Origin: an uncultured Paracoccaceae bacterium
GTDB taxonomy: Bacteria; Pseudomonadota; Alphaproteobacteria; Rhodobacterales; Rhodobacteraceae
Assembly (NCBI GenBank): GCA_947500825.1
Contig: CANMTR010000002.1
Span: 186,001-250,000, forward strand
DNA length: 64,000 bases
Direction of reading: 5' to 3'
A model generated the notes under the pieces. That model was not told the DNA's origin. It saw only the letters and a list, made by a program, of their open reading frames with translations, and did not search any database. Both the position numbers and the translations under genes were made by a program. Of this stretch, positions 1-64,000 are shown piece by piece. Numbering within the stretch: the first letter of the stretch is position 1; each line of letters opens with the position of its first letter.

Positions 1-503
1 AGGCCCATCACTTGCGCCCGCGTCGCGTCCACCGGCGCGCCCGAGGTGATCAGCTCCAGCGCGGCGTCGGTGCCCACCACCCTCGGGGCGCGCTGGGTGC
101 CGCCCGCGCCGGGCAGGATGCCCAAGGAGACCTCGGGAAAGCCCAGCTTCGCCCCGGCCAGCGCCACCCGGTAATGGCAGCCCAGCGCCACCTCCAGCCC
201 GCCGCCCAGCGCGGCCCCGTGGATCGCGGCCACCACCGGCTTGGCGACCCGCTCCAGATGCCCGATCAGCTCGGGCAGCCACGGGTCCTTGGGCGGCTTG
301 CCGAATTCCGACACGTCCGCACCGCCCAGGAACAGCCGTCCCGCCCCGACCAGGACCGCGATCTCGGCGTCGTCGGCCTCGAACCGCTCGATGGCGGCGA
401 GCAGCTCGACCCTGAGCGCATGGCCCAGCGCGTTGACCGGGGGATTGTCCACGGTCAGGATGGCGATCTGCCCCTCGCGGTCGTAATGCACGGTCTCGGT
501 CAC
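1..503 (-). CDS. Enoyl-CoA hydratase / FadJ-type crotonase, N-terminal part
   Basis: This is the N-terminal 167 residues of a crotonase-fold protein, cut by the window edge. It reads from a GTG at 501-503 that follows a good ribosome site (GAGGGAG). The oxyanion-hole stretch [15 protein letters not shown] and the later [17 protein letters not shown] carry the two glutamates used for water addition in enoyl-CoA hydratases. The sequence resembles the hydratase half of multifunctional beta-oxidation enzymes (FadJ/FadB), but a single-domain hydratase cannot be excluded without the 3' end. It follows iclR on the same strand with a short gap, so it probably belongs to the TRAP transporter transcript and may act on the imported acid after CoA activation; that role is inference. 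Confidence 0.85.
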
Positions 504-561
504 GTCTGTCTCCCTCTCGTGGCGGTGGGTACGGGCCAAACGCTCCGCCCCCGTGTCTCGT

Positions 562-1362
562 TCATCTGCGCAGTGGCGCGGGCGGCAGCCCCAGGGTCGA
601 TTCCAGCTCCCGCACCGCCGCGCGCAGCCCGGGCCCGACCTCGTCCTCCATCCGCGCCATGCCCAGATCCGCGGGAAGCGCCCCGCAGGAGAAGACCACC
701 GGCTCGGACAGGTCGCGCGGGAAGAACGGGGTCGAGACGGCATGGATGTTGGCGGCGAAATACTCGGCCGGATCGGCGATCGCGAAGCCACGCGACATCA
801 ACTGCCCGTAGGCCTCCTGCCGGATGCGCGACAGGCGTTCGATGTCGGTGCCGCGGTCCGTCACGGCCTCGCGGAACACCGGCTCGACCGCGCCCTCCGC
901 CAGGGCGGCGAGAAAGCAGTGGCCCGAGGACGAGCCCGCCAGCGGCAGCCGGTGCCCCACCTCGAGCCAGATCGAGGCCACGCCCGCCGGCCGCCACGCC
1001 TTCGCCAGGAGAAGCCGGGGGCCGTCCCGCACCGCCAGCAGCGACAGGGTCCGCGTCTCGTCCGCGAGCCTTTGCATGATCGGCCCGGCCATTTCCACGA
1101 ACGAGATCGAGGCGGCCGCGACGTTGCCCATGGCCAGGAGCGCCGGGCCGGGCCGGTAGCGCTCGCCGTGGCGCGCGTGGGTGAGGTATCCCAGCGCGTG
1201 GAGCGTGTAGGTCAGCCGCGAGACGGTGGACTTGGGCAGACCCGTGCGCTCGGCGATCTCGGCGTTGCCGAGCCCGTCGTCGGAGGGGCGGAACGCGCGC
1301 AGGACCGACAGGCCGCGGGCGAGCGTGGTGGCGAAACGGCGGTCAGCGCTCAGATCGTTCAT
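562..1362 (-). CDS. IclR-family transcriptional regulator
   Basis: A 266-residue regulator with a winged helix-turn-helix at about residues 31-55 ([18 protein letters not shown]) and a C-terminal IclR effector-binding domain, typical length for the family. Its ATG overlaps the dctM stop codon by four bases, so it is translationally coupled to the transporter genes and is likely their local regulator. A perfect GTTCCGC-AAA-GCGGAAC palindrome before dctP is the probable operator. IclR proteins may activate or repress and often bind an aromatic or small organic acid; the ligand here is unknown. Confidence 0.93.
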
Positions 1363-2699
1363 CCGATCGACCCCGGGATCAGCAGGCTCAGGGCCGGCAC
1401 CGCCATGATGATGATGAGCACCAGCACGTCCACCGACAGGAACCGCAGCAACCCCGCGAAGATCCGGTCGATGGGCACCTCGCGCCCCACCACCGAGGAG
1501 ATGACGAACACGTTGAGCCCGACGGGCGGCGTGATCAGCCCGATCTCCAGCAGCTTGATGACCACGACGCCGAACCAGATCAGGTCGAGGCCGTAGCTCT
1601 CGACCACCGGCACCACCAGCGGCAGGGTCAGGACCATGATCCCGATCGGGTCGAGGAACATGCCCAGCACCAAGTAGATCGCCGCGATCGCGGCCATCAG
1701 GACCACCACGTTGGGCTCGGCCCCGGTGACCGCGCCCACGATCTGCGGCGCCACGCCCGTGAGCGCGATGAAGGCCACGAAGATCTTGGCCCCGGCGGCG
1801 ATGAAGAAGATCGAGGTGGTCTGGATGCCCGTCTCGCGCACCGCTTCCCAGAACGAGGCGAGCGTCAGCTTGCGCTGCGCGAAGCCGATGAGCGTGACCA
1901 GCGCTACCGAGACCGCCGCGGCCTCCGTCGCCGTGAAGAAGCCGCCGTAGATGCCGCCCACGATCACCGCGAAGAGCGCCGCGGCCGGCCAGGCGGCGCG
2001 CGCCGCGCGCACCCGCTCGGCGCGGTCGATCCGGCCCGTGTAGGCCGGCGCGTCGCCGGGCCGCTGGCGCACCCAGATCCAGATCACCAGGATGAACCCC
2101 GCCAAGCTCAGAAGGCCGGGCAGGATGCCTGCCAGGAACAGCGCCGAGATCGAGGTCTCGGTGAAGATGCCGTAGATGATGAACAGGACCGAGGGCGGGA
2201 TCAGGCTGCCCAGCGTGCCCCCCGCCGCGACGCTCGCCGTGGCCAGCCGCTTGTCGTAGCCCAGAGACAGCATCTCGGGGCTGCAGATCCGCCCCATGGT
2301 CGAGGCGCAGGCGATGGACGAGCCCGAGATCGCCGAGAAGCCGCCGCAGCCCACGACGGAGGCCATGGCCACGCCGCCGGGGATCTTCGCCAGCCAGACC
2401 CGCGCCGCGTGGTAGATCGCGGTGGTGATCTCGGCCCGGTAGGCGATGTGGCCCAGCGCCACGAAGAGCGGGATCATCGACAGATCGTAGCTGTGGATCA
2501 GGTCGAACGAGTTCGAGAACACCAGGCTCGAGGTGGGCCTGATCGCCCGGTCGGGCATGAACGTGCCGGTGCGGAACGCGAAGAAGACGAAGGTGCCGAT
2601 GGCGGCCACGCCCGCCAGCGCGAAGGCGATGGGCACGCGCACCGCCAGGAGCACGATGACGGCGGCGAAGGCCGCGATGCCGAGCAGCGTTCCGTCCAT
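1359..2699 (-). CDS. dctM: TRAP transporter large permease (DctM family)
   Basis: A 446-residue, highly hydrophobic protein of the usual DctM size. Family features include the early PIAFALAG segment and the repeated glycine-rich re-entrant stretches near GCGGFSAISGSSIACASTMG. It is the sodium-coupled transport subunit of a tripartite periplasmic transporter and acts in the inner membrane with DctQ (2701-3219) and the binding protein DctP (3292-4335). One base separates it from dctQ, and it shares ATGA with iclR. Substrate cannot be read from sequence; the family moves C4-dicarboxylates, sialic acid, keto acids and other carboxylates. Confidence 0.95.
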   Translation of the reverse strand: MDGTLLGIAAFAAVIVLLAVRVPIAFALAGVAAIGTFVFFAFRTGTFMPDRAIRPTSSLVFSNSFDLIHSYDLSMIPLFVALGHIAYRAEITTAIYHAARVWLAKIPGGVAMASVVGCGGFSAISGSSIACASTMGRICSPEMLSLGYDKRLATASVAAGGTLGSLIPPSVLFIIYGIFTETSISALFLAGILPGLLSLAGFILVIWIWVRQRPGDAPAYTGRIDRAERVRAARAAWPAAALFAVIVGGIYGGFFTATEAAAVSVALVTLIGFAQRKLTLASFWEAVRETGIQTTSIFFIAAGAKIFVAFIALTGVAPQIVGAVTGAEPNVVVLMAAIAAIYLVLGMFLDPIGIMVLTLPLVVPVVESYGLDLIWFGVVVIKLLEIGLITPPVGLNVFVISSVVGREVPIDRIFAGLLRFLSVDVLVLIIIMAVPALSLLIPGSIG

Positions 2700-2700
2700 C

Positions 2701-3219
2701 TCAGGCTTCCTCCTCGATCGCCGGGCCCACGGCGGTGTCTATGTGCCGCCCCGACGCGATCGTGCGCACGTCGCCCGCCACCTGCACCGCCAGCCGCAGC
2801 CAGCACACCGAGATGGCGAAGAGGAACAGGACCCGGCCGGGCCATTTCGGCAGGTTCAGCTGCCCGAAGTAGAAGCCGCCCCCCGTCAGCGCGGAATGGG
2901 TCTCGCGCCAGCCCGCCCAGATCAGCGGCAGCAGCGCCAGGAGGCCGAAGGCCCCGCCCGCCACCACCAGCCAGTCCTGCGCCCGGGCGGGGAAGTGCTG
3001 CGACAGGACTTCGACCACGATATTGGCCCGCGCCGCGACCGTGGCCGCGAGCGGCAGCAGGATCGCGGCCACCATCAGCTCGCTGACCATCACCACCGTG
3101 TCGGGAATGCCCGAGTTGAACGCGATCCGAAGGACCACGCTCGCCGTGATCAGGCCGCCCAGAGCGACGATGGCCGCGCAGGCGAGATCCAGAAGAAGCC
3201 GTTCGATATGGCGCAGCAT
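2701..3219 (-). CDS. dctQ: TRAP transporter small permease (DctQ family)
   Basis: A protein of about 172 residues with four predicted membrane helices, matching the DctQ family in size and in its position between the binding protein and large permease genes. The ATG at 3217-3219 is preferred over an in-frame TTG two codons upstream because GGGGGAG lies six bases before it. It forms the membrane complex with DctM and helps dock the periplasmic binding protein. The gap to dctP is about 70 bases, consistent with one transcript dctPQM-iclR. Confidence 0.93.
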   Translation of the reverse strand: MLRHIERLLLDLACAAIVALGGLITASVVLRIAFNSGIPDTVVMVSELMVAAILLPLAATVAARANIVVEVLSQHFPARAQDWLVVAGGAFGLLALLPLIWAGWRETHSALTGGGFYFGQLNLPKWPGRVLFLFAISVCWLRLAVQVAGDVRTIASGRHIDTAVGPAIEEEA

Positions 3220-3291
3220 GGGCAACTCCCCCCGGGGCTGTCTTGCGTCAGGCGCGAAGGCGGGCGGCCGGTGCCGGCCGCCCGCGCGGGA

Positions 3292-4335
3292 TCACCGATC
3301 CCAGGGGTAGCCCTGCTCGTCGCGGACCTGCGTGTACTTGTCGATCAGCCCGCGGTACTCCTCCAGGAGCGCCTCGCCGTCGAGGCCCGAGGCCCCGGCC
3401 GTCTCGACCCAGTCCTCCACGTAGGTCGAACCGGCCTCCAGGAGCACCTCGCGGCCTTCCTCGGGCATCTCCACCACCTCGATGCCCTGGTCGCGCATCA
3501 TCTGCACGGCCTCGTCGTTCTCGGTGGACAGGATCCGGCCCAGCTCGTCTGGGATCGCGGCGCCCGCCTCCATCAGCGCCTCCTGCTGGGCGGGGTCGAG
3601 GCTGTCGAACATGCCCTTGTTCATGAACACGCCCAGGGCGCCCACCTGGCCCCAGTTCAGGATGGTGTAGCTGTCGATCACCTCCTGCCACTGCAGCGCC
3701 GGCACCACGTAGCTGTAGCCCTGGGAGCAGTCGATCAGGCCGGTATCGAGCCCCTGGTAGGCGTCGTAGATCGACATCGACACGAGGTTCGCACCCTCGT
3801 CCGCGAAGGCCTGGCCGTAGGCGCCCACGCCGCGCACCTTCAGCCCGGCGATGTCCTCGACCCCGTCGATGGTGGCACCCTTGCAGCCGATATTGATGGC
3901 CGAGGTGGTGAAGGTCCCCACATAGACCAGGTTCTGCTCGGCTAGGTTCTGCTGGAGCGCCTCGTTGGTGCGCATCAGCTCGTCCGTGGCCTTCATCCCC
4001 ACCCAGGCGTCCGGGTTCAGGATCGGCAGGTCGGCGATGCCGTAGCCCGCCATCTCCTGCGGGAAGTAGACGGCGATGATCGTGCCCGCGTCGGCCACCC
4101 CGTCGGCGATGCCCGAGCGCGCCGCGCCCGCCTTGAAGAGCGCGCCACCCCACTGGATGTCGAAGGCCAGGTCGCCCTCGCTGCGCTCCTCCACCTGGTC
4201 GACGAAGTACTGGATCGCCTCGGCGCGCGCGCCGCGGTTGGGCCCCGCCTCGCCGAAGAACAGGGTCGTCTGCGCGGCGGCCGCGGACGCGGTCAGGGCG
4301 AGCGCCGCGGCGGCGCCCGTTGCCAAGCGGGTCAT
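3292..4335 (-). CDS. dctP: TRAP transporter periplasmic solute-binding protein (DctP family)
   Basis: A 347-residue extracytoplasmic receptor with a clear signal peptide (MTRLATGAAAALALTASAAAAQ) and a DctP-family body. It captures a carboxylate in the periplasm and hands it to DctQM. The start is fixed by GGGAGG eight bases before the ATG and by the signal peptide; the frame stays open upstream into the uraH region but without family similarity. It is first in the transporter operon and is preceded by a palindromic operator. The ligand is not predictable from what can be seen. Confidence 0.93.
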   Translation of the reverse strand: MTRLATGAAAALALTASAAAAQTTLFFGEAGPNRGARAEAIQYFVDQVEERSEGDLAFDIQWGGALFKAGAARSGIADGVADAGTIIAVYFPQEMAGYGIADLPILNPDAWVGMKATDELMRTNEALQQNLAEQNLVYVGTFTTSAINIGCKGATIDGVEDIAGLKVRGVGAYGQAFADEGANLVSMSIYDAYQGLDTGLIDCSQGYSYVVPALQWQEVIDSYTILNWGQVGALGVFMNKGMFDSLDPAQQEALMEAGAAIPDELGRILSTENDEAVQMMRDQGIEVVEMPEEGREVLLEAGSTYVEDWVETAGASGLDGEALLEEYRGLIDKYTQVRDEQGYPWDR

Positions 4336-4354
4336 GTGGATCCTCCCAGATCGT

Positions 4355-4417
4355 GTTCCGCAAAGCGGAACGTCGTTCGACTTATCGAAACGTAGCAGCG
4401 ACCGAGCCGCGAAGCAA
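4355..4417 (-). promoter_or_regulatory. Candidate dctP promoter with IclR-type operator
   Basis: GTTCCGC-AAA-GCGGAAC at 4355-4371 is a perfect 7+7 bp palindrome with a 3-base centre, the form commonly bound by IclR-family proteins, one of which is encoded in this operon. Upstream on the minus strand, TTGCTT (4412-4417) and TACGTT (4389-4394) are 17 bases apart and could be the -35 and -10. The operator would then lie just after the transcription start, where a bound protein would block elongation. A weaker dyad, TTCGA-CTTA-TCGAA, is at 4376-4389. The palindrome is certain; the promoter boxes and regulator assignment are inference. Confidence 0.5.
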
Positions 4418-4426
4418 GCGTCCCGC

Positions 4427-4777
4427 TCAGCTTCCCCGGTAGGTCGAGTAGCCGTAGGCGGAAACCAGCAACGGCACGTGGTAATGGACCCTCTCGGCCA
4501 TGCCGAAGCGGATCGGGATCTCGTCGAGGAACGGCGGCTCGGGCAGCGTGCCGCCGCGGCGCAGGTAGTCCCCGGCCCCGAAGACCAGCTCGTAGATGCC
4601 CGGGGCGAACTCGGCTTCCGGCAGGAGGGGCGCATCGGTGCGCCCGTCGGTGTTGGTCACCGCCCGCGCCAGGTGGTGCCGCGCCCCGCCGTCGATGCGG
4701 TAGAGGTCGATCCTCACGCCGTCGGCGGGGCGGCCCCGCGCGGTGTCGAGGACATGGGTGGTCAGGTATCCGGTCAT
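4427..4777 (-). CDS. uraH: 5-hydroxyisourate hydrolase (transthyretin-related)
   Basis: A 116-residue protein with the N-terminal LTTHVLDT motif and the C-terminal tetrapeptide YRGS that define transthyretin-like 5-hydroxyisourate hydrolases. It converts 5-hydroxyisourate, made from urate, to OHCU. The YHVPLL segment carries the other conserved histidine. It is divergent from the puuE-uraD fusion gene that catalyses the next steps, with a 261-bp space between them. It runs towards dctP on the same strand with a 91-bp gap. Confidence 0.95.
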
Positions 4778-5038
4778 GGGGTGCCTTTCGTTCTGCACCT
4801 CCATCCTGCCCGCCGCCCGCGCGGACCGCAAAGGGCCCCGGGACCCGTCCCGCCGCCGTTCCGCTTCCGCCCCCCTCGTGTCGCGCATTCGTCCCGCCCC
4901 TGTCCCGCGCGCGCCCCGCCCACGCCCCGAAAGCGTCCCGACGGCGTCCGGACAGCATCCGAATGGCGCGATTTTCCTGCGGCGTCCCCCGGCGAGCGCC
5001 GCTAGGATCGCCCGAGCCCGGCCCAAGGAGGAGGTTCG
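4778..5038. other. uraH / puuE-uraD divergent intergenic region
   Basis: A 261-bp GC-rich spacer between divergent urate-catabolism genes. A strong ribosome site (AAGGAGGAGG) directly precedes the puuE-uraD ATG. Promoters for both directions should lie here, but no convincing -35/-10 pair or operator palindrome was recognised. Confidence 0.5.
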
Positions 5039-6433
5039 ATGCCCAGATACCCGCGCGACATGATCGGCCACGGCCCCACCCCGCCCGCCCCGGACTGGCC
5101 CGGAGGCGCGCGCACCGCGGTGCAGATCGTGCTGAACTACGAGGAGGGCGGCGAGAACAACGTCCTCCACGGCGACCCCGCCTCCGAGGCGTTCCTGTCC
5201 GAGATCGCGGGCGCCGAGCCCTGGCCCGGACAGCGCCACTGGAACATGGAATCGCTCTACGAGTACGGGGCACGGGCGGGGTTCTGGCGCCTTCACCGCC
5301 TGCTGGGCCACCTGCCCGTCACCGTCTACGGCGTGGCCACCGCGCTGGCCCGCAGCCCCGAGCAGGTCGCGGCCATGAAGGCCGCCGGGTGGGAGATCGC
5401 CAGCCACGGGCTGAGGTGGATCGAGTACCGCGACATGCCCGAGGACGAGGAACGCGCGCAGATGGCCGAGGCGGTCCGCCTCCATGCCGAGGTCACCGGC
5501 GCCCGCCCCCGCGGCTGGTACACGGGCCGGTGCAGCGACAACACCGTGCGCCTCGCGGCCGAGGAGGGCGGCTTCGCCTACGTGGCCGACAGCTACGCCG
5601 ACGACCTGCCCTACTGGATTCGGACGGGCGCCCGCGACCAGCTTGTGGTGCCCTATACCCTCGACGCCAACGACATGAACTTCGCCGCCGGCAAGTTCGG
5701 CGACCCGTCAGAGTTCGAGCGCTACCTGATCGACACGTTCGACATGCTCCATGCCGAGGGCGGGCGGATGATGTCGGTGGGCCTGCATTGCCGGCTGGCC
5801 GGGCGGCCGGGGCGGGCGCTGGCGCTGAAGCGCTTCCTCGACCACGTGGCGCGGGCGGAGGGCGTGTGGATGGCGACGCGCGAGCGGGTCGCCGATCACT
5901 GGGCCGCGACCCATCCGCCAGCCCCCCGCGACCGCCCCTCGGAGATGGATCGCGCCGCCTTCGTGGCGGCCTTCGGGGGCGTGTTCGAACATTCCCCCTG
6001 GATCGCGGAGCGCGCCTTCGACCTGGAGCTCGGCCCCGCCCACGACCGCGCCGAGGGGCTGTGGAACGCCCTTGCCCGGATATTCCGCACCGCCACCGAG
6101 GCGGAGCGCCTGGGCGTCCTCGCCGCGCATCCCGACCTTGCCGGCAAGCTCGCCGCGGCGAAGCGGCTGACGGCCGAGAGCACGTCCGAGCAGGCCTCCG
6201 CCGGGCTCGACGCCCTGACGGATGCCGAGCGCGCCCAGCTCAACGCGCTGAACGACGCCTACCAGGCGCGGTTCGGCTTTCCGTTCATCGTCGCCGTGCG
6301 CGACCACGACAAGGCGGGCATCCTCGCCGCCTTCGAGCGGCGCCTGACCCAGGACGGGGAGGCCGAGTTCGCCGAAGCCTGCGTCCAGGTGGAGCGCATC
6401 GCGCGCCTGCGCCTCGCGGAGCGCCTGCCGTGA
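5039..6433 (+). CDS. puuE-uraD: Bifunctional allantoinase PuuE / OHCU decarboxylase UraD
   Basis: A 464-residue fusion. Residues 1 to about 300 are a polysaccharide-deacetylase-fold allantoinase of the PuuE type (early NYEEGGE motif, later [12 protein letters not shown]). From about residue 303 the protein is an OHCU decarboxylase, with the AAHPDLAGK catalytic-histidine motif and the STSEQASAG motif. It would decarboxylate OHCU to S-allantoin and then open allantoin to allantoate, so one polypeptide covers two consecutive steps after UraH. The start is supported by AAGGAGGAGG. The stop overlaps the GTG of allA by four bases. Confidence 0.94.
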
Positions 6434-6954
6434 GCGGGGAGGATACCCGGCCCGGTGATCCGCCCCCCGCCGCGGCCCTCGTCGCCCGGCCCCTGACGGC
6501 GGAGGCGTTCCGCCCCTTCGGCGACGTGATCGAGGTGGCGGGCGATCCCGACCGGATCATCAACGCCGGCCTCTGCGGGCGTTTCCACGACCGCGCACGG
6601 CTCGATTTCGGCGACGGGCGCGCCGGGATCAGCCTGTTCGACGCGGCCCCGCGCTCCCTGCCCCATACGGTCGACCTGCTGGAGCGCCACCCCTTCGGCA
6701 GCCAGGCCTTCGTGCCGATGTCGCCCGCGCCCTTCCTCGTCGTCGTGGCCGAGGGGGCGGGCGCGGTTCCCGGCGCCGTCCATGCCTTCCTCACCCGGCC
6801 CGGGCAGGCGGTGAACCTGCTGCGCGGCACCTGGCACGGGGTGCTCACGCCCCTCACCGCGCCGGGCCTCTTCGCGGTGATCGACCGGATCGGGCCGGGG
6901 GCGAACCTCGAGGAGCATCGTCCGGCCGATCCGATCGTGGTCCGCGCCCCCTGA
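6430..6954 (+). CDS. allA: Ureidoglycolate lyase
   Basis: A 174-residue cupin-type ureidoglycolate lyase, starting at a GTG within GTGA shared with the puuE-uraD stop. The LTAEAFRPFGDVI opening and the NLLRGTWHGVLTPL segment are typical of AllA. It cleaves ureidoglycolate to glyoxylate and urea at the end of the allantoin route. The allantoate-processing step between allantoinase and this enzyme is not encoded in this block. Glyoxylate is also a substrate class for the GhrA-like enzyme at 14173-15096, though no direct link is shown. Confidence 0.93.
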   Translation: MSGEDTRPGDPPPAAALVARPLTAEAFRPFGDVIEVAGDPDRIINAGLCGRFHDRARLDFGDGRAGISLFDAAPRSLPHTVDLLERHPFGSQAFVPMSPAPFLVVVAEGAGAVPGAVHAFLTRPGQAVNLLRGTWHGVLTPLTAPGLFAVIDRIGPGANLEEHRPADPIVVRAP

Positions 6955-7065
6955 GAGCGCTTAAAAACCGGGCAGGCCGGGCGCGCGCCCCGGCCCGTCC
7001 ATCGACAGGCCCGCCCGGCGCGCCGCATCGTGGGCCCGTTGAGGCCACGCAAGAAAGGGACCGCC

Positions 7066-9673
<2,608 letters not shown>

Positions 9674-9692
9674 CCCTCTCCCAGGGACGCCC

Positions 9693-10598
9693 ATGGCGAG
9701 CAGATCCTCTTCGCGAGACGACTTCGCCCGGCCGGTCCGGCGCATCGTGGTGGGCGTGATCCTGGTGCTGCTGGGGGCGACCTTCCTGTTCTGGCGCGTG
9801 GACGGCCCCCGCGCCGAGCGGGTCCGCGCCGAGATCGTGGACCGGGTCGTGCCGCCGATGGACTGGGCGCTGGTGCCGGTGACCAAGCTCGTCGGCATGG
9901 CCGAGGGGTTCCAGTCCTACGCCCGCATCTGGGAGCAGAACCAGCAGCTTCGCCGCGAGCTGCGCCAGATGCAGGCCTGGAAGGAGGCGGCGCTCCAGCT
10001 CGAGCAGCAGAACGCCAAGCTCCTCGACCTCAACAAGGTGCGCCTCGACCCGGACCTGACCTACATCACCGGGGTCGTGCTGGCCGATGCGGGCTCGCCG
10101 TTCCGCCGCTCGGTGCTGCTCAACATCGGCGCCCGCGACGGCATCCGCGACGGCTGGGCGGCCACCGACGGGCTGGGACTGGTGGGCCGAATCTCGGGCG
10201 TGGGGCAAACCTCGAGCCGGGTGATCCTGCTCACCGATTCCAACAGCCGGATGCCGGTCACGATCCAGCCCTCGGGCCAGCACGCCGTCCTATCGGGCGA
10301 CAATTCCAGGGTTCCGCCGCTCGACTTTCTAGAGGATTCGGACCAGGTCCGGCCGGGCGACCGGGTGATCAGCTCCGGCGACGGCGGCATGCTGCCCGCG
10401 GGCCTGCTGGTGGGCCAGGTCGTGCTCGATTCCGGCGGCGCGCTGCGGGTCCGGCTGGCCGCCGACTACGAGCGGCTCGAGTTCCTGCGCGTGCTGCGCT
10501 CCGCCCCCGCCGGCGAGATCGGCACCGCCGGCGGCCTGGTCGCGCCCTCCGTCCAGCCCCAGACCGTCCCCCTGCCCGCGGAGGCCGCCGATGGCTGA
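9693..10598 (+). CDS. mreC: Rod shape-determining protein MreC
   Basis: A 301-residue protein with one N-terminal membrane helix (about residues 13-34), a coiled coil with many Gln/Leu residues around residues 65-105, and a periplasmic beta-barrel region. It links MreB and MreD to PBP2 and activates the elongasome. Its 3' end overlaps mreD by eight bases. Confidence 0.96.
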   Translation: MASRSSSRDDFARPVRRIVVGVILVLLGATFLFWRVDGPRAERVRAEIVDRVVPPMDWALVPVTKLVGMAEGFQSYARIWEQNQQLRRELRQMQAWKEAALQLEQQNAKLLDLNKVRLDPDLTYITGVVLADAGSPFRRSVLLNIGARDGIRDGWAATDGLGLVGRISGVGQTSSRVILLTDSNSRMPVTIQPSGQHAVLSGDNSRVPPLDFLEDSDQVRPGDRVISSGDGGMLPAGLLVGQVVLDSGGALRVRLAADYERLEFLRVLRSAPAGEIGTAGGLVAPSVQPQTVPLPAEAADG

Positions 10599-11115
10599 AC
10601 CCACCGCCCTGGGGCGCAGCGGATTCCGCCTCCTGTTCTTCGCCGCGATCGCGCTCGTCGTCTTCGTGCGCCTTTTGCCGGTCCATCCGGGCGGGGGCGG
10701 CCTGCCCGCGCCCGACGGGGTGCTGCTGTTGCTCCTCGCCTGGGTCCAGCGCCGCCCCCGCGACCTGCCGGTCTGGCTGGTGGCGGCCGTGGCGCTCTTT
10801 GCCGACATCGTCTTCGTGCGGCCGCCGGGCCTCTGGGCGCTGCTGACCGTCGCCGCCACCGAGGTCCTGCGGCGCCGCGCCCACCTGACCGGGGACCGGC
10901 CCTTCGCGGTCGAATGGAGCGGCGTCGCCGCGCTGGTGGCGGCGATGACGGTGGCCCGCCTCGCGGTCCTGGGCCTGACCCTGGTCCCCCAGCCGCCGCT
11001 CTCGGCCGTGGCGCTCGACGCGGGCGTGACGATCCTGGCCTACCCGCTGGCCGCCCTCGTCTGCGCGCGGGTCCTCGGCGTGCGCGCCCGCGACCCCTCG
11101 GGGAGGATTGCATGA
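10591..11115 (+). CDS. mreD: Rod shape-determining membrane protein MreD
   Basis: A 174-residue hydrophobic protein with about five predicted membrane helices, assigned to MreD from its size, topology and position between mreC and the PBP2 gene. MreD is poorly conserved in sequence, so context carries much of the call. It shares ATGA with the mrdA start. Confidence 0.9.
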   Translation: MAEPTALGRSGFRLLFFAAIALVVFVRLLPVHPGGGGLPAPDGVLLLLLAWVQRRPRDLPVWLVAAVALFADIVFVRPPGLWALLTVAATEVLRRRAHLTGDRPFAVEWSGVAALVAAMTVARLAVLGLTLVPQPPLSAVALDAGVTILAYPLAALVCARVLGVRARDPSGRIA

Positions 11116-13034
11116 GCCGCGACACCGCCCGCAACGACGCCGCCGCCCGCGTCTCCCGCCGCGCCCTGGTCCTGGGCGCGGGCCAGGTCGGCGTCGCGGG
11201 CCTCCTGGGCTGGCGGATGCGCCAGATGCAGGTGGAGCAGGCCGAGGAGTTCCGCCTCCTGGCCGAGGAGAACCGCGTCAACATGCGCCTGATCGCGCCC
11301 GGCCGGGGCCTGATCTTCGATCGCAACGGCATCCCGGTGGCCGAGAACGCGCAGAACTACCGCATCGTCATCGTGCGCGAGGATGCCGGCGACGTGGAGG
11401 AGGCCTTCGCCCGCCTGCGCCGGCTGATCTACGTGGACGAGGCCGAGATCGCCCGCGCCCGGCGCGAGATCGCGCGCCGCTCGCCCTTCGTGCCCGTCAC
11501 CATCACCGACCAGCGCAGCTGGGAGGACATCGCCACCGTCGCCGTCAACGCCCCCGCCCTGCCCGGCATCACCCCCGACGTGGGCCTGAGCCGCGCCTAT
11601 CCGCTGGGCCCCGACTACGCCCATGTCACCGGCTACGTGGGCCCGGTCTCGGACTACGACCTGACCCGGATGGAGGACGACGACCCGCTCCTGCAGATCC
11701 CCAAGTTCCAGATCGGCAAGACCGGGGTGGAGCAGAAATACGAGCACGCCCTGCGCGGCGAGGCCGGATCGCGCCGGATCGAGGTCAACGCGGCGGGCCG
11801 CGTCATGCGCGAGCTGGGCCGCGACGAGGGCGTGCCCGGCACCGACCTGCAACTTACCGTGGAAAGCCGGCTGCAGAACTTCGTCGAGGCGCGCCTGGCC
11901 CTGGGCCTGTCGGCCTCCGCGGTGGTGATGGACGTGACCACGGGCGACCTGGTGGCGGTCGGCAACGCCCCGACCTTCGACCCCAACAAGTTCGTCCGCG
12001 GCATCTCGGTGGCCGATTACGCCGATCTCACCGGCAACAAGTATCGCCCCCTGGCCAACAAGGCCGTCCAGGGGGCCTATCCCCCCGGCTCCACCTTCAA
12101 GATGATGGTGACGCTCGCCGCGCTCGAGGCCGGGCTCCTGTCCTCGACCGAGACGATCTATTGCGGGGGCTACCAGCGCCTGGGCAACCGCCGCTTCCAT
12201 TGCTGGAAGCGCGGCGGCCATGGCCACGTCAACCTGGAAAAGAGCCTGCAGCAGAGCTGCGACGTGTTCTACTACGAGCTCGCGCAGCGCGTGGGCATCG
12301 ACCGGATCGCGGCCATGGCGCGCCGCTTCGGCCATGGCCAGCGCTTCGACGTGCCCATGTCGGCGGTCACCGCGGGCGTCATGCCCGACAAGGCGTGGAT
12401 CCGCGACACCTACAACCAGTCGTGGCGCGTGGGCGACAGCCTCAACGCCTCCATCGGGCAGGGCTACGTCCTGTCCTCGCCGCTCCAGCTCGCGGTGATG
12501 ACCGCCCGCATCGCCACGGGCCGCGCCGTGGTGCCGCGCCTGGTGCGCGCCCGCGGCGGGATCGAGCTGCCCCCCGAGGGGGGCGAGGAGCTGGGCGTCG
12601 ATCCGGGCCATCTCGACCTGGTGCGGCAGGGGATGGACGCCGTCTCCAACAGCCCCCGCGGCACCGCCTACCGCTCGCGCATAGAATCCGAGCCGCTGCG
12701 GATGGCGGGCAAGACCGGGACGAGCCAGGTCCGCTCGGCCATCGTCGACAACGCCGAGGTGCCCTGGGAGGAGCGCGACCACGCCCTGTTCGTGGGCTAC
12801 GCCCCCTTCGAGGCGCCGCGCTACGCCGTCAGCGTCGTGGTCGAGCACGGGGGGGGCGGCTCCTCGGCCGCCGCACCGGTGGCGCGCGACATCATGCTGT
12901 TCGCGCTGCGCGGCGAGCTGCCCCCGCTCGACGACTACCCCGCCGCCGCCCGCCCCGGGATCGAGGAGATGTTCGCGGGCCTCGACCTGCGCCACGACTT
13001 CCGCCCCACCCGCATCGGGCGGAGCCGGGCATGA
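11112..13034 (+). CDS. mrdA: Penicillin-binding protein 2 (elongasome transpeptidase)
   Basis: A 640-residue class B penicillin-binding protein with an N-terminal membrane anchor, a dimerisation domain beginning near LIAPGRGLIFDRNG, and a transpeptidase domain. The catalytic serine is in PPGSTFK at residue 327, and the KTG motif is in AGKTGTS. It crosslinks peptidoglycan during side-wall growth as partner of RodA, which follows with a 4-base overlap. The ATG at 11112 overlaps the mreD stop; longer upstream reading in this frame is only mreD antiframe. Confidence 0.97.
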   Translation: MSRDTARNDAAARVSRRALVLGAGQVGVAGLLGWRMRQMQVEQAEEFRLLAEENRVNMRLIAPGRGLIFDRNGIPVAENAQNYRIVIVREDAGDVEEAFARLRRLIYVDEAEIARARREIARRSPFVPVTITDQRSWEDIATVAVNAPALPGITPDVGLSRAYPLGPDYAHVTGYVGPVSDYDLTRMEDDDPLLQIPKFQIGKTGVEQKYEHALRGEAGSRRIEVNAAGRVMRELGRDEGVPGTDLQLTVESRLQNFVEARLALGLSASAVVMDVTTGDLVAVGNAPTFDPNKFVRGISVADYADLTGNKYRPLANKAVQGAYPPGSTFKMMVTLAALEAGLLSSTETIYCGGYQRLGNRRFHCWKRGGHGHVNLEKSLQQSCDVFYYELAQRVGIDRIAAMARRFGHGQRFDVPMSAVTAGVMPDKAWIRDTYNQSWRVGDSLNASIGQGYVLSSPLQLAVMTARIATGRAVVPRLVRARGGIELPPEGGEELGVDPGHLDLVRQGMDAVSNSPRGTAYRSRIESEPLRMAGKTGTSQVRSAIVDNAEVPWEERDHALFVGYAPFEAPRYAVSVVVEHGGGGSSAAAPVARDIMLFALRGELPPLDDYPAAARPGIEEMFAGLDLRHDFRPTRIGRSRA

Positions 13035-14176
13035 GCCTGCTGGAGGCCGATACCCGCCGCGTGCCCTCGGGGCCGGCCAAGGCGCTCTATCTCAACTGGC
13101 CGCTCGTGGTGCTGATCGTGGCGGTCGCCGGCGCGGGATTCGTCATGCTGACCTCGGTCGCGGGCGGCTCGGTGGACCGCTGGGCCGAGCCGCAGATGGA
13201 GCGGTTCGCCCTGGGCCTCGCGGTCATGTTCGTCGTCGCCATGGTCCCCGTGGGCCTGTGGCGCGCGGTCTCGCCGGCCGCCTACCTCGTCTCCATGGCG
13301 CTCCTCGTGGCGGTGGAGGTGGCGGGCACGACCGGCATGGGCGCCCAGCGCTGGATCGACCTCGGCGTCGTGCGCCTGCAGCCCTCGGAGCTGGCCAAGG
13401 TCACGCTGGTGATGATGCTCGCAGCCTACTACGCCTGGCTCGCGCCCGAGCGCGTCTCGCGGCCCCAGTGGATCCTGCCGCCCCTCGTCCTCATCGCCCT
13501 GCCCACCGCGCTGGTCCTCAAGCAGCCCGACCTGGGCACCGCGATCCTGCTGGTCGCGGGCGGGGCCGTGGTGATGTTCGCCGCCGGTGTCTCGTGGTGG
13601 TATTTCGGCGCCGTCGCGGCCGCCGGCGCAGGGCTGGTGTCGGCGGTCTTCACCTCCCGCGGGACGCCCTGGCAGCTTCTGAAGGACTACCAGTTCCGCC
13701 GGATCGACACCTTCCTCGACCCCGCCTCCGACCCCTTGGGCGCGGGCTACCACATCACCCAGTCCAAGATCGCCCTGGGGTCGGGCGGCTGGACGGGGCG
13801 CGGCTTCATGCAGGGCACCCAGTCGCGGCTGAACTTCCTGCCCGAGAAGCACACCGACTTCATCTTCACCACCCTGGCCGAGGAGTTCGGCTTCGTGGGC
13901 GCGGCCTCGCTCCTCGCGCTCTACATGGGGATCGTGGGCTTCTGCCTCGTCTCGGCGATGCAGAACCGCGACCGCTTCGGCGCGCTCCTGACGCTGGGGG
14001 TGGCGACGACCTTCTTCCTGTTCTTCGCCGTCAACATGGCCATGGTCATGGGGCTGGCCCCGGTGGTGGGCGTGCCGCTGCCCCTCGTCAGCTACGGCGG
14101 TTCGGCCATGCTCGTGCTGATGGCCGCCTTCGGCCTCGTCCAGTCCGCCCACGTCCACAAGCCGAGGCCCCGATGA
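13031..14176 (+). CDS. rodA: Rod shape-determining glycosyltransferase RodA
   Basis: A 381-residue SEDS-family polymerase with about ten membrane helices. Family stretches include WIDLGVVRLQPSELAK, DLGTAILLV, the FLPEKHTDFIFTTLAEEFGF loop and the final PLVSYGGSAML. It polymerises lipid II glycans with PBP2. It overlaps mrdA and the following dehydrogenase gene by four bases each. Confidence 0.97.
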   Translation: MSLLEADTRRVPSGPAKALYLNWPLVVLIVAVAGAGFVMLTSVAGGSVDRWAEPQMERFALGLAVMFVVAMVPVGLWRAVSPAAYLVSMALLVAVEVAGTTGMGAQRWIDLGVVRLQPSELAKVTLVMMLAAYYAWLAPERVSRPQWILPPLVLIALPTALVLKQPDLGTAILLVAGGAVVMFAAGVSWWYFGAVAAAGAGLVSAVFTSRGTPWQLLKDYQFRRIDTFLDPASDPLGAGYHITQSKIALGSGGWTGRGFMQGTQSRLNFLPEKHTDFIFTTLAEEFGFVGAASLLALYMGIVGFCLVSAMQNRDRFGALLTLGVATTFFLFFAVNMAMVMGLAPVVGVPLPLVSYGGSAMLVLMAAFGLVQSAHVHKPRPR

Positions 14177-15096
14177 TCAACGTCCTCTTCGCCGCCGGAC
14201 CCGATCGCTGGGAGGAGTGGGAGGCCCCCTTGCGCGATGCGCTCGCGGCCGAGGACGTGGCCGCCGACCTGTCGCGCGACCACGCGCCGGATGCGACCGA
14301 CGCGATCGTCTTCGCGCCCAACCCCGACCTGACCGACTTCACGCCCTACACCCGCGCGCGGGCCGTCCTGAGCCTCTGGGCGGGGGTGGAGACCATCGTG
14401 GACAACCCCACCCTCACCCAGCCGCTCGCGCGGATGGTCGATCCCGGCCTGACGGAGGGGATGTGCGACTACGTCGCCGGGCACGTCCTGCGCCACCACC
14501 TCGGGCTGGACGCGGATATCGGGGCGCGGGCATGGCGCCCTCGCGTGCCGCCGCTCGCGCGGGAGCGCAGCGTGGGCGTCCTGGGCCTGGGCGCGCTCGG
14601 GTCGGCCGCGGCGCGCAGCCTGGCGACCTTGGGCTTCGACGTGCATGGCTGGTCGCGAACGCCCAAGGAGATCGAGGGCGTCTCGGGCCATGCCGGGGCG
14701 GAGGGGCTGGACGCGGTGCTGCGGAGGGCCGAGATCCTCGTCCTCCTGCTGCCGCTCACCGACGCCACGGCCGGGCTGATCGACGCCGCCGCCCTGGCGC
14801 GGCTGCCGCCCGGCGCCGCCCTCGTCAACCCCGGCCGCGGCGGCCTCGTGGTCGAGGACGACCTGCTGGCCGCCCTGGACGGGGGCCGCCTCTCCCACGC
14901 CACGCTCGACGTGTTCCGCACCGAGCCCCTGCCCGGGGACCACCCGTTCTGGGCCCACGAACGCGTCACCGTCACGCCCCACATCGCCTCGGCCACGCGG
15001 CCCGCCACGGCGTCGCGCGCCATCGCCCGCGACGTCGCACGGCTGGCGCGCGGCGAGGCGCCCCTGCACCTCGTGGACCGCGCGCGGGGCTACTGA
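14173..15096 (+). CDS. ghrA: D-2-hydroxyacid dehydrogenase (glyoxylate/hydroxypyruvate reductase A type)
   Basis: A 307-residue NAD(P)-dependent dehydrogenase of the GhrA branch. The nucleotide-binding motif GLGALGSAAARSLATLGF lies near residue 138, the NPGRGGLV segment carries the catalytic arginine, and the VTPHIAS segment carries the catalytic histidine. It reduces glyoxylate or hydroxypyruvate. The ATG sits inside the rodA stop (ATGA), so it is translationally joined to the cell-shape operon although its chemistry is unrelated. Its 3' end overlaps the convergent YetF-like gene by seven bases. Confidence 0.9.
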   Translation: MINVLFAAGPDRWEEWEAPLRDALAAEDVAADLSRDHAPDATDAIVFAPNPDLTDFTPYTRARAVLSLWAGVETIVDNPTLTQPLARMVDPGLTEGMCDYVAGHVLRHHLGLDADIGARAWRPRVPPLARERSVGVLGLGALGSAAARSLATLGFDVHGWSRTPKEIEGVSGHAGAEGLDAVLRRAEILVLLLPLTDATAGLIDAAALARLPPGAALVNPGRGGLVVEDDLLAALDGGRLSHATLDVFRTEPLPGDHPFWAHERVTVTPHIASATRPATASRAIARDVARLARGEAPLHLVDRARGY

Positions 15097-15581
15097 CGCA
15101 CGTCGCGCAGCAGCGCGTCGTCGATCGTCTCCATCCCCTGCATCACGCTCACGTCGCCCGTGGCCTCAAGGATCACGGCGCGCACGTCGGAGAGCCGGCT
15201 CACATTCGCCTTGCGCAGCTTGCCCATCAGGTCGTCATGGGTGATCTGGCCGCGCGCGAGGTTCTCGTTCAGGATCTCGCCGTCGCGCATCAGGAACATG
15301 GGCGTGTTGTCCACCCCCGTCTCCACCTGGGACGAATGATGCCGGATGCGCGAGATCACGCCCTGGACGATGAACAGCGCCGCCATGGCGATCATCCCCG
15401 TCCAGAACTGCTTGGCCGAGCTGGCCATCACCGTGGAGGCCAGGACCGAGCCCTTGCCCACCGTGATCGCGAAGTCGTAGCTCGACATCTTCGAGAAGCT
15501 GCGCAGCCCGTTGGCCCGCGTCAGCGCGATCACGAGCGCGATGATGAGCGCCGCGCGCCCGAACGTGTAGACGATATCCAT
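15090..15581 (-). CDS. DUF421 / YetF-family membrane protein
   Basis: A 163-residue protein with two or three N-terminal membrane helices and a soluble C-terminal DUF421 domain (LMRDGEILNENLARGQIT, then LRKANVSRLSDVRAVILE). YetF-like proteins are membrane proteins whose biochemical role is not established; some contribute to germination or stress phenotypes in Firmicutes. It converges on the ghrA-like gene with a short overlap and is probably transcribed alone. Confidence 0.88.
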   Translation of the reverse strand: MDIVYTFGRAALIIALVIALTRANGLRSFSKMSSYDFAITVGKGSVLASTVMASSAKQFWTGMIAMAALFIVQGVISRIRHHSSQVETGVDNTPMFLMRDGEILNENLARGQITHDDLMGKLRKANVSRLSDVRAVILEATGDVSVMQGMETIDDALLRDVRQ

Positions 15582-15703
15582 GTGGTTCCCTGCCTGTGTC
15601 GCCGCCGGTGGGGGCCCTCTCGCCGGCCCCTCGCGGGGGGGGGGTGACGCGCCCGGTCCCGGCCCTACCCTGATTGGCACGGGACGCAAGAAGGAGCGAA
15701 CGG

Positions 15704-15976
15704 ATGGACGAGGCACGCCACGTGGTCGTGACGGGGGAGGTGCAGGGCGTGGGCTTTCGCGCCTGGACCCGCGACGTCGCCGAGGAGCTGGACGTCGCGG
15801 GCTGGGTGCGAAACCGCCCCGACGGCACGGTCGAGGCCCATCTCGAAGGGTCGGGGGACGCCCTGTCGCGGATGATCGACCGGTTGAACGCCGGCCCGCC
15901 CGCCGGGCGCGTCGACGACATCGCCGCCGAGGCGGCCCGGCCCGAGAACGCTGTGGATTTCGAGATACGCGGCTGA
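15704..15976 (+). CDS. acyP: Acylphosphatase
   Basis: A 90-residue acylphosphatase. The active-site arginine is in GEVQGVGFRAW and the catalytic asparagine in GWVRNRPDGTVEA. It hydrolyses acyl-phosphates such as acetyl phosphate or carbamoyl phosphate in the cytoplasm. A good ribosome site (AAGGAG) supports the ATG at 15704 rather than an upstream in-frame ATG at 15674. Confidence 0.95.
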   Translation: MDEARHVVVTGEVQGVGFRAWTRDVAEELDVAGWVRNRPDGTVEAHLEGSGDALSRMIDRLNAGPPAGRVDDIAAEAARPENAVDFEIRG

Positions 15977-16092
15977 CACGGGGCGGCATTGCGCCTTGGT
16001 CCGCGGCCCGCCGCCGTGCTAGCCTGCCCCCATGGCAGACGCCCGGAAGATCGGAGGGACATCCGGCACCGGGCAAACATAGGCAGGTTTCC

Positions 16093-16392
16093 ATGATCAG
16101 ATTTTCCGCAATCGCCCTGGCGGGCGTTCTCTGCGCCCAGTCGGCCTTCGCCGGCCCCGTCGGCAATGCCTGCGTGCAGTCCGAACGCGGCGCGCGCGAC
16201 GTCGCGCTGTGCGGCTGCATCCAGCAGGTGGCCGACCTGACCCTCGACCGGCGGGATCAGCGCCTCGCCGCGCGGTTCTTCCGCGACCCGCACATGGCGC
16301 AGGAGATCCGCATGTCCGACGATTCGGGCGACGAGCGGTTCTGGCGCAAGTACCGCGCCTTCGGCTCCGCGGCCGAGACCTACTGCAACTGA
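16093..16392 (+). CDS. Small secreted protein of unknown function
   Basis: A 99-residue protein with a signal peptide ending near AQSAFA and a conserved-looking cysteine-containing core (ALCGCIQQVADLTLDRRDQR, then SGDERFWRKYRAFG). Similar short proteins are widespread in Rhodobacteraceae and are sometimes labelled arginine transporter, a label with no visible support here. The four cysteines (about residues 14, 27, 40 and 42 plus one at the C-terminus) could form periplasmic disulfides. The last 13 bases overlap the convergent phosphatase gene. Confidence 0.75.
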   Translation: MIRFSAIALAGVLCAQSAFAGPVGNACVQSERGARDVALCGCIQQVADLTLDRRDQRLAARFFRDPHMAQEIRMSDDSGDERFWRKYRAFGSAAETYCN

Positions 16393-16829
16393 GCGATCAG
16401 CCCGTCGGCGGCGCGCTCCACCAGGCCGAGCGCGCCGTCGAAATCCCCGGTGAAATACGGGTCGGGGATCGCGCGCGCGCCCTCCCCCGCATAGGGGGCG
16501 AAGAGATGCACGGGCGTGTCGTCGCCCGCGGGCCGCAGCGCCTCAACGTCGGCCAGGTTGTCCTCGTCGGCGACCAGGATCAGGTCGTGGCGCGCGAAAT
16601 CCTCGGGCGCGATCTGGCGCGCGCGCTGCGCCGACAGGTCGTAACCCGCCTGGGCCGCCGCGCGCACCATGCGCGGATGCGGCCCCTCGCCGACATGCCA
16701 GTCGCCCGTCCCGGCGCTGTCCACCGTCCAGTCGAGCCCCGCCGCCTCGATCTTGCGGCGCAGAACCCCCTCGGCGGCGGGCGAGCGGCAGATGTTGCCG
16801 AGGCAGACGATCAGGATGCGGCGTGTCAT
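16380..16829 (-). CDS. Low-molecular-weight protein tyrosine phosphatase
   Basis: A 149-residue LMW-PTP. The P-loop VCLGNICRSP gives the CX5R active site near the N-terminus, and IPDPYFTG holds the general-acid aspartate. It dephosphorylates tyrosine or possibly arginine phosphates in the cytoplasm; no dedicated kinase gene is adjacent. The start is placed at MTRRILIVC because the P-loop must be near the N-terminus; the frame is open further upstream without family similarity. Confidence 0.93.
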   Translation of the reverse strand: MTRRILIVCLGNICRSPAAEGVLRRKIEAAGLDWTVDSAGTGDWHVGEGPHPRMVRAAAQAGYDLSAQRARQIAPEDFARHDLILVADEDNLADVEALRPAGDDTPVHLFAPYAGEGARAIPDPYFTGDFDGALGLVERAADGLIAQLQ

Positions 16830-16938
16830 GGGGCGGCAGCCTAGCGCGCCCGGCGTGCCCGCGCCATCCCCGCCCTTGCCCTCGGCGCGCCCTGTCCCTA
16901 CTCCGGGGGCTTCGTGACCGGCGATGGGAGGAGCCGCC

Positions 16939-17622
16939 ATGATCTTCGTTCTGACCGGGGCGGGCCTCTCCGCCGAGAGTGGGCTGGGCACATTCCGCGA
17001 CGAGGGCGGATTGTGGACGCAATACGACCTGGAGGAGGTCGCCACGCCCCAGGGCTATGGCCGCGACCCGGTCAAGGTGCTCGACTTCTACAACGCGCGC
17101 CGCGCCAATGCCGCCGGCGCCGCGCCCAACGCCGCCCACCACGCCCTCGCCCGGCTGGAGCGGGCGGGCCGCGCCCGCCTCGTCACCCAGAACGTCGACA
17201 CCCTCCTGGAGGCGGCGGGCGCGAACGAGGTCTGGCACATGCACGGCCGCCTCGACCGGGTGAAGTGCAACAAGTGCGGCGACACCTGGGACGCGCCGGA
17301 GACGATGTGCCCCTTCGACGCCTGCGGCTCCTGCGGCGCGCAGAAGCTGCGCCCCGACGTGGTCTGGTTCGGCGAGATGCCCTACCACCTCGACGAGATC
17401 GAGAGGGCCCTTGCGGAGGCGGCGCTGTTCGTGGCGATCGGCACCAGCGGCACGGTCTATCCGGCGGCCGGTTTCATCGAGCACGCGCGGATGCTGGGCA
17501 CGCCCACGCTGGAGCTCAACCTGGAGCCCTCGGGCGCGCCTTTCGACGAGGGCCGCTACGGACCCGCGAGCGAGGTCGTGCCCCCATGGGTCGAGAGCCT
17601 CCTGGGGGCCGCCTCCTCCTGA
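16939..17622 (+). CDS. cobB: NAD-dependent protein deacylase (sirtuin, CobB type)
   Basis: A 227-residue sirtuin with the NAD-binding GAGLSAESGLGTFR motif, the QNVDTLLEAAG motif, the catalytic histidine in MHGRLDRVKC and a four-cysteine zinc site (CNKC then CPFDACGSC). The FYNARR segment contains the Tyr-x-x-Arg pair that in class III sirtuins favours succinyl- and malonyl-lysine, so it may be a desuccinylase as well as a deacetylase. GGGAGGAG before the ATG at 16939 fixes the start. Confidence 0.95.
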   Translation: MIFVLTGAGLSAESGLGTFRDEGGLWTQYDLEEVATPQGYGRDPVKVLDFYNARRANAAGAAPNAAHHALARLERAGRARLVTQNVDTLLEAAGANEVWHMHGRLDRVKCNKCGDTWDAPETMCPFDACGSCGAQKLRPDVVWFGEMPYHLDEIERALAEAALFVAIGTSGTVYPAAGFIEHARMLGTPTLELNLEPSGAPFDEGRYGPASEVVPPWVESLLGAASS

Positions 17623-17704
17623 GCGGCGCCTGGGCGGGGCGATCACCGGCCCCGCGCGCCATCGGGGGACCGGCCCGCCGCCGGGGCCGCCGAGCCCGCA
17701 CGCG

Positions 17705-17728
17705 AAAAGCCCCGCCGGGGGCGGGGCT
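17705..17728 (-). terminator. Intrinsic terminator after rpmB
   Basis: On the minus strand AGCCCCGCC and GGCGGGGCT form a perfect 9-bp stem with a 3-base loop, followed by TTTT. It lies about 30 bases after the rpmB stop codon. Confidence 0.85.
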
Positions 17729-17758
17729 CAGGAGCGGCGCTCGGCCGGTCGGATCGGA

Positions 17759-18046
17759 TCAGGCGGAGGCGCGGGCCTTCGCGATGTCCTTCTTGACCTT
17801 CAGGGCGCGGGCCGAGAGCTCGCCCTCCTTCGCCCGGTCGAGGAAGCCGTCGAGGCCGCCGCGATGGTCCACGGTGCGCAGCGCCGACGACGAGATCTTC
17901 AGCTTGACCGTGCGGCCCAGCGTCTCCGACATCAGGGTGACGTCGTTGAGGTTGGGCAGGAAGCGGCGCTTCGTCTTGTTGTTGGCGTGGCTCACGTTGT
18001 TGCCCACGGCGGGGCCCTTGCCGGTCAGTTCGCAGACGCGCGACAT
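17759..18046 (-). CDS. rpmB: 50S ribosomal protein L28
   Basis: A 95-residue L28 with the opening [20 protein letters not shown] and the [12 protein letters not shown] stretch, a normal alphaproteobacterial length. It is a structural protein of the large ribosomal subunit. It stands alone with its own terminator downstream. Confidence 0.97.
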
Positions 18047-18156
18047 CGGATCGTCCTCGTATTGCGGGTCCGGGCCCGGGGCACACGGACAAAATGGGTT
18101 AGGGTCGCCGCGTCGTAGGGGATCGCCGAGGCGGCGTCAAGCCGGGCCGCCCGCGC

Positions 18157-19143
18157 CTAGTCCCGCCCCGGCAGGAGGGCCGCGAGCATTTCCTCGGCCG
18201 CGGCCGAGGGCGCGGTGCGCCCCGCCCCCACCGCCTCGCCCAGCGCGGCCATCCGGTCGCGGGTCGAGGGGTCGGAGGTCAGGTGCCGCATCAGCCCGTG
18301 GCGCACCGCCTCCTCGAACCAGTGGCGGTTCTGCGCGGCGCGGACACGGGCCCAGTGGCCGGTCTCCCGCCGGTGGCGCGCGAGCGCCTCCATCTCGTCC
18401 CAGGCGGCGCCGAGCCCGGCGCGGTCCACCGCCGAGACGGACAGCGCCTTGGGAAAGCCGTCCGCGTCGCCCTCCCGCCGCCGCAGGAGCCGCAGGGCGC
18501 CCGCGTAATCGGCGCGCGTCGCCTCCGCCTGGCGCCTGAGCTCGCCGTCGGCCTTGTTGATCAGGATCAGGTCCGCGATCTCCATGATGCCGCGCTTGAC
18601 CCCCTGCAGCTCGTCGCCGCCCCCCGGCGCGAGGAGCAGGACGAACAGGTCGGTCATCCGAGCCACCAGCGTCTCGGACTGGCCCACGCCCACCGTCTCC
18701 ACCAGCACCACGTCGAACCCGGCCGCCTCGCAGAGCGCGATCGCCTCGCGGGTGCGCCGCGCCACGCCCCCCAGCTCGGTCTGGCTGGGAGAGGGGCGGA
18801 TGAAAGCGGCCGGATCGCGCGCGAGCTCCTCCATCCGGGTCTTGTCGCCCAGTATGGAGCCGCCCGAGCGGGCAGACGACGGGTCCACCGCCAGCACCGC
18901 GACGCGCATCCCCCGCCCCGTGAGCATCTTGCCGAAGCTCTCGATGAAGGTGGACTTGCCCACGCCCGGGGTGCCCGACAGCCCCACGCGCATGGCCTGC
19001 CGGCCGGGGTCCGCGATCCGCTCCAGCAGCGCCACCGCGTCGCGGCGATGGTCCGCGCGGGCCGATTCGACCAGCGTGATGGCCCGCGACAGGGCGCGGC
19101 GGTCCCCATCGCGGAGGCTGTCTGCGAGCGTGTCGAGGTCCAT
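18157..19143 (-). CDS. meaB: Methylmalonyl-CoA mutase-associated GTPase MeaB
   Basis: A 328-residue G3E-family P-loop GTPase with Walker [10 protein letters not shown], the [18 protein letters not shown] region and the NKADGE specificity motif. MeaB/ArgK protects and reloads the cobalamin-dependent methylmalonyl-CoA mutase. No mutase gene is in the window, but prpE at 40820-42700 feeds the same propionyl-CoA route. It is divergent from hrpB. Confidence 0.94.
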
Positions 19144-19211
19144 GCCCGGGATATGGCCGCGCGGCGGGGGCGTTGTCCAGTGCGGGGGCGCGGGGTTGCC
19201 GGGGCGCGCCG

Positions 19212-19234
19212 GGGTATTTGAGAAAGGGTGAGGG
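19212..19234 (+). repeat. Dispersed 5' element, copy 1 (before hrpB)
   Basis: GGGTATTTG, two variable bases (AG), then AAAGGGTGAGG. The same element, in the same orientation relative to the downstream gene, occurs before murD (23058-23080) and bchY (54535-54557). It lies 44 bases before the hrpB ATG. Its function is unknown. Confidence 0.7.
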
Positions 19235-19277
19235 AGGGGGCGTGGGCATCCCGCCCCGATCGGGTTAGGGGCGGGGC

Positions 19278-21662
19278 ATGGATCTGCCGATCGACGAAGT
19301 GCTGGACGAGGTGCGCGAAGCGCTCGCGCAAGCGGGCCGCGTGGTACTGCAGGCGCCCCCCGGCGCAGGCAAGACCACCCGCGTGCCCCTCGCCCTGATG
19401 GACCGGGTCGAGGGCCGCATCGTGATGCTCGAGCCGCGCCGCCTGGCCGCGCGGGCCGCGGCCGAGCGCATGGCCGAGACCCTGGGCGAGCCGGTGGGGC
19501 GCACCGTCGGATACACCGTGCGCGGCGCGCGCGAGGTCTCGCGCGCCACCCGGATCGAGGTCGTGACCGAGGGCATCCTGACCCGGCGCATCCAGTCCGA
19601 CCCGGGGCTCGAGGGCGTGGGCGTGGTGATCTTCGACGAGTTCCACGAGCGGTCCCTCGACGCCGACCTGGGCCTCGCCCTGGTCTGGGAGGTGCGCGGG
19701 GCCCTGCGCGAGGACCTGGGCGTGGTCGTCATGTCGGCCACGCTCGACGCGGGCCCGGTGGCCGCCCTCCTGGGCGACGCGCCGGTGGTGACGAGCGCGG
19801 GCCGCGCCCACCCGGTGGAGGCGCGCTGGCTCGACCGCCCCGTGCCCAAGGGCCGCCGCTTCGAGGAGGCCATGGCCGATCTGATCTCCCGCGCCGTGGC
19901 GGAGGAGGCGGGCGGCGTGCTGGCCTTCCTCCCCGGCGAGGGGGAGATCCGGCGCGTGGCCGCGCGGCTCGACCTGCCTGGCGTGGAGGTGCGCCCGCTC
20001 TACGGCGCGCTGCCCTTCGCCGAGCAGCGCGCAGCGATCCGCCCCGCCGCGGGCCGCAAGGTGGTTCTGGCCACCGCCATCGCCGAGACGTCCCTGACCA
20101 TCGAGGACGTGCGCGTCGTGGTGGACGGCGGTCGGGCGCGGCGGGCGCGGTTCGACCCCGGCTCGGGGATGACGCGGCTGGTGACCGAGCGGGTGAGCCG
20201 TGCCGAGGCCGACCAGCGGGCGGGCCGCGCGGGCCGCGTCGCCCCCGGCGCGGCCTGGAAGCTCTGGACCAGGGGCGAGGACGGCGCCCTGCCCGCCCAA
20301 GCCCCGCCCGAGATCGCGGTGGCCGACCTGGCGGGGCTGGCGCTCGACATCGCGCTCTGGGGCGATCCGGAGGGGCGCGCCCTGCCCTTCCTGACGCCGC
20401 CGCCCGAGGGCGCACTGGCCGAGGCGCGCGACCTGCTCCACCGCCTGGGCGCGCTCGAGGGGGGCACGGTTACGGGCCACGGCCGGACGCTGGCCACGAT
20501 GCCGCTCCATCCGCGCCTTGCCCACATGCTGTCGGTCGCGGGCACGGGCGCCGCGGAGCTGGCCGCGCTCCTGTCGGACCGCGACATCCTGCGAGGCCAC
20601 GGCGCCGACCTCTCGGCCCGGATCAACGCGCTCGACGCGCCCGAACGGTTCGGCGTGGCGAAGGCCGCCGTCGCCCGCATCCGCACGGAGGCGAAGCGCC
20701 TGCGCCGCCTGGCGGGGCCGGACCGGGGACTCTCCCTCGCCCAGTCGGCCGCGCTGGCCTATCCCGACCGGGTGGGACTGCGCCGCACGGGCGAGGCGCC
20801 GCGCTTCCTGCTGTCGGGCGGCAAGGGCGCGCGGATGGTGGCCGACGACCCCCTGGCCGGGGAGCGGCTGGTCGTCGTCACCGACACCGACGGCCACCCC
20901 CGCGACGCCACGATCCGCCAGTCCGTCCCCATCGCCGAGGCCGATCTGCGCGCCGTCCACGGGGCGCGGATCGGCTGGGTGGAGGTCTGCGACTGGTCGC
21001 GCCGGCGGGGCCGCGTGGTCACCCGCCGGCAGGAGCGCTTCGGCGCCATCGCCCTCGACGACCGCACCTGGCCCGACGCGCCCCCCGACCGGGTGGCGCT
21101 CGCGATGCTCGACGGCGTGCGCGACCTGGGCCTATTCCCCGCCGGCGCGGCCCGGCGGTTCCTGGCGCGGGTGGCGCTCCTCGACCTCTTTGACACGTCC
21201 CAAGAGGCGCTCCTGGCCTCGGCCGAGGGCTGGCTTCTGCCGTTCCTCCAGGGCGTCTCCACCACCGAAGGGTGGAAGCGGTTCGACCTGCTGCCGCCCC
21301 TGCGCGCGCGCCTCGACTTCGACCAGATGCGCCGCCTCGACGCCGAGGCGCCCGCCCGCCTCGCCACGCCCCTGGGCCGCGAGATCCCCATTGATTACGG
21401 CGGGGAGGCGCCCGAGATCGCCGTCCGCGTGCAGGAGCTGTTCGGGATGGACACGCACCCGGTGGTGGCGGGCAGGCCGGTGAAGCTCACGCTCCTGTCG
21501 CCCGGGGGCCGCCCGGTGCAGGTGACGATGGACCTGCCGGGCTTCTGGGCGGGCAGCTACGCCGACGTGGCCAAGGACATGCGCGCGCGCTATCCCAAGC
21601 ATCCCTGGCCCGACGACCCCGCCGCGGCCGACCCGACCTCGCGCGCCAAGCGCCGGCGCTAG
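19278..21662 (+). CDS. hrpB: ATP-dependent RNA helicase HrpB
   Basis: A 794-residue DExH-box helicase. Walker A is PPGAGKTTR near residue 30, motif II is DEFHERS, motif III is MSATLD, and motif VI is contained in QRAGRAGRV. HrpB-specific C-terminal regions follow. It is a putative RNA helicase of uncertain physiological substrate. Its stop overlaps the convergent murD stop by four bases. Confidence 0.95.
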
Positions 21663-23047
21663 GGGCCGAGCTCCGCCACCAGGGCGACGAAATCCTCCCC
21701 CCGCCGCTCGAAGTCCGGGTACTGGTCGAACGACGCCGCCGCGGGTGCGAGCAGCACCACCTCGCCGGGCAGGGCCTCCGCCGCCGCGCGGGCCACGGCC
21801 ACCGCCATCGTCTCGCAGATCTCCACCGGCACGCTCGTCAACTGCACCGCGAAGTCGCGCGCCGAATGGCCGATCAGATACGCCTTGGCGACCGAGCCCA
21901 GATGCGGCTCCAGCGCCGCCAGGCCCCCCTCCTTGCCCAGGCCGCCCGCGATCCAGCGCACCCGGTCGAAGGCCTGCAGCGCCTTGGCGGCCGCATCCAC
22001 GTTCGTGGCCTTCGAGTCGTTGACGAAGCGCACGCCACCGCGCTCGGCCACGAGCTGCGAGCGGTGCGGCAGCCCGGCGAAGCTGTGGAACGCCGCCGCG
22101 ATCGCCTTGGGCGATAGGCCCATGGCCCGGGTCGCGGCATAGGCGGCGCAGGCGTTCTGGTGGTTGTGGCTGCCCGGCAGGCCCTTCACGCCCGCGAGGT
22201 CGATCTCCCCCACCGCGCGGCCCTTGCGCCATTCCGACAGGTGCCCGCCTCGGGCCACCACCGACCAGCCCGGCCCGGGCAGCGCCCGCTCGACCGAGAC
22301 GCGGATCACCCGGTCGTCGCCGAACCCCTCGGCCATCTGTCCGGCCAGGAACTGCCCCTCGGCCTCGTCCACGCCGATTACCGCCCGGTCGGGTCCCCCT
22401 TCCGCGAAAAGGCGCCGCTTGGCCGCGAAATAGCCCCCCATCCCGCCGTGCCGGTCCAGGTGGTCGGGGGTGAGGTTGGTGAACACGGCGATGTCGGGCG
22501 TCAGCGCGCGCGCGAGCTCGGTCTGGTAGGACGAGAGCTCCAGCACCACGGCATCGGCTTCCCCCGGCGGGTCGAGGTCGAGGACGCCCCGGCCGATATT
22601 GCCGGCGAGCTGCACCCGCCGCCCGGCCTCGGACAGGACGTGGTGGATCAGCGCCGCGGTGGTGGACTTGCCGTTCGAGCCGGTGACCGCGATCACCTTC
22701 GGCGGCCCCGCCTCCCCAGCGCCCACGGAGCGGAAGAACAGGCCGATGTCGTTGTCCACCGCCACCCCCGCGGCGAGCGCGGCGGCCACCGCCTGGTGGG
22801 GCCGGGGATAGAGATGGGGGATGCCCGGCGACACGACCAGGCTCTCGACCCCCTCGAAGGCCCCCGCCCGCGTCAGATCGACGAGGTCGAACCCCTCGCT
22901 TTCCGCCCGCGCGCGCCCCTCGGCGCCGTCGTCCCAGCACACGGCGCGCCCGCCGCCCGCGCGGATCGCCCGCGCCGCCGACAGGCCCGACCGCCCAAGC
23001 CCCAGGACGGCAACGGTCCGGCCCGAGACGCCGAAGACGGGGATCAT
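21659..23047 (-). CDS. murD: UDP-N-acetylmuramoyl-alanine--D-glutamate ligase
   Basis: A 462-residue Mur ligase with the N-terminal [12 protein letters not shown] nucleotide-like fold, the ATP motif [11 protein letters not shown], the [10 protein letters not shown] segment and the C-terminal [10 protein letters not shown] motif. It adds D-glutamate to UDP-MurNAc-L-Ala in the cytoplasm. It is the last dcw gene here, 49 bases after mraY. A copy of the dispersed 5' element lies just before the ATG at 23047. Confidence 0.97.
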
Positions 23048-23057
23048 GCCCCGCCTC

Positions 23058-23080
23058 CCCTCACCCTTTCGCAAATACCC
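23058..23080 (-). repeat. Dispersed 5' element, copy 2 (before murD)
   Basis: On the minus strand GGGTATTTG, CG, AAAGGGTGAGG, ending ten bases before the murD ATG in the mraY-murD spacer. The AGGGGAGG tail could serve as part of the ribosome site. Confidence 0.7.
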
Positions 23081-23096
23081 GGCACGACATCCGCCA

Positions 23097-24182
23097 TCAG
23101 CGCAGCTTCAGGGTGGCGAGCCCGATCAATGCCAGGATCAGCGAGATGATCCAGAACCGGATCACGATCTGCGGTTCGGCCCAGCCGCGCTTCTCGAAGT
23201 GGTGGTGGATCGGCGCCATCAGGAAGACCCGCTTGCCCGTGCGCTTGAAGTAGGCGACCTGCACGATGACCGACAGGGCCTCGGCCACGAACAGCCCGCC
23301 CACGATTCCCAGCACCAGCTCGTGCTTGATCGCCACCGCGATGGCCCCCAGCGCGCCGCCCAGCGCGAGGGACCCGGTGTCACCCATGAAGACCGCCGCG
23401 GGCGGCGCGTTGTACCACAGGAAGCCGAGCCCCCCGCCGATCAGCGCGGAGGTGAAGATCAGGATCTCGCCCGTGCCGGGCACGTAATGCACGTCGAGAT
23501 AGGTGGTGAAGTCGGTACGCCCCACGGTGTAGGCAATGATCCCCAGGGTCGCGCCCGCGATCATCACCGGCATGATCGCCAGCCCGTCCAGTCCGTCGGT
23601 CAGGTTCACCGCGTTGGCCGCGCCCACGATCACCAGCGTGGCGAAGGGCACGAACAGCAGCCCGAGGTTCAGGAGCACGTTCTTGAACACCGGAAAGGCG
23701 AGCTGCCCGGTCAGCTCGGCGGGGTGGAACCACGTGGCCCAGGCCGCGGCGACCGCCGAGATCGCGAACCCGAGGCCAAGCCGCACCCGGCCCGACAGCC
23801 CGGCATGGGTGTTGCGGGTGATCTTGGCGTAGTCGTCCATGAAGCCGAGCACCCCGAAGGCCCCGGTCACGAACAGCAGCATCCACACGTAAGGGTTGTC
23901 GAGCCGCCCCCACAGCAGGGTGGAGACCAGGAGCGCGCCCAGGATCAGGACGCCCCCCATGGTCGGCGTGCCCGCCTTGGTCTGCAGGTGGCTCTCCGGC
24001 CCGTCCAGGCGGATCGGCTGGCCGAATCGCTGCCGCCGGCGCAGCAGGTTGATCAGGGGCTGCCCGAAGACGAAGCCGAAGATCAGCGCCGTGAAGAACG
24101 CCATGCCGGAGCGGAACGTGATGTACTGGAAGAGGTTGAAGAGGCCGCCCCCGTCGGACAGGCCGGTCAGCCAGTAGAGCAT
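23097..24182 (-). CDS. mraY: Phospho-N-acetylmuramoyl-pentapeptide transferase
   Basis: A 361-residue membrane enzyme with about ten helices. The DDYAKI aspartate pair, [13 protein letters not shown] and the [13 protein letters not shown] loop are all present. It transfers the MurNAc-pentapeptide to undecaprenyl phosphate to form lipid I at the inner membrane. The gap to murF is a single base. Confidence 0.98.
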
Positions 24183-24183
24183 C

Positions 24184-25599
24184 TCAGGTGTCCTCTCGCG
24201 GGTTTCGGCGGTCGCGATGCCCCAGATCCCGGATCGCGTCAACGACGCGCGCGGTCCTGGCGCCCTTAGACCCCTTCACCAGCACCACGTCGCCGGGCCG
24301 GAGCAGGCGGCCGATCTCGGCGGCCAGCGCCTCGGCGGTCTCGCGCCATTCGCCGCGCCGGCCCGCCTCCAGCGCGTCGAAGGCGGCGCGGATGCGGGGC
24401 CCGGCGGCATGGACGACGTCCACCGCCTCCATCGCGGGGTGATCCGCCAGGCCCGCGTGGAGGCGCGCCTCGTCCGCGCCCAGCTCCAGCATGTCGCCCA
24501 GGACCGCGACGCGGCGCCCGCCCGCGCCGGGGCGCGCCGCGGCCAGCCGCTCCAGCGCCGCGCCCATCGAGGCGGGGTTGGCGTTGAAGGCGTCGTCGAT
24601 GAGGTCGATGGCGCGGTCCTCCACCCGGTCGAGCACGATGCGCTCGCGGGTGCCGCGCCCGGCGGGGGGCCGCCAGGCCGAGAGCGCCCGGGCGGTCACG
24701 TCCGCGTCCGCGCCCACGGCGCCGGCGGCGGCGATCACCCCGGCCGCGTTCATCGCCAGGTGCCGGCCCACGCCGCCGATGCGGAACACGATCGGCTGGC
24801 CCCGGTCGCGGGCACGCACCACCGTGGTCTCGTCGTGCAGGTGCACCTCCTCGAGGCGCAGATCGGCCGACGCGCTCTCGCCGAAGCGCACGGCCCCGTC
24901 GCCCGCCGCCCGCTCCAGGATCGGCGTCACGTCGAGGTCCGCGTTCAGGATCGCCGCGCCGCCCGGCTCCAGCCCCTCGAAGATCGCGGCCTTCTCGCGG
25001 GCGATCCCCTCGAGGTCGCCGAACGCCTCCAGGTGGGCGGGCGCGACGTTGGTGACGATGGCGGCGTGGGGCCGGGCCATGCGCGCCAGCGGCGCGATCT
25101 CGCCCGGGTGGCTCATCCCGATCTCGATCACCGCCAGGTCCGCGCCCGGATCGCATCGCGCCAGGGTCAGCGGCACGCCCCAGTGGTTGTTGTAGCTCGC
25201 CTCGGCCGCGTGGACGCGCATCTGCGCCCCGAAGGCCGTGCGCGCCATCTCCTTGGCGGTGGTCTTGCCCACGGAACCGGTGATCGCCAGCACCCGGCCC
25301 CCGAACCGGGCCCGGCCCGCCCGGCCCAGGTCCTCCAGCGCGCGCTGCACGTCCGCCACGACCAGGAGCGGCGCGTCCTCCGCCACCCCTTCGGGGATGC
25401 GGGAGACGAGCGCGGCGGCCGCCCCCCCCTCCAGCGCGCGGGCGACGAAGTCGTGCCCGTCGCGCGCAGCACTCAGGGCCACGAACAGGTCGCCGGGCCG
25501 GAGCGTGCGCGTGTCGATGGACACGCCCGTGGCCTGCCAGTCGCCCGTGGCCCGCCCGCCCGTGGCGCGGGCGGCGTCGGCGGCGCTCCACAGGCTCAT
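24184..25599 (-). CDS. murF: UDP-MurNAc-tripeptide--D-alanyl-D-alanine ligase
   Basis: A 471-residue Mur ligase with the ATP motif [13 protein letters not shown], the [12 protein letters not shown] segment and the [10 protein letters not shown] motif. It adds D-Ala-D-Ala to complete the pentapeptide. Its ATG overlaps the murE stop (ATGA). Confidence 0.97.
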
Positions 25600-27080
25600 G
25601 CCACGCGGCCGTCGAGCGCGGCGACGGCGAGGCTCGCCTGTTCCGCGTCGTCGAACGGATAGGTCGTGGCGCCCACCACCTGTCCCGTCTCGTGGCCCTT
25701 GCCCGCGATCAGCAGGGCGTCGCCCTCCTCGAGCGCGTCGATCCCGCGCAGGATCGCCTCCGCCCGGTCGCCCACCTCCATGGCCTCCGCGTCGGCCTGC
25801 AGGATCGCGGCGCGGATCGCGCCCGGGTCCTCGGTGCGGGGGTTGTCGTCGGTCACGATGCGGATGTCGGCCTGGGCGCGCGCGGCGCCGCCCATCAGGG
25901 GCCGCTTGCCCCGGTCGCGGTCGCCCCCCGCCCCGAAGACGACCACGAGACGGCCCATCACGTGGGGGCGCAGCGCGGCCAGCGCCGTCTCCAGCGCGGC
26001 GGGCGTGTGGGCATAGTCCACGAACACCGCGGCGCCGTTGCCGCGGGTGGCCGCGAGCTGCATCCGCCCCCGCACCGTCCGCACCCGCGCCAGCGCGGCG
26101 AAGACGTGGTCGGGCTCGGCCCCGCAGGCGATGGCGAGGCCGGCCGCGACCAGCACGTTCTCGGCCTGGAAGCCCCCGATCAGGTTCAGCCGAGCCTGAC
26201 GCGCGGTCCCGTTCCAAGCGAATCGCAGGTCCTGCCCGGTGGCGTCGAACCTCTGGGTGACGATCCTGAGCGCGGCACCCGGGCGCCGCCCCACGCTCAG
26301 GACGTCCTGGCCCCGCGCCTCGGCCAGGGCCACGATCTCGTCGCCGCGAGGATCGTCGAGGTTGACCACCGCCGTCCCGTCCTCGGGCAGCACGCGGGCG
26401 AAGAGCCCCGCCTTGGCGGCGAAGTAGGCGTCGAACCCGGCGTGGTAGTCCAGGTGGTCCTGGGTGAAGTTGGTGAAGCCCGCGGCCCGCAGGGTCACCC
26501 CGTCCAGCCGCCGCTGGTCCAGCCCGTGGGAGGAGGCCTCCATCGCCGCGTGGGTGATCCCGGCGCGCGCCGCGCCCGCCAGCGTCCGGTGCAGGGTGAC
26601 GGGCTCGGGCGTGGTGTGCTGGAGGGAGGCGTCCCAGTCGCCCTCCACGCCCGTGGTCCCGATATTGACGGCCCGCTCGCCCAGCGCCTGCCAGATCTGC
26701 CGGGTGAAGCTCGCCACCGAGGTCTTGCCGTTGGTGCCGGTCACCGCGGCCACGGTGGCGGGCGCCTCGCCGAACCACAGGGCGGCGGCGAAGGCGAGCG
26801 CGGCGCGCGGCTCCTCGGCCACCACCAGCGCCAGGTCCCGCGCCTCGGGAAGGTCCGCCACGCGCGCGGCACCGTCGCGGTCGGTCAGGATCGCCGCGGC
26901 CCCGGCGGCGATCGCCGCCGCGGCGTGCTCGGCCCCGTGGACGCGGGTGCCCGGCAGCGCCGCGAAGAGGTGCCCCGCCCGGGTGTCGCGGCTGTCCACG
27001 CTGATCCCGGTGATCCGCGCCTCGGCCCCCCCTTGCGCGGTCAGGCCCAGCCCCGCCAGCGTTCGTTTCGGCTCGTCCAT
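25596..27080 (-). CDS. murE: UDP-MurNAc-dipeptide--meso-diaminopimelate ligase
   Basis: A 494-residue Mur ligase with ATP motif GTNGKTS and the DNPRTEDP motif that selects meso-diaminopimelate rather than lysine, matching a Gram-negative wall. It lies between ftsI (12-base gap) and murF (4-base overlap). Confidence 0.97.
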   Translation of the reverse strand: MDEPKRTLAGLGLTAQGGAEARITGISVDSRDTRAGHLFAALPGTRVHGAEHAAAAIAAGAAAILTDRDGAARVADLPEARDLALVVAEEPRAALAFAAALWFGEAPATVAAVTGTNGKTSVASFTRQIWQALGERAVNIGTTGVEGDWDASLQHTTPEPVTLHRTLAGAARAGITHAAMEASSHGLDQRRLDGVTLRAAGFTNFTQDHLDYHAGFDAYFAAKAGLFARVLPEDGTAVVNLDDPRGDEIVALAEARGQDVLSVGRRPGAALRIVTQRFDATGQDLRFAWNGTARQARLNLIGGFQAENVLVAAGLAIACGAEPDHVFAALARVRTVRGRMQLAATRGNGAAVFVDYAHTPAALETALAALRPHVMGRLVVVFGAGGDRDRGKRPLMGGAARAQADIRIVTDDNPRTEDPGAIRAAILQADAEAMEVGDRAEAILRGIDALEEGDALLIAGKGHETGQVVGATTYPFDDAEQASLAVAALDGRVA

Positions 27081-27092
27081 GTCCCTGCTCCC

Positions 27093-28889
27093 TCAGTTAG
27101 AGGTCGAGGTCAGTGTTAGCGTGGTCGGGTCGACGGGTTCAATCGCGGGGGCGAGCCCGAGGAGCGGCGCGGTGCGCCGGATCACCTCGGCGGCCACCGG
27201 CACCGCCGTCCACCCGGCGGTGCGGCGCGGCTCCGAGCCGGAATTGTCGCTGGCCTCGTCGAGGGTCACGATCAGCACGTATTGCGGGTCCGACGCGGGG
27301 AACACGCTGGCGAAGGTGTTGATGTTCTTGTCCTGGTGGTATCCGCGCCCGTCCTCCAGGGGCTTGTTCGCGGTCCCGGTCTTGCCGCCCACCTCGTAGC
27401 CCGGCACCGCGCCGAAGCTCGCGGTGCCCCGCAGCACCACCTGGCGCAGCATGTCGGCCGCCGCCTGGCTGACCTCCGGGCGCACGAGGCGCGGCCCCGG
27501 CGCCACGCTGTCGCGCTTCAGGAGCGTGGGCGTCACCTTCGTGCCCCCGTTCAGGAGCGACGAATACGCGGTCGCGAGATGCAGCGGAGAGGCCGAGAAG
27601 CCGTGCCCGTAGGAGGCGGTGATCGTCACGATATCGGACCACTTGGGCGGCACCAGCGGCCTGGCCCAGGGCGCCTCCACCAGCTCCACCGGGGTGGGCT
27701 CGAACACGCCGAACTTCGACAGGAAATCGCGCTGCCGCGCGCCGCCGATCTCCAGCGCCATGTTCGCGGTGCCGACGTTGGAGCTTTCCACGATCACGTC
27801 CGTGGCCGACAGGAGCGGCCCGTAGTTCTTGTTCTGGAACTCGCGGATCGTGTGGCGGCCCCAGCGCAGGGGCGCGTCCGCCTCCACCAGGGTCGAGGGC
27901 GTGACGTGGCCCAGCTCCATCGCCTGGGCCACCGCGAAGATCTTGAACGTCGATCCCAGCTCGTAGACGCCCTGCACCGCCCGGTTGAAGATCGGGCTCT
28001 CGGCCGCGTCGCCCGAAACGGGGGCCGCGGGCCGGTCGTTGGGGTCGAAGTCGGGCAGCGACACCATCGACAGGACCTCGCCGGTGTCCACGTCCATCAG
28101 GATGCCCGCCGCGCCCTTGGCGTTCATCAGCCGCATGCCGCCCCACAGCACCTCGCGCATGGTGCTCTGCACGCTCATGTCGATGCTCAGGGCCAGCGCC
28201 TCGCCGCCCCGCGCGGGGTCGCGCAGGGTCGCGTCCATCGCCTTCTCGACGCCCGCGACGCCCACCAGCTCGGCCGAGGACACGCCCTCCTGCCCGAAGC
28301 GGGTGCCGCCCAGGACATGCGCCGCGAGCCGCCCGTTGGGATAGAGACGCATCTCGCGCGGGCCGAACAGCAGGCCCGGATCGCCGATGTCGTGCACCGC
28401 CTGGCGCTGCTCGGGGCTGACCTTCTTCTTGATCCACAGGAACTTGCGCTTGCCGGTGAAGTCCTCGAGCAGGGCCTCGGCGTCCAGGTCGGGGAAGATC
28501 GCGGCGAGCTTCTCGGCCGCGCCGGCCTTGTCCACCATGTGCGGCGGCTGGGCATAGAGCGCGTAGGTCGACAGGTTCGTGGCCAGGATGCGCCCGTTGC
28601 GGTCGGTGATGTCGGCGCGCTGCGCGGCGATGGACTGTCCGGCCAGCTCGACGCTGGGCTCCTCGGGCACCGCCGCCGCCAGCAGGCCCATCCGCCCGCC
28701 GATCAGCGCGAAGGCCGCCAGGAACGACGCCGCCAGCAGCACCAGCCGCCCCTCGGCGCGGCGCCGGGCCCGGTCGCGCCCGTGCTCGCGGCGCAGGCGC
28801 AGGTTCTCGCGCTCGATCGCGTCGGGGCTCTCGCCCCGCGCGCGGGCCGACAGGATGCGCGCGAGCGGTCGCAGGGGCGTGCGGATCAT
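27093..28889 (-). CDS. ftsI: Division transpeptidase FtsI (PBP3)
   Basis: A 598-residue class B penicillin-binding protein. A basic cytoplasmic N-terminus is followed by a membrane helix near residues 48-68, a dimerisation domain (ITDRNGRILATNLST) and the transpeptidase domain with YELGSTFKIF (active serine), ESSNVGT and GGKTGTAN. It makes septal crosslinks with FtsW, whose gene is not in this window. The ATG at 28889 overlaps the ftsL stop by four bases. Confidence 0.96.
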   Translation of the reverse strand: MIRTPLRPLARILSARARGESPDAIERENLRLRREHGRDRARRRAEGRLVLLAASFLAAFALIGGRMGLLAAAVPEEPSVELAGQSIAAQRADITDRNGRILATNLSTYALYAQPPHMVDKAGAAEKLAAIFPDLDAEALLEDFTGKRKFLWIKKKVSPEQRQAVHDIGDPGLLFGPREMRLYPNGRLAAHVLGGTRFGQEGVSSAELVGVAGVEKAMDATLRDPARGGEALALSIDMSVQSTMREVLWGGMRLMNAKGAAGILMDVDTGEVLSMVSLPDFDPNDRPAAPVSGDAAESPIFNRAVQGVYELGSTFKIFAVAQAMELGHVTPSTLVEADAPLRWGRHTIREFQNKNYGPLLSATDVIVESSNVGTANMALEIGGARQRDFLSKFGVFEPTPVELVEAPWARPLVPPKWSDIVTITASYGHGFSASPLHLATAYSSLLNGGTKVTPTLLKRDSVAPGPRLVRPEVSQAAADMLRQVVLRGTASFGAVPGYEVGGKTGTANKPLEDGRGYHQDKNINTFASVFPASDPQYVLIVTLDEASDNSGSEPRRTAGWTAVPVAAEVIRRTAPLLGLAPAIEPVDPTTLTLTSTSN

Positions 28890-29227
28890 GGGCGGGCCTC
28901 GCTCATCAGGGGGATCGGCGCCGAGAGCGGGCCGATCTCGGGCGGCGGAAAGGGGATCTCCTCCGCGTCGGCGAAATGCTCCGAGGACAGGGGCAGCAGT
29001 TCCAGCTGGTCGAAGTTCATGATCGCCAGCTCGCGCAGCCGCTCGGGGCGGTTGAGATAGGCCCATTCGGCCTTCAGGATCGCCAGCGTCTCGCGCTGGC
29101 CGCCGATGTCGCGCTGCAGCTGCTGCACGCGGGCCAGCGACTTCTGGGTCTCGTAGTTCTCGGAATAGGCCCAGAACGACATCGCCACGATGGCGAGCCC
29201 GGGCAGGATATAGGCGAGCGTCCGCAT
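28886..29227 (-). CDS. ftsL: Cell division protein FtsL
   Basis: A 113-residue bitopic protein with one N-terminal membrane helix (about residues 3-21), then a coiled-coil region and the short motif WAYLNRPERLRELA typical of alphaproteobacterial FtsL. It bridges FtsB/FtsQ to the FtsWI synthase. The ATG at 29227 is one base from the rsmH stop. Confidence 0.92.
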   Translation of the reverse strand: MRTLAYILPGLAIVAMSFWAYSENYETQKSLARVQQLQRDIGGQRETLAILKAEWAYLNRPERLRELAIMNFDQLELLPLSSEHFADAEEIPFPPPEIGPLSAPIPLMSEARP

Positions 29228-29228
29228 C

Positions 29229-30206
29229 TCAGATCTCCTCGGGCCGGACAATGGCGGGAAGGCCGAGGCGGTCGCGCTCGGCGGGGGCGGCGGGGGCCTC
29301 GGTGCGCGTGGCGATCCTGAGCCGCGCGGAGCGCGCGCGGGGGTTGGCCTCGCGCTCCTCCGCGTCGGCCGCGATCCCCTTGGTCGGCTGCGCGAACCGC
29401 GGATCGGTCTCCTCGGGCGCGGGCTGGAAGCGGTTGCCGCCCCCCGTCTTGCCCGCACGCTGCTGGAAGAACCGCTTGACCACCCGGTCCTCCATGGAAT
29501 GGAAGCTGACCACGGCGAGCCGCCCGCCGGGCGCCAGCGCGCGCTCGGCCGCCTCCAGGCCCGCGACCAGTTGGCCGAACTCGTCGTTCACCGCGATCCT
29601 GAGCGCCTGGAAACTGCGCGTCGCGGGGTGGCTCTGGCCCGGCTTGGGGCGCGGCAGCACGCTCTCGACGATGCGCGACAGGGCACGCGTCGTCTCGATC
29701 GGCGCCTCGGCGCGGGCGCGCACGATGGCCCGCGCGATGCGGCGCGACGCGCGCTCCTCGCCGTAGTGGAACAGGATGTCGGCCAGCCGCGCCTCGTCGG
29801 CCTCGGCCACGATCTCGGCGGCGCTCGGCCCGCCGCCGCCCATCCGCATGTCGAGCGGCCCGTCGCGCATGAAGGAGAAGCCCCGCTCCGCCCGGTCGAG
29901 CTGCATGGACGATACCCCAAGGTCCAGCACCACGCCCTCCACCGGGCCGCCGGCGATCTCGTCGAGGTCGGAGAACGTCCCCTCCACCAGCCGCAGGGCA
30001 TCGCCGTGCTCGCCCGCCCAGTCCGCCGCCATCCCGAACACCGCCGGGTCGCGGTCGATGCCGATCACCCGCGCGGCCCCCGCGTCCAGCAACCCGCGCG
30101 CGTAGCCGCCCGCGCCGAACGTCCCGTCGACCCAGGTGCCCTCCACCGGCGCGCAGTGGCGCAGGATCGGGCCCAGCAGGACGGGGACGTGGGGCGCCGC
30201 GCTCAT
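29229..30206 (-). CDS. rsmH: 16S rRNA (cytosine-1402-N4) methyltransferase
   Basis: A 325-residue SAM-dependent methyltransferase (MraW). Motifs seen include [41 protein letters not shown] and [11 protein letters not shown]. It modifies C1402 of 16S rRNA. It overlaps mraZ by four bases. Confidence 0.97.
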
Positions 30207-30709
30207 TCGCCCTCCTCCTCGGACTCGAGATGCACCATCGGGTCCTCTTCGGGGTCGTAGCCGAGCTCGGGCGCGGCGGCGGGGCGCGACCGCTTGGCCA
30301 TCCGCGTCTCCGGCTCCCAGATCTGGAAGGTCTCGCCGCGGCCCACCATCATCGCCTTGTCCGACAGGCCCAGCTTCTCGCGCGCGGCGGGCGGCACCAC
30401 GATGCGGCCCGTCTCGTCCACCGCGATCTGCACCGAAAGCTCGTAGAGGACCTCCTCGAGGTCGATGCGGCGCGGGTCGGCGGGCTTGAGGCGGCGGATC
30501 TGGCGGCGCAGGGTGGCGCCGCGCGCCACCGTCATGCCCTGCACGTAAGGGGTGCGCTCGTCGCCGATGACCAGCAACAGCCGGGGATAGGCCCCCGCGT
30601 CGCGGTCGGGGTCGCCCTGGTCCAGCACCTTGCGGAACTCGGCGGGGATCGACATGCGGCCCTTCGCGTCGATCTTGTTTTCGTGCCGCCCGATGAAGAC
30701 GTCGAACAC
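30203..30709 (-). CDS. mraZ: Transcriptional regulator MraZ
   Basis: A 168-residue AbrB-fold protein with two MraZ repeats ([20 protein letters not shown], then [20 protein letters not shown]). It begins at a GTG (30707-30709) behind AGAGGGG. MraZ forms ring-like multimers and represses its own dcw operon by binding tandem TGGGN boxes; candidate boxes are at 30991-31015. The acidic C-terminal tail is usual for alphaproteobacteria. Confidence 0.96.
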
Positions 30710-30742
30710 CGAAAACCCCTCTTGACCGCTTTGCCCCGTTAC

Positions 30743-30760
30743 GATTCAGGTGATTCAGGT
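30743..30760. repeat. Tandem GATTCAGGT pair containing two GANTC sites
   Basis: GATTCAGGT occurs twice head to tail, giving two GANTC sequences nine bases apart in the mraZ leader, 34-51 bases before the GTG. GANTC is the target of the alphaproteobacterial methyltransferase CcrM. The repeat is plain in the sequence; any role in control is inference. Confidence 0.6.
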
Positions 30761-30806
30761 AAACGGGAAACGGCGATCCGAACTGCTGCCACCGTTCGGA
30801 TCGCCG
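30761..30806 (-). terminator. Terminator/attenuator hairpin in the mraZ leader
   Basis: On the minus strand CGGCGATCCGAAC and GTTCGGATCGCCG (30771-30806) form a perfect 13-bp stem with a 10-base loop, followed by TTTCCCGTTT. It is 52 bases before the mraZ start, so it would stop most leader transcripts and release an upstream small RNA. An outer AAACGGGA / TCCCGTTT pair (30761-30768 and 30813-30820) could extend or compete with the stem. Confidence 0.8.
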
Positions 30807-30988
30807 CCGTCATCCCGTTTCCGGGTCGTCCGCTGGACCTAGCCACCTGGGGGGATGTCAGTGCCCGGTGCCGCGGATCTTCGTGTCGAAGAAGCAGAGG
30901 AAGTTTGCCTGTATGCTACCTTAAGCCTCTGTTTTTATTGTTGGACCTTTCGGATCTTGCGCCCGTTGGCCCGCTGCCCTTCGATGTC
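30762..30988 (-). ncRNA. upsM: UpsM-like small RNA from the dcw leader
   Basis: In Rhodobacter sphaeroides the abundant orphan RNA UpsM (about 206 nt) is made from the mraZ leader by early termination. Here the same position between mraZ and a DUF1127 gene carries a long leader, a strong terminator hairpin at its 3' end and a plausible promoter (TTGCTT at 31019-31024, TGGCAT at 30995-31000) about 225 bases upstream. The 5' end is estimated. The assignment rests on position and architecture, not on sequence similarity, which could not be tested. Confidence 0.6.
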
Positions 30989-30990
30989 TT

Positions 30991-31015
30991 AGGGATGCCA
31001 TGGGAAATCGTGGGC
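30991..31015. promoter_or_regulatory. Candidate MraZ boxes in the dcw leader promoter
   Basis: AGGGA, TGGGA and TGGGC occur at 30991, 31001 and 31011, exactly ten bases apart, so each 5-base box is separated by five bases. This is the pattern described for MraZ operators (TGGGN repeats). They lie on the strand opposite to mraZ and would sit on and between the proposed -10 and -35 of the leader promoter. The spacing is directly seen; binding is inference, and the orientation and 290-bp distance to mraZ need caution. Confidence 0.5.
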
Positions 31016-31020
31016 GGCAA

Positions 31021-31363
31021 GCAAAAATCTGTTAATCCGGGGGGGCTGGGAGTACGTCATATGACTTGAATCCCACAATTTCTGGTCAGTGTGTTAACGC
31101 CCCTACCGGATATGGTATGAGCGAGACCGCTTAACCATAGATATGGTAAGACTTTTTTAAGGCATTTCAGCGCCTACAAGTGGGCGCCACGCCAAGCCCG
31201 CCCCGCACAGGCCGGTCTTCGTTAACAAAATGGCTCCGACGGGCTCCTGGTTCCCCGCTCTCCCCGCCCGATTCCCCCAAGGACCACGATTTCCCACGAA
31301 AGGTGCTCCGCCTCGCCTACCCTTCGCGCGGGGCCGGGAGGGTTAACGACCCGTTTATGCGTT
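31021..31363. other. Gene-free, relatively AT-rich region between the dcw leader and the DUF1127 gene
   Basis: No coding sequence was recognised. It contains the palindrome GTCATATGAC (31056-31065), a hairpin 31111-31139 (TATGGTATGAGCG / CGCTTAACCATA with one bulge), an overlapping alternative hairpin ACCAT-AGAT-ATGGT and a run of six T at 31153-31158. Several TTAAC words, including TTAACCAT, resemble CtrA half sites. The base composition is markedly lower in GC than the flanking genes. Confidence 0.5.
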
Positions 31364-31421
31364 TGCTGCATAGCAGCATTGAGCCAACGGTGGATTGTGC
31401 ATCTGCAGCAAGCGTCTATCT
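31364..31421 (+). promoter_or_regulatory. Promoter region of the DUF1127 gene with PhaR-like palindrome
   Basis: TGCTGC-ATA-GCAGCA (31364-31378) is a perfect palindrome containing CTGC-N3-GCAG, the form reported for PhaR sites in Rhodobacter. Downstream, TTGTGC (31395-31400) and CTATCT (31416-31421) are 15 bases apart and loosely fit an RpoH-type promoter, the class that drives the homologous locus in R. sphaeroides. The palindrome is certain; promoter class and regulator are inference. Confidence 0.4.
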
Positions 31422-31467
31422 TCATCCCAACGCCGGCGACGACGACCGCCAACCGAAAGAGACGAAG

Positions 31468-31680
31468 ATGACCCTGCTGACCGCCATGTACGCCCCCTCC
31501 AAAGGCAACGGCCGCCTCGACACCCTGCGCGACGGACTGCGCGCCCGGTTCGAGGCCTGGAAGACGTACCGCACCACGCTGAACGAACTTAACAGCCTGA
31601 GCGACCGCGAGCTCCACGACCTCGGCCTGCACCGCACAAGCCTGACTGCCGTGGCCCGCGACGCCGCCTACGGCGCATGA
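31468..31680 (+). CDS. DUF1127 small protein (CcaF1-like)
   Basis: A 70-residue protein whose second half is a DUF1127 domain (TLNELNSLSDRELHDLGLHR). In R. sphaeroides the DUF1127 protein CcaF1 (RSP_6037) is encoded just upstream of the stress-induced CcsR RNAs, is small and basic, and affects RNA levels. The same arrangement is seen here, with an array of CCUCCUCCC hairpins starting about 12 bases after the stop. The start follows GAGACGAAG. Confidence 0.88.
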   Translation: MTLLTAMYAPSKGNGRLDTLRDGLRARFEAWKTYRTTLNELNSLSDRELHDLGLHRTSLTAVARDAAYGA

Positions 31681-31689
31681 GATACCCTT

Positions 31690-31765
31690 TCGGAACGCCT
31701 CTCCTCCTCCCTGGGGCGTTCTGATCCCCGCGGCGGCACCGACCTCCTCCCCGGTGCCGCCGCGA
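31690..31765 (+). ncRNA. CcsR/cuckoo-type RNA 1
   Basis: Two hairpins, each with CCTCCTCCC in the loop (31703-31711 and 31743-31751). The first stem is GAACGCC/GGCGTTC and the second is the 10-bp GGCGGCACCG/CGGTGCCGCC. The loop is an anti-Shine-Dalgarno sequence. CcsR RNAs in R. sphaeroides are cut from the DUF1127 transcript and act in oxidative stress and C1 metabolism. Ends are approximate. Confidence 0.75.
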
Positions 31766-31780
31766 CCGAGACAACCAGTT

Positions 31781-31855
31781 ACGGGCGCCCTCTCCTCCTC
31801 CCTTGGGCGTGCGTGAGATGGCGGCGGCGTCCACCTCCTCCCGGGCGTCGCCGTC
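31781..31855 (+). ncRNA. CcsR/cuckoo-type RNA 2
   Basis: Two hairpins with loop motifs at 31794-31802 and 31834-31842. The second stem GGCGGCGTCC/GGGCGTCGCC has two G-U pairs. It is the first copy of a 178-bp duplicated block; its near-identical partner is RNA 4. Confidence 0.72.
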
Positions 31856-31869
31856 CCTAGAATACCGAG

Positions 31870-31945
31870 ACGCGGGTTCTCCGGCCTCCTCCCCGGAGGG
31901 CCCGTTCCGCGGCGGCACCGACCTCCTCCCCGGTGCCGCCGCGCA
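31870..31945 (+). ncRNA. CcsR/cuckoo-type RNA 3
   Basis: Two hairpins with loop motifs at 31885-31893 and 31922-31930. Stems are CTCCGG/CCGGAG and GGCGGCACCG/CGGTGCCGCC. The second hairpin is identical to that of RNAs 1 and 6. Its duplicated partner is RNA 5. Confidence 0.72.
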
Positions 31946-31958
31946 AGAACACCCAGTT

Positions 31959-32033
31959 GCGGGCGCCCTCTCCTCCTCCCTTGGGCGTGCGTGAGATGGC
32001 GGCGGCGTCCACCTCCTCCCGGGCGTCGCCGTC
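31959..32033 (+). ncRNA. CcsR/cuckoo-type RNA 4
   Basis: Loop motifs at 31972-31980 and 32012-32020, exactly 178 bases after those of RNA 2 and almost identical in sequence. This marks a tandem duplication of a two-RNA block. Confidence 0.72.
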
Positions 32034-32047
32034 CCCAGAACACCGAG

Positions 32048-32123
32048 ACGCGGGTTCTCCGACCTCCTCCCCGGAGGGCCCGTTCCGCGGCGGCGCCGAC
32101 CTCCTCCCCGGCGCCGCCGCGCA
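32048..32123 (+). ncRNA. CcsR/cuckoo-type RNA 5
   Basis: Loop motifs at 32063-32071 and 32100-32108, 178 bases after those of RNA 3. The second stem has changed from GGCGGCACCG to GGCGGCGCCG with the matching change CGGTGCC to CGGCGCC on the other arm, a compensatory change that preserves the hairpin. Confidence 0.72.
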
Positions 32124-32139
32124 AGAGACACCCGGATCG

Positions 32140-32215
32140 GGCGCCCTTCCTCTTCCCTTGGGGCGTCCGTGATAGAACGGCGGCACCGACCTCCTCCCCG
32201 GTGCCGCCGTTTTCG
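32140..32215 (+). ncRNA. CcsR/cuckoo-type RNA 6 with terminal hairpin
   Basis: The first loop is degenerate (CCTCTTCCC, 32149-32157) and the second intact (32190-32198). The last stem GGCGGCACCG/CGGTGCCGCC is followed by GTTTTCGTG, so it probably also serves as the intrinsic terminator of the DUF1127-RNA transcript, facing the convergent pcrA gene. Confidence 0.7.
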
Positions 32216-32244
32216 TGTCCGCTCCCCCGATCGGGACAATCTTG

Positions 32245-34635
32245 TCAGAACGGAACGTCGCCCGCCTCGTCCGCGGCGACGACGAAGCGGCCCACGACCT
32301 TCTTCGTCCCCGCCTTGTCGAAGGCGATCTCCAGCTTGTCGCCCTCCAGCCCCTCGACGGTGCCGTAGCCGAACTTGGTGTGGAACACCCGGTCGCCGGC
32401 GTCGTGGGGCGAGACGGCCTCGGCGTCCACGACCATGGCCTTGGTCTCGCGCGGCTGGCTCACCGGGCGGGACCGGGCGCGCGACTGCATCCGCCGCCAG
32501 CCCGGCGAGTTGTAGACATCCGCCCGGCTCGCCCGGTCGTGCAGGTCCGAGGCCTGGTTGGCCATGATCTGCGGCGAGGCGCTCGCGGCCATCCCCGCCG
32601 CGCCGTAGCCGCCGCCATAGAGGCCCGGCGGCGTCAGCACATCCACATGGGCCTCGGGCAGCTCGTCCACGAACCGCGACGGCAGCGCCGATTGCCACTG
32701 GCCATAGACCCGCCGGTTCGCCGCGAAGGAGATCGTGGCAACCTCCTCGGCGCGGGTGATGCCCACATAGGCCAGCCGCCGCTCCTCCTCGAGGCCCTTG
32801 AGGCCCTGCTCGTCCATGGAGCGCTGGGAGGGGAACAGCCCGTCCTCCCAGCCGGGCAGGAACACGGCCGGAAACTCCAGGCCCTTGGCCGCGTGCAGCG
32901 TCATGATCGACACCTTTGGCCCGCCCGTCTCGGTCTCGTTGTCCATGATCAGCGCCACGTGCTCCAGGAAGCCCTGAAGGTTCTCGAACCCGTCCAGCGC
33001 CTTGACCAGCTCCTTGAGGTTCTCGAGCCGCCCCGGCGCCTCGGGCGTGCGGTCGGCCTGCCACATGGCGGTATAGCCCGACTCCTCCAGGATCTGCTCG
33101 GCCAGATCCACGTGGTTCTGCTCCTGGTCGCGGGCGCCGTGGGCCCAGCGCGCCACCGCGTCCACCAGCACCCGCAGCTCGGCCGCGCCCTTGCCGCCCA
33201 GCCCCTTGTCCGCAAGGAGGATGCGCGCCCCGTCCAGCAGGCTCGCGCCGTTCTCGCGCGCGGTCACCTGGATCTTCTGCCGGGCCTTGTCGCCCAGTCC
33301 GCGCTTGGGCGTGTTCACCACCCGCTCGAACGCGAGGTCGTCGTCGGGGCTCACGGCCAGGCGGAAATAGGCCATGGCGTCGCGGATCTCCATCCGCTCG
33401 TAGAAGCGCGGCCCCCCGATGACGCGGTAGGGCAGCCCGATGGTCAGGAACCGGTCCTCGAAGGCGCGCATCTGGTGCGAGGCCCGCACCAGGATCGCGA
33501 TCTCGTCGAGGCCCGTCTCGCGCACCCCGCGGGTGCCGCGGCCCATGGCCTCGATCTCCTCGCCGATCCAGCGCGCCTCCTCGTCGCCGTCCCAGTGCCC
33601 GATCAGGCGGACCTTGTGGCCCTCCTCCTCGGCGGTCCAGAGCGTCTTGCCCAGGCGTCCCTCGTTGGCGTCGATCACGCCCCCGGCAGCCGCCAGGATA
33701 TGGGGCGTGGAGCGATAGTTCTGCTCCAGCCTGACCACCCGCGCGCCGGGGAAGTCCTTCTCGAATCGCAGGATGTTGCCCACCTCGGCGCCCCGCCAGC
33801 CATAGATCGACTGGTCGTCGTCGCCCACGCAGCAGATGTTGCGGTGCCCCTGGGCCAGAAGGCGCAGCCACATGTACTGCGCCACGTTGGTGTCCTGGTA
33901 CTCGTCCACCAGCACGTAGCGAAACCAGCGCTGGTACTGGGCCAGAACGTCCTCGTGGGTGCGGAAGATCGTCAGCATGTGCAGCAGCAGGTCGCCGAAA
34001 TCCACGGCGTTGAGGCTCCGCAGGCGCTGCTGATAGTAGTCGTAGAGCTCCGTGCCCCGGTTGTCGAAGGCGGAGGCCTCGCTCGCGGGCACCTTGTCGG
34101 GCGTCCAGGCGCGGTTCTTCCAGCCGTCGATGATCCCGGCGAGCTGGCGCGGCATCCAGCGCTTCTCGTCGATGTTCTCGGCCACGATGAGCTGCTTCAT
34201 CAGCCGCTGCTGGTCGTCGGTGTCCAGGATCGTGAAGTTCGACTTCAGCCCCACCAGTTCGGCGTGGCGGCGCAACAGCTTGACGCAGATCGCGTGGAAG
34301 GTGCCGAGCCACGGCATCCCCTCCACCGTCTCGCCCATGAGCGCGGCCACGCGCCCCTTCATCTCCCGCGCGGCCTTGTTGGTGAAGGTGACCGCCAGGA
34401 TCTCGTTGGGCCGCGCGCGCCCCTGCACCATCAGGTGGGCGATGCGCGCCGTCAGGGCCTTGGTCTTGCCCGTCCCCGCCCCCGCCAGCATCAGGACGGG
34501 GCCGTCGAGCGTCTCCACCGCCTCCCTCTGGGCGGGGTTCAGACCGTCCAGGTAGGGGGTCGGCCGGGCCGCCATCGCGCGATTCGACAGGGACACCGCC
34601 CCCTCGAATGCCTCGGATTCGTCGAAATCATCCAT
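32245..34635 (-). CDS. UvrD/PcrA-type ATP-dependent DNA helicase
   Basis: A 796-residue superfamily 1A helicase. Walker A AGAGTGKT is at residues 51-58, motif II is VDEYQDTN, motif III GDDDQSIYGWRGA, and motif VI VGITRAEE. A C-terminal Tudor-like region ends the protein (TKFGYGTVEGLEGDKLEI), as in PcrA. It unwinds DNA 3' to 5' in repair and replication. It converges on the RNA array. Confidence 0.95.
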   Translation of the reverse strand: MDDFDESEAFEGAVSLSNRAMAARPTPYLDGLNPAQREAVETLDGPVLMLAGAGTGKTKALTARIAHLMVQGRARPNEILAVTFTNKAAREMKGRVAALMGETVEGMPWLGTFHAICVKLLRRHAELVGLKSNFTILDTDDQQRLMKQLIVAENIDEKRWMPRQLAGIIDGWKNRAWTPDKVPASEASAFDNRGTELYDYYQQRLRSLNAVDFGDLLLHMLTIFRTHEDVLAQYQRWFRYVLVDEYQDTNVAQYMWLRLLAQGHRNICCVGDDDQSIYGWRGAEVGNILRFEKDFPGARVVRLEQNYRSTPHILAAAGGVIDANEGRLGKTLWTAEEEGHKVRLIGHWDGDEEARWIGEEIEAMGRGTRGVRETGLDEIAILVRASHQMRAFEDRFLTIGLPYRVIGGPRFYERMEIRDAMAYFRLAVSPDDDLAFERVVNTPKRGLGDKARQKIQVTARENGASLLDGARILLADKGLGGKGAAELRVLVDAVARWAHGARDQEQNHVDLAEQILEESGYTAMWQADRTPEAPGRLENLKELVKALDGFENLQGFLEHVALIMDNETETGGPKVSIMTLHAAKGLEFPAVFLPGWEDGLFPSQRSMDEQGLKGLEEERRLAYVGITRAEEVATISFAANRRVYGQWQSALPSRFVDELPEAHVDVLTPPGLYGGGYGAAGMAASASPQIMANQASDLHDRASRADVYNSPGWRRMQSRARSRPVSQPRETKAMVVDAEAVSPHDAGDRVFHTKFGYGTVEGLEGDKLEIAFDKAGTKKVVGRFVVAADEAGDVPF

Positions 34636-34772
34636 GCCCCCACGCTAGCGTCTCCGGGGTGGAAACGGCAAGACCGATGTTCTTCTTACGTTCCAGCCAT
34701 CGCGCGGCAGGACCGATTGACACCTCCCCCGCCTGCGGATCAGGGTTCGCCCTCCCCGACGCCGGACCCGAC

Positions 34773-35282
34773 ATGACCCTGCCCCTTCTCGGCCAGGTCG
34801 TGGGCCTGATGGCCCTCGCCCTGTGCATCGCCGCCTTCGCCAGCAAGCGCGACGACCGCCTTCTGGCGATCCTGATCTTCGCCAACGTCGCCTTCGCGGT
34901 GCAGTTCTTCCTCATGGGCGGGCTGGTGGCGGGCGCGATTTCGTCGCTCATCGTGGTCCGCATCGCGCTGGTGCGCCGCTTCAAGCGCGACGCGCGGGTG
35001 ATGGCGGCGATGCTGGCGGCGACCGTGGCGGTGGCCGCCCCCGCGTGGTCCGGCCCGGCCGACCTGGTGCCCCTCGCCGCGGGCCTGATCGGCACCTACG
35101 CCATGTTCATGACCGACGGCATCGCCATGCGCCTCCTGCTCGCGGGGGGCGCGGCCTGCTGGATGGCGGCGAACTGGCTCTCCGGCTCGGCGGGCGCCTT
35201 CGCGGCCGAGGCGCTGATCCTGGTCACCAACGCGGTCACCATCGCCCGCCTCGCCCGGGAGCGCCGCGCCGAGCCGGCCTGA
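34773..35282 (+). CDS. YgjV-family inner membrane protein
   Basis: A 169-residue hydrophobic protein with about six predicted membrane helices, matching the YgjV family (opening VGLMALALCIAAFASKRD, central FFLMGGLVAGAISSLIVVRI). Function is unknown. The ATG at 34773 is the best start because the N-terminal helix begins there; a much longer upstream reading lacks membrane or family character. Confidence 0.8.
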   Translation: MTLPLLGQVVGLMALALCIAAFASKRDDRLLAILIFANVAFAVQFFLMGGLVAGAISSLIVVRIALVRRFKRDARVMAAMLAATVAVAAPAWSGPADLVPLAAGLIGTYAMFMTDGIAMRLLLAGGAACWMAANWLSGSAGAFAAEALILVTNAVTIARLARERRAEPA

Positions 35283-35327
35283 GCCCCGCCCTTTCCCAGG
35301 GGCGCGGGCCCGGCTACACCCGTGCCC

Positions 35328-36464
35328 ATGGACCTCGACGATCGTTATCCCGCGCTGTCGGACCTGGCGCGCGCCGCCCGCGCCCGCCTGCCGCGCTTCG
35401 TGTGGGAATACCTCGACAGCGGCACCGGCGACGAGTCCGCCACCCGCGCCAACCCCGAGGCCCTGGACGGCGTGCGCCTGACGCCCCGCGTGCTCGCCCC
35501 GGCCGAGGCCGACCCCTCCGTGTCGCTGCTGGGGCGCGACTGGGCGATGCCGGTGGGGATCGCGCCCGTGGGCATGTCGGGCCTCGTCCACCCGCGGGCC
35601 GAGCACATCCTGGCGACGCAAGCCACGCGCGCGGGCATCCCCTATTGCCTGTCGACCGTTGCCGCCATGACCCCCGAGGAGGTCGGCCCGGCGACGGAGG
35701 GGCGCGGCTGGTTCCAGCTCTATCCGCCGCGCGACGCGGGTATCCGGCGCGACCTGCTGTCGCGCGCCCGCGCCTCGGGCTTCGACACGCTGGTCCTGAC
35801 GGTGGACCTGGCCGCGCCCTCGCGGCGCGAGCGCCAGCGCCGGGCGCGGCTAACGAACCCCATGCGCCTGACACCCCCGATCCTCGCGCAGGCCGCCATG
35901 GCCCCCGCCTGGTCGGCGCGGATGCTGCGATCCGGTGTTCCCCGCCTCGTCACGCTGGAGCGCTACGCCGACCGCTCGGGCGCGGGCGGCGGCACCACCT
36001 CGCACCTGGGCTATGCCCTGCGCGTGGCGCCCGACATGGATTACCTGCGCGCCTGCCGCGCCGAGTGGGACGGCCCCCTGATCGTCAAGGGCGTCCTCGA
36101 CCCGGACGATGCGCGCAAGGCGGCCGCGGTCGCGGATGCCGTCTGGGTCTCGAACCACGGCGGTCGCCAGTTCGAGGCGGCCCCCTCCGCCGCGACGGTC
36201 CTGCCCGCGATCCGCGCCGCCGTGGGACCGGGCATGCCCCTCATCGCCGATGGCGGCGTGCGCTCGGGAACCGACGTGCTGCGTCTGATCGCCCTGGGGG
36301 CGGACATGGCCATGCTCGCCCGCGCGCCCCATCACGGCCTGGCGGCACTGGGGCCGGCGGGCGCGGCCCACGCGCTCCATATCCTGCGCGCGGGCCTTCT
36401 GGCCGACATGGGCCAGCTCGGTGTCGCCCGCCCCGACGAGGCGCGGAGCCGCCTCACGCCCTAG
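35328..36464 (+). CDS. lldD: FMN-dependent alpha-hydroxy-acid dehydrogenase (LldD family)
   Basis: A 378-residue FMN enzyme of the L-lactate dehydrogenase/glycolate oxidase family. The catalytic histidine and arginine are in VSNHGGRQ, and the FMN phosphate loop IADGGVRSGTDVLR follows. It oxidises an L-2-hydroxy acid such as lactate to the keto acid. The exact substrate is open (lactate, mandelate and glycolate enzymes share these motifs). It stands between the YgjV gene and a small lipoprotein gene on the other strand. Confidence 0.87.
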   Translation: MDLDDRYPALSDLARAARARLPRFVWEYLDSGTGDESATRANPEALDGVRLTPRVLAPAEADPSVSLLGRDWAMPVGIAPVGMSGLVHPRAEHILATQATRAGIPYCLSTVAAMTPEEVGPATEGRGWFQLYPPRDAGIRRDLLSRARASGFDTLVLTVDLAAPSRRERQRRARLTNPMRLTPPILAQAAMAPAWSARMLRSGVPRLVTLERYADRSGAGGGTTSHLGYALRVAPDMDYLRACRAEWDGPLIVKGVLDPDDARKAAAVADAVWVSNHGGRQFEAAPSAATVLPAIRAAVGPGMPLIADGGVRSGTDVLRLIALGADMAMLARAPHHGLAALGPAGAAHALHILRAGLLADMGQLGVARPDEARSRLTP

Positions 36465-36479
36465 GGCCGGGCACCCCGG

Positions 36480-36677
36480 TTACAGGTCGTTGGCCACCAC
36501 GCCGGCGCCCGCGCCCACCGCCGCGCCCGCGATGGGCTCGTCGGCCAGCACCTCGCCGGCCACGGCGCCGGTGCCCGCGCCCACCAGGGCGGGCGTCGTG
36601 TCGCTCTCGTCGACGATCCCGTTGCCGACGCAGGCGGCCAGGGCGGTCAGCGACAGAAATGCGGCCGTGCGGATCAT
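36480..36677 (-). CDS. Small glycine-zipper lipoprotein
   Basis: A 65-residue protein with a lipoprotein signal peptide and lipobox LAAC, followed by a Gly/Ala-rich stretch with glycine-zipper spacing (GAGTGAVAGEVL, then AGAAVGAGAGVVAN). It should be anchored in the envelope by its lipidated cysteine. A similar short lipoprotein is encoded on the other side of pyc at 40345-40509. No specific function is known. Confidence 0.72.
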   Translation of the reverse strand: MIRTAAFLSLTALAACVGNGIVDESDTTPALVGAGTGAVAGEVLADEPIAGAAVGAGAGVVANDL

Positions 36678-36820
36678 GGGCGAAAACTCCTGTTCCTGTG
36701 GTTTCCCGCACCCCAAGGCGCGCGCCGCCCGCCCGGTTCCGGGGCCCGGGGCGGCGGGCATTGCCCACGGGGGGCGCTGGCCATAGGCTCGTTTCTGCAC
36801 CTGCGAAAGAGGCCCGAGAG

Positions 36821-39800
36821 ATGACCGAGTTCCAGAAGATCCTGATCGCCAACCGCGGCGAGATCGCCATCCGCGTCATGCGCGCGGCCAACGAGCTGGG
36901 CAAACGAACGGTCGCCGTCTTCGCCGAGGAGGACAAGCTCTCGCTGCACCGCTTCAAGGCCGACGAGGCCTACCGCATCGGGGAGGGGTTGGGCCCGGTG
37001 CAGGCCTATCTGTCGATCCCCGAGATCATCCGCGTCGCCCGCGAATCGGGCGCCGACGCGATCCATCCCGGCTACGGCCTCCTGTCGGAGAACCCCGACT
37101 TCGTCGATGCCTGCGCCGAGGCCGGGATTGCCTTCATCGGCCCCTCGGCCGACACCATGCGCAAGCTCGGGGACAAGGCCTCCGCCCGGCGCGTGGCGAT
37201 CGAGGCGGGCGTGCCGGTCGTGCCCGCCTCCGAGGTGCTCACCGACGACATGGACGTGGCGCGCAGGGCCGCCGACGAGATCGGCTATCCGCTGATGCTC
37301 AAGGCCTCCTGGGGCGGCGGCGGCCGCGGCATGCGCGCCATCGAGGGCCCCCACGAGCTGGAGGAGAAGGTCCGCGAGGGCCGCCGCGAGGCCGAGGCCG
37401 CCTTCGGCAACGGCGAGGGCTACCTGGAGAAGATGATCACCCGCGCCCGCCACGTGGAGGTGCAGGTGCTGGGCGACAAGCACGGCCACATCTACCACCT
37501 GTGGGAGCGCGACTGCTCGGTGCAGCGGCGCAACCAGAAGGTCGTGGAGCGCGCCCCCGCCCCCTATCTCTCCGGCGCCCAGCGCGAGCGGCTGTGCAAT
37601 CTGGGGCGCAAGATCGCCGCCCATGTGGGCTACGAGTGCGCGGGCACCATCGAGTTCCTGATGGATATGGAGACGGGCGAGTTCTACTTCATCGAGGTGA
37701 ACCCGCGCATCCAGGTCGAGCACACCGTGACCGAGGAGGTGACGGGCATCGACATCGTGCGCGCCCAGATCCTGATCAGCGAGGGCAAGAGCCTCACCGA
37801 GGCGACGGGCACCGCCAGCCAGTACGACGTGGAGCTGTCGGGCCACGCGATCCAGTGCCGCATCACCACCGAGGACCCGACCAACAACTTCATCCCCGAT
37901 TACGGACGCATCACCGCCTATCGCGGCGCCACCGGCATGGGCATCCGCCTCGACGGCGGCACCGCCTATTCGGGCGCGGTCATCACCCGCTTCTACGATT
38001 CGCTGCTGGAGAAGGTCACCGCCTGGGCGCCCACGCCCGAGGCCGCCATCGCCCGGATGGACCGCGCGCTCAGGGAGTTCCGCATCCGCGGCGTGTCCAC
38101 CAACATCGACTTCGTCATCAACCTGCTGCGCCACCCCACCTTCGTGGGCAACGAGTACCACACCCGCTTCATCGACCAGACGCCCGAGCTGTTCGACTTC
38201 AAGCCGCGCCGCGACCGCGCCACCAAGATCCTCAACTACGTGGCCGACGTCACCGTCAACGGCCACCCCGAGACGGAAGGGCGCGACAAGCCCGCCCCCG
38301 AGGCCCGCTCGCCCGTCCCCCCGCGCCTCCGCGCCGACACGGCCCGACCCAGCACCCGCCAGATCCTGGAGGAGAAGGGGCCGCAGGCCGTCGCCGACTG
38401 GATGTCCGAGCAGACCCGGCTCCTGATCACCGACACCACCATGCGCGACGGGCACCAGTCGCTCCTGGCCACGCGGATGCGCTCGATCGACATGATCCGC
38501 GCCGCCCCCGTCTATGCCCGCAACCTGCCCCAGCTCTTCTCGGTGGAGTGCTGGGGGGGCGCCACCTTCGACGTGGCCTACCGCTTCTTGCAGGAATGTC
38601 CCTGGCAGCGCCTGCGCGACCTGCGGGAACGGATGCCCAACCTGATGACGCAGATGCTGCTGCGCGGCTCCAACGGGGTGGGCTACACCAACTACCCCGA
38701 CAACGTGGTGCGCGGCTTCGTCCACCGGGCCGCGGCGTCGGGGATCGACGTATTCCGCGTCTTCGACAGCCTCAACTGGGTCGAGAACATGCGCGTCTCG
38801 ATGGACGCGGTGATCGAGGCGGGCAAGGTCTGCGAGGGCACGGTGTGCTACACCGGCAACCTGCTCGACCCGGCGCGCTCCAAGTACGACCTCGACTACT
38901 ACGTCCGCACCGCCACCGAGCTGCGGGACGCGGGCGCCCACGTCCTGGGCGTCAAGGACATGGCCGGCCTGATGAAGCCCGCCGCCGCCCGCACCCTCTT
39001 CAAGGCACTGAAGGAGGAGGTCGGCCTGCCGATCCACTTCCACACCCACGACACCGCCGGCATCGCGAGCGGCACCATCCTCGCCGCAGCCGAGGCCGGC
39101 GTGGACGCGGTGGACTGCGCCATGGACGCGCTGTCTGGCAACACCTCCCAGGCCACCCTGGGCACCGTGGTCGAGGCGCTCGAGGGCTCCGAGCGCGCCA
39201 CCGGCCTCGACATCGACGCGATCCGCGAGATCTCCAACTACTGGGAGGCGGTCCGGGGCTACTACGCCGCGTTCGAGAGCGGCATGCAGGCGCCCGCCTC
39301 CGAGGTCTACCTCCACGAGATGCCCGGTGGCCAGTTCACCAACCTCAAGGCCCAGGCCCGCGCCATGGGGCTGGAGGAACGCTGGCACGAGGTCGCCCAC
39401 ACCTATGCCGAGGTGAACCGGATGTTCGGCGACATCGTGAAGGTCACGCCGTCGTCGAAGGTCGTGGGCGACATGGCCCTGATGATGGTCGCCCAGGGGC
39501 TGACCCGCGAGCAGGTGGAGGACCCGAAGGTCGATGTCAGCTTCCCCGAGTCGGTCGTCGACATGATGCGGGGCTATCTCGGCCAGCCCCCCGGCGGCTG
39601 GCCCGAGAAGATCCAGCGCAAGGTCCTCAAGAAGGAGCAGCCCTTCACCGACCGCCCCGGCAAGCACCTCGAGGCGGTGGATCTCGAGGCCGCGCGCAGG
39701 CAAGCCTCCGACAAGGCTGGGGGCGTCGAGATCGACGACGAGGACCTCTTCGGCTACCTCATGTATCCCAAGGTCTTCACCGAGTACCGCCTCAGGAACG

Positions 39801-40264
39801 AGGAATACGGCCCCGTCCGCACCCTGCCCACGCGCACCTTCTTCTACGGCATGGAACCGGGAGAGGAGATCTCGGCCGAGATCGACCCCGGCAAGACGCT
39901 GGAGATCCGCTGCCAGGCCATGGGCGAGACCGGCGAGGACGGGATGACTAAGGTCTTCTTCGAGCTGAACGGCCAGCCCCGCACGGCCCGGGTGCCCAAC
40001 CGCAAGCTCGCGGGCACCGCCGCCGCGCGGCCCAAGGCCGACATCGCCAACACCGACCACGTGGGCGCGCCCATGCCCGGGGTCGTCGCCTCCATCGTCG
40101 TGGAGGCGGGCAAGCAGGTCAGCCAGGGCGACCTTCTCCTGACCATCGAGGCGATGAAGATGGAATCGGGCCTCCATGCCGACCGCGACGGCACGGTGAA
40201 GGCCGTCCATGTCAGCGCCGGCACCCAGATCGACGCCAAGGACCTGCTCATCGAATACGAGTGA
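36821..40264 (+). CDS. pyc: Pyruvate carboxylase
   Basis: A full-length 1147-residue pyruvate carboxylase. The N-terminal biotin carboxylase domain begins ILIANRGEIAIRVMRAA and has the glycine loop SWGGGGRGMRAIEG. The central carboxyltransferase begins at DTTMRDGHQSLLATR and includes HFHTHDTAG metal ligands. The C-terminal biotinyl domain carries the biotin lysine in EAMKMES at about residue 1113. It makes oxaloacetate from pyruvate and bicarbonate. No adjacent regulator is evident. Confidence 0.98.
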   Translation: MTEFQKILIANRGEIAIRVMRAANELGKRTVAVFAEEDKLSLHRFKADEAYRIGEGLGPVQAYLSIPEIIRVARESGADAIHPGYGLLSENPDFVDACAEAGIAFIGPSADTMRKLGDKASARRVAIEAGVPVVPASEVLTDDMDVARRAADEIGYPLMLKASWGGGGRGMRAIEGPHELEEKVREGRREAEAAFGNGEGYLEKMITRARHVEVQVLGDKHGHIYHLWERDCSVQRRNQKVVERAPAPYLSGAQRERLCNLGRKIAAHVGYECAGTIEFLMDMETGEFYFIEVNPRIQVEHTVTEEVTGIDIVRAQILISEGKSLTEATGTASQYDVELSGHAIQCRITTEDPTNNFIPDYGRITAYRGATGMGIRLDGGTAYSGAVITRFYDSLLEKVTAWAPTPEAAIARMDRALREFRIRGVSTNIDFVINLLRHPTFVGNEYHTRFIDQTPELFDFKPRRDRATKILNYVADVTVNGHPETEGRDKPAPEARSPVPPRLRADTARPSTRQILEEKGPQAVADWMSEQTRLLITDTTMRDGHQSLLATRMRSIDMIRAAPVYARNLPQLFSVECWGGATFDVAYRFLQECPWQRLRDLRERMPNLMTQMLLRGSNGVGYTNYPDNVVRGFVHRAAASGIDVFRVFDSLNWVENMRVSMDAVIEAGKVCEGTVCYTGNLLDPARSKYDLDYYVRTATELRDAGAHVLGVKDMAGLMKPAAARTLFKALKEEVGLPIHFHTHDTAGIASGTILAAAEAGVDAVDCAMDALSGNTSQATLGTVVEALEGSERATGLDIDAIREISNYWEAVRGYYAAFESGMQAPASEVYLHEMPGGQFTNLKAQARAMGLEERWHEVAHTYAEVNRMFGDIVKVTPSSKVVGDMALMMVAQGLTREQVEDPKVDVSFPESVVDMMRGYLGQPPGGWPEKIQRKVLKKEQPFTDRPGKHLEAVDLEAARRQASDKAGGVEIDDEDLFGYLMYPKVFTEYRLRNEEYGPVRTLPTRTFFYGMEPGEEISAEIDPGKTLEIRCQAMGETGEDGMTKVFFELNGQPRTARVPNRKLAGTAAARPKADIANTDHVGAPMPGVVASIVVEAGKQVSQGDLLLTIEAMKMESGLHADRDGTVKAVHVSAGTQIDAKDLLIEYE

Positions 40265-40278
40265 GCGGCGCGGGAACC

Positions 40279-40300
40279 GGAGCGCGCCCTCGCGCGCTCC
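40279..40300 (+). terminator. GC-rich hairpin after pyc
   Basis: GGAGCGCG and CGCGCTCC form an 8-bp stem with a 6-base loop about 15 bases after the pyc stop. There is no T run, so it is a weak or Rho-assisted terminator candidate. Confidence 0.4.
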
Positions 40301-40344
40301 GCCCGATATCGCCGGGCTGTCCGGCACGGGACGGGAGATCCCCC

Positions 40345-40509
40345 ATGAAGACGACCACATTCCTCTGCGCCGCCGCCCTGCTGGCGCTCGGCGCCTGCGG
40401 CGACACGGCCACGGGCCGCGCCGCCACCGGCGGCCTCGGCGGCGCCGTGGTCGCCGGCCCCGCCGGCGCCGTCGTCGGCGGCACCGTGGGCGCGGCCACG
40501 GCCGAGTGA
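40345..40509 (+). CDS. Small glycine-zipper lipoprotein
   Basis: A 54-residue protein with a lipoprotein signal (LLALGAC lipobox) and a C-terminal glycine-zipper-like stretch (GGLGGAVVAGPAGAVVGG). It resembles the 65-residue lipoprotein at 36480-36677 in plan rather than in close sequence. GGGAGA precedes the ATG by a few bases. Role unknown. Confidence 0.68.
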   Translation: MKTTTFLCAAALLALGACGDTATGRAATGGLGGAVVAGPAGAVVGGTVGAATAE

Positions 40510-40591
40510 GCGGGAGGGGCGCGCGAAAAATCCGCGTCCCCCACTTGCGCCCGCCCACCCTCTTGGGTACATCCCCGCTCACCAATGGCGC

Positions 40592-40666
40592 GCGGGCGTA
40601 GCTCAGGGGTAGAGCATTACCTTGCCAAGGTAAGGGTCGAGAGTTCGAATCTCTTCGCCCGCTCCA
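40592..40666 (+). tRNA. tRNA-Gly (GCC), copy 1
   Basis: A 75-nt gene including the encoded CCA. Acceptor arms are GCGGGCG and CGCCCGC, the anticodon loop is TTGCCAA (anticodon GCC), and the T loop is GTTCGAATC-like. Confidence 0.97.
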
Positions 40667-40686
40667 TTGGACCGACCGGATGGCAC

Positions 40687-40761
40687 GCGGGCGTAGCTCA
40701 GGGGTAGAGCATTACCTTGCCAAGGTAAGGGTCGAGAGTTCGAATCTCTTCGCCCGCTCCA
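40687..40761 (+). tRNA. tRNA-Gly (GCC), copy 2
   Basis: Identical over all 75 nt to the gene at 40592-40666 and 20 bases downstream of it, so a recent or gene-converted duplication, probably on one transcript. Confidence 0.97.
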
Positions 40762-40819
40762 TCGGTCGCCTCCCCCAGAAAGACGGTGCGAGACCCCCGC
40801 GAGCGGGGGCCTCGACGGC

Positions 40820-42700
40820 TCACCTCGGGTAGCCCAGCGCCTTCACGTCCTCGGCGATCTCGTCCAGGATCGCGGGATCGTCGATGGTCGCGGGCACCTT
40901 CACCTCGGCCCCGTCGGCGATCTGGGCCATGGACCGGCGCAGGATCTTGCCGGACCGCGTCTTGGGCAGCCGGTCGACCACGCTCACCAGCTTGAACGCC
41001 GCCACCGGCCCGATCCGCTCGCGCACCAGCGCCACGCATTCCTCGCAGACCTGCGCGTGGCTCTTCTCCGTGCCCTTCTGCAGCGTGACGAAGCCCATGG
41101 GGAGTTGCCCCTTCAGGTCGTCGGCCACCCCCACGACGGCGCATTCCGCGACGTCCGGGTGGCTCGCCAGCACCTCCTCCATCAACCCCGTGGACAGGCG
41201 GTGCCCGGCCACGTTGATCACGTCGTCGGTGCGCGACATGATCCACAGGTAGCCGTCCGCGTCCACCAGCCCCGCGTCGCCGGTGTTGTAGTACCCCGGA
41301 TACCGCTCCAGATACGCGGAGCGGAACCGCTCGTGGGCGTTCCACAGGGTCGGCAGGTTGCCCGGCGGCAGTGGCAGGCGGATGGCGATGGCGCCCAGCT
41401 CGCCCGCAGGCCGCTCCGCCCCCGCCTCGTCGAGGATGCGCACGTCATAGCCCGGCATCGCCACGGTGGGCGAGCCGACCTTCACCGGCAGCGCCTCGAT
41501 CCCGGCGGGGTTGGCGACCATCGGATAGCCCGATTCGGTCTGCCACCAGTGGTCGTAGACCGGCACGCCCAGCACCTCCTGCGCCCATTCCACCGTGTTC
41601 GGGTCGGCCCGCTCCCCCGCGAGGTAGAGCGCGCGCAGCCCCGAGATGTCGTACCCCGCCAGGTACTCGGCCTTCGGGTCCTCCTTGCGGATCGCGCGGA
41701 ACGCCGTCGGCGCGGTGAAGAAGCTCTTCACCCCGTGCTCCGCGATCACCCGCCAGAACGTGCCCGGGTCGGGCGTGCCCACGGGCTTGCCCTCGAACAG
41801 GATGCTGGTGTTTCCGTGCAGGAGCGGCCCGTAGCAGATGTAGCTGTGCCCCACGACCCAGCCCACATCCGACGCGGCCCAGAACACCTCCCCCGGATCG
41901 ACGCCGTAGACGGCCTTCATGGTCCAGTGCAGCGCCACCATGTGCCCGCCCGTGGGCCGCACCACCCCCTTGGGCGCCCCCGTCGTGCCGGAGGTATAGA
42001 GGATGTAGCACGGGTGATCGCCGCGCACCCAGACGCAGTCGGCGGGCGCCACGCCCTCCTGGGCCGCGTGCCATTCCACGTCGCGCCCCTCCACCAGGTC
42101 GGCGGGGCTCTCCTCGCGCTGCGCGATGATGCAGAACTCGGGGCTGTGGGCGGCCTGCGCGATCGCCCCGTCCAGCAGCGGCTTGTAATCCACGATCCGC
42201 CCCGGCTCGATCCCGCAGGAGCCCGCGATCACCGCCTTGGGGGTCGCGTCGTCGATCCGCGCGGCCAGCTCGTGGGCCGCGAAGCCGCCGAAGACCACCG
42301 AGTGGATCGCCCCGATCCGGGTGCAGGCCAGCATCGCCACGACGGCCTCGGGGATCATCGGCATGTAGATCACCACCCGGTCGCCGACCCCCACGCCCCG
42401 CGCGGCCAGCGCCCCGGCGAGCCGGGCGCAGCGGTCCTTCAGGTCGGCATAGGTGATCGTCTCCTTGGCCCCCGTGACGGGGCTGTCCCAGATGATCGCG
42501 GCCTGCTCGCCGCGACCCTCCTCGACGTGGCGGTCCACGGCGTTGTAACAGGTGTTGGTCGTCCCGTCGGGAAACCACGTCGCCCCGTCCGCGGCGAGCG
42601 CGGTCCGGGGCGGCACCTGCCAGTGGATGCGTTCGGCCTGGCGCATCCACCAGCCCTCGGGGTCGGCCTTCCACTCCTCGTAGACGTCGGCGTAACTCAT
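40820..42700 (-). CDS. prpE: Propionate--CoA ligase
   Basis: A 626-residue acyl-CoA synthetase of the PrpE/Acs branch. The AMP motif YTSGTTGAPKG, the WWQTESGYPM motif and the C-terminal adenylation lysine in RLPKTRSGKILRR are present. The sequence opening MSYADVYEEWKADPEGWW is typical of PrpE. It activates propionate to propionyl-CoA. The start follows an upstream GGAGG-like sequence; a longer reading begins at 42751 without conserved residues. Confidence 0.92.
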   Translation of the reverse strand: MSYADVYEEWKADPEGWWMRQAERIHWQVPPRTALAADGATWFPDGTTNTCYNAVDRHVEEGRGEQAAIIWDSPVTGAKETITYADLKDRCARLAGALAARGVGVGDRVVIYMPMIPEAVVAMLACTRIGAIHSVVFGGFAAHELAARIDDATPKAVIAGSCGIEPGRIVDYKPLLDGAIAQAAHSPEFCIIAQREESPADLVEGRDVEWHAAQEGVAPADCVWVRGDHPCYILYTSGTTGAPKGVVRPTGGHMVALHWTMKAVYGVDPGEVFWAASDVGWVVGHSYICYGPLLHGNTSILFEGKPVGTPDPGTFWRVIAEHGVKSFFTAPTAFRAIRKEDPKAEYLAGYDISGLRALYLAGERADPNTVEWAQEVLGVPVYDHWWQTESGYPMVANPAGIEALPVKVGSPTVAMPGYDVRILDEAGAERPAGELGAIAIRLPLPPGNLPTLWNAHERFRSAYLERYPGYYNTGDAGLVDADGYLWIMSRTDDVINVAGHRLSTGLMEEVLASHPDVAECAVVGVADDLKGQLPMGFVTLQKGTEKSHAQVCEECVALVRERIGPVAAFKLVSVVDRLPKTRSGKILRRSMAQIADGAEVKVPATIDDPAILDEIAEDVKALGYPR

Positions 42701-42766
42701 GGCATGTCCTCCCTCGCCCCCCGGAATGGCAAGGTTTCGCGGGCCGGGCAAGCGGTGGGCGGGGGA

Positions 42767-43582
42767 TCACCACATCCGGATGCGCTCGATCTCCGCCTCC
42801 TCCAGCGGCAGGTCGAACGCCACGCCCAGCTTGCCCTCCCTGCGCCAGCGCACGGTGGCCTCCACCTCCCCGTGCGGCAGGGTCAACCACAGGCGGCCGT
42901 CCCGGGGCACGCGCCCGCGCGGCACCAGGCACGCGCCGCCCTGCGACACGTCGATCACCAGGCAGGCCACGGTTTCGTCCTTCACGCGCATCTGGGTGTC
43001 GAGCCGCACGGGGTGGCGCTCGGCGAGGCGCGCGCGCTTCTTGCGGAACATGGCGATCAGGGCCGGAACCGCCAGCGCCGGCACCATCATCGCCCCCGCC
43101 CCGAGCATCGTCAGGCCGGTTTTCCTCGCGCGGTCCTCGCGCGCCTTGTCCCCGGCGCCGGTCCCGTCGCCGCGCGCGCCCCCCCGCCGGGCGCGGGACT
43201 CGCCCTCCCTGGATTTCGGCAGGGGGCACCCCAGCGAATCGGCCAGCTCGCGCAGCTCCTCGGTGCCCTGGGCCACCCGGGCGGCGAAACCGGGCCGCAC
43301 GGGCCCCTCCCGCTCCGACAAGAGCGTCAGGCGCGCCAGCTGGTCGCGCAACAGGGTCCGCGTCTCCCCGCTGCTCCCCGCGAGAAGTCCGGTCCCGACC
43401 GCCGTCAGCCCGCGGCCCAGTGCCGCGCGGCTCGACGCGTCGGGTCTCTCGATCACGTCGCGCGCCAGGGCCGACAGGCCGTCGGCGCGTTCCAGCGCGC
43501 GGCATCCCGCCCCGGCTTCCCCCGCCGCGAGGATCGGGGCGGCGCAGAGGGCCGCGGCGAGGAGGGAGGGAAAACGGTTCAT
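42767..43582 (-). CDS. Membrane-anchored PilZ-domain protein
   Basis: A 271-residue protein with a signal peptide or N-terminal helix (residues 1-22), a helical probably periplasmic part, a basic linker, a membrane helix at about 156-179 and a C-terminal cytoplasmic PilZ domain. Both cyclic di-GMP motifs are intact: RLAER (R185-R189) and DVSQGG (D211-G216). It is likely a membrane receptor for cyclic di-GMP. Its output is unknown; it is divergent from the monooxygenase-like gene at 43720. Confidence 0.85.
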   Translation of the reverse strand: MNRFPSLLAAALCAAPILAAGEAGAGCRALERADGLSALARDVIERPDASSRAALGRGLTAVGTGLLAGSSGETRTLLRDQLARLTLLSEREGPVRPGFAARVAQGTEELRELADSLGCPLPKSREGESRARRGGARGDGTGAGDKAREDRARKTGLTMLGAGAMMVPALAVPALIAMFRKKRARLAERHPVRLDTQMRVKDETVACLVIDVSQGGACLVPRGRVPRDGRLWLTLPHGEVEATVRWRREGKLGVAFDLPLEEAEIERIRMW

Positions 43583-43719
43583 CGGCAATCGGGTTCGGGA
43601 TATGACGCGACACAGGATCGCGCAGAGGGGTAAACGTTCCCTGACCGGGCGCCGGCCCCTGTCGCCGCCGCGCGCCGGGGGCTACCCTTGCCCCCGACAT
43701 CGCGTGGAAAGGACCGCTC

Positions 43720-44031
43720 ATGTATCTGACGATGAACCGCTTCAAGGTGACCGAGGGCCGCGAGGACGAGTTCGAGGAGGTCTGGCGCAGCCGCGATTCG
43801 CACCTCAAGGAGGTCGCGGGCTTCGTCTCCTTCCACCTCCTGCGCGGCACGACGCAGGACGGCCACACCCTCTACGCGTCCCACACCACGTGGGAGAGCC
43901 GCGACGCCTTCGAGGCTTGGACGAAGTCCGAGGCGTTCCGCAAGGCCCATGCCGGCGTCCGCCCGCGCGAGGGACTCTACCAGGGACCGCCGCAGCTGGA
44001 AATCTTCGACAGCGTCCAGTCCATGGAGTGA
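43720..44031 (+). CDS. Antibiotic biosynthesis monooxygenase-like (heme-degrading type) protein
   Basis: A 103-residue ABM-fold protein. The opening YLTMNRFKVTEGREDEFEEVW and the ASHTTWESRDAFEAW segment match the HmoA/IsdG-like family, including a WES motif. Some members degrade heme, but others act as quinol or polyketide oxygenases, so the substrate is not certain. The gene stands alone with a hairpin shortly after the stop. Confidence 0.75.
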   Translation: MYLTMNRFKVTEGREDEFEEVWRSRDSHLKEVAGFVSFHLLRGTTQDGHTLYASHTTWESRDAFEAWTKSEAFRKAHAGVRPREGLYQGPPQLEIFDSVQSME

Positions 44032-44041
44032 CCGAACGGAA

Positions 44042-44072
44042 AGGGCCCGGCGCCGTCTCCGGCCCGGGCCCT
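44042..44072. terminator. Shared terminator hairpin between convergent genes
   Basis: AGGGCCCGG and CCGGGCCCT form a 9-bp stem with a 13-base loop in the 67-bp gap between the convergent ABM-like and DUF1150 genes. Minus-strand transcripts would end in TTTCCGTT; the plus side lacks a clear T run. Confidence 0.55.
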
Positions 44073-44098
44073 GTCCAGGTCGCGCATGATCGTCCCCG

Positions 44099-44326
44099 TC
44101 AGTGGACCGAGACGGGCGCCATGTCGTTCTGCCGGGCCACGACGAAGGCGAGCTTGCGGTCGCGCACCAGCGCGAGCCTCTGGCCCATGCTGTCGTGCAC
44201 CGCGTAGAGCTCGGTCAGCCCGTCCGCCTTCTCGCGGATCTCGTCCGGCAGGTCGCTGACCGCCACCGGGCGGACATAGACGATGTTTTCCGCCGTCTCG
44301 ATGACGCCGTCATAGGTCTCGTTCAT
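44099..44326 (-). CDS. DUF1150-family protein
   Basis: A 75-residue DUF1150 protein (IVYVRPVAVSDLPDEIR, then ELYAVHDSMGQRLALV). The family is common in Alphaproteobacteria and is often encoded right after an hsp20 gene, as here with a 4-base overlap. Its role is not established; coupling to Hsp20 suggests a stress function. Confidence 0.85.
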   Translation of the reverse strand: MNETYDGVIETAENIVYVRPVAVSDLPDEIREKADGLTELYAVHDSMGQRLALVRDRKLAFVVARQNDMAPVSVH

Positions 44327-44748
44327 CTTGTGTCCCCGTCCTTGGAGATGCTGATCGTGCGGACGATCGGGTCCGGTCGTGCCTTGCTCAAGTCGATGTG
44401 GAGAAGCCCGTTCTCCATTCCCGCACCGTCCACCTCGACCCCGTCGGCCAGCACGAAACTGCGCTGGAACTGGCGCGCCGCGATCCCGCGATGCAGGAAC
44501 GTCCGGTGGCCGTCGGGCTCGACCTGTCGGCCGCGCACCACCAGGTGGCGGTTCTCCACCGTGATCGCCAAGTCGCCTTCGGCGAAGCCGGCAACTGCGA
44601 GGGTGATCCGGTAGGCCGATGGGCCCACCTGCTCGATGTTGTAGGGCGGATACCCCCCCGCATCCGACTTCGCGGCGCGTTCCACGAGCCTTTCGAGCTC
44701 GTCGAACCCCAACAGGAAGGGATGCGTCCCCAACGCGGTCTTCGTCAT
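44323..44748 (-). CDS. Small heat-shock protein Hsp20
   Basis: A 141-residue alpha-crystallin-domain chaperone. The PPYNIEQVGPSAYRITLAVAGF opening of the domain, the GIAARQFQRSFVLADGVEV core and a C-terminal ISI motif (an I-x-I anchor) are present. It holds unfolding proteins under heat stress. The ATG at 44748 is preferred over a GTG two codons upstream because AAGGA precedes it. A heat-shock promoter is recognisable upstream. Confidence 0.93.
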   Translation of the reverse strand: MTKTALGTHPFLLGFDELERLVERAAKSDAGGYPPYNIEQVGPSAYRITLAVAGFAEGDLAITVENRHLVVRGRQVEPDGHRTFLHRGIAARQFQRSFVLADGVEVDGAGMENGLLHIDLSKARPDPIVRTISISKDGDTR

Positions 44749-44820
44749 CGACACGTCCTTGATGCAAGCGATCGTGCGGGGCCGCGACCCCCGATCCCGG
44801 GCGATCGCCGCTTGACAGGA

Positions 44821-44849
44821 ATATGGGGTCCCCCCTGCCGCCCAACAAG
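44821..44849 (-). promoter_or_regulatory. RpoH (sigma-32) type promoter of hsp20-DUF1150
   Basis: On the minus strand CTTGTTG (44843-44849) and CCCCATAT (44821-44828) are 14 bases apart. This fits the sigma-32 consensus CTTGAAA-N11-16-CCCCATNT, with a perfect -10, and leads into the hsp20 start about 70 bases on. Confidence 0.7.
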
Positions 44850-44894
44850 AGCTTTCCCTTGCCCCGGCGGCCCCTTGGTGCGATCCTGACCGGG

Positions 44895-45128
44895 ATGGAC
44901 GACAACGCGTTCTCCGACGGCCACCGCATGGACGACCAGGACGTCCTGCGGGTGAAGCTCGAGGTTCTCAGGCGCGAGCACCGCGACCTGGACGACGCCG
45001 TGCGCGCCCTCCAGCAGAGCGGCCTGCCCGATCCGCTGACGCTGCAGCGCCTCAAGCGCCGCAAGCTCCAGCTCAAGGACCGGATCGCCGACATCGAGGA
45101 CCGGCTCCTGCCCGACATCATCGCCTGA
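44895..45128 (+). CDS. DUF465 / YdcH-family protein
   Basis: A 77-residue helical protein ([20 protein letters not shown], then [19 protein letters not shown]) of the YdcH family, which has no known function. The start at 44895 is chosen for family length; an internal ATG at 44928 would also give a complete coiled-coil domain. Confidence 0.82.
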
Positions 45129-45229
45129 GCCCCGGCTCCTCGACGCGTCCCCCGCCATCCCGCGCGCCATCCGATTGCCCCCGCCCGCGCGGCTGGTATG
45201 GTCGCGTGCGAACACATGCGGGGGATTTC

Positions 45230-45706
45230 ATGGCCGAGGTCGGCATCATCATGGGCAGCCAGTCCGACTGGCCGACGCTGCGCGAGGCGGCCGAGATCCT
45301 CGACGCGCTCGGGGTCTCCCACGAATCCCGCATCGTCTCCGCCCACCGCACCCCCGACCGGCTGTGGGACTACGGCCGCACCGCCGCCGAGCGGGGCCTC
45401 AAGGCCATCGTCGCGGGCGCGGGCGGGGCCGCGCACCTGCCCGGCATGATGGCCTCCAAGACGCGCATCCCCGTGATCGGCGTGCCCGTCCAGACCCGCG
45501 CGCTCTCGGGGCTCGACAGCCTCTATTCCATCGTCCAGATGCCCCGCGGCTTTCCCGTGGCGACCATGGCCATCGGGGGCGCGGCCAACGCGGGCCTCAT
45601 GGCCGCCCAGATTCTGGCCCTGTCCGATCCCGCCCTGGCCGAGCGGCTGGATCGGTGGCGCGCCGACCTCTCCGCCTCCATCCCCGAGGAGCCCCGAGAT
45701 GACTGA
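45230..45706 (+). CDS. purE: N5-carboxyaminoimidazole ribonucleotide mutase
   Basis: A 158-residue class I PurE. The [11 protein letters not shown] opening, the SAHRTPDR motif with the catalytic histidine, and the [10 protein letters not shown] segment are present. It converts N5-CAIR to CAIR in purine synthesis. GGGGGATTTC precedes the ATG at 45230. It overlaps purK by eight bases. Confidence 0.97.
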
Positions 45707-46763
45707 CGCCCTCCCCCCCGGATCGACCCTGGGCATCCTGGGCGGCGGCCAGCTCGGCCGGATGCTGGCCGTGGCCGCCGCGCGGCTGGGCCTGAAGGTC
45801 TGCGTCCTCGATCCGGGCGGCGACTGCCCCGCCGCCCACGTGGCCAACTTCCACCTGCGCGCGGCCTACGACGACACCGAGGCCCTCGCCCGCTTCGCGG
45901 CAGCCTGCGACGTGGTCACCTACGAGTTCGAGAACGTGCCCGCCGCCGCCCTCGACGCGGTGGAGGCGATCTGCCCCGTGCGCCCGGGCCGCGAGGCCCT
46001 GCGCGTCAGCCAGGACCGCCTGGCGGAGAAGGACTGGCTCGCGGGGCTCGGCCTCGACGTCGCCCCCTACGCCGCCGTCGACGATGCCGCCTCGCTGGAG
46101 GCCGCGCTCGCGCGCATCGGCCGCCCCGCGATCCTCAAGACCCGCCGCTTCGGCTACGACGGCAAGGGCCAGGCGCGCATAGACGCGGCAACCGACGCCG
46201 ACGCCGCCCTCGCGGAGCTAGCCGGCGCCCCCGCGATCCTCGAAGGCCACGTGGCCTTCGAGCGCGAGATCTCCGTGATCGGGGCGCGCGGCCTCGACGG
46301 GCGGGTGGCCTGCTTCGACCCGGGCGAGAACCGCCACGAGGGCGGCATCCTGCGCGAGACGCGGGTGCCCGCCACTCTTGCCCACGCGCGCCTCACCGAC
46401 GCGGTGCTGATCGCCGGGCGCATCCTCAACGCGCTCGACTACGTGGGCGTGATCGGGGTGGAGCTGTTCGTCACCGACACCGGCCTCGTGGTCAACGAGA
46501 TCGCGCCCCGGGTGCACAATTCCGGCCACTGGACGGAAGCGGGCTGCCTGATCGACCAGTTCGAGCAGCATGTCCGCGCCGTGGCGGGCTGGCCCCTGGG
46601 CGACGGGCGGCGCCACTCGGACGTGACGATGGAGAACCTCATCGGCGCCGACATGGACCGCCTCTCCGAGATCGCCGCCGAGCCCGGCGCCGCGATCCAC
46701 CTCTACGGCAAGGCCGAGGTCCGGCCGGGCCGCAAGATGGGCCACGTCAACCGCCTGACCTGA
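45699..46763 (+). CDS. purK: N5-carboxyaminoimidazole ribonucleotide synthase
   Basis: A 354-residue ATP-grasp enzyme with [16 protein letters not shown] at the N-terminus, the [14 protein letters not shown]-binding loop and the [17 protein letters not shown] motif. It makes N5-CAIR from AIR, bicarbonate and ATP, feeding PurE. The pair forms a two-gene operon. Confidence 0.97.
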
Positions 46764-46826
46764 CGCCTCCTCGGCCGCGGGCGCGGCCTCCTCGTCGACC
46801 GCGCGTCCCGGCCCCTCCGCCGCGCG

Positions 46827-46907
46827 TCACCTGCCGCTGCGCGAGGGCGCGCCCTACTTGCCGCGCCGCGAGGGCGCGCCTTATTTGCCGCGCCGCGAGG
46901 GCGCGAG
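46827..46907 (-). repeat. Three tandem 27-bp units at the 3' end of the EamA gene
   Basis: Three near-identical 27-bp units end in in-frame stop codons: TAA (46881-46883), TAG (46854-46856) and TGA (46827-46829). The first unit codes for the real C-terminus APSRRGK; the next two would read GAPSRRGK and GAPSRSGR if the stops were passed. Confidence 0.85.
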
Positions 46908-47747
46908 GCCCAGGCCCACGCCTCCCACCACCAGCGCGCAGGACAGGACCAGCCGCCACGTCAGCATCTCGCCCAGGAGCGCCACGCCCGCCAGCACCGC
47001 GATCACCGGCACCGTCAGTTGCGCCACCGCCGCCCGCGTGGCCCCGAGCTCGGGCACGATGGAATACCACGCCGCGTATCCCAGCGCCGAGGTCACCCCG
47101 CCCGAGACGAGGGCGAGCGCCACGCCCGTCGCGTCCCAGGCCACGCCCGCGCCGGGCAGCAGGACCCAGGCCAGCAGGCAGAACGGCACCGCGCCCAGGA
47201 ACGACGCCGCCGTGGTGTCGAGGGGCGGGCCGCCCGCCCGTCCGCGGAGCGAATAGACCCCCCAGCCCACGCCGGCGGCGGCCATCAGCGCCCCCGGCCC
47301 GGGCGCGAGGCCGCCCGATCCGGGCAGCAGCATCCAGGCGAGACCGGCCAGCGCCAGCCCCGCCCCGATCCAGCGCCGGGCCGGGATCGCCTCGCCCCCC
47401 AGAACCGCGCCTGCGAACATGGTGATCTGGACGGCCGCGAACAGGATCAGCGCCCCCGCCCCCGCCGGCAGCGCCAGATAGGCCAGAGAGAACGCGATGA
47501 GATAGAGCGTGAGCGCGCCCACGTTCACCGCCCGCATGGCCCGCACCCAGGCCAGCCCCCCGCGGCGGCCCGCCAGCGCGGCCAGGACGACCACGCCCGA
47601 GACGACCCGCAGCAGCGCGAAGTCCAGCGGCCCGGCATGGCCGCCTCCCACCGCCGCGCGGTTGAGGATCGAGTTGGCCGCGAAGGCCGCCATCACCACG
47701 CCCGTGATCGCGAAGAGCCGCGCGGCCCCGCCCGTGCCTGTCGTCAT
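46881..47747 (-). CDS. EamA-family (DMT) transporter
   Basis: A 288-residue protein with about ten membrane helices in two EamA repeats, a normal length for drug/metabolite transporters. The second repeat includes ALGYAAWYSIVPELGATRAA and the VPVIAVLAGVALLGE motif. Substrate cannot be predicted. The start at 47747 is chosen because the first helix begins 12 residues later; the frame is open upstream. Confidence 0.88.
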   Translation of the reverse strand: MTTGTGGAARLFAITGVVMAAFAANSILNRAAVGGGHAGPLDFALLRVVSGVVVLAALAGRRGGLAWVRAMRAVNVGALTLYLIAFSLAYLALPAGAGALILFAAVQITMFAGAVLGGEAIPARRWIGAGLALAGLAWMLLPGSGGLAPGPGALMAAAGVGWGVYSLRGRAGGPPLDTTAASFLGAVPFCLLAWVLLPGAGVAWDATGVALALVSGGVTSALGYAAWYSIVPELGATRAAVAQLTVPVIAVLAGVALLGEMLTWRLVLSCALVVGGVGLGLAPSRRGK

Positions 47748-47888
47748 GTGCCGTCCTCCCGCGCCCTTGGTGCCGCCCCCCGGGCGCCGAGGCAATCCCC
47801 CCGGGGCGCCGCCGCCCCGGCGCCGTTAACCCCGCGTTCACCCCGTTTCGGCGATCATGGGGCTTTCCCAGGTGCCGGAGACCCCCCG

Positions 47889-48263
47889 ATGACCCCCGCA
47901 ATCCCGGCGCTGGCCGGGTTCCTCGCCCTTGCCGCCTGCCTTCCCAGCCAGACCCAGCGCTACGTCTCGGACACCTACGGCGCGGCCCCGGCGGAGACCC
48001 ATGCCTACCGCGATGCCACCTACGCCGTCTCCGACCTGCCCGACCGCGGGCGGCTGCGGATCCAGTCCCAGGCCTCGCTCCTGCGCGGCGCGGTGACCCG
48101 GACGCCCTCCCAGGCGGTGTTCCGCGACGCGGCCGAGGACTACCTGGGCGCCACGCGCCCCGGCTGCACCATCGTCGATACCGCCTCGTTGACGGAATCC
48201 TCGGTGAACCCGTATCTCAAGGACATCTCCGCGCCGGCCTACGAGGTCTTCTACGCCTGCTGA
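47889..48263 (+). CDS. Predicted lipoprotein of unknown function
   Basis: A 124-residue protein with a lipoprotein signal peptide (lipobox LAAC) and a soluble part containing GCTIVDTASLTES and a C-terminal cysteine. No family was recognised. Two further cysteines might pair in the periplasm. It converges on pufX and ends 27 bases before a GC-rich hairpin. Confidence 0.72.
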   Translation: MTPAIPALAGFLALAACLPSQTQRYVSDTYGAAPAETHAYRDATYAVSDLPDRGRLRIQSQASLLRGAVTRTPSQAVFRDAAEDYLGATRPGCTIVDTASLTESSVNPYLKDISAPAYEVFYAC

Positions 48264-48289
48264 CCCTCCCGGCTGCGGCGGACATGCGA

Positions 48290-48320
48290 ACGGGCGGCCC
48301 CGATCCCGGCGGCCGCCCGT
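48290..48320. terminator. Hairpin between the lipoprotein gene and pufX
   Basis: ACGGGCGGCC and GGCCGCCCGT make a perfect 10-bp stem with an 11-base loop, 27 bases from both convergent stop codons. No T run follows on either strand, so it may act as a Rho-dependent end or as a 3' stabiliser of the puf mRNA. Confidence 0.55.
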
Positions 48321-48346
48321 CCCCGTGTTCCCCCTCGCCCGCGGTC

Positions 48347-48604
48347 TCAGACCAGGGCGGTCACGATCCCCCGCCCCGTCTCCAGCGCGGCATAGGGGTC
48401 CTCGGGCAGCAGGAAGCTGATGGCGCGGATGATCATCACGAAGGCGATCACCCCGAAGAACAGGGCCGCGGCGACGACCGCGCCCTTGCCCATCTGCAGG
48501 GCCACCCAGCCATAGAGCGAGGGCGCCGAGCCCTGCTCCAGGTGCCACGTGGTCGCGGCGCGGTCGAACTCGCGCCTCTTTCGGCTCTTGCGTCCTAACA
48601 GCAT
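48347..48604 (-). CDS. pufX: PufX, LH1-reaction centre ring protein
   Basis: An 85-residue protein with one membrane helix, four bases after pufM and preceded by GGAG. The core LYGWVALQMGKGAVVAAALFFG and the C-terminal AALETGRGIV stretch correspond to PufX of R. sphaeroides (LWVAFQMMKG core, ALETGIELIKHLV end). PufX opens the LH1 ring for quinone exchange and occurs in only part of the phototrophic Rhodobacterales. The first 30 or so residues are unusually basic and differ from the known protein. Confidence 0.88.
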   Translation of the reverse strand: MLLGRKSRKRREFDRAATTWHLEQGSAPSLYGWVALQMGKGAVVAAALFFGVIAFVMIIRAISFLLPEDPYAALETGRGIVTALV

Positions 48605-48608
48605 GGTC

Positions 48609-49595
48609 TCACTCCGTGCTCGCGGGGCTGTAGATTTCCCATTCCTCCGGCGTGCGGGCGGGAACGTAGTTGTTCTCGGCACCGTAGCCGTGCTCCTGGG
48701 CCCAGACGAACCAGTTGTCCACGACCGTGCCGGTCAGGATGATCCCGATGCCGCCCGTCAGGGTGGTCAGCACCGCGAACCACCAGGCCCAGCGGTGGAT
48801 GCCCTCCATCGTGGCGTTGAACCCCATGGTCCAGCGCCAGAACAGGCCCGCCCGCTCCGAGGCGGTGCCCCGGTCGTGGATCTGGTCGAGCTCCCGGTCG
48901 CCGCCGTAGCGGCTCACCGCGAGGATCGTGCCGCCATGCATCGCGAACAGCAGCACCGAGCCGTAGAGGAACACGATCGAGAGCGCGTGGAACGGGTTGT
49001 AGAACAGGTTGCCGTAGGTCAGCGAGAACAGGTTGGTCCAGTCCAGGTGCGGGAAGACGCCGTAGGGCACGGCCTCGGCCCAGGAGCCCATCAGGATGGG
49101 CCGGAACAGGCCCAGCACCAGGAACAGCCACACCGCCGACGAGAACGCCCAGAAGACGTGCTTGCCCATCCTGAGCTGGTGGGCGAGCTGCCACGAGCGC
49201 GCCAGCCACGCCATCACCGACACCAGGAGAAGCGCCGAGGCGATGATCCACAGGCCCCCCTCCCAGAGCGGCGCGAAGCCCAGGCCGTATTCCGGCGCCG
49301 GCGGCTCCAGGCTGAGGAAGAACAGGTCGCGCACGAACATGGCCGGGCTGAAGTTGACCTGCACCCAGAAGCTGATGCCCACGAGGAAGAACCACATCCC
49401 CCCCGTGATCAGGCTCAGGACCCCGAACGGCCCGAGATAGATGGGCCCGAGCTGGGCGTTGCCGATCCAGCCCAGCAGGGTGCTGAACCCGGTGCTGGTG
49501 CCGCGGTCGCGCAGGTCCACGCCCTCGCCGACCATGCCTGCCTCGGGCGGGCCCTGCACCTGCACCTGGTCGAAGATGTTCTGGTATTGCGCCAT
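48609..49595 (-). CDS. pufM: Photosynthetic reaction centre subunit M
   Basis: A 328-residue five-helix reaction-centre subunit. The [14 protein letters not shown] segment, [14 protein letters not shown] and [10 protein letters not shown] contain histidines that ligate bacteriochlorophyll and the non-heme iron. It pairs with PufL in the membrane to perform primary charge separation. GTAAGGAG precedes the ATG, 12 bases after pufL. Confidence 0.98.
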
Positions 49596-49607
49596 CTCGG
49601 ATGCTCC

Positions 49608-50438
49608 TTACAGGTCCGCCCACCAGGGCAGGTTGAGGTACCAGTCCCACCACACGACCCACTGGTCGAACCACACGGTGCCCGAGATCACGATGCACAC
49701 CGCGCTCCAGAGACCTGCGTTGATCGCCAGGAGGTAGCCCAGCCGGTGGATGCCCATGGGCCCGATGGAATAGCCGATGAAGTCGCGGAAGAACGTGTCC
49801 TCGTGGTCGGGCTGCTTCATCTCCTCGCCCTTCTCGGGGTTGGCCGCCGACAGGATCAGCGATCCGTGCAGCGCCAGCGCCAGCGTGGTCGTGAAGAACA
49901 GCGTCACGGCCAGCATGTGGGCGGGGTTGTAGTGGAAGTTGCCGTAGAGGTAGCCGGTGTAGCTCACCCAGTCGAGATGGCTCCAGATCCCGTAGGGGAA
50001 CGCGTGCCCCCAGGCCCCCAGCAGGACGGGCCGGATCACCTGCAGCGTGGTATAGGCCGCGATCGCCGCCCAGAACGCCACCGGCACGTGGAAGCCGATG
50101 CCCAGCTTGCGGCAGATCTCCACCTCCCTCAGCGCCCATGAGTTGAACGCGCCCAGCGCACAAATCGTGATGATCTGCCAGAGCCCCCCCATCTCCAGGG
50201 GTGCCGCGCCCAGCCCGTAGGAGATCGGCGGCGGGTTGACCGAGATCAGCCAGGGGTTCCACACCCCCTGGATCGCGGCGGTATAGAAGATCAGGATCGT
50301 GCCCAGCCCGGCGAAGAACACCGTCGTGACGCCGAAGAACCCGACATAGAACGGCCCGACCCAGAAATCGAAGAGGTCGCCGCCGATCAGCGTGCCCCCG
50401 GGCACGCGGTATTTTCTCTCGAAGCTGAGCAATGCCAT
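49608..50438 (-). CDS. pufL: Photosynthetic reaction centre subunit L
   Basis: A 276-residue reaction-centre subunit opening [20 protein letters not shown]. Ligand regions [15 protein letters not shown] and [22 protein letters not shown] are intact. It binds the special pair with PufM. It follows a strong intercistronic hairpin after pufA. Confidence 0.98.
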
Positions 50439-50471
50439 CTTCTCGCTCCTTCGGCGATGATCGTTGTGGCT

Positions 50472-50497
50472 GCCCGGGCGGGCGGACCCGCCCGGGC
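50472..50497 (-). promoter_or_regulatory. pufA-pufL intercistronic mRNA hairpin
   Basis: GCCCGGGCGGG and CCCGCCCGGGC form a perfect 11-bp stem with a 4-base loop in the 77-bp gap after pufA. In Rhodobacter a hairpin here protects the pufBA mRNA from 3' decay and gives the excess of LH1 over reaction-centre subunits. Position and strength fit that role. Confidence 0.8.
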
Positions 50498-50515
50498 GAT
50501 GTTCGCCTCAGGCGC

Positions 50516-50701
50516 TCACTCGGCGGCGCTGGACTCGCCGGGCACGCCGTACTTGGCGGCCGCGGTGTCGAACCAGTTGTACCGCTCGGTCGACAGCAGA
50601 ACGAGGTGGATCATCGCCGCGAGCAGGAACAGGAACACGCCCTGCGCCACGAACACGCGACGGGGATCGAAGACCAGCCAGATCCTGTAGAATTTCGCCA
50701 T
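50516..50701 (-). CDS. pufA: Light-harvesting 1 alpha polypeptide
   Basis: A 61-residue LH1 alpha chain. [20 protein letters not shown] is near-identical to the R. sphaeroides sequence, and the helix contains the bacteriochlorophyll histidine in [24 protein letters not shown] precedes the ATG. The gap to pufB is 14 bases. Confidence 0.98.
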
Positions 50702-50715
50702 CGTTCAGTCCCTCC

Positions 50716-50901
50716 TCACAGCCACGGACGCCAGATGAACACCGCCAGGTGGGCGAGCACCGCGACGGCCGAGAACAGCCACAGGCCGCTCATGTAGACG
50801 GAATGCAGTTCCTGCGCCTGCTCGTCGGTAAGACCCGTGAAGGACAGGTCGGTTCTGGTCATGCCAGAGCCGCCATGTCCGGGGTCGGTTCTATCAGCCA
50901 T
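50716..50901 (-). CDS. pufB: Light-harvesting 1 beta polypeptide
   Basis: A 61-residue LH1 beta chain ending [15 protein letters not shown], with the pigment histidine in AHLAV and the conserved [19 protein letters not shown]. The ATG at 50901 has a good ribosome site (GAGGAG) and gives an N-terminus about 12 residues longer than the 49-residue R. sphaeroides protein. An internal ATG at 50862 would give the usual length but lacks a clear ribosome site. Confidence 0.96.
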
Positions 50902-51007
50902 TGAACACTCCTCGAGGTTTCGAGCTGACGCCGCAGGGCCCCGCGGCCGGGTTCCGGCGCATGCCGGACTTCGCCCGAAACCCCGAAGGGGCGCCGGAGG
51001 AAATGGG
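50902..51007 (-). other. pufQ-pufB intercistronic region
   Basis: A 106-bp spacer rich in short GC inverted repeats (for example GCCGG/CCGGC near 50950-50970). It holds the pufB ribosome site. In Rhodobacter this segment is part of the processed puf leader; no coding sequence was seen. Confidence 0.5.
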
Positions 51008-51238
51008 TCACGCCGAGAAGATCATCGGCGTGATGATGCGCGCCTGGCTCCAGGCCCGGGCCACCGGCCCGCGCTCGGGCAGCCGCCCCGACCGCAGGAG
51101 CGTCAGCCCCCAGGTCAGGCAGGCCAGCGGGACCGTGGCCGCGAAGATGATCGCGAAATAGATCGCGAACTCGGTGCGAGGCGCCGCGGCGCGGCGCTCG
51201 GGCACGCCGAAGGCGCCGGTGTTGGTCATGTCGCTCAT
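51008..51238 (-). CDS. pufQ: PufQ, bacteriochlorophyll synthesis-associated protein
   Basis: A 76-residue protein with one membrane helix. [20 protein letters not shown] and the closing [18 protein letters not shown] match PufQ, which carries or regulates bacteriochlorophyll intermediates. The ATG at 51238 overlaps the bchZ stop (ATGA). The puf promoter in relatives lies within bchZ or just upstream; no clear one was picked out. Confidence 0.9.
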
Positions 51239-52740
51239 TTGTCGTCCTCCTCGTTGGACCCGCCCGGTGCGGAGGCCCGCCCCGCAGCGTCTTTGCCGCC
51301 GGGCGACAGCGCCCGGACGGTCTCCTTGGCCACGCGCGTCTCGCCGTGGGCGAGCGTGCGCCGCTCGGCCGCGTCGCGAAGGGTGCGCGCGGCGGAAATT
51401 CGGGTGAGCACCGGGTGCTCGGACACGATCCGGTCCAGTTCGGCCTGCGCCTCCGCCTCCCAGGGCAGGTCGCGGCGCAGCTCGGCCGGCGTGGCCTCCG
51501 CCGCGTCCAGCTCCGAGCCCAGCGGCAGGATGTGGAACAGCGCGTCGAACAGCCCGTTGCAGATCTCCTGCAGCAGGTAGGTGGCGCCCGCGTAGCCCAT
51601 GAAGGGCGTGCCCGTGGCTCGCCGGATCGCAGCCCCCGGAAAGCTCGCGGGAATGAAGGCCGGCTGCGGCCCGTGGCCGCCCTTGGTCTCCGCCAGGTAC
51701 ATCTTCTCGTTGATCGACCCCATCAGGATCAGGGGCCGCTTCTCGTGCACCAGCCGGCGCACCTCGTCGTTGTCGGTCTTCCTGCCCGCCATCCGCGCCA
51801 CCGCGAAGGCGCAGGGAAAGCCCAGCTCGTCCTCCAGGTAGTGGCGGATGCCCCGGGCATAGGTCTCGCTCGCCACGATCCCGAACTCGGCGGTGGCGAA
51901 GAAGTCCTGGGTCACAGACCGCCACAGGTCCCACACCGGCTTGATGGTCGAATGCTTCTCGCGCTCGATGAAGGGCTCGGGGTCCAGCCCCAGCAGGTCG
52001 CCCAGCGCGCGCAGGAACTTCGTCGTGCTCTCCACCCCCACCGGCGCCTGCAGGAACGGCTTGCCAAGCACCTCGGCCAGCCCGCGCCCGAACTCGCGGT
52101 ACATGCAGATGTTCACGTCCGCGTTCACCAGATTGCGCATCTCGGCCAGGTGGGCGCCGAGCGGCATCACCATGTTGACCTCGGCGCCTATCCCCTCGAC
52201 CAGCCGCCGGATCTCGGCCGCGTCCGAGGCGGAGTTGAACACCCCGTACATGGGCCCGAGGATGTTCACCCGCGGCGCCGCGCCCTCGTCGCGTTGCTTC
52301 TCGGGCGGCATCCGGCCCTTGGTCTGGCCCCACTCGGTGAAGATCCAGGTCATGGCGCGGTCCGCGCACTGCCACTGGTCCTCGTCGATGGTGCGCGGCA
52401 GGAACCGCTGCAGGTTGGTCCCCTGGGGCGTCACGCCGCCCCCGATCATCTCGGCGATGGAGCCGGTCACGACCACCGACGGCAGCGCCGGGTCCAGCGT
52501 CTCCCAGGCGCGCTTCATCGCCTCTTCGGTCCCCGATCCCATCTCGTCCTCGGCCAGGCCGGTGACGACGATGGGCAGCTCGTGGGGCGGCAGCCCGTCG
52601 GTGTAGTGCAGCACGCTCGTCACGGGCAGGTTCTCGCAGCCCACGGGGCCGTCGATCACCACCTGCAATCCCTTCACGGCGGTGAAGGCATAGATCGCCC
52701 CCCAGTAGCCGCCCGCCCGGTCGTGGTCGGTGACCATCAT
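51235..52740 (-). CDS. bchZ: Chlorophyllide reductase subunit Z
   Basis: A 501-residue nitrogenase-like subunit. The early [21 protein letters not shown] carries cluster-region cysteine, and the body matches BchZ. With BchY it forms the catalytic core that reduces the B ring of chlorophyllide a. The start (two adjacent ATGs at 52735-52740) overlaps the stop of a 69-codon ORF that separates it from bchY. Confidence 0.96.
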
Positions 52741-52946
52741 CGCGACACCTCCGTGCGGGCGCGTTCACCCTCGACCTGGGGTGTCCGGGTACCGCTCAGG
52801 CCGGAAACCGCCCTCCGCCGGGACTCCGACGGAAAACCGACGGAAAACCGACAATCGCTTTTCGCGGCCCGGCCCGAGTCGATGCCCGCCCGCGCGCGGC
52901 CCCTTGCGGCCCCGTGCGCCGCCATCACGATCCCGCCCGCGCTCAT
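52737..52946 (-). CDS. Hypothetical 69-residue ORF between bchY and bchZ
   Basis: The frame starts in the bchY stop (ATGA, 52943-52946) and stops in the bchZ start (ATGA, 52737-52740), so it would couple the two genes. The product is Arg/Gly/Ser-rich with no membrane helix, signal or known domain. Third-position GC falls in the middle (for example TGT, TTT, GGT codons), and an 11-bp direct repeat (CCGACGGAAAA twice on the plus strand) is present, which argues for non-coding spacer. Relatives usually have bchY and bchZ adjacent. Confidence 0.35.
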
Positions 52947-54523
52947 ATCATCTCCTGCGCCTTCGCGGCCTTTCTCTGCCGCTCCAGCTTCTTGAGGTTC
53001 TGCGCCCGGAACCGCTCCTGCACGTTGGGCGCCCCCTCCCAGACGCCGGCGGTCTCGCCCGCGCCCACGCCCTGGTAGAAGGCCCGCATCTTGCCCATCC
53101 GCTCGGCATTGCCGATGGCCGCGTTGACCACCTGCGCCAGGCTCCCCGCGCCGGCGGGCCCCATCAGCGGCCGCGCCGAGATCAGGTTGGTGAAGTAGAG
53201 GCTCGGAATTCCGAGCTCCTTTCCCTTCTGCACCACGGGCGTCGTTCCGATCGCCAGGTCGGGCCGGATCGCCTCCATGGCCGACAGGTCCTGCTCCAGG
53301 CTCGCGCGGAACACGACCTTGGTGCCCTTCGCCTCCAGCCAGTCCTTGTCGGCCAGGGCATGGGGCGTCTTTGGGCAGGCGGTGCCGACGTAAGGCACGT
53401 CCGCCCCGCTCTCGATCAGCAGGCGCGCCACCAGCAGCTCCGACCCCTCGTAGCCCGAAAGGGTCACGGTCCCGTCGATCCGCGCGCCCCCGAGGGCCCC
53501 GCGGATCGCCGGCAGCACCGCGTCCTTGGCCGCCGCGACCCGCTCCGCGGCCACGCCGAACGCCTCTCCCACGGCTTCCAGCCACGCCGCAGTCCCGTCG
53601 TATCCCACGGGCGCCGAGCCGATCACCGGCCGTCCCGCGCGCTCGAACTCGCGAATCGCGGAGGTGTAGAACGGATGGATCGCCGCCACCGCCCCGCAAT
53701 CGAGCGCCGCGTAAAGCTCGCGCCATTCCCGCGCCGGCACGACCGGCCCCGCGGCCAGCCCCATGGGGGCGAGCATCCCCCCGATCTGCATCGGGTCGGC
53801 GGGAAACATCTCCCCCAGCAACGTCACGCTCGGCCGGTCCTCGACCCCGGCGCGCGGTCGCCTAACGGGGCCGGCCTCGGCCTCCTCCCGCGCCCGCGCC
53901 AGCATGGCGCCCGCCAGCACGTCCTTGGCCTCCGCATGGGTCGGCACGCCGAAGCCCGGAACGTCGATCCCGATGATCCGCACCCCGTTGATATCCTTGG
54001 GCAGAAGCCGCAGAGGCACGCCCGAGGCGGTGGGCACGCACAGGTTCGTCACCACGATCGCGTCGTACCGCTCCGGGTCCGCCATCTCGTGGACCGAATC
54101 GCGGATATCCTCGAACAGCTTGCCCGTCACCAGCGTCTCGGAGGAGAACGGCACGTATCCGATCGAGCGGCGCGCGCCGTAGAAGTGGCTCACGAAACTC
54201 AGGCCATAGACGCAGCAGGCCGAGCCCGACAGCACCGTGCCCACCCGCCGCATCCTGAGCCCCGTGCGCAAGGAGCCGAAGGCGGGGCACATGCTCTGCG
54301 GCTTGTCGTGGGGCCCTTGCGGATAATCGGCGGCGTAGCGGTCCAGAAGCTCCGACTGCCCCGCCTCCCGCGCGGCCGCCTCCATGGCCCCCGCGCCCGC
54401 GTGGCAGCCCATCCCGTCGCCCGCACGGGGATCGGCGGCAAGGTCCGGGGCGGCGCCGTCGACGGCCTCGCCCTCTATCACCTCGGCCGTCTTGGCGTCG
54501 TCGTACTCGACTTCTCTCGCCAT
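52943..54523 (-). CDS. bchY: Chlorophyllide reductase subunit Y
   Basis: A 526-residue nitrogenase-like subunit with MCPAFGSLRTGLRMRR, SACCVYGLSF and YVGTACPKTPHA regions typical of BchY. It partners BchZ. The ATG at 54523 (AGGGA upstream) is preferred; an in-frame GTG at 54541 would add six residues. A copy of the dispersed 5' element ends 11 bases upstream. Confidence 0.96.
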   Translation of the reverse strand: MAREVEYDDAKTAEVIEGEAVDGAAPDLAADPRAGDGMGCHAGAGAMEAAAREAGQSELLDRYAADYPQGPHDKPQSMCPAFGSLRTGLRMRRVGTVLSGSACCVYGLSFVSHFYGARRSIGYVPFSSETLVTGKLFEDIRDSVHEMADPERYDAIVVTNLCVPTASGVPLRLLPKDINGVRIIGIDVPGFGVPTHAEAKDVLAGAMLARAREEAEAGPVRRPRAGVEDRPSVTLLGEMFPADPMQIGGMLAPMGLAAGPVVPAREWRELYAALDCGAVAAIHPFYTSAIREFERAGRPVIGSAPVGYDGTAAWLEAVGEAFGVAAERVAAAKDAVLPAIRGALGGARIDGTVTLSGYEGSELLVARLLIESGADVPYVGTACPKTPHALADKDWLEAKGTKVVFRASLEQDLSAMEAIRPDLAIGTTPVVQKGKELGIPSLYFTNLISARPLMGPAGAGSLAQVVNAAIGNAERMGKMRAFYQGVGAGETAGVWEGAPNVQERFRAQNLKKLERQRKAAKAQEMI

Positions 54524-54534
54524 GAACCCCGGTC

Positions 54535-54557
54535 CCTTCACCCTTTGTCAAATACCC
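54535..54557 (-). repeat. Dispersed 5' element, copy 3 (before bchY)
   Basis: On the minus strand GGGTATTTG, AC, AAAGGGTGAAGG in the bchX-bchY spacer, directly before the bchY start and in the same orientation. See copies at 19212 and 23058. Confidence 0.7.
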
Positions 54558-54597
54558 CCGGGGGTCCGGGGGCGGCGCCCCCGTCCCGGCCCGGCAC

Positions 54598-55623
54598 TCA
54601 CGCCTCGTCGTAGACCACCTCGAGGGACGGTCTCTCCACCGACTTCGACCCGCGCATGTCCGCGTCCGTCGCCGGCTCCAGCACCACGTCGCCGCCAGTG
54701 TCCTTGCTGTCGAACAGGGCCAGAAGGCCGTCCTGATCGAGCGGCGTCGGCCGGCAGGGGGGCGCCAGGCCCACCTCCTCGGCGAGCTCCGCGAAGAGCC
54801 CCCCCCAGCGCGACGCGGCCGTGCCCACGATCTGGTAGTTCGCCGATTTCTTGCGCAGGTCGTCGTCCGCCGGGATCGCCGCCAGCACGGGGATGTCCAC
54901 CGACTTCGCGAAGGCCTGAGCCTCGCCGGAGTGGTCGTCCTTGTTGATGACGAGACCCGCGACGCCCACGTTGCCGCCCATCCTGCGGAAATACTCCACC
55001 GCCGAGCAGACGTTGTTGGCCACGTAGAGCGATTGCAGGTCGTTCGACGCGACCAGGATCACCTTCTGGGCCATGTCCCGCGCGATCGGCAGGCCGAAGC
55101 CGCCGCAGACCACGTCGCCCAGGAAGTCCAGCAGCACGTAGTCGAAGTCCCAGTCGTGGAAGCCGAGCTTCTCCAGAAGCTCGAAGCCGTGGATGATGCC
55201 GCGCCCGCCGCAGCCGCGGCCCACCTCGGGCCCGCCCAGCTCCATGGCGAAGACGCCGCCGCGCTTGAAGCACACGTCGCCGATGGCGACCTCCTCGCCG
55301 GCGAGCTTCTTCTTCGTCGAGGTTTCGATGATCGTGGGGCAGGCCTTGCCCCCGAACAGCAGGCTCGTCGTGTCCGATTTCGGGTCGCAGCCGATCAGAA
55401 GCACGCGCTTGCCCTGCTCGGCCATCATGTGGCTCAGGTTGGCCAGGGTAAAGGACTTGCCGATCCCCCCCTTGCCGTAGATCGCGATGATCTGGGTGTG
55501 CTTGGTGGGCTCGGCCTGGGGCACTTCCAGCGTCGGCTCGGCGAGCGGCTCGGCCGCTTCCTTGCGCAGCTTGGAATCGTAGTCGCTCAGATCCGGGACG
55601 TCTTTCGGGTCGTCGAGGCTCAT
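54598..55623 (-). CDS. bchX: Chlorophyllide reductase iron protein subunit X
   Basis: A 341-residue NifH-like reductase. The P-loop YGKGGIGKS spans residues 49-57. The two [4Fe-4S] cysteines are in [13 protein letters not shown] and [13 protein letters not shown]. It delivers electrons with ATP hydrolysis to BchYZ. The ATG overlaps the bchC stop by four bases. Confidence 0.97.
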
Positions 55624-56561
55624 GCCACGTCCTTCCAGTCCAGTATCAGTTTCAGGCAGGCTGCATCCTCGAAGGCCGTGCGGTAGGCGTCTGGCGCATC
55701 GGCCGCCGGGCGGCGGTGGGTCACGAGGCCCTCGAGCGACAGGGTGCCCGCCTCGACCATGGCGCGGGTGGCGGCCATGTCCTCGAGCGTCCATTCGGCG
55801 GCCACGCGCAGCCGCGCCTCCTTCAGGAAGGCGGGCGGAAAGGCGAAGCCGATGGGTTGGTCGTAGAAGCCGGCAAGCACCACCTCGCCGCCCCTGGCGA
55901 TGCGCCCGATCAGGTCGGGAACCAGCTCGGCGCGCCCGCTCGCATCGACGATGGTGGCGTAGTCGCGGCGCGGATCGGCTTCGGGCGCGACCACCTCGTA
56001 GCCGCGCGCGCCGCCCTGACGGCGGGGGTCGATCTCCCACACCCGGGGCATGCCGCCGGCCGCGACCGTCAGCCGCGCGAGCAGGCGCCCAAGGGTGCCG
56101 TGGCCCACGATCAGGTCGGGCAGCTCGGCGCGGGGCCCGGCCAGCGCGTGCCGGGCCGTGGCCGCCAGGGCCAGGAGCGCGCCGGTCTCGCCCAGGCCCG
56201 CGTCAACTTTCGTCAGGCGGGTGCCGGGGGTGACGATTCGCTTCGCCGCTCCGCCGAACAGGCCCCGGACCTCGCCGAAGCAGTCGGCGCCGGGCACGAA
56301 GACGGTGTCGCCCACCGAGACGCCCGATCCGGGCCGTGCCTCGACCACCTCGCCCAGGCTCTCGTAGCCGGGCACCAGCGGGTATCCCATTCCCGGAAAG
56401 GAGGGCATCCGCCCGTCCCAGAACAGTTTCTCGGTGCCGCTGGAGATGCCGGAGGCGCGGATCTCGACCACCGCGTCGCCGTCGCCCGGATCGGCGAGGG
56501 TCACGTGGGCGAGGCCCAGTTCGCGGGGTCCGTCGAGGACGATGGCCGTTGTCTCCGTCAC
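55620..56561 (-). CDS. bchC: Bacteriochlorophyllide a dehydrogenase
   Basis: A 313-residue medium-chain dehydrogenase-like enzyme that oxidises the C3 hydroxyethyl group to acetyl in bacteriochlorophyll a synthesis. It starts at a GTG (56559-56561) behind [18 protein letters not shown] and the [11 protein letters not shown] nucleotide-binding region are visible. It heads the bchCXYZ-puf part of the superoperon under a promoter with two PpsR-type sites. Confidence 0.95.
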
Positions 56562-56605
56562 TGTCGCCTCCCTCTCCTGCCGGGCCGCGGGGCCGGTCCT
56601 ATGAG

Positions 56606-56649
56606 TGTCAGTTTAACTTTACACAATGGTCTGTCAACGCTGGATGACG
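56606..56649 (-). promoter_or_regulatory. bchC promoter with tandem PpsR/CrtJ sites
   Basis: TGT-N12-ACA at 56606-56623 is a perfect PpsR/CrtJ palindrome. Eight bases further, TGT-N12-ACG at 56632-56649 is a near match. On the minus strand a perfect -35 TTGACA (56632-56637) and a -10 TAAACT (56610-56615) are 16 bases apart, each inside one palindrome. The transcription start would be about 42 bases before bchC. This matches the described CrtJ control of bchC in Rhodobacter capsulatus. Confidence 0.8.
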
Positions 56650-56651
56650 CC

Positions 56652-57731
56652 TCAGGCGCACCATCCCTCCACCACCGTGGTCACGAAGGCCCGGCGGGGC
56701 CGATGCGCGCGGGTCCGGGCGAAGCCCGCGAGGCGCAGCATCTCCGCGATCCTCTCGGCGGACCGCGCCCGCCCCGTCCCCATGGCGGCGCAGTAGGTGG
56801 CGAAATAGACGTCGCCGGGCCGGTTCGGCCGGGCGCCTCCGGTCATCGGCTCGGAGACGATCACCCGCCCGCCGCCCGGCAACGCCGCGCGCACCCGCGC
56901 CAGCAGGTCCGCGACCGTCGCGTCGTCGTGGTCGTAGAGGACGCGCACCAGGCTCGCCGTGTCCGCGCCCCGGGGCAGCGGGCCGTCGCGGAACGAGGTA
57001 CCATGGAGGGCCACCCGCGCCGCGAGGTCGGGCGGCACCCCCTTCAGCACCTCGGGCAGGTCGACGAGCGTCGCGCGCAAGCCGGGACGCGCGGCGAGCG
57101 CGCGGGACAGGAACGCCCCAGTGCCGCCGCCCACGTCCATCAAATGCACGGCACGCGACAGGTCCACCTGCGCCAGCGTCTCCTCGGCCACGGGCACCTG
57201 GCTGTCGGCCATGAGGCGCGAATAGCGCTCCGCCGCCTCGGCCCCCGCCCCGCCGCCGAAGACGTAGGGCCAGAAGCGGGCCAGTTCCGGCTCCGTCTCG
57301 CCCTTGAGGAAGGCCACCGGATCGGCCAGGTCGCGGTAGAGGATGTCGTGGTGGGCGATCATGTCCACGAGTCCCGGCACCCCCACCAGCGCCGCCCCCC
57401 GCGCGGTGGCCCGGAACCGCCCGCGCCGCAGGGACAGAAGGCCCATCGCCGCCCCCGCCCGCAGGAGCATGTCGGCGCGGTCCGGGGCCAGGCCCAGGCG
57501 CGGGGCCATCTCGGCGGCCGTGGCGGGCGCCTCGACCAGCGCCGCGATCGCGCCCGTCTCCACCAGCGCGCGCAGCATCTGGCTCTGGACGAAGCCCGAG
57601 ACGAGGTCGAAGATCGCCGCCCCCTCGCGCCGCACGAAGGGGCGTGTCAGGGGAAACCTCGCGGCCCAGGCCTGGAACGCGGGGTCCGACAGGCGCGCGC
57701 GCCACGCCGACCACCCGCGCGGGGGCCTCAT
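56652..57731 (-). CDS. crtF: Hydroxyneurosporene O-methyltransferase
   Basis: A 359-residue SAM-dependent methyltransferase with an N-terminal winged-helix dimerisation domain and the SAM motif VHLMDVGGGTGAFL. It methylates the C1 hydroxyl of acyclic carotenoids in the spheroidene route. Its ATG overlaps the crtE stop, and its stop lies just before the bchC promoter. Confidence 0.94.
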   Translation of the reverse strand: MRPPRGWSAWRARLSDPAFQAWAARFPLTRPFVRREGAAIFDLVSGFVQSQMLRALVETGAIAALVEAPATAAEMAPRLGLAPDRADMLLRAGAAMGLLSLRRGRFRATARGAALVGVPGLVDMIAHHDILYRDLADPVAFLKGETEPELARFWPYVFGGGAGAEAAERYSRLMADSQVPVAEETLAQVDLSRAVHLMDVGGGTGAFLSRALAARPGLRATLVDLPEVLKGVPPDLAARVALHGTSFRDGPLPRGADTASLVRVLYDHDDATVADLLARVRAALPGGGRVIVSEPMTGGARPNRPGDVYFATYCAAMGTGRARSAERIAEMLRLAGFARTRAHRPRRAFVTTVVEGWCA

Positions 57732-58600
57732 TCGCCGGGCAGGCGCATCGCCGCGCGGGGGGCGAGCTGGCGGGCGGTGCGGGTGACCATCTCCGCCAGC
57801 ATCGCCTCGCCCGGGCAGGACGGGATCGAGGCGATGGCCCCCGACAGGATGTCGTCGAGCCGCCGCGCCGCGCCCTCCAGGCCCAGCGCCGCCACCGCGT
57901 TGGGCCGGCCGTGCAGGCCGTCCTGGCCCGCGGGCTTGCCCAGGGTCTCGGCGTCGAGGAGCGCGTCGCGCAGGTCGTCGGCCACCTGGAACGCGGCGCC
58001 GATCCGGTCGCCCAGCTCGTCCCAGGGCTCTGGGTCCTGCCCCGCGGCCTGGGCGCCCATCCGCGTGGCGGCGATGAAGAGCGCGCCCGTCTTGGCCCGG
58101 TGATAGGCGCCCAGGTCGATCTGCGGCTCGCTCTCCCAGCCCTGCCCGGCGCAGATCCCGTTCGGCATCCCCGTGCGCTCCGACAGGCAGCGCACCAGCC
58201 CCAGCGCCCGGTCGGGCGCCTCCGCCCCCGCGCGCGCCAGAACGTCGAAGGCCATGACGATCAGGCTGTCGCCCGTCAGGACCGCCAGCGGCTCGGAAAA
58301 GCCGCGATGGACCGAGGGCTTGCCGCGCCGGGTGTCGGCGTCGTCGAAGCAGGGCAGGTCGTCGTGCACCAGGCTCGCGCAGTGGATCAGCTCCAGCGCG
58401 GCGGCGGCGGCGTCCGTCACCGCGGGCCGGTCGTCGCCGCAGGCCGTGGCCACCGACATCAGGATCGTCGGCCGGATCCGCGCGCCGCCGGGCGTGCAGG
58501 CATAGTCCAGCGCCCGGGCGAGCTGAGCGGGCGCGGGCGCGGCGGCGCCGCGGCGCAGCGCCGCGCCCAGGGCGGCGTCGATACGGGGGGAAAAGGACAT
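57728..58600 (-). CDS. crtE: Geranylgeranyl diphosphate synthase
   Basis: A 290-residue polyprenyl synthase with first aspartate-rich motif DDLPCFDDAD and second motif DDLRDALLD. It makes GGPP for carotenoids and the phytyl tail. CAGGAGCGTC precedes the ATG at 58600; a slightly longer reading begins at 58618. It is divergent from crtD. Confidence 0.95.
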   Translation of the reverse strand: MSFSPRIDAALGAALRRGAAAPAPAQLARALDYACTPGGARIRPTILMSVATACGDDRPAVTDAAAAALELIHCASLVHDDLPCFDDADTRRGKPSVHRGFSEPLAVLTGDSLIVMAFDVLARAGAEAPDRALGLVRCLSERTGMPNGICAGQGWESEPQIDLGAYHRAKTGALFIAATRMGAQAAGQDPEPWDELGDRIGAAFQVADDLRDALLDAETLGKPAGQDGLHGRPNAVAALGLEGAARRLDDILSGAIASIPSCPGEAMLAEMVTRTARQLAPRAAMRLPGE

Positions 58601-58637
58601 GACGCTCCTGACTGTCAACCGGGGCGCGGCCCCCTAG

Positions 58638-58655
58638 TGTCAATCAGTCTGGACA
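58638..58655. promoter_or_regulatory. PpsR/CrtJ site between crtE and crtD
   Basis: TGT-N12-ACA is perfect in the 84-bp gap between divergent crtE and crtD. Further TGTCAA half sites are at 58613 and 58670. A repressor here could control both directions. Confidence 0.7.
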
Positions 58656-58684
58656 GAGCCCCCCTCCCCTGTCAACGTCCCGCC

Positions 58685-60229
58685 ATGAGCCGGGACAATG
58701 CGATCGTGATCGGCGCCGGGATGGGCGGTCTCGCGGCGGCGATGCGGCTGGCCGCCGCCGGGCTCGCGGTCGACCTGTTCGACGCCGGCGAGGCACCGGG
58801 CGGCAAGATGCGCACCTTCCCCTCCGCCGCCGGGCCGGTCGATGCCGGGCCCACCGTGCTGACCTTGCGCGAAGTGTTCGACGATCTGTTCGCCGATTGC
58901 GGCCTGCGGCTCGACGACCACGTGTCGCTGGTGCGCGAGCCGGTGCTGGCGCGCCATTTCTGGCCCGACGGATCGACGCTCGACCTCACCGGAGACGAGG
59001 CAGCCGACGCGGAGGCGATCGCGGCGCTGTCGGGCGCCCGCGCCGCGCGCCAGTTCCGCCGCGTCTCGGCCGAGACGCGGCGGCTCTGGGCCGCGTTCGA
59101 CGCGCCGGTGATGCGCGCGCCCCGCCCGCGCCTCGCGCCCATCGCGGTGCGGGTGGCCGCCGACCCCGCGCTGCTGCGCGCCATGGCGCCGCTGTCGTCC
59201 ATGGCCGGCCACCTGCACCGGCGGTTCGACGACCCGCGCCTGGCGCAGCTCTTCGGCCGCTACGCCACCTATGTGGGGGCTGCGCCTGCGCGCGTCCCCG
59301 CGCTCCTGTCGCTCGTCTGGCAGGCCGAGGCGCGGGGCGTCTGGCGGGTGGAGGGCGGCATGGGCGCGCTCGCCGCCGCCATGGCCCGCGCGGCCGAAAG
59401 CCTGGGTGCGCGCCTCCACCAGGCCGCCCCCGTCGCCCGGATCGAGGACGGCCCGTGCGTGGTGCTCGAGGACGGCAGCCGCCACGCCGCCGGGCGCGTG
59501 GTGTTCGCGGGCGACCCGCGCGCGCTCCATGCGGGGCTTCTCGGCCCCGCGCCGGCGGCGGTCGTGCCCCGCGCGGGCGTGGAGCCGCGTAGCCTCTCGG
59601 CGGTGGTCATGGCCTTCGCGGCCACGCCGCGGGGGGTGGACCTGCACCACCACAACGTCTTCTTCGGCGCCGATCCGAAAACGGAGTTCGGCCCCATCGC
59701 GCGGGGCGAGCCGCCACGCGACCCCACGATCTATGTCTGCGCTCAGGACCGCGGCACCGGGCGCGCGCCGCCCACGCCCGAGCGCTTCGAGACCATCGTC
59801 AACGCCGCCCCCCTGCCCCCGACGGAGGAGAGCCCCCCATGGTTCGACCGGACGATCCCCCTTCTCGCGCGGAGGGGGCTGCACCTCGACCCGGCCCCCG
59901 GGCAACGGGAAACGGCAACGCCCCGGGACTTCGCGCGGCGTTTTCCGGGGTCCCTCGGCGCGATCTACGGCCGCTCCCCGGAGGGAACGACGGCGACATT
60001 CCGCCGCCCGACGGCCCGGACGGCGATGGCGGGGCTCTACCTGGCGGGGGGCGGGGTGCATCCGGGAGCGGGCGTGCCGATGGCGGCGCTCTCCGGGAAG
60101 CACGCGGCAGACGCGATTCTCAGCGACCGACCTTCGACCTCGACGTGCCCCCGGACGGCTACGCCTGGTGGTACGTCGACGGGATCTCCGACGACGGCGC
60201 GCGCGCCGTCTCGGTCATCGGGTTCATAG
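58685..60229 (+). CDS. crtD: 1-hydroxycarotenoid 3,4-desaturase (methoxyneurosporene dehydrogenase)
   Basis: A 514-residue FAD-dependent carotenoid desaturase with the N-terminal dinucleotide motif VIGAGMGGLAAAMRLAAAG and the C-terminal GLYLAGGGVHPGAGVPMAALSGK motif. The conserved fold ends near residue 481; the remaining Ser/Thr/Arg-rich tail is read through the start of crtC in another frame, so the two genes overlap by about 85 bases or more. Confidence 0.93.
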   Translation: MSRDNAIVIGAGMGGLAAAMRLAAAGLAVDLFDAGEAPGGKMRTFPSAAGPVDAGPTVLTLREVFDDLFADCGLRLDDHVSLVREPVLARHFWPDGSTLDLTGDEAADAEAIAALSGARAARQFRRVSAETRRLWAAFDAPVMRAPRPRLAPIAVRVAADPALLRAMAPLSSMAGHLHRRFDDPRLAQLFGRYATYVGAAPARVPALLSLVWQAEARGVWRVEGGMGALAAAMARAAESLGARLHQAAPVARIEDGPCVVLEDGSRHAAGRVVFAGDPRALHAGLLGPAPAAVVPRAGVEPRSLSAVVMAFAATPRGVDLHHHNVFFGADPKTEFGPIARGEPPRDPTIYVCAQDRGTGRAPPTPERFETIVNAAPLPPTEESPPWFDRTIPLLARRGLHLDPAPGQRETATPRDFARRFPGSLGAIYGRSPEGTTATFRRPTARTAMAGLYLAGGGVHPGAGVPMAALSGKHAADAILSDRPSTSTCPRTATPGGTSTGSPTTARAPSRSSGS

Positions 60230-61059
60230 GGTCGGTCTTCTCGCCCTGGTACCGCTGGTCGGGGCGGGCCAACCCGGCCGACCACGTCTGCATGAACGTC
60301 GCCACCTACGGGCCGGGCGGCCGCTTCGCCATGACCGATCGGGGCGAGGCGGCCCTGGGCCGCAGCCGCGACCGGCTGACGATCGGCCCCTCCTCCATGA
60401 CGTGGGAGGACGGGCGCCTGACGATCGAGATCGACGAGATCAGCTCGCCGCCCCTGGTCTCGCGGATGCAGGGCACGGTGACGGTCACGCCCGTCGGCGT
60501 CAGCGACCGCGAGCTGCCCCTCACCCCCGACGGCGCCCATGTCTGGCGCCCCTTCGCCCCCTCGGCCCGGATCGAGGTGGACCTCGGCCCGCGCGGGCGC
60601 TGGTCCGGGCATGGCTACTTCGACGCCAATTTCGGCACCCGCGCGCTGGAGGCGGACTTCTCGCGCTGGAGCTGGGGACGCTTCCCGCTCGCGGACGGCG
60701 GCGCGGCCTGCTTCTACGACGCGGTGCGCCGCGACGGGACAGACCTCTCCGCCGGCATCCGCTTCGCGGCCGACGGCACCGCCCGGGAAACGCCGCCGCC
60801 GCCGCGCCAGCCGCTCCGCCGCTCGCTGTGGGGCCTGGGCCGGGAGACGCGGGGCGAGCCCGGCGCCCCGCCCCGCCAAGCGCTGGCGATGCTCGACGCG
60901 CCGTTCTACTGCCGCTCGGCGGTCACCACCACGCTCGAGGGGCACGAGACCACCGGCGTGCACGAGGCGCTGGACCTCGACCGGTTCCGGTCGAGGTGGC
61001 TGATGCCCATGCTGGCGGTGCGGGTTCCGCGCCGCCGGCACTGGGGCCCGGTCAGCTGA
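60145..61059 (+). CDS. crtC: Carotenoid 1,2-hydratase
   Basis: CrtC adds water at C1 of neurosporene or lycopene. The product shows GYAWWYVDGISDDG, VIGFIGSVFSPWYRWSG and WGRFPLADGGAACFYDAV, all typical. The annotated GTG gives 304 residues but starts within the conserved N-terminus. Conserved-looking residues continue upstream (TFDLD) with no ATG, GTG or TTG in frame until 59839, so the true start is unsettled: a rare codon, a frameshift from crtD or a sequence error are possible. The 3' end overlaps the mscS gene by eight bases. Confidence 0.85.
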   Translation: MPPDGYAWWYVDGISDDGARAVSVIGFIGSVFSPWYRWSGRANPADHVCMNVATYGPGGRFAMTDRGEAALGRSRDRLTIGPSSMTWEDGRLTIEIDEISSPPLVSRMQGTVTVTPVGVSDRELPLTPDGAHVWRPFAPSARIEVDLGPRGRWSGHGYFDANFGTRALEADFSRWSWGRFPLADGGAACFYDAVRRDGTDLSAGIRFAADGTARETPPPPRQPLRRSLWGLGRETRGEPGAPPRQALAMLDAPFYCRSAVTTTLEGHETTGVHEALDLDRFRSRWLMPMLAVRVPRRRHWGPVS

Positions 61060-63403
61060 ACTCGCCCGCGCCGCTGGGCGTGTCGCGGCTCGGGAGGGCG
61101 GCCCGGTCGTCGTCCCCGGCCTGGGGCGCCCCCTTGCCGGGCTCGCGCGGCCCGGAGTCGTCGTCCCGGCGGGCGGTGCTCTCCACCCGGCCCTCGATCT
61201 GGGCGCGGCTGTGGACGTTGAAGGTCTGGGTCGAGCCGTCCTTCGCCTCGCCGAGATAGATCGTCTGGTGCGGGAACGGGATCTCGATCCCACGCTCGTC
61301 GAAGACGCGCTTGCATATCTCGATATAGGCCCGCCCGATCCCCCACTGGGCGCCCGGCACGCACTTGATCCGCGCCCGGCAGATCACGGCGGAGCCCGCC
61401 AGCTCCTGCACGCCGAACCATTCCAGGTCGCCGATGACGCTGGGGGCGCGTTCCGCGTCGCCGCGCAGCTCCTCGAAGGCGTCGAGCATGGCCGTCTTCA
61501 CCTCGTCCACGTTCTCGCGGTAGGCCACGCCCATGTCGCAGACGTAGTAGCCGAAGTCGCGCACGTAGTTCGACACCATGTCGACGCTGGAGAACGGGAT
61601 GATGTGGTAGGTCCCGGTCAGGTCGCGCAACGAGACGGAGCGGATCGTGAGACGCTCCACCGTGCCGGTGGTGCCGCCCACGGTGACTACGTCGCCCACG
61701 TTCATCGCGTTCTCGAACTGGATGAAGATGCCGGTGATGATGTCCTGCACCATCTTCTGGGCGCCGAAGCCGATGGCCAGGCCCAGCACGCCGGCCGAGG
61801 CCAGCAGCGGCCCGATATTGAGCCCGATCTCGGCCAGGACGAACATCAGCGTGATAATGAGGAGCGCGATGGTGGCCGCGTTGCGCCCCAGGGTCAGGAG
61901 GGTATTCTCGCGGGCCGAGGCCACCTGGCCGTATTCCGGGTTCAGGCGGTAATCCACGTAGGAGGTCAGCGCCAGCCACAGGGCGAAGGCAACGAGCAGG
62001 ATCAGCACCACCGAGAACACGGTGCCGGTGAGCTGCAGGCCGACCTGGCTGACCATCCATTCGCGCAGCGAGACGATGCTGATCGCATCGAGCGCGAAGA
62101 GCACGACGAAGGCCACGATGAGCAGGCGCACCACGAACAGCGCTCGGGGAACGAAGCGGTTGAGGCGCCCCTCCAGGAGCGGCAGGCGCTGGTTGACGTG
62201 GGGCGGCACGCGCACGCCGCTCCGCATCAGGCGGCTGAGGAAGGTCGATAGCGCGATCCCCGCGAGCACCACCAGCACCACCTGCCCCGAGGTGATGAGC
62301 GTGCGGAACACCAGCCGCGGCGGGCTGGCCAGCACCACAGCGAACATCCCCAGCAGGTAGGCCAGGACCGGCCAGTGCCAGCGCCGCGCCGCCCAGGCGA
62401 GCCAGCCGCCGCCGCCCCCGCCGGTGATCCCTGTCTCGCCTGTCATCCAGTCGGCCAGCCGGCGGCGGTTGCGCAACACCAGAATCGCGGCGGCCAGCAC
62501 CACCGTCAGCGCGATCAGCGCCGAGACGGCCGACCCCGTCAGGGTCGAGACCTGCGCGCTCACGATCGGCACGACCAGAAGCTGGCCGTAGCCCACGAGG
62601 CTGACGATCACGGTGACCCAGCGCGTCAGGTTGCGCGCGACGCCGTCCGACATGGGCAGCGGCCGCAGCCCCGAGGCGGAGGGAGACAGGACCATCCGCA
62701 CGCCGACCTTGACGATCTCCACGATCAGGAACGCGTTGAGATAGAGCGTCTGCCGGATGCCGATCTCGCCGAAATCACCCAGCGCCAGCAGCGCCAGCAG
62801 GTAGCCCGCCGCCCAGGCGACGACGACGATCATCAGGTCGATCACCGCCGAGAGGAGCCACAGGGCGGCGCGCAACGCGCCGGGCCCCTCTCGCGCGGTC
62901 CGGCCCAGGCGGGCATAAAGGGCCATCGCCGCGCCCCGCAGGAGCAGGAACGACGCCACGGTGCCCACGATCACGAGGACGAGCTCGCCCACCGTGTCCA
63001 TGATCACCGCCAGGCTCAGGCCCTCGAGCCCGTCGAACAGCGCCGGCGCGGCCGTCGCCCTGTCCCACAGGGACGTGGCCCGCTCGGCGATCCCCTCGGC
63101 CGCGTCCTGGGTCAGGAACGCCACCCGGCGGCCGAACGACATCGCCTCGTTGGCCGCCGCCGGCACGCCGGTGGCCTCCGCCGCCTCGTCGAGGGCCGAT
63201 GCGCCGGCCTCGCCCGTGGCGCGCAGCCGCTCCACCAGGTCGGCGCGGGCGGCGTCGTCCTCGATCACGTCGATCAGCAGGTCCACGTCCGAGCGGGGCG
63301 CGTCCGTCCCCGGTCCGCCCGCCTCCTGGGCCGGGACGGGCGCGCCGAGGAAAGTGAACAGGAGGGCGAGAAGCGGCAGCAGCCGCCCGGGGAGTGTCGT
63401 CAT
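61052..63403 (-). CDS. Large MscS-family mechanosensitive channel
   Basis: A 783-residue protein with a signal peptide (cleavage near APVPAQ), a periplasmic helical region, about ten membrane helices and a C-terminal MscS domain. The pore helix is ASAGVLGLAIGFGAQKMVQD, and the beta domain begins NAMNVGDVVTVGGTTGTVE. A Pro/Asp/Arg-rich tail ends the protein. It resembles the YbiO/YjeP class that opens under membrane tension. It lies between crtC (convergent, 8-base overlap) and tspO (same strand, 13-base gap). Confidence 0.93.
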   Translation of the reverse strand: MTTLPGRLLPLLALLFTFLGAPVPAQEAGGPGTDAPRSDVDLLIDVIEDDAARADLVERLRATGEAGASALDEAAEATGVPAAANEAMSFGRRVAFLTQDAAEGIAERATSLWDRATAAPALFDGLEGLSLAVIMDTVGELVLVIVGTVASFLLLRGAAMALYARLGRTAREGPGALRAALWLLSAVIDLMIVVVAWAAGYLLALLALGDFGEIGIRQTLYLNAFLIVEIVKVGVRMVLSPSASGLRPLPMSDGVARNLTRWVTVIVSLVGYGQLLVVPIVSAQVSTLTGSAVSALIALTVVLAAAILVLRNRRRLADWMTGETGITGGGGGGWLAWAARRWHWPVLAYLLGMFAVVLASPPRLVFRTLITSGQVVLVVLAGIALSTFLSRLMRSGVRVPPHVNQRLPLLEGRLNRFVPRALFVVRLLIVAFVVLFALDAISIVSLREWMVSQVGLQLTGTVFSVVLILLVAFALWLALTSYVDYRLNPEYGQVASARENTLLTLGRNAATIALLIITLMFVLAEIGLNIGPLLASAGVLGLAIGFGAQKMVQDIITGIFIQFENAMNVGDVVTVGGTTGTVERLTIRSVSLRDLTGTYHIIPFSSVDMVSNYVRDFGYYVCDMGVAYRENVDEVKTAMLDAFEELRGDAERAPSVIGDLEWFGVQELAGSAVICRARIKCVPGAQWGIGRAYIEICKRVFDERGIEIPFPHQTIYLGEAKDGSTQTFNVHSRAQIEGRVESTARRDDDSGPREPGKGAPQAGDDDRAALPSRDTPSGAGEFS

Positions 63404-63416
63404 GGGGAGGTGTCCG

Positions 63417-63884
63417 TCAGGTGGCGATGGAGCGGCCGCGGTTCATCTGCCACACGGCCGCGTTGAGCGCGAAGGCGATGGTGACCCAGAGCAGATAGGG
63501 CACGAAGAGCAGGCCCGCGATCAGGTCGAGCTGCAGGAACTGCCACAGGGTGGCGAGCACCGCGATCCACAGGATGCCGATCACCACGAGCCCCGCCTTC
63601 ATGCGGTGCAACCCGAAGAAGACCGGCGTCCAGAGCGTGTTGAACGCGATCTGCACCGCGAAGGCGGCCATGGCATGGCCGCTCGCATCCAGCGGCGCGG
63701 CCCGCGCCGCCGCCACGGCGATGCCGACGTAGAGCGCCGTCCACACCACCGGGAAGGCCCAGTTGGGCGGTGTCCAAGACGGCTTCGAGAGGCTCTCGTA
63801 CCACGATCCGGGCTGGAACATTGCCCCCGTCGCGGCCGCGCCGCAGCAGGCCAGCAGAAAGATGAGAACGAGGGACCAATCCAT
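63417..63884 (-). CDS. tspO: TspO/MBR tryptophan-rich sensory protein
   Basis: A 155-residue five-helix membrane protein with SLSKPSWTPPNWAFPVVWTALY and FNTLWTPVFFGL, the family signature. In Rhodobacter TspO (CrtK) binds porphyrins and controls photosynthesis gene expression with oxygen; it normally sits next to crtC in the carotenoid cluster. Here an MscS gene lies between them. Confidence 0.96.
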   Translation of the reverse strand: MDWSLVLIFLLACCGAAATGAMFQPGSWYESLSKPSWTPPNWAFPVVWTALYVGIAVAAARAAPLDASGHAMAAFAVQIAFNTLWTPVFFGLHRMKAGLVVIGILWIAVLATLWQFLQLDLIAGLLFVPYLLWVTIAFALNAAVWQMNRGRSIAT

Positions 63885-63973
63885 GCGCGGCAGATAACAC
63901 GCGCCTCCCCCGGGTCCAGCCCCGCTCGAGAGATCGGCTTTCGCTCGCCGCGCGAGCGGGATAATCGGACCGC

Positions 63974-64000
63974 ATGAAGCCCTTCGAAGACATCTACGAA
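63974..64000 (+). CDS. Start of a further gene, cut by the window end
   Basis: Only nine codons (MKPFEDIYE) are visible after a weak purine-rich stretch. The opening recalls DNA-3-methyladenine glycosylase I proteins of the family, but nine residues are too few to decide. Confidence 0.35.

Follow-up and report, generated by a model that had tools for sequence, protein, structure and literature searches.

The locus that follows 31468 bp of the window (the whole 64-kb stretch of DNA that was analysed) is very probably a ccaF1-CcsR ("CIN1"/cuckoo) operon, in which one transcript would carry a CcaF1-like gene, six two-hairpin RNAs and a terminator hairpin. A block of ~70 bp was found to recur upstream of most ccaF1-CcsR operons (96 upstream regions), and it is a new lead beyond the earlier sequence-only reading of this DNA, which did not mention it. 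We lean towards the view that an LsrB/VtlR-type regulator, a protein that has been called Rhizobiales-only, occurs widely in this Rhodobacterales family and exerts direct control over the operon via two boxes in this block.

Organisation and family assignment of the locus

The operon and its right-hand border were composed of the following features:

31468-31680, + strand: DUF1127 gene, CcaF1-like, 70 aa (PF06568, E 5.2e-13)
31687-31766, + strand: CcsR-like RNA 1 (R1), two anti-Shine-Dalgarno (anti-SD) hairpins (RF02791, 39.4 bits, E 7.7e-8)
31778-31859, + strand: CcsR-like RNA 2 (R2; RF02791, 34.2 bits)
31867-31947, + strand: CcsR-like RNA 3 (R3; RF02791, 38.2 bits)
31956-32037, + strand: CcsR-like RNA 4 (R4; RF02791, 27.4 bits), 98% identity to RNA 2
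32045-32125, + strand: CcsR-like RNA 5 (R5; RF02791, 39.0 bits), 96% identity to RNA 3
32134-32213, + strand: CcsR-like RNA 6 (R6; RF02791, 37.8 bits), first loop CCTCTTCCC
32176-32218, + strand: second hairpin of RNA 6 plus TTTT, candidate terminator (fold -25.9 kcal/mol)
32245-34635, - strand: convergent UvrD-type helicase gene (PF00580/PF13361), the boundary of the locus

Twelve CCTC(C/T)TCCC loops were located between 31703 bp and 32198 bp (+ strand), forming six two-hairpin units directly 3′ of the DUF1127 gene and separated from each other by short spacers. The first stem of the array begins nine bases after the end of the gene (31680). The loops start at 31703, 31743, 31794, 31834, 31885, 31922, 31972, 32012, 32063, 32100, 32149 and 32190, all on the + strand; eleven are CCTCCTCCC and the one at 32149 is CCTCTTCCC, so written as RNA eleven are exactly CCUCCUCCC and one is CCUCUUCCC. 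Elsewhere in the 64-kb window CCTCCTCCC was found only twice on both strands, at 53881 (+) and 26528 (-). Folding of the array was predicted to form all 12 stems and to leave each of the 12 motifs unpaired. The sequence-only reading had described twelve loops, one of them a close variant, in ~530 bases after a DUF1127 gene, and the coordinates and the fold confirm this description. Matches to the DUF1127 protein at E ≤ 1e-5 were present in 30 of the 60 genomes searched, including the source genome.

The same reading had likened the arrangement to CcaF1 and the CcsR RNAs, a comparison that is upheld by the DUF1127 domain, by the six CcsR1 matches and by homologous DUF1127-array loci in many relatives. 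It had also suggested a covariance-model search for the CcsR family, and this bore the assignment out in part: six of six units matched CcsR1 (27.4-39.4 bits, best E 7.7e-8) but the gathering score of 65.3 was missed. The three R. capsulatus units listed for this model, at 50.5, 45.8 and 38.1 bits, also fell below gathering, and a CcsR1 scan of 8 related loci (E ≤ 0.001) revealed a single unit that passed it, in locus L094 (73.2). We treat the scores below gathering as a limit of the Rfam model and not as proof of non-membership. The alpha-r14 model (RF02344) also matched the array, at 45.5, 45.3 and 40.5 bits, without reaching its gathering score of 58.8, and its best match covered parts of neighbouring two-hairpin units. 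When the whole window was compared with Rfam at gathering thresholds only two tRNAs were returned; two tandem tRNA-Gly(GCC) genes lie at 40592-40666 and 40687-40761.

In the published descriptions, on which our comparison with R. sphaeroides rests, the ccaF1-CcsR1-4 operon of that species (RSP_6037; RF02791; CIN1, cuckoo) has, as here, a DUF1127 protein of ~70 aa, tandem RNAs (PMC10253847) and two anti-SD stem-loops per RNA, as in RSs0680a (PMC3927594). It also has a terminator at the end (PMC10253847), to which the candidate terminator hairpin here would correspond. The R. capsulatus locus was compared by sequence. The present operon differs from that of R. sphaeroides in having six RNAs rather than four and in scoring below Rfam gathering. 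It shares identical CCUCCUCCC loops with S. meliloti alpha-r14/NfeR1 (RF02344), whereas each NfeR1 RNA has three hairpins and its promoter is of the RpoD type, and a DUF1127 gene is unmentioned for NfeR1 in the parts of the report consulted (PMC10746234). Two stretches of the P. marisminoris array (L043) exceed the alpha-r14 gathering score. In Breoghania corrubedonensis (L110:2662-3884) a DUF1127 gene is followed by four alpha-r14 RNAs above gathering and a weaker fifth. Because these stretches and RNAs exceed the alpha-r14 gathering score, the line between CcsR and alpha-r14 is not sharp, and the Breoghania array bridges the CcsR and NfeR1 styles.

Fold, terminator and array length

A 178-bp tandem repeat (96% identical) contains R2 with R3 and R4 with R5. 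Between R3 and R5 one stem changes from GCACCG...CGGTGC to GCGCCG...CGGCGC, an A-U to G-C replacement on both arms; this compensated difference had been pointed out in the sequence-only reading and is confirmed by the sequence. Against this, the first hairpin of R5 carries an uncompensated G-to-A change adjoining the loop and has lost one closing pair. Selection for the fold, which had been argued from the R3/R5 pair alone, was supported more broadly by an arm-swap comparison covering 71 arrays with 572 hairpins. Nine or more of ten pairs formed in 70% of the hairpins with their own partner and in 13% with a 3′ arm from another locus, and the mean number of pairs was 9.0 with the own arm versus 7.2 with the swapped arm. 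The loop was CCTCCTCCC or CCTCCTCCT in 564 of the 572 hairpins, a count that overstates its conservation because the loops were picked by the pattern CCTC(C/T)TC. With the same search pattern (CCTC, C or T, TC) the exact loop CCTCTTCCC was found in 1 of 572 loops of the 71 arrays. A fixed loop with variable stems has likewise been described in Rhizobiales relatives (PMC3927594). One covariance model lost part of the first hairpin from its consensus structure and supports no claim made here.

The twelfth hairpin is followed by TTTT. Of 71 arrays, 49 had a run of at least four T residues behind their last hairpin, compared with 17 of 501 inner hairpins. As such runs are concentrated after last hairpins, the twelfth anti-SD hairpin probably doubles as an intrinsic terminator. 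A generic intrinsic-terminator scan, which had a loop limit of 8, did not list the end of the array, where the loop is 10.

Analysis of 72 complete loci (80 were fetched) revealed between 0 and 15 loops, with 12 or more in 8 of the 72. Among 30 loci that came from a genome search, 5 had at least 12 loops, the window's own among them; the two surveys overlap in one locus, L013 of the 30-locus set being L043 of the 72-locus set. The loop counter joins adjacent motifs and ends an array at a gap of 130 bases, so that some arrays are undercounted (L110, for example, was given 6 loops and has four alpha-r14 RNAs). The count of six RNAs made in the sequence-only reading stands, while the rarity that it implied does not, since 8 of 72 loci have at least 12 loops. 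Six as an exceptional number is ruled out by arrays with 14-15 loops, and six RNAs are therefore not remarkable. Overall, this is a rather long example of a known operon type, and it is well preserved. When the RNA units were typed by identity and order, the window read A-B-C-B-C-D and the sister genome G005 A-B-C-B-D (five RNAs), from which it follows that a C unit was gained in the window or lost in G005. The best match of unit 1 in this comparison was a near tie, at 85% and 86%. Two relatives placed in the same genus by a genome search (G002 and G012) share their promoter sequences with Palleronia abyssalis and P. marisminoris (L011 with L040 and L013 with L043), so that the source genome is most likely a Palleronia. 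To a family whose function is still under study, the present locus contributes a longer array, along with a survey of copy number (0-15 loops).

The promoter block and a candidate regulator

The block upstream of the DUF1127 gene contained the following features:

31358-31371, + strand: upstream LysR-type box TGCG-TTTGCT-GCAT (TGCA-N6-GCAT with one mismatch)
31364-31378: perfect dyad TGCTGC-ATA-GCAGCA, overlapping the upstream box
31367-31381, + strand: VtlR/LsrB-like 15-mer TGCATAGCAGCATTG, which matches the VtlR motif in reverse complement except at 2 positions
31395-31422, + strand: candidate core promoter, RpoH-like (-35 TTG at 31395-31397, -10 CTATCTT at 31416-31422)
31398-31411, + strand: downstream LysR-type box TGCA-TCTGCA-GCAA, also with one mismatch and with its start 40 bp from that of the upstream box

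Across the operons the block is laid out as two TGCA-N6-GCAT LysR-type boxes, 39-40 bp apart, with the downstream box flanked by TTG and a CYATNTT core; in the window the boxes have one mismatch each and are 40 bp apart. The core here has the form TTG-N18-CTATCTT, a putative RpoH-type core by comparison with a consensus taken in part from a figure legend (PMC10673084). In R. sphaeroides the operon is reported to be under RpoHI/HII control (PMC10253847). A generic sigma-70 promoter scan listed no site. TTGTGC was found in 88 of the 96 upstream regions, of which 80, by our count, agreed with the window's TTGCTGCATAGCAGCATTG in at least 15 of the 19 positions.

The exact box TGCA-N6-GCAT was present in 70 of 92 unique upstream regions, against a mean of 2.0 (maximum 7) in shuffles and 0 for the reversed motif. 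The box pair, with at most one mismatch in each and a spacing of 39 or 40 bp, was found in up to 77 of the 92 (57 at 40 bp and 20 at 39 bp; shuffles 0.08, maximum 1). These regions derive from a set of 96 that was chosen partly for having arrays, and 14 loci were first left out. The pair was present in 5 of the 14, each with at least one loop, and 8 of the 9 without it were loopless. Ten of the left-out loci had the pair in 4 of 5 cases with at least one loop (it was absent from L018) and in 0 of 5 loopless cases; in the four loci without a usable start it was found only in L089 (8 loops). Among 68 complete loci the box pair was associated with loop number (p 0.005, with relatives that are not independent). 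A strict pairing of boxes and array was rejected for the same 68 loci, as the box pair occurred in 52 of 60 with at least two loops yet also in 3 of 8 with fewer.

The VtlR motif CAATGCAGCCATGCA has been reported in PMC12595884. On the opposite strand it shows two differences from the window's TGCATAGCAGCATTG and one from 19 of the 96 upstream regions, and it occurs within three mismatches in 82 of 96, versus 2 of 96 for shuffled motifs. A search of the source genome with the pattern TGCATRGCWGCATTG returned the ccaF1 promoter as the sole perfect place, and allowing up to two mismatches gave 6 places versus 2 for a reversed control. The R. capsulatus promoter (L087) is a weaker form, with 15 of 19 block positions and three mismatches to the VtlR motif. 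A fair objection to a VtlR/LsrB site is that GCAGCATTG has an A where the published formula GCAT-N3-TG-N3-T (PMC7486931) has the T of TG. The S. meliloti NfeR1 promoter is reported to have an LsrB site, TGCA-N6-GCAT, at -72 to -60, close to that of AbcR1 (PMC10746234); the upstream box here resembles it in lying at about -71 to -58 from the putative start.

Two lone two-hairpin CcsR-like RNAs were also found in the source genome, at L003:1501-1575 (contig C29, 38.2 bits) and L006:1501-1575 (C17, 36.4 bits). Their flanks are alike, and the search of this genome for DUF1127 lists only C2 and C4. About 50 bases upstream of them lies TGCAGCATTGGCGCTGCAGCGCAGAAT, a possible degenerate version of the array promoter.

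The most likely switch for the operon is an LsrB/VtlR-type LysR regulator acting with the putative RpoH-type core promoter. With the LysR protein that adjoins trxB in Microvirga as the query, one match at E ≤ 1e-50 was found in the source genome, and matches were found in 34 of 35 other genomes of the family (the matchless one is 85% complete) and in 46 of all 60 genomes searched. The best return match of the source-genome protein was the trxB-side gene in Microvirga, making the hit reciprocal, and also in Breoghania; in G036 and G049 its best match was the gene found by the Microvirga query. Microvirga also encodes a 42% paralogue. In the structure database the best match was 9HH1 (E 1.3e-72), with which the protein has in common the stretch LHLSQSA(V/I)SRQ, presumably the recognition-helix region. 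9HH1 is the Agrobacterium LsrB of PMC11975290. On the strength of the reciprocal best hits and the structure-database match, the source genome appears to encode an LsrB orthologue. LsrB has been called unique to Rhizobiales (PMC11975290), and the putative orthologues in this family disagree with that statement; the results thus bear on the reported restriction.

The known VtlR/LsrB regulon (Brucella, Agrobacterium, Sinorhizobium) includes DUF1127 genes (in Brucella) and the AbcR-type and NfeR1 sRNAs (PMC12595884, PMC7486931, PMC10746234), and both kinds of target, a DUF1127 gene and anti-SD sRNAs, stand in this one operon. Synteny of vtlR with trxB has been reported (PMC7486931), whereas trxB is not beside the orthologue in the source genome; it adjoins an Lrp-type gene there, and synteny was rejected as a way of locating the regulator, which was found by sequence. 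Autoregulation as a general feature of the LsrB orthologues was likewise rejected, as exact boxes were present upstream of lsrB in 1 of 35 family genomes (the source genome's own) and 0 of 6 others, with a shuffle mean of 0.41 and maximum of 4 for the 35. Directly before the LsrB orthologue of the source genome, L149:3820-3833 reads TGCAGGTGCAGCAT and is shortly followed by CCCATCTG; the sister genome G005 has one-mismatch versions of these boxes, and they are exact in 0 of 34 other family genomes. Against LsrB control of the operon stand the occurrence of the box pair in 3 of 8 loci that have no more than one loop and its absence from 8 of 60 with two or more, the lack of a conserved box at lsrB and the location of trxB elsewhere. 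A literature search that mostly excluded subscription papers returned no report of LsrB/VtlR control of a ccaF1-CcsR operon.

In addition to the RpoH sigma factors known from the literature, the block suggests a candidate switch for ccaF1/CcsR, which would link the CcsR and NfeR1/AbcR sRNA systems, so far studied separately, under one regulator. If this is true, LsrB, DUF1127 proteins and anti-SD sRNAs would form an old alphaproteobacterial circuit in which Rhodobacterales keep the protein and the RNAs in one operon, the Rhizobiales cases in the reports consulted being at separate loci.

Proposed mechanism, alternatives and candidate targets

By analogy with work on R. sphaeroides and S. meliloti, transcription would start ~40 bases before the DUF1127 gene and run through the six RNAs to the twelfth hairpin, with stress input via an RpoH-type polymerase and probably a LysR regulator. 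RNase E together with CcaF1 would then cleave this transcript, releasing the protein message along with about six RNAs of ~75-80 nt, as the R. sphaeroides operon, its RpoHI/HII promoter and its processing by RNase E and CcaF1 suggest (PMC10253847, PMC8625941, PMC8307010). Each RNA would show two loops, nearly all CCUCCUCCC, that may pair with purine-rich ribosome-binding sites and lower the translation of sensitive messages under stress. The length of the array would set the dose, whole RNA units being gained or lost. The sequence-only reading had offered two ideas for the loops, titration of an RNA-binding protein and pairing with ribosome sites, and the second appears the better supported, by analogy with S. 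meliloti NfeR1: mutation of all three of its anti-SD seeds abolished ntrB silencing (PMC10746234). CcaF1 also complements a phosphate phenotype that was ascribed to protein-protein contacts (PMC12501420, 2025), and so it may act beyond RNA.

The first of the two ideas, in which the array is mainly a titrating decoy whose CCUCC-rich loops, on a long 3′ UTR, bind CcaF1 or another protein, with discrete RNAs as minor products, seems to us unlikely. Stems that vary with their pairing kept and a wide range of copy number would be expected if the total of loops outweighed the individual RNAs, and CcaF1 is reported to bind RNA (PMC12501420); the seeds of the related NfeR1, however, silence a message through pairing (PMC10746234), and for the CcsR RNAs of R. 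sphaeroides both processing and message targets have been reported (PMC8307010).

The anti-SD core is CCUCC. It is contained in the loop, and with 12 loops per transcript the RNAs could have a global effect, in which they rival the 16S anti-SD for binding to ribosome sites and depress translation as a whole. We regard this as rather improbable, because the loop is longer than the anti-SD core and perfect nine-base complements near an ATG are few. A scan for full nine-base complements 2-10 bases before ATG (GGGAGGAGG-N2-10-ATG) listed 18 matches in 3.9 Mb, two of them at one site, versus 2 for the control, and by our judgement two of the 18 are convincing gene starts. That the array is a decaying repeat, functionless at present in the source genome, can be given hardly any credence: the recent 178-bp duplication, the loop off consensus and the lost closing pair of R5 would fit it, but 12 of 12 stems form in the predicted fold, one difference between the duplicates is compensated, and the promoter and terminator patterns recur in relatives.

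Under the preferred reading, pairing of individual RNAs with ribosome sites, the two convincing gene starts are candidate targets, one being that of an FGGY sugar kinase (L171) and the other that of an NMT1-type ABC transporter binding protein (L176). Most target candidates of NfeR1 are ABC transport systems (PMC10746234). At L176:1501-1520 the ribosome site of the binding-protein gene, GGGAGGAGG, is perfectly complementary to the loop. Matches to L176 at E ≤ 1e-60 were found in 3 other genomes of the 60 searched; the full nine-base site is kept in none of these three orthologues, of which that in G033 retains GGGAGGAG and that in G007 GGGAGGA.
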